From Pseudomonadota bacterium (GTDB lineage Bacteria; Pseudomonadota; Alphaproteobacteria; UBA2136; JAPKEQ01): 44,131 nucleotides of DNA. The notes beneath the pieces were generated by a model, which was not told where the DNA came from, ran no database searches, and saw only the letters and a list, made by a program, of their open reading frames with translations. Each line of letters starts with the position of its first letter. Within the stretch, counting starts at the first letter, position 1. Positions 1-44,131 of the stretch are shown here, piece by piece. The stretch is taken from the NCBI GenBank assembly GCA_036141575.1, contig JAYZXF010000005.1:1-44131 (forward strand), read 5' to 3'. The position numbers and the translations under genes are program-made.

Positions 1-1
1 A

Positions 2-295
2 AATACAACACTTGCAGAAGGCACGACCGCCCTCTTCCCAGATGCTGTGACCTCTCGTGGCACCAAGCACCTAAATGAGCTTGCTGAAATGGTGAAGCAA
101 GGACACCGTGCGGTTATGGTTTTCCTTTGTAATCGTTCAGACTGCGAAGAATTCAGCGTTGCAGATGAGATCGACAAGGTCTATGGCGAAACATTTAGAA
201 CTGTGCTAAAAGAAGGCGTTGAAGCTGTTTGCATGAAAGTTCGCATCAGCCCAACTGAAATTATTATTGATAAAGAAATTCCAATTAAGGTTTAA
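2..295 (+). CDS. sfsA: SfsA family protein, C-terminal part (5' end outside window)
   Basis: The reading frame is open from base 2, so only the C-terminal 97 residues are visible. The segment ALFPDAVTSRG, followed by KHLNEL and then RAVMVFLCNRSDCEEF, matches the conserved C-terminal half of SfsA (sugar fermentation stimulation protein A). SfsA is a nucleic-acid-binding or nuclease-like protein of uncertain physiological role. The ATG/GTG codons inside the visible part are not the real start, because the conserved motif begins upstream of them. The gene stops 158 bases before map; sfsA next to map and radC is a familiar order in Alphaproteobacteria. Family assignment is firm; function in this organism is not known. 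Confidence 0.85.
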   Translation, partial: NTTLAEGTTALFPDAVTSRGTKHLNELAEMVKQGHRAVMVFLCNRSDCEEFSVADEIDKVYGETFRTVLKEGVEAVCMKVRISPTEIIIDKEIPIKV

Positions 296-315
296 TACAA
301 ATATTGAACTCAAAT

Positions 316-456
316 TGAATTCAGCGAAGCGATTTAAGGTTTAGTTTTGCTGTTTATGAGAACAATGAAGCGCTGTGTATATGATATACATCAGCAAAGT
401 GCAGCGCAATAAACTGGAAAAATGAACTTAAAGAAACGATTTGAGGCTATATTTTG
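316..456 (+). repeat. Imperfect 34-nt direct repeat before map
   Basis: Bases 316-349 and 423-456 align over 34 nt with about 24 identical positions; the shared core is CGATTT(A/G)AGG. Each copy contains an AAGG or GAGG Shine-Dalgarno-like element and ends in TTTTG. In the second copy that TTG is the proposed start codon of map. The first copy therefore carries a duplicated translation-start region. Between them lies an inverted repeat: TGTATAT at 376-382 and ATATACA at 84-90 of the same hundred block (384-390), flanked by GCGCTG (370-375) and CAGCGC (402-407). Confidence 0.45.
347..412 (+). CDS. Possible 21-codon small ORF upstream of map
   Basis: A TTG at 347 opens a 21-codon frame ending in TAA at 410-412. 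Its start context (AAGG 8 nt upstream, then TTTTG) is an imperfect copy of the start context of map. The predicted peptide is basic near its start (MRTMKR) and has one Cys; I recognise no family. It could be an upstream ORF that influences map translation, a decayed duplicate of the map leader, or chance. The frame runs through the inverted repeat at 370-407, so translation of it would disturb that hairpin. Low confidence. Confidence 0.2.
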   Translation: MLFMRTMKRCVYDIHQQSAAQ

Positions 457-1242
457 AGAATCAAACCAAAAAACTCTGTAGAACTGAAAAAAATGGCTGC
501 GGCTGGTGAGCTAGCTGCACGCACATTAGATATGATTACACCTCACATTAAGCCAGGCATTAGCACTGAGAAAATTGATCAGCTTTGCCATGAGTTCATG
601 ACCCGTCATAATGCAAAGCCTGCCACTCTTGGCTACAGAGGGTTTCCAAAATCTTGCTGCACAAGCATCAACGATGTGATCTGCCACGGCATCCCTTCTG
701 AAAAAGATATTCTGCAAGAAGGCGATATTGTTAACATTGATGTTACGGCTATTCTTGATGGGTTCCATGGTGATACGTCTCGCATGTATCCAGTGGGCAG
801 GATTACTGAAGAGAACAAACAACTACTCCGTACAACATACGAATGCATGATGGATGCCATCAAAACTGTAAAAAGCGGCAGCTACTTGGACGACATTGGT
901 AAGACAATTCAAACCAAAGCCGAAGCGTTAGGATATGGGGTTGTCCGTGATTACTGCGGCCATGGCCTTGGCCGTGTATTCCACGAGGATCCAATGGTTC
1001 TTCACTACTACAGTGGTGATCCGCGTCAGCACATCCGCCTGCGTAAAGGCACAACCTTTACCATTGAACCGATGATTAACATTGGTACATGGGATGGAGA
1101 CGTGATGGAAGATGATTGGACAGTGCGCACTAAGGATCGCAAAAACAGCGCCCAGTACGAGCACACAATTGCAGTTACTGAAGGTGGTGCAGATATCCTC
1201 ACCAAATCCCCTGAAGGCTACACAGATAACTTAGACCTTTAA
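454..1242 (+). CDS. map: Type I methionine aminopeptidase
   Basis: This 262-residue metalloprotease removes the initiator Met from nascent proteins in the cytoplasm. All expected ligands and catalytic residues of the pita-bread fold are visible: His78, Asp96, Asp107, His170 within CGHGLGR, His177 in FHEDP, Glu205 in TIEPM and Glu236 in QYEHT. Length is typical of bacterial type Ia enzymes, with no N-terminal zinc-finger extension. The start is a TTG, chosen because GAGG lies 6-7 nt upstream and the N-terminus MRIKPKNSVELKKM is the usual one. A terminator follows immediately. The gene sits between sfsA and radC, as in many alphaproteobacteria. The unusual start codon and duplicated leader hint at moderated translation. 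Confidence 0.95.
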   Translation: MRIKPKNSVELKKMAAAGELAARTLDMITPHIKPGISTEKIDQLCHEFMTRHNAKPATLGYRGFPKSCCTSINDVICHGIPSEKDILQEGDIVNIDVTAILDGFHGDTSRMYPVGRITEENKQLLRTTYECMMDAIKTVKSGSYLDDIGKTIQTKAEALGYGVVRDYCGHGLGRVFHEDPMVLHYYSGDPRQHIRLRKGTTFTIEPMINIGTWDGDVMEDDWTVRTKDRKNSAQYEHTIAVTEGGADILTKSPEGYTDNLDL

Positions 1243-1245
1243 AAA

Positions 1246-1278
1246 AATCCTCGCTCAAGTAGCGGGGATTTTCTTTTG
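1246..1278 (+). terminator. Rho-independent terminator of map
   Basis: A 9-bp stem, ATCCTCGCT paired with AGCGGGGAT (one T-G wobble), with a CAAGT-containing loop, is followed by TTTTCTTTT. It starts four bases after the map stop codon. Confidence 0.85.
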
Positions 1279-1309
1279 ATACACTTTAAATTGTGCAATA
1301 CTCCCTCTT

Positions 1310-2008
1310 ATGAAAGCATTAAAAGTCAAAGAGCAAAAGAACCACTTTGAAGGCCACCGTGCGCGCCTTAAAGATCGTTTTGCCTCCCTTGGTGCTGACG
1401 GCCTTGCCGACTATGAACTTTTAGAACTCCTCCTCACTTACGCTATTCCACGTCGAGACGTAAAACCCATTGCAAAAGGCCTCATTCTCCATTTCGGCTC
1501 TCTTGCTAAAGTCTTTGAAGCTGAAAAACATGAACTGGTTGAAGTTGACGGCATTGGTGATCATGTCGCCTCTTTGCTTATTCTCTGTAACGCGCTAGGT
1601 GTTCATACCAGTAAATCTAAACTGCAAGAAAAACCGCATATGAATAACATTGATGCGGTCATTCAGTATCTTCATGCCCGCATGGATACTCTCAAACATG
1701 AAGAATTTCACGCCCTCTTCTTTGATGCAAAAAACGGCCTTATTGCAGATGAAACCTTATTTAAAGGCTCAACAACAGGCTCAGCTGTTTACCCGAAAGA
1801 AGTGATCCGTAAAGCTCTAGCCCATGGCGCATCAAGCCTTATTATTGCTCATAACCACCCAAGTGGAGATATTACGCCAAGCCTAGAAGATGAAGAAGTC
1901 ACCATGCGTATTGCCCAAGCCGGCATGATTATGGACATCACACTTCATGACCACCTGATCATCGGTAAAAAAGGCCACTACAGCTTTGCTGAGAACGGCA
2001 AAATTTAA
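1310..2008 (+). CDS. radC: RadC family JAB/MPN-domain protein
   Basis: A 232-residue protein with an N-terminal helix-hairpin-helix region (about residues 15-95, including VEVDGIGDHVA) and a C-terminal RadC/JAB domain. The metal-binding JAMM signature is intact: His181 and His183 in HNHPSGD and Asp194 in PSLED. RadC proteins were once linked to DNA repair; their biochemical role is still unclear. The ATG at 1310 has no recognisable Shine-Dalgarno sequence. A TTGATA (1276) and an AATACT-like hexamer just before the ATG would fit a leaderless transcript. The stop codon overlaps the next start (TAATG), so the two genes are probably translationally coupled. Confidence 0.93.
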   Translation: MKALKVKEQKNHFEGHRARLKDRFASLGADGLADYELLELLLTYAIPRRDVKPIAKGLILHFGSLAKVFEAEKHELVEVDGIGDHVASLLILCNALGVHTSKSKLQEKPHMNNIDAVIQYLHARMDTLKHEEFHALFFDAKNGLIADETLFKGSTTGSAVYPKEVIRKALAHGASSLIIAHNHPSGDITPSLEDEEVTMRIAQAGMIMDITLHDHLIIGKKGHYSFAENGKI

Positions 2009-2592
2009 TGACAAAACTTACCTACGTCACTGGCAACCTTCACAAGAAAGCAGAGTTAGAGTTTTTCTTTAAAGATGAACCATCTATTCAAATTGATATC
2101 ATTGATCCAAACTTTGAAGTTTTAGAAATACAAGCAAAGACATGCGCAGAAGTTGCGGCCTTTAGTGCAAAATATGCTGCAGATAAGCTGGGGATTGCAA
2201 GCCTTAAGTCAGATTCAGGCCTTTATATTGAGTGCCTCGGAGGGCTTCCTGGGCCGTATAATGCATACTTTGACAAACAAATCGGTACTGAGAAATTCTT
2301 AGAACTCATGAAGACGCAAACAAACCGAAAAGCACGTCTTGAGCATTGTTTTGCATACTGTGAACCCAATAAAGAGCCTATTATCTTCTCTGGAGGGTCT
2401 ACAGGTATAATTGCACAAAATGCTGCAGGGCAGTCAGGCCGCTGGCATGACCAGTTTTATATTCCAGATGGCGAAAACGAAACCCTATCTCAACTCCGAG
2501 ATAAAGACAGAACCTATGAACAACAGTTTTGGGGAACGGCCCTACTAGACTTTGCTGCGTGGTTTAAAAAGAATATCGTACAAGATTCTTGA
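2008..2592 (+). CDS. HAM1/RdgB-like non-canonical purine NTP pyrophosphatase
   Basis: A 194-residue protein with the ITPase-family hallmarks: TGN with a following Lys pair (residues 8-14, phosphate binding) and SDSGLYIECLGGLPGPY (residues 68-84), where Asp69 is the expected catalytic base. Family members hydrolyse ITP, XTP or dITP to monophosphates and keep deaminated purines out of nucleic acids. The C-terminal SHR motif that contacts the base in standard RdgB is not seen, and the usual alphaproteobacterial neighbours (rph, hemW) are absent, so this may be a divergent paralogue with altered specificity. It overlaps radC by one base and has no Shine-Dalgarno sequence of its own. Confidence 0.8.
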   Translation: MTKLTYVTGNLHKKAELEFFFKDEPSIQIDIIDPNFEVLEIQAKTCAEVAAFSAKYAADKLGIASLKSDSGLYIECLGGLPGPYNAYFDKQIGTEKFLELMKTQTNRKARLEHCFAYCEPNKEPIIFSGGSTGIIAQNAAGQSGRWHDQFYIPDGENETLSQLRDKDRTYEQQFWGTALLDFAAWFKKNIVQDS

Positions 2593-2623
2593 ATTTTAGG
2601 TACTTTTCTCCTAAATTAATCTC

Positions 2624-2881
2624 ATGATGATGACAGTAGACGATGTAAAGAAATCTCTAACCTCTGCATTGCCAGAGGCATGGATTCAAGTAGAAAGCCC
2701 AGACGACGTGCATTTTAGCGCCGTTGTTGTGTGTGAAAGCTTTGAAGGTAAAACACGTGTTGCACGCCACCGCGATGTGTATGCAGCACTTGGTGATGCT
2801 TTTAATGGCCCACTTCATGCTCTTGGCCTAACAACCCTGACGCCAGCGCAAGCCAAAGAGCGCGGCATTGAACTTTCTTAA
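2624..2881 (+). CDS. bolA: BolA/IbaG family protein
   Basis: An 85-residue BolA-fold protein. The family pattern is clear: SFEGKTRVARHRDVYAAL followed by LHALGLTTLTPAQA. The conserved His in RHRDVY and the one in LHAL are candidate ligands for a shared [2Fe-2S] cluster. BolA proteins partner monothiol glutaredoxins in iron-sulphur trafficking or iron sensing, and a monothiol glutaredoxin follows 17 bases downstream, which supports a functional pair. The start is the first of three ATGs; the second or third could be used instead. No strong Shine-Dalgarno is seen, although CTCCTAAAT upstream is a plausible promoter/leader remnant. Confidence 0.92.
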   Translation: MMMTVDDVKKSLTSALPEAWIQVESPDDVHFSAVVVCESFEGKTRVARHRDVYAALGDAFNGPLHALGLTTLTPAQAKERGIELS

Positions 2882-2898
2882 GATTAAGGATTTAAATT

Positions 2899-3216
2899 AT
2901 GGATGCAAGAACACAGATCGAAACAATGATCAAAGAAAACCCAATCATGCTTTTCATGAAGGGTGAAAAAGATATGCCAATGTGCGGATTCAGTGCACAG
3001 GTTGTTAAAATTCTAAACCTATGCGGTGCAGAGTTTACAAGCTTCAACGTGCTAGAAGACGATAACATCCGTGAAGGCATTAAAGAGTTCTCTAACTGGC
3101 CAACAATTCCTCAACTGTACGTAAACGGTGAGTTTATTGGTGGTTGCGATATCTGCACAGAAATGTACCAAGACGGTGAACTTCAAGAAGTTCTCGAAGG
3201 TGCAAAAGCAGCATAA
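2899..3216 (+). CDS. grxD: Monothiol glutaredoxin (Grx4 type)
   Basis: A 105-residue single-domain glutaredoxin with the CGFS active site at residues 29-32, plus KGEKDMPMCGF, WPTIPQLYVNGEFIGG and CDI further on, the standard glutathione-binding elements. CGFS glutaredoxins bind a [2Fe-2S] cluster with glutathione and pass it on, often as a heterodimer with a BolA protein. The gene follows bolA closely with AGGATTTAAATT upstream of the ATG and ends at a strong terminator, so bolA-grxD form one unit. This fits the nearby SUF pathway genes in the same window. Confidence 0.96.
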   Translation: MDARTQIETMIKENPIMLFMKGEKDMPMCGFSAQVVKILNLCGAEFTSFNVLEDDNIREGIKEFSNWPTIPQLYVNGEFIGGCDICTEMYQDGELQEVLEGAKAA

Positions 3217-3232
3217 GCACGCTCAACCTTTT

Positions 3233-3264
3233 AAAGCCCCTCTTTTTGAAGAGGGGCTTTTCAT
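3233..3264 (+). terminator. Terminator of bolA-grxD
   Basis: A 12-bp stem (AAAGCCCCTCTT with AAGAGGGGCTTT) around a TTTG loop, followed by TTTTCATTT. Confidence 0.93.
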
Positions 3265-3362
3265 TTGACAGTCCAAAGCTGCATCGGTAGGGTCTAGAGG
3301 ATTTAAATATGTCTGCCGTTTTCTATGAGGTGTTCTGCCTCTTTAAACTTTAGGAGCTTTCT

Positions 3363-3590
3363 ATGTCTCAGGACAAATTTCGTGATCCCGGCGGTAATAA
3401 GCCTTACCACCTGACCCAGTTTATTTCTCTGGTGAACAGCCTCAACATTCCTCAAAGCGCGCGCAATAATATGATTCGCGAAACCACGCAGATGATGGGC
3501 GCTGAAATTGAAGAATGGACCGAAACTCTGAAACGCCACCAGGAGCAAGATCCAAACATCATTGCTATGATCGGGCAAGAGTGGCAGTGA
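3363..3590 (+). CDS. Small conserved-looking protein of unknown function
   Basis: A 75-residue hydrophilic protein without signal peptide or membrane segment. It starts at an ATG with TAGGAG 8 nt upstream, a strong Shine-Dalgarno, and stands alone between two terminators, so it is very likely expressed as a monocistron. The first 15 residues (DKFRDPGGNKPY) are loop-like; the rest (about residues 17-62) looks mainly helical, with IEEWTETLKRHQEQ as an amphipathic helix. I recognise no family. The opposite-strand frame over the same bases has no ribosome-binding site and is rejected. Confidence 0.7.
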   Translation: MSQDKFRDPGGNKPYHLTQFISLVNSLNIPQSARNNMIRETTQMMGAEIEEWTETLKRHQEQDPNIIAMIGQEWQ

Positions 3591-3626
3591 TCCTCACGCC
3601 ATAACCCCCTTTAAAATCGATCCAAC

Positions 3627-3661
3627 AACCCTGCTTTTTATGAGCAGGGTTTGGTATTTTT
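3627..3661 (+). terminator. Terminator of the small unknown gene
   Basis: AACCCTGCT pairs with AGCAGGGTT around a short T-rich loop, followed by TGGTATTTTT. It lies immediately before the promoter proposed for the MscS-type gene and overlaps its -35 element. Confidence 0.8.
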
Positions 3662-3679
3662 AAAAACTTCTGTCATACT
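3651..3679 (+). promoter_or_regulatory. Sigma70-type promoter of the MscS-like gene, leaderless arrangement
   Basis: TTGGTA at 3651-3656 and CATACT at 3674-3679 are separated by 17 bases. The predicted transcription start falls at about 3686-3687, which is the A of the ATG start codon at 3687. There is no Shine-Dalgarno sequence. This geometry is what a leaderless mRNA would show. Confidence 0.5.
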
Positions 3680-3686
3680 TGAGTCT

Positions 3687-4991
3687 ATGGAACTCTGGAA
3701 TAATTTTATTAAAGATATAGACATGCAATGGCGCCGCTTTGCGGTTAAGTCAGACTTCTGGCAGCAGCATGAAGAAACAATTATCTCTCTCATTCCAGTA
3801 GCACTACAGGTTCTGATTATTCTTGCCATGTTTCTCATCGCAAGAAAGATTGTCTTTACACCTTTCAAGGCCTTCCTGAGCCGTTGGCCAGCTCTAGAAG
3901 CCTCTATTAGCGGCCAAATCAAGCTGATTTCATTCCTTGTCTTGCTTGCCATTTGCCGCACAATTTCTACTGCCCTAGGCCATGGCGCCGTTTATATTGA
4001 TATTGCCATTATGGGTACAGCTGCCTGGCTTATTCCAAGCTTCTTTAAAAGCAGCACCCTAAACCCTGCCTTTAGACGTGCGATTATCTTGTCTCTCTGG
4101 GCCATGCTCGCCCTCATGGTGACAGATAAACTCGATCCGATTATTCAATTTTTAGATAGCGCAAGTTTTACTGCTGGTGAAGCTAAACTCTCTCTTTGGA
4201 GCGTGATTAAGGTTACCGGTATTTTCATTATCCTTATTTGGAGTGTAAGTACCTTTACTCAGATTGTTGATACCTTCATGCAAAGAAGCCTTCACATTAC
4301 GCCAAGTGCGCGCACGCTGATTACAAAAATGGTGAATATTGCAGGTATTGTCTTTGGTTCCCTCATCACCTTAAACCTTGTTGGTATTGACCTCTCTATG
4401 TTTGCCTTCTTTGGTGGTGCTCTTGGTATTGGTATTGGTTTTGGTTTACAGAAAATTGTCTCTAACTTCATTAGTGGCATCATTTTGGTAACCGATAAAT
4501 CTGTAAAACCTGGTGATGTCCTCACCATTGGTGAACACCTTGGTCAAATCATTGCTCTGCGTGCCCGCTACGTTGTTATGCGCAAACGTAATGGTACAGA
4601 AGTTCTTATTCCAAATGAAAACCTCATGACATATGAGGTAGTCAACTGGAGTTACAACAACCGCAAGGTCCGCCTAGAGGTTGAGGTTGGTGTTTCATAC
4701 GATAGCGATATGGAAAAAGTGCGCGAAGCCCTTCTTGAAACCATTAAGGAAAACCCTCGCGTTCTCACAACTCCTAACCCTGTATGCTTTATCACTGCTT
4801 TTGCAGATAGCAGCGTAAACTTCCTACTCCGTTTTTGGATTGTTGACCCAGAAGAAGGTATCGCCAACATCAAAGGTATGGTGTTTATGGATATCTGGAA
4901 GCGCTTCAAACAAGATGGTATTGAGATCCCGTTCCCGCAGCGTGTTTTACATATGGCAGAGCAAGACAACAAAGAACCAATTGATTCTTAA
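3687..4991 (+). CDS. MscS-family mechanosensitive channel
   Basis: A 434-residue inner-membrane protein. Several hydrophobic segments occupy the first 250 residues. The pore helix has the Gly/Ala pattern of MscS (FFGGALGIGIGFGLQKIVSNF), followed by the beta domain (VKPGDVLTIGEHLGQI) and a C-terminal alpha/beta cage domain ending near FKQDGIEIPFPQR, a signature of the family. Such channels open under membrane tension and release solutes during osmotic downshock. The start at 3687 was chosen because the more upstream TTG at 3651 lies inside the preceding terminator and the proposed promoter. Length and the extra N-terminal helices place it nearer the medium-sized MscS paralogues than E. coli MscS itself. 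Confidence 0.9.
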   Translation: MELWNNFIKDIDMQWRRFAVKSDFWQQHEETIISLIPVALQVLIILAMFLIARKIVFTPFKAFLSRWPALEASISGQIKLISFLVLLAICRTISTALGHGAVYIDIAIMGTAAWLIPSFFKSSTLNPAFRRAIILSLWAMLALMVTDKLDPIIQFLDSASFTAGEAKLSLWSVIKVTGIFIILIWSVSTFTQIVDTFMQRSLHITPSARTLITKMVNIAGIVFGSLITLNLVGIDLSMFAFFGGALGIGIGFGLQKIVSNFISGIILVTDKSVKPGDVLTIGEHLGQIIALRARYVVMRKRNGTEVLIPNENLMTYEVVNWSYNNRKVRLEVEVGVSYDSDMEKVREALLETIKENPRVLTTPNPVCFITAFADSSVNFLLRFWIVDPEEGIANIKGMVFMDIWKRFKQDGIEIPFPQRVLHMAEQDNKEPIDS

Positions 4992-5004
4992 AAAGAACTT
5001 CAAC

Positions 5005-5080
5005 TTATCCCCAAACAGAGCCCTCAAAACAATCAATTTTATCCACAGGCACATATAATTGCATACCACTACATGTAGTG
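5005..5080. other. DnaA-box-like sites and a perfect palindrome in a gene-free interval
   Basis: The interval 4992-5472 has no convincing gene. It contains TTATCCACA at 5039-5047, an exact match to the strong DnaA-box consensus, and TTATCCCCA at 5005-5013, one mismatch away. A perfect 14-bp palindrome, CACTACATGTAGTG, lies at 5067-5080, and a strongly AT-rich stretch follows (5110-5155). Two boxes are too few to call an origin; they may be a DnaA regulatory or titration site, or chance. Confidence 0.3.
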
Positions 5081-5279
5081 TTCCCAAAGCCACAGCCAGC
5101 TTGTGTATTCAATATATTGTGGTAAAAATTGACCTTTTTTATGCTTTTTTGATTGCTGATTTAGGCAGAGTTTCCTACACTATAAATACCCTTGATGGAC
5201 AAAGTTCATCACTACCGTTTTAATGGACAAACTTTTAAAAATTAGCAGAAATAACAATAACAAATAGTTGCTAAATTTT

Positions 5280-5408
5280 GATATAGGCCGAACACATGCG
5301 ACATAATAATAATAAAAGTCGTAAGAGGGAAGTTCGCTCTATTACACAACCCATATCGACGGAGGTGACCTTTTCCATTGGGCAGGATTAGGCACCTCCA
5401 TTTTCATT
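5280..5408 (+). ncRNA. Candidate structured small RNA with terminator hairpin
   Basis: Read on the plus strand, GATATAGG (5280-5287) pairs with CCCATATC (5350-5357) with a single A-C mismatch and encloses two smaller hairpins: CGAC (5299-5302) with GTCG (5318-5321), and a GAG/CTC stem near 5325-5339. A final stem, GGAGGTG (5361-5367) with CACCTCC (5393-5399), is followed by ATTTTCATTT, resembling a weak intrinsic terminator. GGAGGTGA is also a perfect Shine-Dalgarno sequence, so the last stem would hide a ribosome-binding site. No protein of credible length follows before ligA on this strand. I do not recognise a known RNA family. Confidence 0.3.
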
Positions 5409-5427
5409 TCTATATCTCTCACAACAT

Positions 5428-5450
5428 AAAAAAGAAGCCTTACAGGCCTC
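5428..5450 (-). terminator. Terminator of ligA
   Basis: On the minus strand GAGGCCT pairs with AGGCTTC (one G-T wobble) around a GTA loop, followed by TTTTTT. It lies about 25 bases past the ligA stop codon. Confidence 0.8.
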
Positions 5451-5472
5451 CCTTACTCATTGATAATAATCT

Positions 5473-9182
<3,710 letters not shown>

Positions 9183-9192
9183 TGAGGTCTCC

Positions 9193-9984
9193 TTAAAAGA
9201 TCTTCTTCAAGAAGCTCTCTTGAGCGCCTTCATCAGCAAGGTTTCTTTCAACAAGTAGACCGTACGCTTTTTCGTACCAGTCAGAGTTATTGAAGTTATG
9301 TCCGAGTACAGATGCACTCTTTTGCGCTTCTTCCGGTAGACCAATAGAAAGGTAAGCTTCTGTAAGGCGGTAAAGGGCTTCAGGTGTTTGAGCCGTACGC
9401 TCATATTTTTGAATCACTTCTTTAAAACGGTTAAGAGCCGCAAGATGACGACCTTGGCTCTGGTAGTAACGGCCAACCATCATTTCCTTACCAGCTAGGT
9501 GGTCTTGGCATAAGGTAATTTTAAGTTTTGCATCCTGTGCATATTCGCTATCAGGGTAGCGACGTACAAGCTCTTCAAACGCAAGAAGCGCTTGCTCTGT
9601 GAAAGCTTGGTCTCGGTTCACATCACTAATACGCAGGTAGTGTGCAAGGCCAACAAGGTAAAACATGTAAGGGAGATCAACATGGCCAGGGTGCGCACGA
9701 ATAAAACGCTCAGCGGCTAGGACAGTTTCGTCCATGTTGCCTTTTCTAAATTCTGCATACGCCACCATCATTTGTGCGCGTGTCGCCCAACCACTGTAAG
9801 GGTGCTGACGCTCAAGCTCTTCAAATGTGTTAATCGCCGTGTCCCACTCTTTCGTGTTGAGCTCATCCATACCGTCATTGTATAGGTTCTCAACAGTACC
9901 AATTTTCTCTACTGGTTCAGGGTCTGCAAAACAGCCTGTAAGTGCTACTGCACACAAAGCAAGAGTTACGTGCTTTTTCATCAT
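9193..9984 (-). CDS. bamD: Outer-membrane protein assembly lipoprotein BamD
   Basis: A 263-residue lipoprotein of the BAM complex that inserts beta-barrel proteins into the outer membrane. The chosen start gives MMKKHVTLALCAVALTGC, a lipoprotein signal with lipobox LTGC; it is preceded by AAGGAAAG at good spacing. A longer frame runs to 10026 but adds a non-signal extension and nears the upstream gene. TPR-like repeats follow, including the family hallmarks LYNDGMDELNTKEWDTAINTFEELERQHPYS (here shortened across several motifs), AYAEFRKGNMDE and VRRYPDSEYAQDA. The usual alphaproteobacterial neighbour lpxC is replaced here by a CcsA-like gene. Confidence 0.94.
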   Translation of the reverse strand: MMKKHVTLALCAVALTGCFADPEPVEKIGTVENLYNDGMDELNTKEWDTAINTFEELERQHPYSGWATRAQMMVAYAEFRKGNMDETVLAAERFIRAHPGHVDLPYMFYLVGLAHYLRISDVNRDQAFTEQALLAFEELVRRYPDSEYAQDAKLKITLCQDHLAGKEMMVGRYYQSQGRHLAALNRFKEVIQKYERTAQTPEALYRLTEAYLSIGLPEEAQKSASVLGHNFNNSDWYEKAYGLLVERNLADEGAQESFLKKIF

Positions 9985-9994
9985 TTTTCTTTCC

Positions 9995-10966
9995 TTATCC
10001 AAGTTGGCCATAGCTGTGCATGCCATCTAAAAACATATTCACACCTAAGTAACAAAAGAGTGTAGCGGCAAAGGCGACAATCGTCCACCACGCAAGTACA
10101 TTTCCGCGTGCAAAATGTGTGTATCTTGCATGCAAGTATCCGCCATAAATTAACCAAACAATCAGGGCCCATGTTTCTTTAGGGTCCCAACTCCAATATC
10201 CGCCCCATGCCTCATATGCCCAAACGCATCCAAGAAGAATGGCAAGGCTAAACACGGGAAAGCCAATCAAAATGGCTCTGTAATGTAAATCTGTGCAGGC
10301 TTCTACTGTTGGAAGGCTGCTTTCTTTTCCAAGTCTGTCAGCACGTGAACGTATCAGCTGCATCACACCGGCAGAGGCCGCAACAAAAAAGCACCCATAG
10401 CCAATAAAGTTGGCAAGCACGTGCCATGGCAGCCATTGACTTTGTAGCGCAGGAAGAAGCTCTCTGTGTCCTGCCTGATTAATGCTCATTAGCCAGATAA
10501 TAAAAAGCACCTGAAAAACCCAAAGCGGCGCAAGAAACAGCGCAAAGCCTTTAAACTGTTTTTTACTTTCAAACCACAATCCAAAAGAGCCTGTTACAGC
10601 CAGCAGAAGGATGCTGACTTCATATAGGTTACTCATACCAAAATGACCAATTTCCAAAACTTGATGCGTTTCCCAAACAGTCGTGAATACAACTGCACCA
10701 GCGAGAGCTGCTCCAATAAAGCTCAAAAGACGTGCTGCAGTGGAAAGCCATACAGCTTTAAATGCTGCACTCAAAATAAAGAGCGTGCTTCCAAATAAAA
10801 AGAGCCCGCACATGTACGGCACCAACTGTACAGTTAAAAGAGAATCCTGTGCCATACCAATGGAAAGAGCGCCGATTTGCGGTACAATAAGCGCAACCGT
10901 CATCATTAAAACAAACAGCAAATAACTTGCCCAGAATGATTTCAAAAATTGTGTGAATGAATTCAT
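9995..10966 (-). CDS. ccsA: CcsA/ResC-like cytochrome c assembly protein
   Basis: A 323-residue polytopic membrane protein with about eight hydrophobic segments. The tryptophan-rich heme-handling motif WGGYWSWDPKETW is present near the C-terminus, with conserved histidines before it (LPWHVLANF) and after it (YLHARYTHF, DGMHSYG). This is the CcsA/ResC subunit signature of the System II cytochrome c synthase, which exports heme and ligates it to apocytochromes. Start is uncertain: the ATG at 10966 gives a family-like length, while a GTG at 11047 would add 27 residues and almost abut the divergent kinase gene. No CcsB/ResB partner is in the window. The membrane cytochrome c at 33940 is a possible client. 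Confidence 0.85.
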   Translation of the reverse strand: MNSFTQFLKSFWASYLLFVLMMTVALIVPQIGALSIGMAQDSLLTVQLVPYMCGLFLFGSTLFILSAAFKAVWLSTAARLLSFIGAALAGAVVFTTVWETHQVLEIGHFGMSNLYEVSILLLAVTGSFGLWFESKKQFKGFALFLAPLWVFQVLFIIWLMSINQAGHRELLPALQSQWLPWHVLANFIGYGCFFVAASAGVMQLIRSRADRLGKESSLPTVEACTDLHYRAILIGFPVFSLAILLGCVWAYEAWGGYWSWDPKETWALIVWLIYGGYLHARYTHFARGNVLAWWTIVAFAATLFCYLGVNMFLDGMHSYGQLG

Positions 10967-11094
10967 GACCAGACCATACCATAAAGCAAAGCTTCCCCCA
11001 ATGGTTTTTGCTTGACTTACAGCGCTTTTAAACGATAAGTTGCACACAATATCTCATCTATCTTCTTTTCTCTTTGCTACAAGGAAACTTTTTC

Positions 11095-12114
11095 ATGAAA
11101 ATTGTTACACTTGCAAATGCAGTAACGGACCTTGTTGTTGAAGTTAGTGAGGCTGAGCTGGCAACGCTTGGATTCAAAAGCGGTAGCCATCAAGCCGGCA
11201 GCCCTGAACTTCAAACCAAACTGGAAGCCATGTTCCCACATGCGAAGTCTATGCCTGGTGGCTCTTTGGCCAACAGTACTTACGCACTTGGGTGCCTAGG
11301 TGTCACAACCACACTTGTCTCCTCCATTGCAAATGACGCCACTGGCCACGCCTTTGCAAAAGGCATGCATGATGTGGGTGTCAAAACCATGATCACCAAC
11401 TTTGGTGAAAACGTACAGAGCCAAGCAGGTTACGTGCTTGTTACCCCTGACGGTCAACGTACATTTGTGAACCTGCCCTACAACACCCGCATCACTCCGG
11501 AAATTGTCGACGATTTTGCCGATGATATCATTGATGCAGACATGCTGGTGATTGAAGGTTACCTATTTATTGACCAAACAGACGCGGTTGATCGTGCTCT
11601 TGAATTGGCGCGTGAAAATGATGTCAAAATTGCCATTACACTCGCTGCGGAAAATGTTGTGATCAAGTATCATGACACCATTGCTCAGCACATTGAAGAT
11701 GGCATTGACTTGTTTGTTGCCAATGAAGAAGAGCTGGAAGCCCTCATCAACGGTGCCGGTCATGATGAAAAGCTCGCGCAGTGCATTGCACAGACCACGC
11801 GTGTAGTGACCAAAGGCAAAGATGGCTGTGAGTACCATAACCCACAAGCCAAAATTGCTATTTCCGCAGGCACGGCCCCTCTTCCCGGCAAACTCTTAGA
11901 TACCAATGGAGCTGGAGATGGTTTTCTTGGAGGCTTTCTGAGCCTATATGACCCAACACTATCCATTGATGCTACCAACACAAGAAAAGCCCTGCTTGCA
12001 GGGGCTCTTGTGGCTTCTCGTGTCATTTGCCAAATTGGCCCTCGCTTGGATAAAACTACCTATCAAGCAGCAGTCCAAATCGCAAAAAATCTTGACCTTG
12101 ACAATATAAACTAA
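11095..12114 (+). CDS. PfkB-family kinase, adenosine-kinase-like
   Basis: A 339-residue cytoplasmic ribokinase-fold enzyme. The first PfkB signature region is GGSLANSTYALGCLG, and the second is DTNGAGDGFLGGF, whose last Asp (Asp275) is the expected catalytic base and whose GAGD forms the anion hole. Family members phosphorylate sugars or nucleosides with ATP. Overall resemblance is to proteins annotated adenosine kinase in Alphaproteobacteria, but substrate cannot be read from sequence. The start at 11095 has AAGGAA at ideal spacing; a more upstream TTG was rejected. It is divergent from ccsA and ends at a strong terminator, so it is probably monocistronic. Confidence 0.88.
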   Translation: MKIVTLANAVTDLVVEVSEAELATLGFKSGSHQAGSPELQTKLEAMFPHAKSMPGGSLANSTYALGCLGVTTTLVSSIANDATGHAFAKGMHDVGVKTMITNFGENVQSQAGYVLVTPDGQRTFVNLPYNTRITPEIVDDFADDIIDADMLVIEGYLFIDQTDAVDRALELARENDVKIAITLAAENVVIKYHDTIAQHIEDGIDLFVANEEELEALINGAGHDEKLAQCIAQTTRVVTKGKDGCEYHNPQAKIAISAGTAPLPGKLLDTNGAGDGFLGGFLSLYDPTLSIDATNTRKALLAGALVASRVICQIGPRLDKTTYQAAVQIAKNLDLDNIN

Positions 12115-12123
12115 TCGATCTCA

Positions 12124-12153
12124 ACACGCCCCTTAACTGGGGTGTGTTTTTTT
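12124..12153 (+). terminator. Terminator of the PfkB kinase gene
   Basis: ACACGCCCC pairs with GGGGTGTGT (one G-T wobble) around TTAACT, followed by an uninterrupted run of seven T residues. Confidence 0.92.
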
Positions 12154-12188
12154 ATGCCATCTCTTCCAAGCTATGTTACATTTACTTT

Positions 12189-13274
12189 ATGAATAGTTGC
12201 TGTCCACCTAAAGAGTCCGCAAAACCAAGCTGCTGCGGCTCTAATAATTCACCTAAGAAGAAACGCCCTGACTTGATTCTATGGGGCTCTCTTTTGGCTG
12301 TTATAACCCTATATATCATTGGCGCATTTATGCCTCATTTAGATGAGCAACTTCCAAGACTTATGGAAGCCGCACACGGTGTGCATCACCTTGTACACCA
12401 AATGTGGTGGGGTGTTGTTATGGGTGTTATTTTTGTTGGGTTCATTGGTATGATTCCACAAAAGTATGTTCTTAATTTACTTGGTGATGGTGGCAAACTT
12501 TCAGGTATTGTACGTGCCACATCAGCAGGTGTTCTATTAGACATGTGCAGCCATGGTATTCTTATGGTGGGTGCTAAACTTTACCAAAAAGGCGCCAGCC
12601 TTGGCCAAGTGATGGCTTTCCTTCTGGCGAGCCCATGGAACTCACTCTCGCTCACAGTTATTCTTTGGTCACTTATTGGTGGTTTCTGGACCATGATGTT
12701 TATTGGACTTTCTATGGTGGTGGGTATCATCACAGGTCTTATTTTTGAGCACTTTGTAAAGCGCGGCGTACTCCCAGCAAACCCCAATAAGCCTGACACA
12801 CACGAGCCCATCCACCTAATGGAGGATATGGCGCACCTACACAGATACATTCATGTTGATAAGCTGTTCTTCAAAACATTTATAAGCGAAGCAAAAAGCG
12901 GGAGCCGTATCATTATTAAATGGCTCTTGTTTGGTATTGTACTGGCAAGCACTTTGCGCGCAGTTTTCCCAATCGAAACATTTGCAGGACTCTTTGGCCC
13001 AACAGCTCTTGGCCTTGGCCTTACAGTTCTCTTTGCAACGGTTCTTGAAGTGTGTTCTGAAGGCTCAACCCCTGTTGCTGCTGACATCCTGACACGCGCC
13101 AAAGCGCCCGGTAATGCCTTTGCATTTCTCATGGCTGGAGTATCAACTGACTACACAGAAGTGATGATTCTTAAAGACACCACAAAAAGCTGGAAGATTG
13201 CCCTCTTCCTCCCTCTTGTGAGTTTGCCTCAGATTATTGCAATTGCAGCTTTAATTACTGTGTTTGCTCAATAG
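12189..13274 (+). CDS. Permease with N-terminal double-Cys motifs, SO_0444/ArsP-like
   Basis: A 361-residue inner-membrane permease. A short Lys-rich cytoplasmic head contains two CC pairs (NSCCPP and PSCCGS), then about eight hydrophobic helices. VLLDMCSHGIL and the later ATVLEVCSEGSTPVAADI place conserved Cys residues inside membrane helices, as in the ArsP/DUF318 permease group, which exports arsenicals or, for the SO_0444-like branch, probably Cu or Zn. His-rich segments (AAHGVHHLVHQ; MEDMAHLHRYIHVDK) also suggest metal handling. The ATG at 12189 was chosen because the frame upstream lies in the terminator. No Shine-Dalgarno is visible; a TACATT hexamer just before the ATG allows a leaderless transcript. 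The substrate is inferred. Confidence 0.78.
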   Translation: MNSCCPPKESAKPSCCGSNNSPKKKRPDLILWGSLLAVITLYIIGAFMPHLDEQLPRLMEAAHGVHHLVHQMWWGVVMGVIFVGFIGMIPQKYVLNLLGDGGKLSGIVRATSAGVLLDMCSHGILMVGAKLYQKGASLGQVMAFLLASPWNSLSLTVILWSLIGGFWTMMFIGLSMVVGIITGLIFEHFVKRGVLPANPNKPDTHEPIHLMEDMAHLHRYIHVDKLFFKTFISEAKSGSRIIIKWLLFGIVLASTLRAVFPIETFAGLFGPTALGLGLTVLFATVLEVCSEGSTPVAADILTRAKAPGNAFAFLMAGVSTDYTEVMILKDTTKSWKIALFLPLVSLPQIIAIAALITVFAQ

Positions 13275-13674
13275 GCGTTAAAGCACTTTCAAGATTCTTA
13301 GAAAGATCTTCTAAGTTTTGACGCATAGGCTCAGAGTCTTTTTCAAACTGCCCAATAAGCGCCTTAAAAGACTCAAGAACGCCTTGTAGCTGACCAGCAA
13401 AACCTTGCAAATCATCTTCAGCAGCCTTTACAGCATCATTGAGAGAAGAAGTCGCACCGTTCATACCACCTGTAAGTTCACCAAGCATTTGGTTATAATC
13501 AGCACCCTCAGGCACAATAAGCTCTTGCTGCTGATTCCCACCACGACGCGCTTGATACTCTTTAAGCATCTCAATATCAGCCTTTACATCTGGGTTCTGG
13601 AAAAATTGGAAGGCCAAAGTAAAGAGTCCTACTCCCACAAACAGCCCAATAGAAAAAATAAGTACGTATTTCAT
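13255..13674 (-). CDS. Small membrane-anchored protein with coiled region, unknown function
   Basis: A 139-residue protein with an N-terminal hydrophobic anchor (residues 4-25, VLIFSIGLFVGVGLFTLAF) and a hydrophilic remainder predicted here to be largely helical (residues 70-135), rich in Asp, Glu, Gln and Ser. Topology is probably N-in with the bulk in the periplasm. It converges with the permease gene and overlaps it by 20 bases at the 3' end. No strong Shine-Dalgarno is seen (TAAG only). I recognise no family. It lies downstream of the OmpA-like lipoprotein gene on the same strand, but a strong terminator separates them. Confidence 0.6.
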   Translation of the reverse strand: MKYVLIFSIGLFVGVGLFTLAFQFFQNPDVKADIEMLKEYQARRGGNQQQELIVPEGADYNQMLGELTGGMNGATSSLNDAVKAAEDDLQGFAGQLQGVLESFKALIGQFEKDSEPMRQNLEDLSKNLESALTPIEQTQ

Positions 13675-13711
13675 ATGTCTTACGCTAACGGATATTTATA
13701 CTTCACACAAT

Positions 13712-13737
13712 AAAAAAGACCCCGCTCTGCGGGGCCC
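13712..13737 (-). terminator. Terminator of the OmpA-like lipoprotein gene
   Basis: On the minus strand GGCCCCGC pairs with GCGGGGTC around AGA, followed by TTTTTTA. It lies 15 bases past the stop codon. Confidence 0.92.
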
Positions 13738-13751
13738 TTTTATAAGAACAA

Positions 13752-14567
13752 TTACTTAATAAGAGTAATGTTCACAACGCGGTTTGCTGCTTCTACAGTG
13801 TTATCTGCAGTTGGCTTAGGCAGTTTTTTCTCACCAGTAAATGTTACTTTGAACATTTCAGTGTTCACGCCTTGCTCTTTTAGGAAACGACTTACAGTTT
13901 CTGCACGCTTAGCAGAAAGCTTTTCGTTGTGCATTGTGCTACCAGATGTATCAGCGTGGCCAGAAAGCATAATGCTTGTTGGGTTCATGCCTTTAATCTT
14001 TTCGGCAACAACTTTAAGCTCGTTTTTCGCCGCTGCAGTGAGCATGCTGCTATCAAGGTCAAAGTAAACTGCTGCTGCACTTTTCATGTGCTGCACAGGT
14101 ACAACTTTAGCAACTTTAGCAGGCGCTAGGTGACGCATTGCTTCGTAAAAATCAGCACGACAAGCATTAATGTCTTCGCTTTGGAAGTTTTCTTCTTGTT
14201 GCTCAGCCCAGCAGTCAAACTTAGCTTGTGCTTCAGCAGCCCACTCAGGCATACGCTCTTTAGCACCATCTTCTAGGTATTTCACAAGAAGAGCACGGCC
14301 TTCTGAAAGTTCACCAATTTTTTCCATTGGAAGCTCACGGGCGTCAACCATTGTTGGCTTAGGTGTATCACCAGCCATAATCGCTTTAATACGCTTACGG
14401 TAGAAGTGCGCATCAACAACATCACCTTGTACAGCTTCGTACTCAGCAAGAGGCTTGTAATCTGCAACAAGTTCTTTTTCAAATTCAGATTGATTCATAG
14501 CAACATGAGAGCCGCCACACGCTGCAAGAGTTGTGGCTGCAGCAACCATAGCTAGACGAGAAAACAT
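13752..14567 (-). CDS. OmpA-domain outer-membrane lipoprotein
   Basis: A 271-residue protein with a short lipoprotein signal (lipobox LAAC, Cys17), a middle region of about 130 residues with two Cys (FDCWAEQQ and INACRAD) and a C-terminal OmpA/Pal peptidoglycan-binding domain (about residues 165-271). The domain hallmarks VYFDLDSSMLTAAAKNEL, LSGHADTSGS, LSAKRAETVSRFLKEQGV and NRVVNITLIK are all present, including the Asp and Arg that grip meso-diaminopimelate. It probably links the outer membrane to the cell wall. A long 5' region (about 170 bases) shared with divergent sufE holds the promoters. Confidence 0.9.
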   Translation of the reverse strand: MFSRLAMVAAATTLAACGGSHVAMNQSEFEKELVADYKPLAEYEAVQGDVVDAHFYRKRIKAIMAGDTPKPTMVDARELPMEKIGELSEGRALLVKYLEDGAKERMPEWAAEAQAKFDCWAEQQEENFQSEDINACRADFYEAMRHLAPAKVAKVVPVQHMKSAAAVYFDLDSSMLTAAAKNELKVVAEKIKGMNPTSIMLSGHADTSGSTMHNEKLSAKRAETVSRFLKEQGVNTEMFKVTFTGEKKLPKPTADNTVEAANRVVNITLIK

Positions 14568-14682
14568 CGTTTTTAATCCAGTATTTTGTTTGTTTTTAAG
14601 ACACTAACAGTGCCGTTCATGGCTTATTTATAACAAACTTTTATAAATTCAACACATAAAAACTGTATTCCAGACAGAAAAC

Positions 14683-14710
14683 TTGACGATAAAAGCAAAA
14701 CGCTCATAAT
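14683..14710 (+). promoter_or_regulatory. Promoter of sufE
   Basis: TTGACG at 14683-14688 and CATAAT at 14705-14710 are separated by 16 bases. Predicted transcription start is near 14717, about 20 bases before the GTG start of sufE. Confidence 0.6.
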
Positions 14711-14737
14711 TTGGAGCCGAATAAATGAGGAAATCAA

Positions 14738-15145
14738 GTGAGCACATTTGAAACACAAGAGCAGCTTTTAGAGAATTTTGAACTCTTTGATGATTGGGAG
14801 GATAAATACTCTTACATTATTGATCTTGGCAAAAAACTCCCTGCAATGGAAGATGCTCTTAAAACAGATGGCGCTCTTGTTAAAGGCTGTACCAGCAAAG
14901 TTTGGCTCATTCACACGACACAAGATGAGAACCATCATTTCATAGCAGATAGCGATGCCCATATCGTCAAAGGCATTCTTTATATTTTACTGTGCCTGTT
15001 TAATGGAAAAAGCAGCTCTGACATTCAAAACACATCAGCCTCTGACTTTTTGGAGAAAGCTGGCATGGAAGAAGCCCTTTCACCGAATAGAAGAAACGGG
15101 CTTACTGCTGTTGAAGAAAAAATTAAGGCTTATTCTAAACTATAG
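14738..15145 (+). CDS. sufE: SufE cysteine desulfuration protein
   Basis: A 135-residue SufE. It accepts the persulphide from SufS and stimulates its activity for iron-sulphur cluster assembly by SufBCD. The acceptor cysteine is Cys51 in the conserved VKGCTSKVW. The C-terminal GLTAVEEKIK is also family-typical. The start is GTG, with TGAGG about 7-8 nt upstream. It is separate from the main suf operon 4.3 kb downstream. Its last base touches the stop codon of the convergent gene, so there is no spacer for a terminator between them. Confidence 0.94.
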   Translation: MSTFETQEQLLENFELFDDWEDKYSYIIDLGKKLPAMEDALKTDGALVKGCTSKVWLIHTTQDENHHFIADSDAHIVKGILYILLCLFNGKSSSDIQNTSASDFLEKAGMEEALSPNRRNGLTAVEEKIKAYSKL

Positions 15146-15748
15146 CTATTTAGCATCTTTAAACTGCTTTTCAGATGTCTTAAATAAGAAATCCAAACTT
15201 TTTACAGCATCAAAAAACTTCGATGGTAGCGGGTATTTTGTTACACGTTTTGTACGTGTATCAATCACGACCATAGTTGGATATCTGCTCACTCTAAACT
15301 TTTTAGCGAGCCTATTTCCAGAATCAAGAACCGGCTGAAAACGCGCATCAGCTTGCTCTTCTTCTGTAAGGTGAGAGAGCTCCATCTTTCTATACTTTTG
15401 CGTAAAATCTTTAATTTTATCACTATAGCCAGCTTTTTTCAGCTTATCTTCTTCATCAAACCAGCGCTCTAAAAGCCTCTCTTCTTCAGGGCTCTCATCA
15501 TCTTCTCCAGCCATAACCATCTGCTTAAACTTCTCAAGATCTTTTTCTGGAATATCTCTAAGAGCAACACTTGTGTCTACATCAGGGTGCCAAGTGAGGT
15601 ACTGAATTACCTCCATCGGGCCGCCTGCTATCAAATGTGTTGGGTCCATAAACAAGACAACTTTATGATTCTTTTCTTCTTCAGCCTGCAATGCAGAAAA
15701 AGAAGAAACAGCTAGAACGAAGAGAGCTACAAAAATATTTTTCATCAT
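15146..15748 (-). CDS. Secreted thioredoxin-fold-like protein of unknown role
   Basis: A protein of 200 residues with a signal peptide (MMKNIFVALFVLAVSSFSALQA) and thus probably periplasmic. The first mature strand (HKVVLFMDP) and the late segment LAKKFRVSRYPTMVVID with a cis-Pro-like YPT recall a thioredoxin fold, and the layout resembles TrbC-type pilus assembly proteins. There is no CxxC motif and no cysteine in the mature part, so it cannot be a dithiol oxidoreductase. A highly charged helical insertion (about residues 60-130) sits in the middle. The start was set at the signal peptide. Role unknown; a chaperone or assembly function is one possibility. Confidence 0.6.
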   Translation of the reverse strand: MMKNIFVALFVLAVSSFSALQAEEEKNHKVVLFMDPTHLIAGGPMEVIQYLTWHPDVDTSVALRDIPEKDLEKFKQMVMAGEDDESPEEERLLERWFDEEDKLKKAGYSDKIKDFTQKYRKMELSHLTEEEQADARFQPVLDSGNRLAKKFRVSRYPTMVVIDTRTKRVTKYPLPSKFFDAVKSLDFLFKTSEKQFKDAK

Positions 15749-15864
15749 GTCTTTTATTATGGTGTCCAAATCGACACATTTCAAGACGTAAATATGCCAC
15801 GTCACATACCATAAAAGCCCTTTTTATTTGGCGAGTTACCAAAGTACCGTAAACTAAAAATGAA

Positions 15865-17832
15865 ATGAGTGACACGATAGAACTATGCGCACTCCGAGAT
15901 GGGTTTTGGGACCTCATTAGTACTTACGACGCATCTCAGGAAAAGATTGCTATTCAAGAAGCTGCAAATATCCAGACTGGATACGCGGCTGTTGCCGTGC
16001 TTTCTGTAGAACAAATGCATGTAAGTTATTACATTTCACTCAAAGGCATGCCCAAACCGTCATATTATGACATTAGAAAAAGCGTCAAAGCTGAACGGCC
16101 AACCATGCGCGAAAAATCTAATGCAAAGAAAACGATTGGCGCTCCTAAAAAACAAACTACGGCACATGCTGGTAATACGGCTCCTAGCCCTGCAGCTCAG
16201 ATGAAAACTGAAACCCAAGGTGCAGGGTCTAGAAAAGAAGCTCCACAATCGTTTTGGGATATGATTATTGAATCTATTTACTACCTCATTACTGGTAAAA
16301 AGCTTTCAGAGCAAGATGAACAAAAGCCTAAAGATACGACACACCCTCAAGCTGCACCTTTTCCAGATGAAGCAACAAAAGACGATGACGATACAGCACA
16401 GGAAAGAAACATCCAAAACCTGCTTGAAGCACACTTAGAAGAAGAGTTCAACACACCTAAAGAGACTGACACAACAGAGCCTCCTGAGATTTTAGAAATG
16501 GAAGATGAGATTCCAACTGCGGCTCAAATCTCAAAGAAAAACCCATTCAAACCTCAGGGTGCAAAGACAGAAGATGGACCAAACCCACTTACAAAAAGCG
16601 CTCAAAAAGAGCAGCAAGTTCTACATGGACAGAGCGATGAGAAAAAAGCGATTAATCTAAAAAACACCAATGCCGCTCTCCCTAAAATTGGGGGTGGGCA
16701 TATCCCTAATCCAACAGCACAAAACGCACAGCAGAACGGCAATGGCAACAACAATCAATTTTGGAACAATATTGAAGAAGGCGAAGAAGACTTTGAGCAA
16801 GCACGTCACCAAATACAAAAAAGCCTCTTTGAAGCCATCGAGCGAGCCAAGCAGCTGGCATGGCTTCCAGAACAAGGCGTTATGCGCGGCACATTACAAA
16901 TTGCAGCTATTCTTCTTATCTGTGGTATTGGTCGTAAACTCTGCTCTCATGTAGGCCTTCCAGGCGGTATTGGAAACCAAGCCATTGGTCATACACTTGA
17001 GCAACTTGGCCTCTCAGAAAAGCAAGCATTTATTTGCGCTCTCCATGTGGATCGCATTCTTACCGAACCTAAAAACAACCTGATGTACCTCATTGGACGC
17101 GCCTATGGTGCGAACATTCTGAATGACTCGGAACAGCGTATTGACCTTCTCAGTATTTTTAATGCCTGGGAAAATGACGACCTTGAAAGATTCTTTGAGG
17201 TTGACGAAGAAAAGAACACGACCAAGCTTTCCAAGCTGCCATACCTTAAGCCAATTTCAATCATGCTTACAGATATCGTGAGCTTCACGGCTCAAAGCAA
17301 TGAAAAAGGCGAAAAGTGGGTAAAAGATGTCGTTCACGCCCATAACCGCATGACTAAAACTGTTGCAGTACATCAAAAAGGTGAGTACATACAAGGTACA
17401 GGTGATGGTGCCCTTCTCATCTTTACGACACCGGAATCGGCTATGCACGCTGCCATGGAACTCCAATTCATGCATCAAAATTTCTGTAGACGTGTTTCAA
17501 GCCGCAAATTTGATATCCGCATTGCCATTAGTCACGGTATTCCAATTCAAACGCAATCAGGCCTTCATGGCCCTGCCATTGAGGAGCTCAATATCATTCA
17601 TCGTAGCATGGATAGCGACGGCATCGCCGTAACTAAAGGCATTGCAAGTGTTGCAGAACAGCACGGCTTCCAGTTCAACCTTCAAGACGAAGAAGCTAGC
17701 GTACCTATTTATGAATTTACAACATACACCGGAGCCCATACAGTAGAGAATACAGGGGATATCATTCCAGAAATAGAACCAACAGAGGCAGTATCTGTTA
17801 CAGACGCACTGCAACAAGAAGGACAAGCATAG
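15865..17832 (+). CDS. Class III nucleotide cyclase with divergent substrate-selecting residues
   Basis: A 655-residue protein. Residues 1-80 form a domain shared with the next gene (ELCALRDGFWDLISTY). Residues 80-310 are a Pro/Gln/Lys/Asp-rich linker with one amphipathic stretch (SFWDMIIESIYYLITGKK). A helical region follows (310-450). The C-terminal part (463-625) is a class III cyclase domain. Metal-binding Asp470 (LTDIVSFT) and Asp514 (GTGDG) and the transition-state pair Asn576/Arg580 are present. The purine-selecting Lys is Gln510 and the usual Asp is Gly566, so nucleotide preference cannot be assumed. No Shine-Dalgarno; a TAAACT hexamer lies just before the ATG. It is followed after 3 bases by a second cyclase gene. 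Confidence 0.85.
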   Translation: MSDTIELCALRDGFWDLISTYDASQEKIAIQEAANIQTGYAAVAVLSVEQMHVSYYISLKGMPKPSYYDIRKSVKAERPTMREKSNAKKTIGAPKKQTTAHAGNTAPSPAAQMKTETQGAGSRKEAPQSFWDMIIESIYYLITGKKLSEQDEQKPKDTTHPQAAPFPDEATKDDDDTAQERNIQNLLEAHLEEEFNTPKETDTTEPPEILEMEDEIPTAAQISKKNPFKPQGAKTEDGPNPLTKSAQKEQQVLHGQSDEKKAINLKNTNAALPKIGGGHIPNPTAQNAQQNGNGNNNQFWNNIEEGEEDFEQARHQIQKSLFEAIERAKQLAWLPEQGVMRGTLQIAAILLICGIGRKLCSHVGLPGGIGNQAIGHTLEQLGLSEKQAFICALHVDRILTEPKNNLMYLIGRAYGANILNDSEQRIDLLSIFNAWENDDLERFFEVDEEKNTTKLSKLPYLKPISIMLTDIVSFTAQSNEKGEKWVKDVVHAHNRMTKTVAVHQKGEYIQGTGDGALLIFTTPESAMHAAMELQFMHQNFCRRVSSRKFDIRIAISHGIPIQTQSGLHGPAIEELNIIHRSMDSDGIAVTKGIASVAEQHGFQFNLQDEEASVPIYEFTTYTGAHTVENTGDIIPEIEPTEAVSVTDALQQEGQA

Positions 17833-17835
17833 TAT

Positions 17836-19353
17836 ATGAGCATTGATCTATGTGTTTTAAGACAAGGCGTATGGGAGATTCACTCTACCTATTCTCCGTC
17901 TGAGTCTGAAAAAGCTGTCCAAGATGCGATTCGTTATAAGCAAGAAAAAGCCTACGCCGGCGTTGCTGTTATTGATGACCGCTCAAAATCTGTTCTCTAT
18001 GGGTTCACCTCTTCTGGGCAACCAGAGTTTAATGCTGTGCAAAGAAGCCTGAAAGAAGGCCATAAAAACATGCGTACACAAAGCATGCAGCAAACAATGC
18101 GCAACAACAAATCTACTGCAAAAAAGACGGCTCCATCAGCTCCAGACCCTAAACTTGGGCCAATAAAGACCAATAGTAAATTGAACTCAGTCATGAGTAA
18201 CAGCATGCTTGCTCTTATTATTGCAGTTGCTATTTTTATGGCGCTCCTCAATATTTTTGACGATGTGACATCTGCCTTTGTCGGTGCCCTTTTCACAGCT
18301 GTTTCTACACTGATTGTCTTTAAGTTCGCACAGTTTGACCCAAGCGCTTCTATTGAAACCGCTGCAAAAATTATTGCAAAAAAAATGGATACAGGTCCAG
18401 GGCCTATGGATCCTGAAGAAGAAGATCATATTCCATCTATTCAAGCTCACCTCCAAAGCATTGTTGACCATGCTGTTGAAGTCATTTGGAATGAAGAAGA
18501 TGAGTCTGCACCTGATGAGTCTGCACTTGGTATTATCCTGCTTTGTTCAGGTGTCATTGAATATATTCACCAATCACAAAATCATAAAAGACTCGTTCTC
18601 ATTGAGATGATCAGCGACATTATCCAAAACTCAAAACTAGAAGTTCCTAAAGTGAGCATTATAGCTTGCTATAAAAACATTCTAGAGTACCTTGCTTACC
18701 CACGCTACTCAAACATGTATGACATGGGTTACCAGCTATCTAAGCAGTACCACACACAACACGATGAAGATGAGCTTAAGCTACACCTTCAACAAGCTTT
18801 TGAGTTCTGGAAATCTCAACAAGAAGAGACATCAGACCAAGATGGCGCGGCGGCCATTTACTTTACAGATATTGTGGACTTCACATCCAAACACCAAGCA
18901 CGTGGTGATGCATGGATGATGCGCATTCTTAACGCACATAATGAAGCCGTACGCGAAGGCTTGTCTGTGACTGGCGGACGTGAAATTAAGCATACAGGTG
19001 ATGGCATCATGGCCTCATTTGCAACAGTTAAAGATGCCCTTGATGCTGCCATTATTGCGCAAAAGAAGATTAGAGAGTTTAACGCAAACCATGAGGCTGA
19101 AAGCTTTGAAGTACGCATGGGTGTAAGCTACGGTGAACCTGTTCACATTGGCGGAGACCTCTTTGGTACACCTGTTAACAAGGCTGCGCGTGTTCTTTCC
19201 AATACTGAAGGCGGTGAAATCACGCTCTCTGCTGAAGCGTGGCAACAAGCTCAACCTTACGGCTACACAGCCACTGAACAACCAGGTGTGTCCCTCAAAG
19301 GATTCGATGGTGTTCACAGCCTATTTAGAGTCGACTGGAAAGACGGCGAATAA
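17836..19353 (+). CDS. Membrane-bound class III adenylate cyclase
   Basis: A 505-residue protein. Residues 1-78 repeat the N-terminal domain of the preceding gene (DLCVLRQGVWEIHSTY). Two membrane segments follow (about 122-141 and 146-165), then a cytoplasmic helical region (200-330) and a C-terminal cyclase domain (337-500). The catalytic set is canonical: Asp345 (FTDIVDFT), Asp389 (HTGDG), Asn448 and Arg452 (VNKAAR), with Lys385 and Asp441 at the adenine-selecting positions. It should therefore make cAMP from ATP. It starts 3 bases after the stop of the first cyclase gene, with GAAGGA upstream inside that gene, so the two are translationally linked and may form a heterodimer. Confidence 0.88.
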   Translation: MSIDLCVLRQGVWEIHSTYSPSESEKAVQDAIRYKQEKAYAGVAVIDDRSKSVLYGFTSSGQPEFNAVQRSLKEGHKNMRTQSMQQTMRNNKSTAKKTAPSAPDPKLGPIKTNSKLNSVMSNSMLALIIAVAIFMALLNIFDDVTSAFVGALFTAVSTLIVFKFAQFDPSASIETAAKIIAKKMDTGPGPMDPEEEDHIPSIQAHLQSIVDHAVEVIWNEEDESAPDESALGIILLCSGVIEYIHQSQNHKRLVLIEMISDIIQNSKLEVPKVSIIACYKNILEYLAYPRYSNMYDMGYQLSKQYHTQHDEDELKLHLQQAFEFWKSQQEETSDQDGAAAIYFTDIVDFTSKHQARGDAWMMRILNAHNEAVREGLSVTGGREIKHTGDGIMASFATVKDALDAAIIAQKKIREFNANHEAESFEVRMGVSYGEPVHIGGDLFGTPVNKAARVLSNTEGGEITLSAEAWQQAQPYGYTATEQPGVSLKGFDGVHSLFRVDWKDGE

Positions 19354-19420
19354 GCCTGTCAAAACTTGACTTCCCCTCCAAAAACTCGTAAAACATCCTG
19401 TATATAGAACAAAAATTGTC

Positions 19421-19442
19421 CCATATATTTGAACATATATGG
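19421..19442. promoter_or_regulatory. Perfect inverted repeat, probable operator of the suf operon
   Basis: CCATATAT (19421-19428) and ATATATGG (19435-19442) are exact inverted copies separated by TTGAAC. The element lies 32 bases before the start of the Rrf2-family regulator gene and is the only strong dyad in the interval. A TATAAA hexamer at 19464-19469 lies 7 bases before ATG codons at 19474/19477. The position suits autoregulation by the SufR-type protein encoded next. The repeat does not match the E. coli IscR type 1 or the Irr/ICE consensus. Confidence 0.6.
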
Positions 19443-19473
19443 ATCACGCGTGAATAAGTAGGGTATAAACGCC

Positions 19474-19938
19474 ATGATGAAACTCAGTAAAATGTCGGAT
19501 TACGCTGTTGTCATGATGACGCTCATGGGAAGTGAACCACTTGCCAATCATACGGCAACAACAGTTGCTGAAAATAGTGGGCTCACAGTTCCAACAGTAC
19601 GTAAACTCATGAAGATGCTTTCTAAAGCAGGTCTTCTTAACTCGACACGTGGTGTAAACGGCGGGTACACATTCGCTAAAAACCCAAACACAATTAATGT
19701 GTCTGAAATTATCGAAGCTGTTGATGGCCCAATCGCTATGACAACATGCCTCGACCGTACCCAAACGACATGTGCAATGGATGGAAACTGCCCAACAAAA
19801 GACCGCTGGCATGTCATTAATGAAGCGGTAAAAAACGCTCTACAGGGCGTAACACTTGGACAGTTTATTGAACCAACAAACCCATTGGTTCGCGTAGAAT
19901 TTGACGAAGAATGTAAAGATAAGACCTGCAATGCCTAA
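19474..19938 (+). CDS. Rrf2-family iron-sulphur regulator of the SUF operon
   Basis: A 154-residue winged-helix regulator. The N-terminal HTH ([38 protein letters not shown]) is standard for Rrf2 proteins. Three cysteines, CLDRTQTTC then NC before PTKDRW (about residues 92-106), are the probable cluster ligands, as in the SUF-associated alphaproteobacterial regulator. An additional Cys-rich tail (EECKDKTC) is present. It likely senses iron-sulphur or oxidative status and represses the operon through the dyad just upstream. No good Shine-Dalgarno; transcription starting at the start codon is possible. Its 3' end overlaps the sufB start by 8 bases (ATGCCTAA), so the two are coupled. Confidence 0.9.
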
Positions 19939-21379
19939 CGATACTTACACATCTAAGGAAGCCACATCTGGCGATTATCAGTACGGTTTTACCACTGATA
20001 TTGAAATGGACTACGCCCCTAAAGGGCTCAATGAAGACGTTATTCGCTTTATTAGCGCCAAAAAGAACGAGCCAGAATGGATGCTCGAATGGCGCCTAAA
20101 AGCCTACAAACTTTGGAAGAGTAAGCCTGAACCGAAATGGTCTAAGGTTAACTACCCACCAATCGACTTTAACGATATTTACTACTACGCCGCACCTAAG
20201 AGCCAAGAAGAAGGCCCTAAGAGCCTTGATGAGGTTGATCCTGAACTGATCAGAACTTATGAGAAGCTCGGTATTCCTCTCCATGAGCAGAAGATCCTTG
20301 CTGGTGTTGCTGTAGATGCCGTATTTGATAGCGTATCTATCGCGACAACATTTAAAGATAAGCTTGCTGAAGCTGGTGTAATTTTTTGCCCAATCAGTGA
20401 AGCGATTGAAAAACACCCAGAACTTGTGAAAAAGTACCTTGGTACTGTCGTTCCACAAACAGATAACGCTTACGCAGCTCTTAACAGTGCAGTGTTCACA
20501 GACGGCTCATTTGTTTACATTCCAGAAGGCGTACGCTGCCCGATGGAACTTTCAACGTACTTCCGTATCAATGCACTCAACACAGGCCAGTTTGAGCGCA
20601 CACTTATCATCGCTGATAAAGGCAGCTACGTAAGCTACCTTGAAGGCTGTACAGCGCCAATGCGTGATGAAAACCAACTCCACGCAGCCGTGGTTGAACT
20701 GGTTGCACTCGATGATGCTGAAATTAAATACTCAACAGTACAAAACTGGTACCCAGGTGATGAAAACGGCAAAGGTGGTATTTACAACTTTGTGACTAAA
20801 CGTGCCGACTGTATTGGTAAAAACAGTAAAGTGACTTGGATCCAAGTTGAAACTGGAAGTGCCATTACATGGAAATACCCTTCATGTGTCCTCACAGGTG
20901 ATGGCAGTACAGGTAAGTTCCTCAGCGTTGCAGTGACACGCCTGAAGCAGCAAGCCGATACAGGCACAAAGATGATCCACATTGGTAAAAATACCAAGAG
21001 TACGATTATCTCTAAAGGAATTAGCGCTGAACGTGGTGAGAACACTTACCGTGGCCGCGTATCTGTTATGAATAGCGCCAAAGGTGCCCGTAACTATACG
21101 CAGTGTGACAGCATGCTGATTGGTAACAATTGTGCGGCAACAACGGTGCCATACATTGATGTCAAAACATCTGATGCGCAGGTTGAGCACGAAGCCACAA
21201 CATCTAAAATCAGTGAAGAACAAATGTTTTACCTTCGCCAGCGTGGCATGAGCGAAGAAGATGCAGTCAGCATGATCGTGAACGGCTTTGCCAAAGACGT
21301 ATTGCAAGAACTGCCAATGGAATTTGCCGTAGAAGCACAAAAACTTCTCGGAATTACACTCGAAAACAGTGTTGGATAA
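19931..21379 (+). CDS. sufB: SufB scaffold subunit
   Basis: A 482-residue SufB, the scaffold subunit of the SufBC2D complex on which Fe-S clusters are assembled. The family is recognised from [22 protein letters not shown] and the C-terminal [21 protein letters not shown] region, which contains the conserved Glu/His patch. The start was set at the ATG overlapping the regulator's stop; a TTG 30 bases upstream is possible but less likely. The 92-base gap to sufC contains no terminator. It is the first structural gene of the regulator-sufBCDS-sufT-sufA operon. Confidence 0.97.
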
Positions 21380-21471
21380 AGGATTTTTTTAACCCTATCC
21401 ACATCACATAATAGCGAGACGAGAGTAGAAAAGATAAATAATTTAAAGATGAAGACACAAGGTAAGAACAG

Positions 21472-22221
21472 ATGATCGAAATTAAAAACCTACACGCCCG
21501 TGTTGATGACAAAGAAATCCTAAAAGGCCTAAACCTCACAATTCCAGATGGTGAAGTTCATGCCATCATGGGCCCTAACGGTGCAGGTAAAAGTACGCTT
21601 GCGAATGTTATTTCTGGTAAAGACGGTTATGAAATTACAGAAGGCGACATTATTTTCCACGGCCAAAGCGTTCTAGAAATGGAACCTGAAGAGCGTGCAC
21701 ACCTTGGCCTGTTCCTTGCTTTCCAATACCCTGTCGAAATCCCAGGTGTAAACAGCATGACATTCCTACGCACAGCTCTTAATGCCAAGCGTAAAGCCAA
21801 CGGTGAAGAAGAGCTAGATGGTGCTGAGTTCCTACGTATTGTTAAAACAGCGACTAAAAACCTGAAGATTAAAGATGACTTCCTCAAACGTGCGGTTAAC
21901 GTGGGCTTCTCAGGTGGTGAAAAGAAACGTTTTGAAATTCTACAAATGCAGGTTCTAAACCCAACATTTGCAGTTCTTGATGAAACAGATTCGGGTCTTG
22001 ATATTGACGCCCTTAAAGTGGTTGCAGAAGGTGTAAACATGCTACGTGACGCTTCTCGCAGCTTCCTTGTGATTACACACTATCAACGCCTGCTTGATTA
22101 CATTGAGCCTGATGTTGTTCACATTCTTGCAGATGGTAAAATTCAAAAGACTGGTGACAAGAACCTAGCCCTTGAACTTGAAGAAAAAGGTTACGAGGCA
22201 GTTATTGGGGATGCAGCATAA
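21472..22221 (+). CDS. sufC: SufC ATPase
   Basis: A 249-residue ABC-type ATPase that energises the SufBCD scaffold; it has no membrane partner. Walker A is GPNGAGKS (residues 34-41), the signature region is FSGGEKKRFEILQM, and Walker B is FAVLDETDSGLD, followed by the switch His in VITHYQRL. These are exact SufC features. CAAGGTAAG lies a little upstream of the ATG. The stop codon overlaps the sufD start by one base (TAATG), indicating translational coupling. Confidence 0.98.
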   Translation: MIEIKNLHARVDDKEILKGLNLTIPDGEVHAIMGPNGAGKSTLANVISGKDGYEITEGDIIFHGQSVLEMEPEERAHLGLFLAFQYPVEIPGVNSMTFLRTALNAKRKANGEEELDGAEFLRIVKTATKNLKIKDDFLKRAVNVGFSGGEKKRFEILQMQVLNPTFAVLDETDSGLDIDALKVVAEGVNMLRDASRSFLVITHYQRLLDYIEPDVVHILADGKIQKTGDKNLALELEEKGYEAVIGDAA

Positions 22222-23423
22222 TGACGCTGATTGATTCACTTAAAAATATGCTGGCAGAAGATAAATCTGCCAATGCACGCCTCTTTTTAGAGAACGGCAT
22301 TCCAACGCCAAGAAACGAAAAATGGCACTATACAAACCTTGGTAGCCTTGCGCGTACCAGCTGGCCCTTCCAAAAGGCAAGCCATGCCAGCCAACAATCT
22401 TGTGGTGAAAGTGATATTCGCTTCTTTGACGGTCACGCAACAGTATGCAGCATTCCAAGCGGTGTAAACATTCTGACAGAAAGGGAAGCATTAGAGCACC
22501 CGATCCTTCAAAGTATGCATAACCACGAATTCTCTAAAACTGAAGAGAGCCTTGCGGCCCTTGCTCACAGTCAGAGCTCAACACTTTACGTGGTGATTGA
22601 TAAACAAATTGAAGAAACACTGACACTCGAGAACTTTGCCATGCTTAAAGAGTCAGTAAACTTCCCTCACCTTTGCATTGCCCTTAAAGAAGGTGCAAGC
22701 TTAACGCTCTCTAGCAGTAGCCATAGCGCTGGTGAATCATGGGCCAATGTACTTACGCAAATCCATGTAAATAAAGGCGCAAGTCTGACGTTCATGAACC
22801 TACAAAATGAGCGTCATGACACAATGCATACCTCACATACCTTCATCCATGCTGAAGAAGGCAGTGAGCTCAACGTGTACGGTATGAACATTGGCGGTTC
22901 AGTTGGTCGCCAAACACTTGATATTGACCTTAACGGCAAAGAAATTAAAACAGAGATTGCTGTAACAAACCTTGCCGATGCCAAGCAGACACAGGATTTC
23001 ACAATCCATGTGAATCACAACCAACCAAACTGTGAAACAGAAGTGGTTGCACGTAATGTTTGCCGCGAACGTGGTCAAAGCGTCTTCCAAGGTAAGTTCT
23101 TTGTGGCTCAAGTCGCGCAAAAAACAGATGCAGAAATGAGCTGTAAATCACTTCTTCTCTCAGATCGCGCTCGCGCAGATAGCAAGCCAGAGATTGAAGT
23201 TTATGCTGATGATGTCGTGTGCGGACACGGTGCCACTGTTGGAACACTTGATCAAGAATCCCTTTTCTACCTCATGTCACGTGGCGTACCACGTGTAACA
23301 GCAGAGAACCTACTTGTAGAAGGCTTCCTTGAAGAAGTTCTTGAGCGCATTCCAGATGAAGCAACAGCCAAACTATGGCGCGAAAACTTTGCGACATGGC
23401 TTACGGAAACAAGCAAAGGGTAA
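22221..23423 (+). CDS. sufD: SufD scaffold subunit
   Basis: A 400-residue SufD, partner of SufB in the cluster assembly scaffold. The N-terminal RNEKWHYTNLGSL is the typical helical start of SufD. The C-terminal core has the beta-helix pattern and the conserved CGHGATVGTLDQESLFYLMSRG, including the His used with the SufB cysteine for cluster nucleation. The coupling to sufC (1-base overlap) and the five-base gap to sufS are usual for alphaproteobacterial suf operons. Confidence 0.97.
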   Translation: MTLIDSLKNMLAEDKSANARLFLENGIPTPRNEKWHYTNLGSLARTSWPFQKASHASQQSCGESDIRFFDGHATVCSIPSGVNILTEREALEHPILQSMHNHEFSKTEESLAALAHSQSSTLYVVIDKQIEETLTLENFAMLKESVNFPHLCIALKEGASLTLSSSSHSAGESWANVLTQIHVNKGASLTFMNLQNERHDTMHTSHTFIHAEEGSELNVYGMNIGGSVGRQTLDIDLNGKEIKTEIAVTNLADAKQTQDFTIHVNHNQPNCETEVVARNVCRERGQSVFQGKFFVAQVAQKTDAEMSCKSLLLSDRARADSKPEIEVYADDVVCGHGATVGTLDQESLFYLMSRGVPRVTAENLLVEGFLEEVLERIPDEATAKLWRENFATWLTETSKG

Positions 23424-23428
23424 GGCAC

Positions 23429-24631
23429 GTGGAAAGCTTCAAGCACCACTTCCCTCTTTTTGACCATGCAAGCAATACAGACCTTGCTTACTTTGACAGT
23501 GCCTCAAGCGCACAAAAGCCAAAGCAAGTGCTAGATGCGATGCACACATTCCAAACATCTAATTATGCCAATGTTCACCGTGGCCTATACAGACTTTCTG
23601 GTGAATCAACGACAGCTTATGAAAACGCCCGAACTCTGGTTGCAGACTTCATTGGCGCAAATGAAAACAGCATTGTTTTTACCCGTAGCGCAACAGAAGC
23701 TATTAACCTCGTCGCGAACACCTGGGGCAAACTCAACATTCAAGCTGGTGACACCATTCTCCTCACAGAAATGGAGCACCATGCCAATATTGTTCCTTGG
23801 GTGATGCTTGCAGAACAAGTTGGCGCAACCGTTAAAAGCATCCCTCTGGGTAGCGATGGCTCACTTGATATGAATGCCTTCACAAAGGCTTTAGAAAGCA
23901 AACCAAAGCTCGTTGCTTTCACGCATGTTTCTAACGTACTTGGCACAATTAACCCGGTTCAAGACATGGTTCAACAGGCCCATCAGGCTGGCGCTATCTC
24001 CCTCATTGATGGTAGCCAAGCCGCACCACATATGAAGCTAGATATGGCAGATATTGATGCTGATTTCTACACCTTTACAGGCCATAAACTTTACGGTCCA
24101 ACTGGTACTGGTGTTCTGTATAGTAAAAAAGAGCTCCTTGACGCTATGCCACCGTGGCAAGGCGGCGGAGATATGATTGAAACTGTAGCCTTCGATCACA
24201 TTACTTACGCTGAAGCCCCTGCTAAATTTGAAGCCGGCACACCAAATATTGTTGGCATGGTTGGCCTTGCGCAGTCTATTCAATTTATCAATGACCTTGG
24301 TTGGAATGCCATTGAAGCGCATGAAAAAGCGCTTTCAAGCAAACTAGAAGCAGAGCTCAAGGCGATTGAAGGCCTGACTCTATATAGTCAGGCTGAAAAC
24401 AAAATCGGTGTCTTTTCATTTAACCTTGATGGTATCCACAGCAGCGATGTTGCCATGATTCTAGATAAATGTAATGTGGCTGTACGCACAGGCCACCACT
24501 GTGCCCAACCTCTTATGAAGGTTCTTGGCACAGAGCATACCATTCGTGCCAGCATCGGCCTCAGTACCACTGAAGCCGATATCAACCAACTTATTTCAGC
24601 TTTGAAAAAAGCCAAGATGATGCTGGGCTAG
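23429..24631 (+). CDS. sufS: SufS cysteine desulfurase
   Basis: A 400-residue PLP enzyme that takes sulphur from cysteine and passes it to SufE. PLP-lysine region: FTGHKLYGPTGTGVLY. Catalytic cysteine: Cys358 in RTGHHCAQP, the class II (SufS) form with a short active-site loop. The GTG at 23429 was chosen as start because TAAGG lies just upstream and it falls directly after the sufD stop. An ATG-like frame 54 bases upstream would overlap sufD and lack a ribosome-binding site. Its partner SufE is encoded separately at 14738. Confidence 0.96.
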   Translation: MESFKHHFPLFDHASNTDLAYFDSASSAQKPKQVLDAMHTFQTSNYANVHRGLYRLSGESTTAYENARTLVADFIGANENSIVFTRSATEAINLVANTWGKLNIQAGDTILLTEMEHHANIVPWVMLAEQVGATVKSIPLGSDGSLDMNAFTKALESKPKLVAFTHVSNVLGTINPVQDMVQQAHQAGAISLIDGSQAAPHMKLDMADIDADFYTFTGHKLYGPTGTGVLYSKKELLDAMPPWQGGGDMIETVAFDHITYAEAPAKFEAGTPNIVGMVGLAQSIQFINDLGWNAIEAHEKALSSKLEAELKAIEGLTLYSQAENKIGVFSFNLDGIHSSDVAMILDKCNVAVRTGHHCAQPLMKVLGTEHTIRASIGLSTTEADINQLISALKKAKMMLG

Positions 24632-24635
24632 ACTC

Positions 24636-25001
24636 ATGTCTAAAGTTAAAATTGAATTTACAGGCCTTCCTGAAACAGAGAAGAAACCCGCAGAAGAGTC
24701 TCCTCTTCTCGAGCGTATTATTTATGCACTACGTAATGTGTTTGACCCTGAACTTCCTGTAAATGTTTATGACCTTAAATTGATCTACGATATTCGTATC
24801 GATAGCCATAATAAGGTAGAGATTGATATGACACTGACCAACCCAAACTGCCCAGTAGCAGACCAAATCCCAAGAGATGTGGAAAACGCTGTGCGCAAGG
24901 TTGAAGGCATCTCAGATGTTACTGTCACTATGGTTTGGGAGCCGACATGGCATAAAGATATGCTCAGTGATGACATTAAACTAGAACTAGGACTCCTGTA
25001 A
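24636..25001 (+). CDS. sufT: SUF-associated MIP18/DUF59 protein (SufT-like)
   Basis: A 121-residue protein of the MIP18/DUF59 family. FDPELPVNVYDLKLIYDI and MTLTNPNCPVADQIP, with one conserved Cys, are the defining motifs; the C-terminal TMVWEPTWHKDMLSDD is also typical. SUF-linked members help mature or deliver Fe-S clusters under high demand, but the biochemical step is not settled. It starts 4 bases after sufS and overlaps sufA by one base (TAATG), so it is an integral part of the operon. Confidence 0.93.
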   Translation: MSKVKIEFTGLPETEKKPAEESPLLERIIYALRNVFDPELPVNVYDLKLIYDIRIDSHNKVEIDMTLTNPNCPVADQIPRDVENAVRKVEGISDVTVTMVWEPTWHKDMLSDDIKLELGLL

Positions 25002-25342
25002 TGAGTGATACAAAAGCGCCAATTACCCTTACACCAGCGGCTGTAGATCGCTTGAAAGAGATCATCTCTAAAGCAGAAGATAACGTCATTGCCCTGCGTG
25101 TGAGCGTCAACAAAAAAGGCTGTAACGGCTTTGGCTACCAGCTAGACTACGTTGAAGACGCAAATGAGAAAGATATTAAAATTGAGCAAGATGGTGTCAC
25201 AGTTTACCTAGACCCAGCTGCATCTCTATATCTCTACGGCTCAACTATGGACTACGTTACTGAAAAACTCCGTAGCGCGTTTGAGTTTATCAACCCGAAT
25301 GAAAAAGGCCGTTGCGGCTGCGGGGAAAGCTTCCACGTATAG
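25001..25342 (+). CDS. sufA: A-type iron-sulphur carrier, SufA/IscA family
   Basis: A 113-residue A-type carrier that receives clusters from SufBCD and delivers them to target proteins. The three ligand cysteines are visible: Cys in KKGCNGFGYQLDYV and the pair in GRCGCGES at the C-terminus. It is the last gene of the operon and is followed 4 bases later by a strong terminator. The one-base overlap with the preceding gene points to coupled translation. Confidence 0.95.
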   Translation: MSDTKAPITLTPAAVDRLKEIISKAEDNVIALRVSVNKKGCNGFGYQLDYVEDANEKDIKIEQDGVTVYLDPAASLYLYGSTMDYVTEKLRSAFEFINPNEKGRCGCGESFHV

Positions 25343-25345
25343 CAA

Positions 25346-25370
25346 AAACCGCCCCGAAGGGCGGTTTCAA
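25346..25370 (+). terminator. Terminator of the suf operon
   Basis: AAACCGCCC pairs with GGGCGGTTT around CGAA. The downstream T-tract is short (TTT then CAAATC), but the stem is very stable. It marks the end of the core-genome block and the left side of the AT-rich restriction-modification island. Confidence 0.8.
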
Positions 25371-25517
25371 ATCGCTTAAAAAGAGAATCCTTTACGGGTT
25401 TCTGTATATGCGCCTCGTATCTCAAAAAGAGAATAAAGCGTTGGTGAAAACGTTGCAGGGTAAGGCATAAGAAGCTCAACAACTACGTTGTAGCGCGCCT
25501 TATAAAAGGTTGTTTCA

Positions 25518-25580
25518 ATGACTGCAAAGGTGATACTCAGCCATCAGCTACTTGCCTTAGAAAACTATATTTTGCTGTAA
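25518..25580 (+). other. 20-codon ORF with strong start signals; possible 5' part of a frameshifted HTH gene
   Basis: An ATG at 25518 with AAAAGG 8 bases upstream opens a 20-codon frame ending in TAA at 25578. Its last codons run through a TTTT run (25570-25573). Adding one T there would join this frame to the HTH frame that starts as TTG at 25586, giving a continuous protein of about 90 residues (ENYI then F then AVKTLDKQ). This suggests that the ribosome-binding site here belongs to the HTH gene and that the gene is frameshifted, by mutation, sequencing error, or a switchable homopolymer. Alternatively it is a short leader peptide. Confidence 0.35.
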
Positions 25581-25585
25581 AAACT

Positions 25586-25786
25586 TTGGATAAACAGCAC
25601 TTAGAAGAACAAGAAACTATTCAAAAAATAAAAAAACACATGAAAGAAAATAATATTTCTATACGAACCCTTGCAAAAGAACTTGGCGTGGATGCTTCAA
25701 ATTTAGCAAAAATTGTTAAAGGGAACAAAAAACTTAATAGGAAAACTATTAACCGTTTAATTTTAATTTACTATCTTGTAGTGTAA
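25586..25786 (+). CDS. Small HTH (XRE-like) protein, possible controller of the R-M genes
   Basis: A 66-residue frame whose residues 24-58 form a clear helix-turn-helix: ISIRTLAKELGVDASNLAKIVKG followed by NRKTINRLILIYYLV. Such small XRE-like proteins act as controllers of restriction-modification systems, and a methyltransferase gene follows 380 bases downstream on the same strand. The TTG start has no Shine-Dalgarno. Better start signals lie upstream in another frame (ATG 25518), so the true gene may be frameshifted. ATG at 25640 would leave only the HTH core. Its role in regulating the neighbouring genes is inference. Confidence 0.55.
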   Translation: MDKQHLEEQETIQKIKKHMKENNISIRTLAKELGVDASNLAKIVKGNKKLNRKTINRLILIYYLVV

Positions 25787-25800
25787 TAAAAGATAAATAT

Positions 25801-25902
25801 CCCCACCTAAAGGCGGGGTACTATAGTGCTAACGCATGTGTACTGCTCACACCTTTCGTTTCTTCGAAACGTTAAGCACACAACACGCTGCTATGTGTGC
25901 TT
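25801..25902 (+). other. Intergenic region with mutually exclusive inverted repeats
   Basis: The 380-base gap before the methyltransferase gene begins with CCCCACC/GGCGGGG (25801-25818, one mismatch), which may end HTH transcription. Next, GTGCTAA (25826-25832) can pair with TTAAGCAC (25872-25879, one bulged A), enclosing a TGTG/CACA hairpin and a perfect CGTTTC-TTC-GAAACG hairpin (25857-25871). The same AAGCACAC (25874-25881) is also an exact inverted copy of GTGTGCTT (25895-25902). The two pairings exclude each other. No T-run follows, so a simple attenuator is not shown. The rest of the gap (25903-26090) is AT-rich and otherwise featureless. Confidence 0.3.
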
Positions 25903-26097
25903 GATGGCTCATCCATAAACGTGTAAAAAATTGATATCATGCATAACACTGTATAAAAACCATAATAAGCCTTACCCAGAAAATATTATTTAAAGAATTA
26001 TGACAACTAATTATACCAAAGAACTTCACCTCCAACTAATCTCCTAAAGGTTTGAGAGTCTAATACAAGAGATAATATTTAGGTTTTTAACTATAAA

Positions 26098-26116
26098 TGT
26101 GCGACAATGCCGCACA
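26098..26116. promoter_or_regulatory. Inverted repeat upstream of the methyltransferase gene
   Basis: TGTGCG (26098-26103) and CGCACA (26111-26116) form a perfect 6-bp dyad with a 7-base spacer, immediately downstream of TATAAA (26092-26097). It is about 50 bases before the methyltransferase start and could be an operator for a controller protein or the methyltransferase itself. GGAGA at 26149-26153 is the ribosome-binding site, with a long spacing of 12 bases. Confidence 0.4.
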
Positions 26117-26165
26117 CGCAATTTTTTGATAAATAAGTACATTTAATTGGAGAACAGATTAGCTT

Positions 26166-27383
26166 ATGTTTAATGCTTCTACTGCATTAGGGTCATCACC
26201 CTTTTCAAAAAAGATTGTTAGATCAAATGATCAAGATCTTTTAGATATTAAAGACAGAGACAGGACGAGTGTTCTTCCTTGGAGAGGCCAATTTAGCCCG
26301 CAACTTGTTGACTACCTTCTAGACATATATGCACCCAAGGAAGGGGTGGTGGTCGATCCTTTTTGTGGTAGCGGCACTGTCTTATATGAATCTGCTCAAC
26401 GAGGCCTTTCTTCTTATGGTTGTGATATTAACCCAGCAGCAATTTGTTTAGCTCAATTTTCCTCTGTAAGTGCAATGCCTTATGAGGAAAGGTGTCAATT
26501 AATTATAACTTTAGATTCATTATTTAATCATATTCTATCTTTATTTAATAAAGAAGAGAGAATAGATTTATATTCTGTGGCAGAAGTCTTTTTCCAGCAA
26601 AAATTTGATACAAATGTGGAAAATGTTCTCAAACCTTTTTTGCTATTGTCTGCTGGAAGTAATAACTACATTAATGAAAAAAAAATGCATAGCAGCGTAA
26701 AATATATAAAAAAATATTTACTTAACCTGCCATATACTAAGGAGAAGCCTGTTGCTGAAGTCTCAGATGCCAGACAATTAAGATTGGAGAGCAACTCTGT
26801 AGATTACATTGTAACCTCACCTCCGTATATTAATGTTTTTAACTATCATCAAAATTATAGACCGATTCTAGAGGCACTAGGCTATACTCCCCTGAAGGTA
26901 GCAACAGCAGAGGTTGGTGCAAATCGTAAATTTAGGCAAAATAGATATATGACAGTAGTGCAGTACTGTATGGATATGGCCCAGTACATGGTTGAAGCGG
27001 CACGAGTATTAAGAAATGACAATGGATGCATGACTATTGTTTTAGGCCGCGAATCACGAGTTAGAGGGACAGCTTTTAAAAATGGCGAGTTAATCGCTGC
27101 CATATCTTCCGAAGGGCTAGGAGGAAAAATTATAGATTGGAAAGAAAGAAGTTTTCTTAACCGTTTTGGTGAGAGAATTTATGAAGATGTAATTACTTTG
27201 AAGCCGAATAGTTTTGATATAAAAAAAGCTAAGATAATAGGTAAAAACATAGGAATTGAGGCGTTAAAAAGCTCTCTTAACTACTGTGATAAAGATAAGT
27301 CTCAAGAAATTGAAATGGCAATTAACAGAAGTGGCGATATAAACTCTTCACCAATTCTAGAGAAGGAGAATTGTTATGGCTGA
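26166..27383 (+). CDS. DNA methyltransferase, probably N4-cytosine type
   Basis: A 405-residue S-adenosylmethionine-dependent DNA methyltransferase. Motif I is DPFCGSG (residues 64-70) and motif IV is TSPPY (217-221). The SPPY form is usual for N4-cytosine enzymes. Motif I precedes motif IV with about 145 residues between them, which is the order of the alpha/gamma-like classes; the inserted helical segment (110-195) may contain target recognition. It is AT-rich and uses codons (ATA, AGA, TTA) more than its flanks do. The 3' end overlaps the next gene by 8 bases (ATGGCTGA). With that gene it forms a type II restriction-modification pair, methylating the same site to protect the host. Confidence 0.85.
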   Translation: MFNASTALGSSPFSKKIVRSNDQDLLDIKDRDRTSVLPWRGQFSPQLVDYLLDIYAPKEGVVVDPFCGSGTVLYESAQRGLSSYGCDINPAAICLAQFSSVSAMPYEERCQLIITLDSLFNHILSLFNKEERIDLYSVAEVFFQQKFDTNVENVLKPFLLLSAGSNNYINEKKMHSSVKYIKKYLLNLPYTKEKPVAEVSDARQLRLESNSVDYIVTSPPYINVFNYHQNYRPILEALGYTPLKVATAEVGANRKFRQNRYMTVVQYCMDMAQYMVEAARVLRNDNGCMTIVLGRESRVRGTAFKNGELIAAISSEGLGGKIIDWKERSFLNRFGERIYEDVITLKPNSFDIKKAKIIGKNIGIEALKSSLNYCDKDKSQEIEMAINRSGDINSSPILEKENCYG

Positions 27384-28302
27384 TATTAAATACGCAACCC
27401 CACATGGCGACAAACTTAAAGCACTAGTTTCAAATAATAAATTACCAGAAGAAGAATTAGGTAGAGTATCTGAGCAGATAAATATATATGACACTTGGGT
27501 TAATGATATGAATTCTTTGGAAAGTGAGGGGGAGGAACTTTTAGGGGATCTGGTAAAGCTATTGAATAGTTACAAGAAATCCGTTGAATTTGATCTGATA
27601 TACTGTGCAGAAACAGACTTCTTATACCGACAGAAAGGACAACTCAAACTTGATAATACGATACTAGAAGAATTTTTACCTAGGTTATTTGATAGTCGTC
27701 TTGTTCCAGGATTTCTTCGATTGACAGGGCTTAATTGTGGCCCCAAATCTAGCTTTGCTGGATTATCATTTGATAGCCCTTTTGTAGAGCTTTCAAAAGG
27801 TGGCACTTATATTAAGAAAAAAGATCAAGATTTTTCTGTAACGAGAAAGCATAAGATTGAAATTACTAGGAGCGACAATGAGGAAGATAGGTTTAGTGAA
27901 GAGGTAGAGGTTTCTTATTTTGCTACTGAAATAAAAACTAACCTAGATAAAACCATGTTTCAAGAAGCTTCAGCCACGGCGGGAGAGTTAAAAAAAGCAA
28001 CATCAGGATCAAAATATATATTATTATGTGAATGGCTTGATATGACACCTATTAATACAAAGCTTACAGCTATTGATGAAGTTATAGTTCTTAGAAAATC
28101 AAAGAGACTAGCATCTAATATTCGTTCTAATTTTTCAACAGCATCTGGAAGAGAATCTAATAAATCTTTATTTGAAAAATATTTAAATGACCATCCTTTA
28201 AGCTTAGATGGGTTTCAAAGACTTGTATGGCATCTTAATGAATGCTTCCCTAGTGAAGAACACGATGCAGATGATATTGTATTAGGACGAGGTTATTTTT
28301 AA
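27376..28302 (+). CDS. Type II restriction endonuclease, Bpu10I-like family
   Basis: A 308-residue protein. The segment ATEIKTNLDKTMFQEA (residues 183-198) contains a PD-(D/E)XK-type E185-x-K187 catalytic pair and, as far as I can recall, matches the Bpu10I-like restriction endonuclease family; the later YILLCEWLDMTPI fits too. The first catalytic Asp is not assigned with certainty. It would cut unmethylated DNA at the site modified by the preceding enzyme; the recognition sequence cannot be read. The start overlaps the methyltransferase stop, with GGAG upstream (AGAAGGAG), so translation is coupled after the protective enzyme. The gene ends before a bidirectional terminator shared with fusA. 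Confidence 0.7.
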   Translation: MADIKYATPHGDKLKALVSNNKLPEEELGRVSEQINIYDTWVNDMNSLESEGEELLGDLVKLLNSYKKSVEFDLIYCAETDFLYRQKGQLKLDNTILEEFLPRLFDSRLVPGFLRLTGLNCGPKSSFAGLSFDSPFVELSKGGTYIKKKDQDFSVTRKHKIEITRSDNEEDRFSEEVEVSYFATEIKTNLDKTMFQEASATAGELKKATSGSKYILLCEWLDMTPINTKLTAIDEVIVLRKSKRLASNIRSNFSTASGRESNKSLFEKYLNDHPLSLDGFQRLVWHLNECFPSEEHDADDIVLGRGYF

Positions 28303-28328
28303 CAAAAAGACTTTGTAAATTAAAATAC

Positions 28329-28363
28329 AAGAAAGCCGCCACCAATTAAGGTAGCGGCTTTTC
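28329..28363. terminator. Bidirectional terminator between the endonuclease gene and fusA
   Basis: AAAGCCGC (28332-28339) pairs with GCGGCTTT (28354-28361), with further pairing inside. T-tracts follow on both strands (TTTTCG to the right; TTTCTTGTATTTT on the minus strand). A second GC-rich hairpin, CCCCG with CGGGG followed by CTTTTG, lies at about 28418-28440 next to the fusA stop and may be an older terminator displaced from its neighbour by the inserted island. Confidence 0.75.
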
Positions 28364-28454
28364 GATATTGTGAGAGTGTGGTCAGAAAACGGAACTGTCA
28401 CGCCTTTCACTATACCCCCCCGCACATACGGGGCTTTTGCTTAAGTGAGGTAAA

Positions 28455-30545
28455 TTACGCTACTTTAGCGCGACCTTCTTGAACTTCAGCAGTTACGTTA
28501 GCCGGAGCTTCGTTGTAATGGCTGAATTCCATTGTGTAGTTCGCACGACCTTGGCTCATAGAGCGTAGGTTTGTCACGTAACCAAACATGTTCGCAAGTG
28601 GCACTTCAGCAGTGATCACTTTAGAACCGAACTTGTCTTCGTTACCGTTGATCTGACCACGACGAGAACTTAGGTCACCAATAATGTCACCCATGTAATC
28701 TTCAGGAGTCGTCACTTCAACTTTCATCATTGGCTCAAGTAGAACGGCGCCACATTTCTTCTTGGCGTCACGTACCGCAAGAATACCAGCCATCTTAAAT
28801 GCTGCTTCAGATGAATCGACATCGTGGTAGCTACCATCAAATAGAGTCGCTTTCACGTCAATAAGTGGGTAACCCGCTACAACACCACCCTTCAGGGCTT
28901 CTTCAATACCCTGCTGAATTGCGTTGAAGTATTCCTTAGGAACCACACCACCAACAATCTTAGACTCAAACTCAAAGCCTTCACCACGCTCACGCGGTTC
29001 GAATGTCACGTTTACGTGACCGTACTGACCACGACCACCAGATTGCTTCACGTGCTTACCTTCAGCGTCACCCGTTTGAGTGAACGTTTCACGGTATGCT
29101 ACTTGAGGCGCACCAACGTTACATTCTACTTTGAATTCACGCTTTAGACGGTCAACCATAATTTCAAGGTGAAGCTCACCTACACCATGGATAAGAGTCT
29201 GGCCTGATTCTTCATCAGTGTTCACGCGGAATGATGGATCTTCACCAACAAGCTTACCAAGAGCAATACCCATTTTCTCCTGTGCATCTTTTGTCTTTGG
29301 CTCAATCGCCATAGAGATTACAGGTTCCATTGGAGTAATTGTCTCAAGAACAACTTTCTTGTTTTCATCACATAGAGAGTCACCAGTTGTTGTGTCTTTA
29401 AGACCGACAACAGCACCGATTTCACCTGCTACGAGCTCAGATACTTCTTCACGCTTGTTTGCGTGCATCTTCACGATACGACCAACACGTTCTTTCTTAC
29501 CCTTAACAGAGTTGTAGATGTAAGAACCACTCTTAAGAACACCCGTGTAAACACGTACAAATGTTAGAGTACCTACGAATGGGTCAGAAGCAATCTTGAA
29601 GGCAAGCGCAGCCATAGCTTCGCTGTCACCAACTTTAAGAACGATCTCTTCTTCGCTATCCATTGGCGTCGCTTTAAGGTTCTCGTCATCAATCTCATCT
29701 GGAGATGGAAGGTAGTCAAGAACAGCGTCAAGTAGAGTCTGAACACCTTTGTTCTTAAACGCAGTACCACAAAGTACTGGGAAGAACGCCATGTTTAGAG
29801 TCGCTTTACGGATAAGAACTTTAAGTGTTTCGTTATCTGGCTCGTTACCTTCTAGGTAAGCTTCAAGAGCAGCTTCGTCTTGCTCTACAGCAGCTTCAAT
29901 AAGCTCAGCGCGAAGCTCTTGAGCGCGATCCATAAGGTCAGCTGGGATTTCTTCTACATCGTAGTCAGCACCCATGCTCTCATCGTTCCAAACAACAGCC
30001 TTCATTTCTACAAGGTCAATCAGACCTTTGAAGCCATCTTCTTTACCGATTGGCATTTGGATAGGAATCGCGTTCGCACGTAGGCGATCACGGATCATCT
30101 CAACACCTTTATCAAAGTCTGCACCAACACGGTCCATCTTGTTAATAAAGCAAAGACGAGGAACACCGTAGTTGTTTGCGTGGCGCCAGTTTGTTTCAGA
30201 CTGTGGCTCAACACCACCTACTGAACAAAATACCGCTACAAGACCATCAAGTACACGTACAGAACGTTTTACTTCAATGTTGAAGTCTACGTGTCCAGGT
30301 GTATCAATGATGTTAATTTGGTGGTCTTTCCAAGAACATGTTGTCGCAGCAGAGGTAATTGTAATACCACGCTCCTGCTCCTGCTCCATCCAGTCCATAG
30401 TCGCTGCACCATCGTGTACTTCACCAATTTTGTGCTCACGGCCAGTGTAAAATAGAATACGTTCTGTTGTCGTTGTTTTACCAGCATCAACGTGGGCCAT
30501 AATCCCGATGTTTCTGCAATGGTCTAAGGCATATTCACGAGCCAT
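28455..30545 (-). CDS. fusA: Elongation factor G
   Basis: A 696-residue translational GTPase that drives ribosomal translocation. G1 motif [13 protein letters not shown]3 DTPGHVDF and G4 NKMD are present in the first 150 residues, followed by domains II to V with normal length. A strong AAGGAG precedes the ATG. It is the last gene of the str operon (rpsL-rpsG-fusA), but a terminator-like hairpin lies between rpsG and fusA, so it may be partly uncoupled from them. The usual tuf gene does not follow; the restriction-modification island lies there instead. Confidence 0.99.
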
Positions 30546-30560
30546 TATTTTTCTCCTTGT

Positions 30561-30580
30561 GGTGCTTTAGTCTCAGCACC
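30561..30580 (-). promoter_or_regulatory. Hairpin directly upstream of the fusA ribosome-binding site
   Basis: On the minus strand GGTGCT and AGCACC form a perfect 6-bp stem with an 8-base loop, ending about 5 bases before the AAGGAG of fusA. It could modulate translation initiation of EF-G. Confidence 0.35.
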
Positions 30581-30602
30581 CTTTAGGTTATTTTTTTGTG
30601 TT

Positions 30603-30636
30603 TAATAAAAAGCGAGGCGAGCGCTAAGCGCCCGCC
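30603..30636 (-). terminator. Terminator-like hairpin between rpsG and fusA
   Basis: On the minus strand GGCG-G-GCGC pairs with GCGC-T-CGCC (one internal mismatch) around TTA, followed by TCGCTTTTTATT. It begins about 10 bases after the rpsG stop. It would cut or attenuate transcription into fusA. Confidence 0.6.
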
Positions 30637-30646
30637 CCAAATCCGA

Positions 30647-31503
<857 letters not shown>

Positions 31504-31681
31504 AGTTTTCACCTTGCTATTTGTTAACTTCAATCACCCATTAGCACCGGCACCATAAAATGATATACCGCATGCACCACCTTTTTTGTGGCGGATGTCT
31601 TTACTGTTTTTGTCTCAAAAATACTTTGAAAACAACCACTTAACATTTACCCATTTCTAGATAGAGTAAAGTGATGGTGGA

Positions 31682-31710
31682 TTTATAGAGGACGATGTAT
31701 CAATTGTCAA
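31682..31710 (-). promoter_or_regulatory. Strong sigma70-type promoter of the str operon
   Basis: On the minus strand TTGACA (31705-31710) and TATAAA (31682-31687) are separated by exactly 17 bases. Transcription would start near 31675, leaving a leader of about 170 bases before rpsL. This is the best consensus promoter in the window, as expected for ribosomal protein genes. I see no gene between 31504 and 31851. Confidence 0.85.
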
Positions 31711-31851
31711 GCCTGACCGCTTGTTTTTTAACAACAAAACCAAAGCATAAACTTACAATTTTCAGGCGGATAGAATAAATAAGCACATGACTTTTAATGA
31801 AGACGCGTAGTAACAGCTACGTAACTGAAGAGAAAAGTTATGCGGTTGCTA

Positions 31852-32442
31852 CTATAACCCCTGCAAAGCTGAAAGCATCACCCAGCTGGCACCCGGCGCA
31901 CGCTGACAAAATAGACCACGCGTTTTATGCTGTTGCACACCACCTGTCACCATCACCACAGCGTCGCGGCAACGGCCTCCACTGTAGTAAGGTTGGTAGA
32001 TTGCTGAGTTTGGCTTAAACAATACAGCTTGAGAGCCGGCCTGCCAACGCACCTCACCACCTTGCGGTGTTGTTTCTAGTGCATCTTCAAAGCGCTTACG
32101 GTGGTTACCTGTTGAGAAGACATACCCCTCACCAAGCCCGTCTTCAGCTTTCACCCAAGGAGAAAAACTATCTGTGTAAAGCTCTTCACTTTCAGTAGAC
32201 ACAGCTTTTTCAGTCGCCATATCCGCTTTCGCCTCATCCAGAGCCGATACATAAGAATGAACAATACCAACACTCTCACCAGATGCCTGAGCTTGTTGCT
32301 GATGACCTGAACTCACATATGGCTGTGTTACGGGATGATGGCTCGTATAACGGTAACCATCATTATTATAAGAATAGTAATGCCCACAGGCTGAAAGAGA
32401 TGCAGCCAAAGTCAATACAGGAATGAGCATTTGTAATTTCAT
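31852..32442 (-). CDS. Lipoprotein with a 17-kDa-antigen-like C-terminus
   Basis: A 196-residue protein with a lipoprotein signal (lipobox LSAC, Cys20), then a Tyr/Ser/His/Gln-rich region (residues 21-60) typical of surface linkers. The C-terminal 60 residues, with GGRCRDAVVMVTGGV and RGLFCQRAPGASWVML, resemble the C-terminal domain of rickettsial 17-kDa surface antigen-like proteins, including the spaced Cys pair. The start was set at the signal peptide; the frame upstream to 32496 lacks support. Probably anchored in the outer membrane. Role unknown. It is transcribed toward the str operon on the same strand, but the str operon has its own promoter. Confidence 0.65.
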   Translation of the reverse strand: MKLQMLIPVLTLAASLSACGHYYSYNNDGYRYTSHHPVTQPYVSSGHQQQAQASGESVGIVHSYVSALDEAKADMATEKAVSTESEELYTDSFSPWVKAEDGLGEGYVFSTGNHRKRFEDALETTPQGGEVRWQAGSQAVLFKPNSAIYQPYYSGGRCRDAVVMVTGGVQQHKTRGLFCQRAPGASWVMLSALQGL

Positions 32443-32574
32443 ACTCGCTAGTTTAACAAAAAAAACAATTTTCGCTAGCTTTCTCTTGCACGACACCCAT
32501 AAACACCCTACAGTTTATGTATACAACAAATCTTGATTCCAAGTTCACCCACACTCAGTAGGAGGATGTTCATT

Positions 32575-32973
32575 ATGCGTATCCACTACGCACGCATGCG
32601 CATCAAGCGCGTAGAGCCTTTTGATAACGGCCGTCATTTCGACCTTTTCCTGAAATTCGTCGAAGGCACAAGACCACAATACATGCAACTGTCTCTGACC
32701 AAACATTGCACAGAAACCCGCCTTTTGGCGCAATTTGCCACCGACAACCTAGATGACCTGCAAGGCCAAGACATCTGGATTGCTATGTTCAGCGAGCCTG
32801 CAGAACAACCTGGTAGCCTTGGATGGGAATATATCAAGCCTTATGTAAAAGGCGAACAGCTGGATCACATCAAAATGATGTTCCCAGTTGAGGTTGATAA
32901 GCCTTGGCGTCTGTTGCAAATTCTAACCAACCGCCTTCCGCCAGAGCACCAACCTAAAGGTCCTTTGCACTAA
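32575..32973 (+). CDS. Small protein of unknown function
   Basis: A 132-residue soluble protein without signal peptide. It begins at the ATG at 32575, 9 bases after a strong GGAGG; an ATG directly abutting that site (32566) is too close to be used. The sequence is basic at the start (RIHYARMRIKRV) and appears to be mixed alpha/beta, with aromatic-rich segments (DIWIAMFSEPAEQPGSLGWEY). I recognise no family. It is monocistronic, divergent from the lipoprotein gene and closed by a terminator. Alternative starts upstream have no ribosome-binding site. Confidence 0.75.
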   Translation: MRIHYARMRIKRVEPFDNGRHFDLFLKFVEGTRPQYMQLSLTKHCTETRLLAQFATDNLDDLQGQDIWIAMFSEPAEQPGSLGWEYIKPYVKGEQLDHIKMMFPVEVDKPWRLLQILTNRLPPEHQPKGPLH

Positions 32974-32991
32974 TCGACTTTTCAAGAAACT

Positions 32992-33016
32992 AGCGCCTAC
33001 GGGCGCTTTTTCTTTT
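32992..33016 (+). terminator. Terminator overlapping the end of djlA
   Basis: AGCGCC pairs with GGGCGCT (33001-33007) followed by TTTTTCTTTT. The left part of the stem includes the djlA stop codon (32997-32999, minus strand), so the two convergent genes share this hairpin. Confidence 0.85.
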
Positions 33017-33818
33017 GCAGGACCTCATAGGCCGCATTAATTTCAGCAACTTTCTTTTCAGCTTTTTCTACTGCTTTATCAGACTTACCTTCAGCCCTTA
33101 CTCTATCAGGGTGATGTTTTTGGATAAGGGACCTGTAAGCTTTTTTAATATCTGCAGCCGTTGCCGTGCTTTTTACACCCAGAACTGCATAAGGGCTTTT
33201 ACTTCCATAAGCCCTGGTCACATGTGGGCTGTCATCATAGGAATGATCTTGACCTTGTTTTGAACTCGAAGACGAACCTGATGCCTTTTTCCGAGATGAA
33301 GCTTGAGATATACCATCATCAATAGAAACTTTCCCCCAGTTCACAGGTGGCATGCCAAACTCATGAAAGAGCTGTTCCACTTTTTGACGGCCAGCAGCTC
33401 CCTGCAACACACCAACCCTTGCAGCACCATTTGCAACAATACTCAACATATTCTCAACCCCTTCGCAGCAGGATTGAATTTCCTCAATAAGATAATTGTA
33501 ATTTTTACGGTTCTTTTTCGCACGTTTCAAAATACGATTGGCAATCGGGTTATCTTTAGCGGCAATATATGCATCATTACGAATACAAATGATATCCTGT
33601 TTCGTAATTTTTCCTTTAGCTACAGCCACTGAAGCTAAGAGCTCTAAATACAAACAAGAAAACTCCTGCATCCAATAAGTCTCTTTACTGCGCTGAACAA
33701 CCCGCTTCAAAACAAGCTCATCCAGCAAAATCCCGACAATCAGACCAATAATCGCGCCTTCAGGAAACCAGTTCACCATCAAACCAGCCAGAACACCAAT
33801 AACCTTCCCAATTACCAC
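32997..33818 (-). CDS. djlA: DjlA-like membrane-anchored J-domain co-chaperone
   Basis: A 273-residue protein with the DjlA plan: an N-terminal Gly-rich membrane segment (GKVIGVLAGLMVNW... IIGLIVGILL, residues 3-32), a central TerB-like helical region (45-170), a Ser/Lys-rich linker and a C-terminal J domain (210-273) with the HPD motif in KHHPDR. DjlA recruits DnaK to the inner membrane and is linked to envelope stress. The last codons (KKKRP stop) form part of the terminator of the convergent gene. No strong Shine-Dalgarno upstream of the ATG (AAGTAAGAAAG). Confidence 0.85.
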   Translation of the reverse strand: MVIGKVIGVLAGLMVNWFPEGAIIGLIVGILLDELVLKRVVQRSKETYWMQEFSCLYLELLASVAVAKGKITKQDIICIRNDAYIAAKDNPIANRILKRAKKNRKNYNYLIEEIQSCCEGVENMLSIVANGAARVGVLQGAAGRQKVEQLFHEFGMPPVNWGKVSIDDGISQASSRKKASGSSSSSKQGQDHSYDDSPHVTRAYGSKSPYAVLGVKSTATAADIKKAYRSLIQKHHPDRVRAEGKSDKAVEKAEKKVAEINAAYEVLQKKKRP

Positions 33819-33939
33819 AGTAGAAAAACTTTCTTACTTAACTTTAGTCAATTTCCATCCCCATGAAGCTTGACGACTTCTTAAACACCCGTTTATTATG
33901 CACCAAGGTTCAGACATTTTAAGAAAAAAGGTTAATTTT

Positions 33940-34470
33940 ATGTCTCCAGCAACACGTCTTTTTACGCATTTTGTTCTTATTGCTGACTTTTTTGCAGTGA
34001 TTTACTTTGGTGGCCACTTCATTATTACAGGTACAGTGCTTCCTCATAATGCACACGCAGAAGAAAACATGGTTGCAAAAGCAGAAGTTCACGGCAAACC
34101 TACAGAAGGTACTGTTGTTGCTGAAGCTGCACCATTTGACATTCATACATTTGAAGCCGATGCAGCTAAAGGTGCTAAGGTTTCTGGTAAATGTAAAGCT
34201 TGCCACACATTTAATGATGGCGGCAAAAACGGTATAGGTCCGAACCTTTGGGGCATCTTCAACGCACCAATCATGGCGAAAGATGGCTTTGCTTACAGTG
34301 CAGCCTTCCAAGGTAAGAAAGGTGAAATCAACTGGGATAAAGACGCTCTTAACGAATACCTTAAGAATCCTAAGAAATACATTAAAGGCACAAAAATGGC
34401 CTTCCCAGGCATCAGAAAAGATGCTGACCGCGCCCACCTTATTGCATGGCTTGAGACACTGTCTAACTAG
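33940..34470 (+). CDS. Membrane-anchored class I cytochrome c
   Basis: A 176-residue cytochrome. An uncleaved-looking N-terminal hydrophobic anchor (residues 8-30) is followed by an Ala/Glu-rich periplasmic linker and a cytochrome c fold. Heme binding: CKACH at residues 85-89, with the axial Met in GTKMAFPG (Met153). The insertion GIGPNLWGIF matches the c2/CycM type that shuttles electrons from the bc1 complex to cytochrome oxidase. The start at 33940 has AAAGG about 9 bases upstream; the longer frame from 33898 lacks this. A very strong terminator follows. Heme attachment could depend on the CcsA-like protein at 9995. Confidence 0.92.
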   Translation: MSPATRLFTHFVLIADFFAVIYFGGHFIITGTVLPHNAHAEENMVAKAEVHGKPTEGTVVAEAAPFDIHTFEADAAKGAKVSGKCKACHTFNDGGKNGIGPNLWGIFNAPIMAKDGFAYSAAFQGKKGEINWDKDALNEYLKNPKKYIKGTKMAFPGIRKDADRAHLIAWLETLSN

Positions 34471-34486
34471 TTTATAGAAAGATATC

Positions 34487-34525
34487 AAAAGGAATGTAAT
34501 GTAACGTTACATTCCTTTTTCTTTT
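34487..34525 (+). terminator. Terminator of the cytochrome c gene
   Basis: AAAAGGAATGTAA pairs perfectly with TTACATTCCTTTT around TGTAACG, followed by TTTCTTTTT. Confidence 0.95.
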
Positions 34526-34657
34526 TGCAAAAGTATCACACCCAATTGTTTTAATTGAACTTTTTAAGCTTAGTTCTCATTTTTTCCCTACCTGTCAGTT
34601 ACAATTAAAATGTAACATCATAATACAATGCAACCCTATGACTGGAGAAAACACGAT

Positions 34658-35209
34658 ATGTTTAGTTTTAAAAAGTTTAAAAATCAGAAAGGTGCCATGT
34701 TCGGCCTTGATGCCCGCGTAGCCCTCGCTATTTTTGGTGGTCTTTCTGTAATTGCTGGTGCTGCCGTTATTAGCAGTATCACAGAAACAAACGTAACCGC
34801 CCTTACAACTGAGTTTGATAACATCTCAAAAGGTTACATCAACCAAGTCTTTGATACAGGTGTAGATACAGTTACCTTTAATGACCTTCTGGCTGATTCT
34901 GGTGCTGTATCATGGAACGGCCCCTACCTCACAATAGCCAACGACAACCAAGTAAGATTTGGTACATATTCACTTGGAGAAGGCCCTGACGCTGCCGCTG
35001 CCAACCCAACTGGTGCTGCATGTGTTGGCATTTGCTATGTATGGTTAGAACTAACTCAAGTACCAACACCAATTGCTGAGCGTATCGATTCACAAATTGA
35101 CGGTGCAGTTGATGCCGCAAACGGTAACTTCAGATACGTTGATACAGCAGGTGTATCTGTAACTCGATATAAACTCTCTCGTTGCCAAGGCCCTGGCCCT
35201 TGCGTATAA
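34658..35209 (+). CDS. Type IV pilin-like protein with atypical N-terminus (major pilin candidate)
   Basis: A 183-residue protein. The leader MFSFKKFKNQKG (basic, ending in Gly12) is followed by AMFGLDARVALAIFGGLSV, a long hydrophobic helix, as in prepilins. The canonical Glu+5 is missing; Asp18 is residue 6 after Gly12, or residue 5 if cleavage occurs after Ala13, which would give a Met+1 as in type IVb pilins. The C-terminal domain has two Cys pairs (C122/C126 and C176/C182) that could form the usual disulphide loop. GGAGA lies 9 bases before the chosen ATG. Its own terminator separates it from the ATPase operon, so it is probably produced in larger amounts, which suits a major pilin. Confidence 0.75.
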   Translation: MFSFKKFKNQKGAMFGLDARVALAIFGGLSVIAGAAVISSITETNVTALTTEFDNISKGYINQVFDTGVDTVTFNDLLADSGAVSWNGPYLTIANDNQVRFGTYSLGEGPDAAAANPTGAACVGICYVWLELTQVPTPIAERIDSQIDGAVDAANGNFRYVDTAGVSVTRYKLSRCQGPGPCV

Positions 35210-35253
35210 AATTAAGCCTACCTCTTAAATTTGTGCTCATTTAGCAACGGCAG

Positions 35254-35290
35254 AAATGGCCTCGTCAGACATACGAGGCCATTTTCTTTA
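35254..35290 (+). terminator. Terminator between the pilin gene and the assembly operon
   Basis: An 11-bp perfect stem, AAATGGCCTCG with CGAGGCCATTT, around a 9-base loop and followed by TCTTTA after TTTT. Confidence 0.93.
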
Positions 35291-35307
35291 GAAAACACAC
35301 CTATTAT

Positions 35308-35337
35308 TTGAGTTTTGGCATTATTTTTTGCCATAAT
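35308..35337 (+). promoter_or_regulatory. Promoter of the pilus assembly operon
   Basis: TTGAGT (35308-35313) and CATAAT (35332-35337) with an 18-base spacer; transcription would start near 35344, 25 bases before the ATPase start. The spacer contains the dyad TGGCA/TGCCA, which may bind a regulator. Confidence 0.55.
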
Positions 35338-35368
35338 AGGACTTAAGAAAAAGAAAGCGATGTAACGG

Positions 35369-37066
35369 ATGGACATTGTCGATCTCATGATCAGTGATCA
35401 AGTGATCAACATAGCAGACCTACAAGGTCTGCCTGTTACTGTGCAAAAAGACCCGGAGCAGCTTATTGATGCTCTTGGTAAAGCCGGTAAGCTTTCTGAA
35501 ATGCAGCAATCGCGCTACAAAGCCATTGCTTATGATTACCCTGTGCGTACAGATGAAGAAATGGCACGGACCACACCACACCAAGTGGATGGCATTAACG
35601 CCGACTTTATGAACTTCTATACAGCCTGCCCCATTGAACTTGGCCGTGGTGCCATCACATGGGCAGCAGCTGATTTACCAAACAAACGTCTACTCAGTGA
35701 GATTGTTCTACGTCACCGTAAAAACAGGCACCAATTTGTATGGGCCTCAGCAAAATCTATTGAATCTGCCATTGAGCGTATGTCTAAGCGTGAAGGTCAC
35801 TCTCTCAAATTCCTTGTGGAGACAGCCTACGCACAAATTAACGCTGGTAACGATGATGCCATTGTTCACCTTACAGATGAAATTATTCGTACCGCTTATA
35901 AAAACAACGCTTCGGATTTACACGTTGAAATCCTAAACCGTAAACCAACGGTTATGGCACGTATTGATGGCGAGCTTGAAGAACTTGTACCGCTTCCTAT
36001 TGAAGTTTATGAGCGTGTGGTAGGTCGTCTTCGTCACATGGCTGGTGTACGTGCAGAAAACTATAAGAAACCGCTCTACGGACGTATGACATTTGAACTG
36101 TCTGCCCGTCAGCATATTGATATTCGTTATACAACACAGCCCATTACGCTAGAAGGCACAGCAAAGATTGCCATGCGTTTCCTAAAACCATTTGAAGGCA
36201 GCATTGATAACTTTGGCTGGCGTAAAGAGAGTATCGGTAAGCTTGATGTTTTGATGCGTTTTGAGGAAGGATGTATTATTTTCGCCGGGCCTACAGGTTC
36301 TGGTAAGTCAACTGGTGCACGCATGATCATTCGTCGTGGTCAGCGTCCTGGTCAAAATGTCATCTCATACGAGAAACAGATTGAGGAACGTATGGATAAC
36401 GTCATCCAAACGGAAGAAGATCTCAGCGCAGGCCTAAATCTTGAGTCATTCATGTATGCCGCTCTTGGTCTTGACCCTGATGTTCTGTTTATTGGTGAGG
36501 TACGTAGCCCTGAAGATACCCGCCGCTGTATTGATGCCGGTAACCTTGGTCACCTTGTTATTACAACGATGCACGCCAACGATACCTTCATGACCCTTGA
36601 CCGCCTTGTACAGCGCGGCGTTCCGGTTGAGCAAATTTTCTCTAACGTGCGTGGTATCATTGCACAACGTCTTGTAAAGAGACTTTGCAACAAATGCAAA
36701 GTGCCACTTGAGCTTGATGAAGACTTTGCAGAACAATTGAACAACCTTCGCCCAATTGATTTCAAACCGGGAGACGTGATTTACAAAGCGAATGCAAACG
36801 GTTGTGAAGCTTGCCGACACAGAGGCTACATAGGCCGTACAGCAATTGAAGAAATTTTAGAACTTTGGCGTAAAGATATTACGCGAAACGTGTGGACAAA
36901 CACAGCACTCCGCCCTGATTGGATTGATGTTGTCCGCAGACAAGCTATGGAAATTGGAATGCCTGATATGTTGACGCAGGGTATTCTACATGTAAAAACT
37001 GGGGTAACATCCCTTGAAGAACTAGAAAGATTTTTCAGTGCAGACTTGGAAACTATTCAGTCGTGA
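35369..37066 (+). CDS. GspE/PilB-family assembly ATPase with altered motifs
   Basis: A 565-residue secretion ATPase. The N-terminal 155 residues are a divergent GspE-N/MshEN-like region. Core motifs: Walker A GPTGSGKST (307-315), Walker B LDPDVLFIGEVRS (368-380), His box TTMHANDT (399-406), and a four-Cys zinc site (Cys440/443 and 479/482), typical of extension ATPases rather than PilT. Two deviations stand out: the Asp box usually reads EDP but here is EKQ (335-337), and the Walker B region reads GEVRSPEDT where GEIRDxET is usual. It powers pilin polymerisation from the cytoplasm. Its end overlaps the next gene by 29 bases. The Shine-Dalgarno is weak (AACGG). Confidence 0.9.
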   Translation: MDIVDLMISDQVINIADLQGLPVTVQKDPEQLIDALGKAGKLSEMQQSRYKAIAYDYPVRTDEEMARTTPHQVDGINADFMNFYTACPIELGRGAITWAAADLPNKRLLSEIVLRHRKNRHQFVWASAKSIESAIERMSKREGHSLKFLVETAYAQINAGNDDAIVHLTDEIIRTAYKNNASDLHVEILNRKPTVMARIDGELEELVPLPIEVYERVVGRLRHMAGVRAENYKKPLYGRMTFELSARQHIDIRYTTQPITLEGTAKIAMRFLKPFEGSIDNFGWRKESIGKLDVLMRFEEGCIIFAGPTGSGKSTGARMIIRRGQRPGQNVISYEKQIEERMDNVIQTEEDLSAGLNLESFMYAALGLDPDVLFIGEVRSPEDTRRCIDAGNLGHLVITTMHANDTFMTLDRLVQRGVPVEQIFSNVRGIIAQRLVKRLCNKCKVPLELDEDFAEQLNNLRPIDFKPGDVIYKANANGCEACRHRGYIGRTAIEEILELWRKDITRNVWTNTALRPDWIDVVRRQAMEIGMPDMLTQGILHVKTGVTSLEELERFFSADLETIQS

Positions 37067-38132
37067 TGCTTTAGGCCCCCGGGTAACAGAAATGCGCGCA
37101 CGAGATCGTGAACGCATGTTCTTCCTTTTGTATCAAATGCTTAAGTGTGGTCAAACCACTGAATCTGCCGTACGTGCTGTTGCTAAATCTTTCCGCAGTG
37201 AAGGTAAAGAAGATATTTCTGCCGCTCTACACGCCATTGCCCAAAAAGTTGCTCAAGGTAAACCTATGAGTAAGTCCATGGAAATGGAACATGTGATGTT
37301 TGATGATGTTCACCGCGCCGCCGTTATGGCTGGTGAAGCCTCAAACTACATGACAGAATCATTCCACATTCTACAAGTTCTAGAAGATAAAAAAATCGCG
37401 GCATCTCGTGCAGGTATGGCTGAGCTTCTCACACCTCTCCTCATGCTATCGTTCAGTTTATTTTCTATTTTCAACACAGGTTTAAATACACTTCCTGTCC
37501 TAACTCAGCTGAAGATTGCCCAAGGTAAGCAACTTGGTACAGCACCACGCATGGTTATGGACATTACTGGATGGTGTGCAGACCACTGGCACATTCTTAT
37601 GGCCATCGGAATTACGTTTGGCGTATGCGCATATGCTGCAATCAAATCAACGCAAGGGCGTTTTTGGTTAGATTACTACACGCTTCGCGTTCCTTTGATG
37701 GGTAAGTTTATTCGTTATAAAACATATGCAAACATGCTGCTTTACTTCCCACACCTTGTGGAAAGTGGTGTAAAGCCAAAGCAGATGATCCCTATTATGG
37801 AGGCCATGTCGACAAACATTGTACTGCGCCGTAAAATCGATGCCTTTAACCAGGTCATTACCACAGGTGGTAAAATGTCAGATGCCATGGAAAAAGCAGG
37901 GTTCCCAGGCCTTATTGTTACACCAATCCGCGTATCAGAAAACTATGCAGGTAATGATTCAGGTACCAACGATGTCATGATTGAAGGTATGAACCACGCA
38001 TACTCCATTCTAGAACGAGATCTATCTGATACACACAAGCGATTTATTAGTACATTCTCTGTTATTTTGTGGCTAATGGGTGGTAGCGTCATGCTACTTG
38101 AGATGATGTCAATTGTACTTGCACAGTCGTAG
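37038..38132 (+). CDS. GspF/PilC-family inner-membrane platform protein
   Basis: A 364-residue protein with two T2SF-type cytoplasmic domains and three membrane segments (LTPLLMLSFSLFSIFNTGL, ILMAIGITFGVCAYAAI and FISTFSVILWLMGGSVMLL). FFLLYQMLKCGQTTESAV and YFPHLVESGVKPKQMI are the two matching domain starts. It couples the ATPase to pilin assembly. The GTG at 37038 lies inside the 3' end of the ATPase gene; ATG at 37092 or 37116 are alternatives and I cannot decide firmly. A clear AGGAGAG after its stop serves the next gene. Confidence 0.88.
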   Translation: MQTWKLFSRDALGPRVTEMRARDRERMFFLLYQMLKCGQTTESAVRAVAKSFRSEGKEDISAALHAIAQKVAQGKPMSKSMEMEHVMFDDVHRAAVMAGEASNYMTESFHILQVLEDKKIAASRAGMAELLTPLLMLSFSLFSIFNTGLNTLPVLTQLKIAQGKQLGTAPRMVMDITGWCADHWHILMAIGITFGVCAYAAIKSTQGRFWLDYYTLRVPLMGKFIRYKTYANMLLYFPHLVESGVKPKQMIPIMEAMSTNIVLRRKIDAFNQVITTGGKMSDAMEKAGFPGLIVTPIRVSENYAGNDSGTNDVMIEGMNHAYSILERDLSDTHKRFISTFSVILWLMGGSVMLLEMMSIVLAQS

Positions 38133-38144
38133 GAGAGTATTGAC

Positions 38145-39296
38145 ATGCCTATTGTAAAAAACAACCTTGGACAACAGTTTAAAAACATCTGTTTTACAGG
38201 CCTAAACCGCGTAGAATATCTCCCTGATGGTTCAGATCAACCTATTTTTGGTGATAGCTGGCAAGATGTATCAGATGAACAAGCACGCCGTAACATGTGC
38301 CTTTCTTTCTTTGCACCACGTGACCTTTCAGGTGAACCTGTTGCCCCAGAAGAAATTCTGATTGACGATTATTCAGATGAAGAAGTCCCTGATACATTAA
38401 TGACAGAGAGCATTAAACATATTCCTCTCATGGATTATTGTCGCATGCCCCCTGCAGACTCGAACACGGTGAACTTTATCGTTGTAGCTGATGTTATTTT
38501 CCACTGGGATATTAAAGATAACTACTTACAACCAACATCTCAGTTGACGTGGGTTCAAGATATTAAGGCAATTCTTAAATCATACCCAAGAAGCTATACG
38601 AAAAATATTTACACAAACTGGCAAAAAGATAAATTAGAAGAGCTGCGTGTAAACGTGCTCCCTCTTCGTGAATCACCTGTCTTTAGTGAAGTTTGGCTGA
38701 ATATGCCGTCTTTCCAAGAGAAATACGGTAATATCATGCTATCTATTGGTATTCTCGTTTCTATGATGGTTTTTGCTATCACCTACATGCAAGATACCAA
38801 AATTCAAAAACTTCAAGCAGACAGAAACCGTGTCACACAGTCCATTCCATCAGGACAAAACTTTGCTGTTCTTTCTAATATGATCCGAACGCAACAACAG
38901 AACATGTCTTATAGAGAGTACTTCCCATTCATTTTGAAGGATGTATCATATGCTATCCAATATTCAGGCATGAAAATTGACTCTTTCGAACTCGAGTCAC
39001 CATCTCCTCTAGATCCGCCAACAAATCTGTTATTAACAATTAATGCAGATAGCGATGCTTATGATGGCTGGCTTGAGGAAGAGCCTGTTGCCAAATCGTT
39101 TCTTGCCCTGAGTAATACAGTTAAGGCTGTAAGACGCCAGCCAGGAAATAAAAAGATGAAACTTGAGGGGTTAATTCCTTTAAGAGACGCTATTAAAGAG
39201 CTTCACCCTTACTTACAAGAAGCCCGTAAAACCAGAGCTATTGGTAACCGCACCCTTGGTGAAACAGCAGATGCAGTAGAGGAGCCTGAATCATGA
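38145..39296 (+). CDS. Bitopic pilus assembly protein, PilN/GspL-like layout
   Basis: A 383-residue protein with a large N-terminal cytoplasmic region (about 1-195), one membrane segment (197-214, IMLSIGILVSMMVFAITY), a coiled stretch and a periplasmic domain. This is the topology of GspL, BfpC or a PilM-PilN-like fusion, and the position after the platform protein fits. There is no readable actin-like ATPase motif in the cytoplasmic part, so homology is not shown. AGGAGAG lies 7 bases before the ATG. It overlaps the next gene by four bases (ATGA). The function given is inferred from topology and place. Confidence 0.6.
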   Translation: MPIVKNNLGQQFKNICFTGLNRVEYLPDGSDQPIFGDSWQDVSDEQARRNMCLSFFAPRDLSGEPVAPEEILIDDYSDEEVPDTLMTESIKHIPLMDYCRMPPADSNTVNFIVVADVIFHWDIKDNYLQPTSQLTWVQDIKAILKSYPRSYTKNIYTNWQKDKLEELRVNVLPLRESPVFSEVWLNMPSFQEKYGNIMLSIGILVSMMVFAITYMQDTKIQKLQADRNRVTQSIPSGQNFAVLSNMIRTQQQNMSYREYFPFILKDVSYAIQYSGMKIDSFELESPSPLDPPTNLLLTINADSDAYDGWLEEEPVAKSFLALSNTVKAVRRQPGNKKMKLEGLIPLRDAIKELHPYLQEARKTRAIGNRTLGETADAVEEPES

Positions 39297-39790
39297 TTCA
39301 ATTCACTATTGGGCTTGCCCTTTTCGCGTTTGCAGCCATCCTTGGTACGTTTAAAGTTTTTGAAAATATCGATAAAATTCAGGTCACTGAAAATAGCTTG
39401 CGTAGTTCTATGAAAAATAGAGATAAAATTTTACGTATTCAAACGAATATTCAAAAATCAATTAGAGAGACTTTAGAAGCTGGCCAAGACCAAAAAAACA
39501 ACATTGAAAGGCTCTTCAACCTTGCAGAAAAGGATTTAGACTTTAACTTTGTAGGTCAGCCAACGCAAAACCCAGCAGCACCTGGTATCTACTACCACAC
39601 ATACCGCATTACAGGCACAGAAACATATGCAGCCGTGACAGAACTTCTCACACTTATCGCATCAACACCTGGATTTTCTGTGTATAAAACTTGCTTTAAC
39701 TGTGCGCGCACAAACCGAGAACTTAAACCTGGCCACCATACGGTTCAAATAGAAGGGTACCTCTATGTCCACAACCCACGCCAGATTTAA
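39293..39790 (+). CDS. Bitopic pilus assembly protein, PilO/GspM-like layout
   Basis: A 165-residue protein with an N-terminal membrane segment (residues 3-20), a coiled-coil-like region (25-80) and a periplasmic alpha/beta domain. The end domain pattern (YHTYRITGTETYAAVTELLTLIAS, then HTVQIEGYLYV) is what the ferredoxin-like fold of PilO/GspM looks like. One Cys pair (CFNC) could form a disulphide. It overlaps both neighbours (4 and 26 bases), so it is tightly coupled. Homology is suggested by layout rather than by a diagnostic motif. Confidence 0.6.
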   Translation: MIQFTIGLALFAFAAILGTFKVFENIDKIQVTENSLRSSMKNRDKILRIQTNIQKSIRETLEAGQDQKNNIERLFNLAEKDLDFNFVGQPTQNPAAPGIYYHTYRITGTETYAAVTELLTLIASTPGFSVYKTCFNCARTNRELKPGHHTVQIEGYLYVHNPRQI

Positions 39791-40910
39791 AATAGCACTT
39801 GCGCTGTACAGCCTTTCGCTCACAAGCACAGGCTATGCCCAAAACCTCAAATGGCCCAATACATTTACAGGTCAGCCTGACTTTGAATTCACACGAGATG
39901 ATATTGTGAAAGAAATTCAAGAGAAAAGACCTGAGTCGTTCTCTGTACTCACAGGAAACCTTGACCGATCTTTGAATACACAGGGCGTGAACCCATTTGA
40001 TCCAAAAACAGCCCAAAACCTGATTGATATCTATAGCCGATACAACGAAAACGAATCTGTTGCCATTATAAGAGAGAAAAATCCGGTACCTCAGGCTTAT
40101 GTTGGTACAAAGCAACGTATTTTTCTCCGTACAGGAGAAATCGCAACTGCAAATATCGCACTTAAAGATGGTGAAGTATCTGCTATGCTTGTAACAGGCA
40201 GAGTTGTCCCTGTTGAGCTTGCTCCTAATAACACAATTGTAGAATACGTAGCGACAGGCCAAATTTCTAAAGAAGAGATCATTAATAAAAAGTTTCAAGA
40301 CCTCTTTGCAGGTGAAGGTCTCTTTTCTGATACACAAATTAACCTCAAGGATATTGATAATCGCCTAGCTGGATTACAAACATATCAAGCTAAGGGCCAA
40401 CTGCCTGACTTCTATACGGATGCTAAAGGTCGCCTTTCCCCTGCGGAATTCAAAAGATTCCTTGAAAGGCTCCTGCGTCAAACACTGCAAAAAGAGCAAG
40501 ATCAGCTCAACACGCAAGATTTTACGCAAGATATCAAAAAAATCAAAATTGATAGCATTGTGACATCTCCATTTAAGTACGCCGTGCTTGATGGTGAAAA
40601 GTATAGTGAAAAAGAAAGGTTTTTCCTTTCAGTTCAAAGACCTCAGGGACAAAACACAAACTTTAGATCCATTGTTCAGCAATACTTACCCCCTCAAGAT
40701 TCAATGGATAAAGGCATGTACCAATCCTTTATTAACGAGGCAAATAACGTTATTGAGCAATATGAAGCAGAACTTGGCATAAAATCAGGGGCTGCAACTC
40801 GTATGGCTACCCATAAGATAGGGGTAACAGTAAAAGAAATTGGCCATAGAAAAGTGATCTTAACCATTGGAGATAAAGATTACCCGCTTAAGATCAATCT
40901 GGCCCTGTAA
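39765..40910 (+). CDS. Secreted pilus-locus protein of unknown family, possibly PilP-like
   Basis: A 381-residue protein with a signal peptide (MSTTHARFKIALALYSLS, cleavage near GYA-QN) and no further membrane helix, so probably periplasmic. The last 35 residues (KIGVTVKEIGHRKVILTIGDKDYPLKINLAL) resemble the short beta domain of PilP/GspC proteins that meets the secretin. A middle beta-rich part (QRIFLRTGEIATANIALKDGEV) is of unknown type. GAAGGG precedes the ATG, which lies within the end of the previous gene. No lipobox. If PilP-like, it would link the inner-membrane complex with an outer-membrane channel encoded elsewhere. Confidence 0.55.
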   Translation: MSTTHARFKIALALYSLSLTSTGYAQNLKWPNTFTGQPDFEFTRDDIVKEIQEKRPESFSVLTGNLDRSLNTQGVNPFDPKTAQNLIDIYSRYNENESVAIIREKNPVPQAYVGTKQRIFLRTGEIATANIALKDGEVSAMLVTGRVVPVELAPNNTIVEYVATGQISKEEIINKKFQDLFAGEGLFSDTQINLKDIDNRLAGLQTYQAKGQLPDFYTDAKGRLSPAEFKRFLERLLRQTLQKEQDQLNTQDFTQDIKKIKIDSIVTSPFKYAVLDGEKYSEKERFFLSVQRPQGQNTNFRSIVQQYLPPQDSMDKGMYQSFINEANNVIEQYEAELGIKSGAATRMATHKIGVTVKEIGHRKVILTIGDKDYPLKINLAL

Positions 40911-40913
40911 GAG

Positions 40914-41672
40914 ATGATGGAAGCAAGAGAGCACCATACGAGCAAAATAAAATGTCAAAAAGGCGGTTTTTCACCGTTTATGTTTGGCGTGCTTGCTGCT
41001 CTTACTGTTTTTAGTACCATGCTCGCGCAATGGGCAAGGGAGGACCTAAAAACCCTTGAAGCTGAAAAGCTCAAAGCCCAACAAAGGCACTCTGAAGACT
41101 TTAAAGAAGCTTTAGAAATCGCTATTTTGTCGGAGAATAGCAATACTGCGAGCAATAATTACAGCCAAACTTATGACTTAAGCCGCGCCCAAGGCTTTCT
41201 TTCTGCATCCACAAACACAACACGCAGTGGTGCAGCCATTCAAATTAGAGAAGTAGATAGTAGCCAAGTTCAAGATATTCAAAACAAACGTATTGCTATC
41301 ACCTCTTCAGATGATGCTTTCTTACGTTCAGACGTAGGCGGACTTGCCAACGAGTCAGCTATTGCAAACTATGATGGTGGCTTAGATAAACCGCTCGCAA
41401 CAGTTGATACAGAAGCCTTAAGAAACCAGCAGGTTAAGCACTCAAGGCAACTTCTGGAAAAAGAAGCCAGCATGCTTTACACTTTCTATACAGAAAACAG
41501 CAGGTTCCCTGCCAATCAAACGGAATATGATAACGGTGTCAACAACCTCACAGGTTACAAAGACACTTGGGGAAATGATTTTGTTTACACCTATGCCAGT
41601 GATACGGAAGCTACGCTGAGCTTTACAACGCCATGGGGTAAAAACTTTAATGTCCGCGTGGACATGAACTAG
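40914..41672 (+). CDS. Pilin-like protein with pseudopilin C-terminal motif
   Basis: A 252-residue protein. A basic leader ends in KGG, followed by FSPFMFGVLAALTVFSTML, a hydrophobic helix, and a charged coiled stretch (REDLKTLEAEKLKAQQ). G|F is a standard prepilin cleavage point, but residue 5 is Met, not Glu. The C-terminus contains KDTWGNDFVYTYAS, the (D)xWGNxxxY pattern of GspG-type pseudopilins. It may be a minor pilin or pseudopilin lacking Glu+5, as some priming subunits do. It starts 3 bases after the preceding stop and shares its operon. Confidence 0.6.
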   Translation: MMEAREHHTSKIKCQKGGFSPFMFGVLAALTVFSTMLAQWAREDLKTLEAEKLKAQQRHSEDFKEALEIAILSENSNTASNNYSQTYDLSRAQGFLSASTNTTRSGAAIQIREVDSSQVQDIQNKRIAITSSDDAFLRSDVGGLANESAIANYDGGLDKPLATVDTEALRNQQVKHSRQLLEKEASMLYTFYTENSRFPANQTEYDNGVNNLTGYKDTWGNDFVYTYASDTEATLSFTTPWGKNFNVRVDMN

Positions 41673-41690
41673 GGAAATAAGGGGAAAAAA

Positions 41691-42599
41691 ATGATACGCG
41701 CTATTGCAAAACGCCTAAAAAGCCAAACAGGTGCTGTTTTTGGAATGGATGCCCGTGTGGCACTGATCATTGCCAGTATTATGGCTGCAACAGGTGGTGT
41801 AACCGTCCTTTCACGCGTAGAGCGTAGTAAAAATGATGGCGCTGAGCGCGCTGTAGATTTGCTAGTGAATGCAAACATGAAATACTACATTACAACAGGT
41901 ATCACCGTACTTTCTCCTGATATTGCTACTCTATTCACATCAGGCATGATTGAAGAATCTCAATTCCAACAAGACCCTTGGGGAAATAACTGGAACTATG
42001 TAACAGGCTCTACAAATATAGAAATTGAAGATGTGCCCGTTACAGTTTGGTATGGAACAATCCATACCAATGGTAAAAATAGCACAGATGACTCTGTAAC
42101 AATTGCTTCGTATGCTGACTGGCAAGCTTGGAACGCTGCAGGGGATGATATTGGTATTAAGTTTTCAACAATCACAATTGAACGCGACCGTGTCGCCCTT
42201 TACAGAAAACAAGGACAAGAAATTTCTGATCGCCTTGCTGCTGTAGAAGCAGCTTGGTACCTAGATGCCGATGGCGCTTGTCCAGGGCCAGCATGGTGTA
42301 CAAGTGGTGGTAAGTCTTATACCAACTTTAACTATTACCCTGTTTCAAGCCTAGATACGAATGGTAATATTCAGTACTTTGACTCTGTATGTACTGATAC
42401 CGACATTGCAGGGACAACAAGTGCTTGTACAGATACAACATACACAAGTGGTGATAACGCCTCTATGCAAGCCCTACTCAACCTACTAAATCTACCAACT
42501 AGCTATTCCACAGACCCTTGGAACCGTACACTACGCTACAACTCAAACCTGACGGACCGTGAAGATCCGCCATTTAGTGCACAGGTTTGGTACCAGTAA
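41691..42599 (+). CDS. Second atypical pilin-like protein, related to the first at its N-terminus
   Basis: A 302-residue protein whose leader and helix (MIRAIAKRLKSQTG, then AVFGMDARVALIIASI) repeat the unusual motif of the pilin at 34658: G-A-x-F-G-x-D-A-R-V-A-L. Glu+5 is absent and an Asp takes a neighbouring position. The C-terminal part contains DPWGNNWNY and DPWNRTLRY, GspG-like calcium-loop patterns, and two Cys pairs. AAGGGG is a very good ribosome-binding site. It is larger than the first pilin and is inside the assembly operon, so it may be a minor or tip pilin. Confidence 0.7.
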   Translation: MIRAIAKRLKSQTGAVFGMDARVALIIASIMAATGGVTVLSRVERSKNDGAERAVDLLVNANMKYYITTGITVLSPDIATLFTSGMIEESQFQQDPWGNNWNYVTGSTNIEIEDVPVTVWYGTIHTNGKNSTDDSVTIASYADWQAWNAAGDDIGIKFSTITIERDRVALYRKQGQEISDRLAAVEAAWYLDADGACPGPAWCTSGGKSYTNFNYYPVSSLDTNGNIQYFDSVCTDTDIAGTTSACTDTTYTSGDNASMQALLNLLNLPTSYSTDPWNRTLRYNSNLTDREDPPFSAQVWYQ

Positions 42600-42602
42600 G
42601 CC

Positions 42603-43214
42603 GTGTTTGCCTTTGAGCGTAAATTCTTAACAGAAGAGGATATGGCTGAAGGACTTATTCCTGAACGCTTTCATATACCCCTGACCCTTGCCATACTTCT
42701 CGGCTTGCTTAGTATTGCTTACCCTAGCCTTAATGGTATGACAGAATATGCCTTCTGGGGCTTCACAAGCCTGATTCTTGCAAGGCTCGTGGCACTTGAC
42801 CTCACAAACCACACTCTGCCGAATATTTATGTAGCTCCACTGGCCCTTCTCTCCTTTGCAGGTATTGCCATTGGGGTTGTTGCACTGTCATGGCAGCAGG
42901 CCTTACTCGGAGGCTTTATTGGCTTTGGCGCTATTCTCTTTTTCAGTTTCTTGATTGAGTTCATGCTCAAATCAGCATTCCTTGGCGGTGGAGATATCAA
43001 ACTTATTGGCGCCTCAGGTCTTTGGCTTGGCGCAACCTTCTTACCATTTTACATGATGGCTGCTTGCTTTATCAGCATTGCCCTTTCATTTATTCCGAAT
43101 AAAAATGGCCACATTGCATTTGGTCCCGGCCTTTGCTTATCACTATGGTTATTTTTACACCAAAAAACTTGGCTCATGGCCTTGATAAACAAGGTATTTG
43201 CCTTTATATCTTAA
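42603..43214 (+). CDS. Prepilin peptidase (A24 family)
   Basis: A 203-residue membrane protease with about six helices. The two catalytic aspartates are in ALDLTNHTLPN and GGGDIKLIGASGLWLG (the GxGD motif). There is no N-terminal methyltransferase or cysteine cluster, so it is of the short CpaA/TadV-like type. It would process the three pilin-like proteins of this locus. The GTG at 42603 directly follows the previous stop and was chosen; an ATG at 42642 with AGAAGAGG upstream is a real alternative giving a protein 13 residues shorter. Confidence 0.87.
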   Translation: MFAFERKFLTEEDMAEGLIPERFHIPLTLAILLGLLSIAYPSLNGMTEYAFWGFTSLILARLVALDLTNHTLPNIYVAPLALLSFAGIAIGVVALSWQQALLGGFIGFGAILFFSFLIEFMLKSAFLGGGDIKLIGASGLWLGATFLPFYMMAACFISIALSFIPNKNGHIAFGPGLCLSLWLFLHQKTWLMALINKVFAFIS

Positions 43215-43216
43215 GC

Positions 43217-43759
43217 ATGACTGAGAAATGCGCCCATCCAGAATGCGAACTTGAAGGAACTTTCCCTGCACCAAGGGACCCTCAAAACATTTCTGCACGC
43301 CAGTATTTCTGCGAAAAACACATCAAAGAATTCAACAAACAATGGAATGGCCTGAAAGGCTTTAGCAGTGACGATCTTTACACCATGCAGTCAGGCGGCA
43401 CATGGGGACGCCCCACATGGAAAATGGGTGTAAACACGGAGTCATACAAAAAAGCAACTTTTGCGGCTGATCGTACGTACAAAAACCCCTACACCATGTT
43501 TGATTACATGGAGGGCAGTGCTGAAACAGCAAAAATCTTTACACCTAAAATGCCTAAGCGCATTACAGAGGCTTGCGAAACACTTGGAATTGAACCTCCA
43601 CTTTCACCAACCCTGATTAAGAAAAGGTTTACAGCCCTTGCGAAAAAGTTCCACCCGGACATCTACACGGGAGACGACGCTGCAGAACGCATGGGTATTA
43701 TTAATGACGCCTACACAACACTTAAAGATTACCTCAAGCGCCAAGACGCTTCATCTTAA
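43217..43759 (+). CDS. J-domain protein with N-terminal Cys/His cluster
   Basis: A 180-residue cytoplasmic protein. The N-terminal part has CAHPEC and, 24 residues later, FCEKHIKEFNKQWN, a probable zinc-binding CxxxxC...CxxH cluster followed by a helix. The middle TWGRPTWKMG and the C-terminal J domain (about 125-175, with HPD in KKFHPDIYTGD) complete a layout I associate with a conserved alphaproteobacterial DnaJ-like protein. It probably recruits DnaK; its client is unknown. The ATG lies two bases after the peptidase stop, so it is transcribed with the pilus operon. It converges with the next gene and overlaps it by 4 bases (TTAA). Confidence 0.8.
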   Translation: MTEKCAHPECELEGTFPAPRDPQNISARQYFCEKHIKEFNKQWNGLKGFSSDDLYTMQSGGTWGRPTWKMGVNTESYKKATFAADRTYKNPYTMFDYMEGSAETAKIFTPKMPKRITEACETLGIEPPLSPTLIKKRFTALAKKFHPDIYTGDDAAERMGIINDAYTTLKDYLKRQDASS

Positions 43760-44131
43760 AGGCTAAAACACCTTTCAACAGCAGCCACATCGCCTCGCTC
43801 TAAGTAGCTGATAATCACTTGCTGCTTTGTCAGCGCCTGCATGCGATGCTCTTCTACCGCAAGACGCTTAAGGCAGTACGGACGCATTTGCGTAAAAATT
43901 TGCTCCAACATACTTGCAAGTACAAAGTTGCCAGATTCTTTCGCCAACGCAATACGCCACCCATATTCTTTATCTGCAATTTCTTCCGGAGTATCTGTCA
44001 GTTGGATTTCATAATGCTTAATAAAAGCAAGCAGCTGTTTTGCTGAAGACTTAAACGGTGCAAATGCTGTATAAGTGAGCCCCTTCACCACACGAAGAAT
44101 CTGCTCATAATCTCGATCAGAAGACACGGCT
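43756..44131 (-). CDS. FCD-domain (GntR/FadR-type) regulator, C-terminal part
   Basis: The frame runs off the right edge, so only the C-terminal 125 residues are seen. The helical pattern with GNFVLASMLEQIFTQMRPY, then LTKQQVIISYLERGDVAAVERCFSL matches the FCD ligand-binding domain of FadR-type GntR regulators, which bind small organic acids. The DNA-binding domain would lie outside the window. A GTG near the edge is not taken as the start for that reason. The metal-binding His positions of the FCD fold are not all recognisable in the visible part. Confidence 0.55.
   Translation of the reverse strand, partial: AVSSDRDYEQILRVVKGLTYTAFAPFKSSAKQLLAFIKHYEIQLTDTPEEIADKEYGWRIALAKESGNFVLASMLEQIFTQMRPYCLKRLAVEEHRMQALTKQQVIISYLERGDVAAVERCFSL

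Follow-up and report, generated by a model that had tools for sequence, protein, structure and literature searches.

A type IV filament locus with atypical pilins and an unlinked pair of TcpQ-like protein and secretin in two orders of aquatic alphaproteobacteria

Gene content and layout of the locus

The window (the whole stretch of 44,131 nucleotides analysed here) belongs to an alphaproteobacterial genome of 1.85 Mb in 19 contigs and contains a compact type IV filament locus. The open reading frames of the pilin, the ATPase, the platform protein, the three genes starting at 38145, 39293 and 39765, two pilin-like proteins and an A24 peptidase all lie where a preliminary description of this DNA had placed them. 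In the following list, the second locus is another pilus locus of the same genome (contig C11, L017).

34658..35209, + strand: pilA1, pilin with the pilA3 motif (97.9% profile match to pilA3, 86% to the first pilin of the second locus)
35253..35290, + strand: intrinsic terminator between pilA1 and the ATPase gene (GAAATGGCCTCGT...ACGAGGCCATTTTCTTT; folding z -4.0)
35308..35337, + strand: candidate promoter for the machinery operon, TTGAGT-18-CATAAT (consensus match at 9 of 12 bases; match frequency not above that of shuffles)
35369..37066, + strand: extension ATPase (E) of the GspE/PilB superfamily with an MshEN-like N-terminal domain (PF00437, 7e-67; PF05157, 3.5e-5)
37038..38132, + strand: inner-membrane platform protein (F; PF00482; profile matches to the second-locus platform, 96.5%, and E. 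coli HofC, 96.6%)
38145..39296, + strand: N, GspL-like (PilM-PilN-like), with predicted cytosolic domain, membrane helix and periplasmic domain (AF2 model, fold matches)
39293..39790, + strand: O, protein in the PilO/GspM position (97.9% profile match to its second-locus counterpart; N-terminal membrane helix in the sequence)
39765..40910, + strand: P, periplasmic protein in the PilP/GspC position (signal peptide; conserved WPxTFxGQPDF; C-terminal beta domain with helical insert)
40914..41672, + strand: pilA2, pilin-like, G↓[AG]FSPFMFG..., without Glu5, kept in all complete loci
41691..42599, + strand: pilA3, pilin, G↓AVFGMDARVAL and two DPW[GN] motifs (profile match 99.4% to a second-locus pilin, 84% to E. 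coli GspG)
42603..43214, + strand: prepilin peptidase, protease domain only (PF01478 without PF06750)
43211..43759, + strand: protein with zinc motif and J-domain, conserved neighbour (PF00226)

From the ATPase gene onward, neighbouring genes overlap by 29, 4 or 26 bases or sit 3-18 bases apart, and the genes from E to the A24 protease appear to be packed as one operon. Three Pfam assignments in the locus are certain, namely T2SSE (7e-67), T2SSF (3e-14) and Peptidase_A24 (4e-12), and no family of Pfam or NCBIfam scored above cut-off for N, O, P or the pilins. With a GspE/PilB-type ATPase, a T2SSF platform, an A24 peptidase and pilins with class III leaders, the locus has the hallmarks of the type IV filament superfamily.

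The terminator proposed earlier after the first pilin is real, consisting of a 13-bp stem and a T tract (z = -4.0, with no shuffled sequence equally stable), and its position directly 3' of pilA1 would allow this gene a separate and higher expression. The promoter proposed next to it could not be upheld, as promoter-like matches numbered 12 versus a shuffled mean of 18.5, fewer than expected by chance; one of them falls in the right gap, between pilA1 and the ATPase gene. The J-domain gene is found downstream of the locus in several families and in a second order, and is a conserved neighbour only; the Trx-fold-like candidate (15146-15805) lies about 19 kb away with nothing tying it to the locus. 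The accessory role suggested for these two proteins is therefore not borne out.

Class III leaders are cleaved after Gly (arrows in the motifs given here). The pilA1 leader reads MFSFKKFKNQKG↓AMFGLDARVAL..., and window-type pilins share the motif G↓A[M/L]FG[L/M]DAR[I/V]AL, which has no Glu at +5. In pilA3, Q-x-G-A-x-F-G-x-D-A-R-x-A-L is invariant across 14 sequences of the order, and the mature protein, if cut after Gly, would have Asp at +6 and Arg at +8 and no Glu at +5; its best Pfam match is T2SSG (0.0039). Glu5 is also absent from pilA2 (G↓[AG]FSPFMFG). Probably, pilA1 is the major pilin and pilA2 a minor or tip pilin. Three more such pilins are located in tandem on contig C1 of the window genome (L195:4392-6292).

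The window-type peptidase has PF01478 and lacks PF06750; its counterpart at the second locus shows the reverse in several families, with PF06750 present and PF01478 absent. Since each locus has only one of the two domains, neither by itself would encode a whole PilD, and there is a strong lead that the prepilin peptidase is split, with the protease domain in the window locus and the methylase/zinc domain in the second one. No peptidase was present in the T2SS cluster over the stretch read.

Relationship to a second pilus locus, classification and host range

The second pilus locus (p1-E-F-N-O-P-p2-p3) is composed of profile homologues of the window genes in the same order, and the window genes, except for the protease, find their best profile match in its same-position gene. 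The matches are strong for O (97.9%), F (96.5%), pilA3 (99.4%) and pilA1 (86%) and weak for P (58%, C-terminal domain), pilA2 (52%) and N (36%, E 4e-4), the weak ones counting mainly because they are collinear. Considering these position-by-position matches, the two loci probably descend from one ancestral locus.

In N, a cytosolic portion of ~190 residues is joined by a single membrane helix to a periplasmic portion. The top PDB folds for its AF2 model (pLDDT 81) were the GspL cytosolic domains 4pht, 5tkw and 1w97, followed by PilO (E 3e-3 to 2e-2); this predicted fold agrees with the topology, and N thus resembles GspL or a PilM-PilN fusion. The PilN/PilO/PilP-like topology of the preliminary description has to be modified for N, which is not a plain PilN; O and P hold the PilO and PilP positions. 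The structure prediction recommended there was informative for N, and for P it gave a low-confidence model with no significant fold match. A profile search of PDB sequences with N, O and pilA3 had no match, none of the PilO2, GspL, GspM and GspC sequence profiles matched N, O or P, and the profile probability of PilO2 and PilP homologues among N, O and P was <1%.

In a 41-row phylogenetic tree, as called for earlier, window-type ATPases form one clade (support 100/98) whose stem measures 1.9 changes per column, whose inner branches are short and which lies outside the PilB+GspE clade (95/94), and the second-locus ATPases form a separate clade (100/100). The window ATPase scored at most 245 bits with NCBIfam models, whose cut-offs are 630-850 (PilB, 245 bits versus 676; GspE, 230 bits versus 630), whereas ordinary alphaproteobacterial homologues mostly reach 480-656 bits on the GspE/PilB models. 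The TadA model gave 18.5 bits, and a Tad platform pair was not found in the genome, which has only three platform genes, one in each of three known loci. The best tree joins the window, second-locus and R64 PilQ ATPases (PilQ/BfpD clade) at 68/55, and these are not grouped in the 41-row tree; the best tree also has window and second-locus ATPases as sisters, a claim that was dropped in view of its support (72/55) and long branches. Because the deep order is unsupported and long branches meet, separateness of the ATPase is the one phylogenetic claim made here. None of the curated models accepts the window ATPase or the orphan secretin described below and, judged by sequence, the locus fits no defined family tested. 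Together with the distinctive, co-distributed pilin N-terminus, these results support the earlier proposal that this pilus or pseudopilus machine forms a lineage of its own.

All genomes compared were MAGs. The window ATPase shares 96% identity with that of a congener and 73-79% with those of other families in the order, and the best matches in other genomes of the class in the same comparison set are ~30% identical. The gene order E-F-N-O-P-pilA2-pilA3 recurs in every member of the order with enough contig and is thus not due to chance, and pilA1 adjoins the ATPase gene in families f1 and f3. The same cluster occurs in G196, G290, G075 and G367, which belong to one second order. The arrangement pilA1-E-F-N-O-P-pilA2-pilA3-protease is exact in the first three (G075 having two pilA3-type genes), and the G367 contig stops after P and a pilin. 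Among 397 other genomes of a phylum-wide sample, the window-type ATPase was not found at E ≤ 1e-62.

A DNA pattern for the pilin motif matched 11 of 385 alphaproteobacterial genomes (reversed control, 0/385), and nine of these matches are in-frame pilins located in the same nine genomes that have the window-type ATPase (E ≤ 1e-100); those in G097 and G137 are not pilins, and the two genomes have no window-type ATPase. All six second-order genomes in the sample match the pattern; two of them (1.0-1.3 Mb), from one genus, contain 63 and 68 copies of the motif, and pairwise comparison of eleven intact copies showed 81% identity over the first 35 mature residues and 28% over the remainder. The hosts are two little-known orders of aquatic alphaproteobacteria. 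Carriers named in the species genome collection, all of them uncultured MAGs, include UBA2136, UBA6156, ANT-120 and RI_95. Repeat-like leader sequences had hinted that the second carrier order stems from the Rickettsiales; this was unsupported, as only six genomes of the second order are in the sample, and publications on Rickettsiales pili did not decide it.

An unlinked secretin pair

The preliminary description had noted that a secretin is missing, which is correct within the window and incorrect at the genome level, where the search it proposed detected three secretins; three GspE/PilB-type ATPases are also present. One secretin and one ATPase belong to a T2SS (contig C3), and one of each to the second pilus locus. 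The third secretin is a lipoprotein encoded on contig C6 and preceded by a 210-aa TcpQ-like protein, whose TcpQ domain (PF10671) has an E value of 0.014, below cut-off (0.0011 for the second-locus counterpart). The two orphan proteins are the profile counterparts of the TcpQ-like domain (E 3e-24) and the secretin (E 2e-23) of the second locus (99.6% each), and the orphan secretin has a profile match of 91% to the lipoprotein secretin of IncI plasmids (R64 type). The PilN-family secretin model TIGR02520 gave 37 bits versus a cut-off of 288, and MshL, the best model for the secretins of both pilus loci, gave 116-119 bits (cut-off 250).

The orphan secretin was found in 17/17 first-order carriers of the window ATPase (identity 48-87%) and in all four second-order carriers (E 3e-94 or better), non-carriers giving ≤67 bits. 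A secretin, as in a diderm type IV filament, is thus present, unlinked, and co-distributed with the window ATPase in 21/21 carriers tested from two orders, co-occurrence across related genomes being non-independent evidence. Both were not found in G005, the one non-carrier of the first order, a weak absence as this genome is 78% complete. The TcpQ-like gene adjoins the orphan secretin wherever the first-order contig is long enough, and a similar gene lies beside it in the second order as well (open frames). In G017, only a secretin fragment is present.

A second pilus locus exists in the same genomes, and co-occurrence alone cannot tell which machine uses which secretin. In G196, G290 and G075, the orphan secretin lies 21-24 kb from the ATPase on the same contig, and it is this linkage in the second order, together with the counterpart relation, that ties the orphan pair to the window machine. 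In the window genome itself, where the two are unlinked, the assignment of the secretin rests on co-occurrence and on linkage elsewhere, and it goes to the window machine only by elimination because the second locus has its own. The earlier expectation that the secretin must be elsewhere holds, as a pair on another contig accompanies the ATPase in all carriers examined. The alternative of a fibre with an unusual passage of the outer membrane is not supported. The best reading is a type IVb-like pilus with a displaced pore pair (TcpQ-like protein and secretin).

Proposed machine and comparison with known systems

We propose a complete-looking type IV filament machine, type IVb-like in its parts list and with an unlinked secretin pair, and put the probability of this reading at roughly 0.7. 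In such a machine, the A24 protease would cut the pilin leaders after Gly, and the methylase domain from the second pilus locus may then modify the freed N-terminus of the pilins. The cytosolic domain of N would hold the ATPase, which would turn the platform F and thereby add pilins from the membrane, and O and P would bridge platform and secretin, the latter serving as the exit of the fibre from the cell. The shaft subunit would likely be pilA1, with pilA2, pilA3 and the pilin triplet elsewhere in the genome as possible minor or tip subunits. The search for PilT, also recommended earlier, was negative, in that the other PF00437 matches over cut-off were GspE, the second pilus ATPase and two VirB11-like proteins; as no PilT-type ATPase was found, retraction, if any, would have to depend on the extension motor itself or on either of the two orphan VirB11-like ATPases. 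Filament formation and function are what we infer for this locus.

The T2SS-like features of the locus leave room for a pseudopilus that exports proteins by means of a short pilA3/pilA1 filament, a GspL-like N, a GspC-like P and a secretin elsewhere. Such a role would suit the resemblance of pilA3 to GspG (84%; T2SSG as best Pfam match), the predicted GspL-like fold of N, and the finding that in most f2 genomes of the order no T2SS-type secretin turned up, which would leave a secretion role vacant there. However, a full T2SS is encoded separately in the window genome, the ATPase falls outside the GspE clade with 230 bits versus a cut-off of 630, and the TcpQ-like partner and the 63-68 pilin copies in one genus fit surface fibres better, which makes a pseudopilus unlikely. 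DNA uptake is a frequent role of type IV pili, and this general knowledge is the sole point in favour of a competence pilus, which we regard as improbable because no feature of the locus suggests a link to DNA. Slightly less probable still is that the orphan pair serves the second locus or neither, the window machine sharing the secretin of the second locus: prepilin processing is apparently common to both loci, so sharing may occur in the cell, but a secretin and a TcpQ-like gene are part of the second locus itself in both orders, G005 keeps the second secretin without the orphan pair and the window ATPase, and the orphan pair lies near the ATPase in the three genomes mentioned above. A decaying remnant, as the small MAG genomes might suggest, is hardly credible given that the genes are all intact, the ATPase is so similar across families, and spacing and order are kept.

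If the locus encodes the proposed type IVb-like filament machine, it might, as we suggest tentatively, represent a separate class of type IV filament restricted to two alphaproteobacterial orders, with no Glu5 contact, leader processing split between two pilus loci, and a shaft pilin that has expanded to 60-70 variants in one genus and might serve surface variation. In that case, Asp6 and Arg8, which are invariant in pilA3 across the order, would take the place of the Glu5 contact. Considering that the ATPase clade and the FG[LM]DAR pilin provide a clear diagnostic, that the parts list is complete over three loci and that the host range is restricted, the system can be defined and looked for. 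If pilins indeed assemble without Glu5, the common view of this residue as needed for docking can be tested directly. A split peptidase/methylase would part two activities that are usually in one enzyme, and 63-68 pilin copies in very small genomes call for an explanation.

Surveys of type IV filaments leave many systems unclassified, including 884 'generic' ones (PMC6668835). The machine described here most likely works like a type IVb pilus, though it is not filed as one. It shares with T2SS a GspL-like N, a GspG-like pilA3 and the platform, and differs in its ATPase clade, its TcpQ-like partner and the presence of a separate T2SS in the genome. The MshEN-like N-terminal domain of the ATPase and the N-O-P order are reminiscent of type IVa pili (PilB/PilC, PilMNOPQ, PilT), whereas the PilM and PilN parts are apparently fused, no PilT-type ATPase was found and the ATPase lies outside the PilB/GspE clade. 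The MSHA pilus is similar in its MshEN-like domain and in the best-scoring secretin model of both pilus loci, MshL, although this score is under the cut-off, and MSHA has no peptidase in its locus, unlike the window locus. With the type IVb pilus of IncI plasmids (PilL-PilV; R64 type), the machine has in common a TcpQ-like protein, a lipoprotein secretin, an ATPase, a platform, a leader peptidase and pilins. However, its ATPase does not group with PilQ with support, similarity to PilO2 and PilP is absent, E-F precede N-O-P, there is no lytic transglycosylase or shufflon, the pilins are without Glu5 and the secretin pair is unlinked. The second pilus locus has profile homologues in the same order and counterparts of the TcpQ-like protein and secretin, and differs in keeping the secretin and TcpQ-like gene in place, in having two pilins with canonical Glu or Asp at +5, in an ATPase 32% identical to that of the window, and in carrying only the A24_N domain gene.

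Prepilin peptidase domains at two pilus loci

The prepilin peptidase is apparently divided between the type IV pilus-like locus of the window and the second, homologous pilus locus of the same genome, each of which carries one of its domains alone:

L017:11187-11591 (contig G000:C11), second pilus locus, A24_N domain (PF06750) alone
Window 42603-43214, window locus, protease domain (PF01478) alone

The second pilus locus also encodes a TcpQ-like domain:

L017:11668-14316, second pilus locus, 883-aa coiled-coil lipoprotein with the TcpQ-like domain at its end

In other genomes, a TcpQ-like gene lies immediately 5' of the secretin gene.

Conserved neighbors and additional pilins

The window locus is flanked by genes conserved as neighbors in several families of the order, and the downstream one is also kept in the second carrier order:

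Window 32997-34470, upstream, J-domain protein and cytochrome c
Window 43211-43759, downstream, zinc/J-domain protein

Additional pilins of this type lie away from the window locus or in other genomes:

L195:4392-6292 (G000:C1), (-) strand, tandem triplet of additional window-type pilins
L153, L161, L172, L179 and L240, example stretches with pilin copies of genus g271 (second order)

A similar triplet was also observed in G290 of the second order (C2:177851-179086). The pilin motif FG[LM]DAR occurs in 63 and 68 copies in G367 and G758, two g271 genomes of 1.0-1.3 Mb; these copies are both scattered and grouped in tandem, with the N-terminal 35 residues conserved and the rest highly diverse.

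VirB11-like ATPases and a cyclase-like pair

Two VirB11-like ATPases scored below the VirB11 cut-off, and a protein pair was noted in the window:

L019:4816-5946, (-) strand, VirB11-like ATPase
L020:5239-6456, (-) strand, VirB11-like ATPase
Window 15865-19353, two adjoining proteins with related N-termini

Both ATPase genes adjoin housekeeping genes, and no secretion genes were seen near them; similar matches are present in related genomes. Judged by eye from their sequences, the paired proteins look like nucleotide-cyclase-type proteins.
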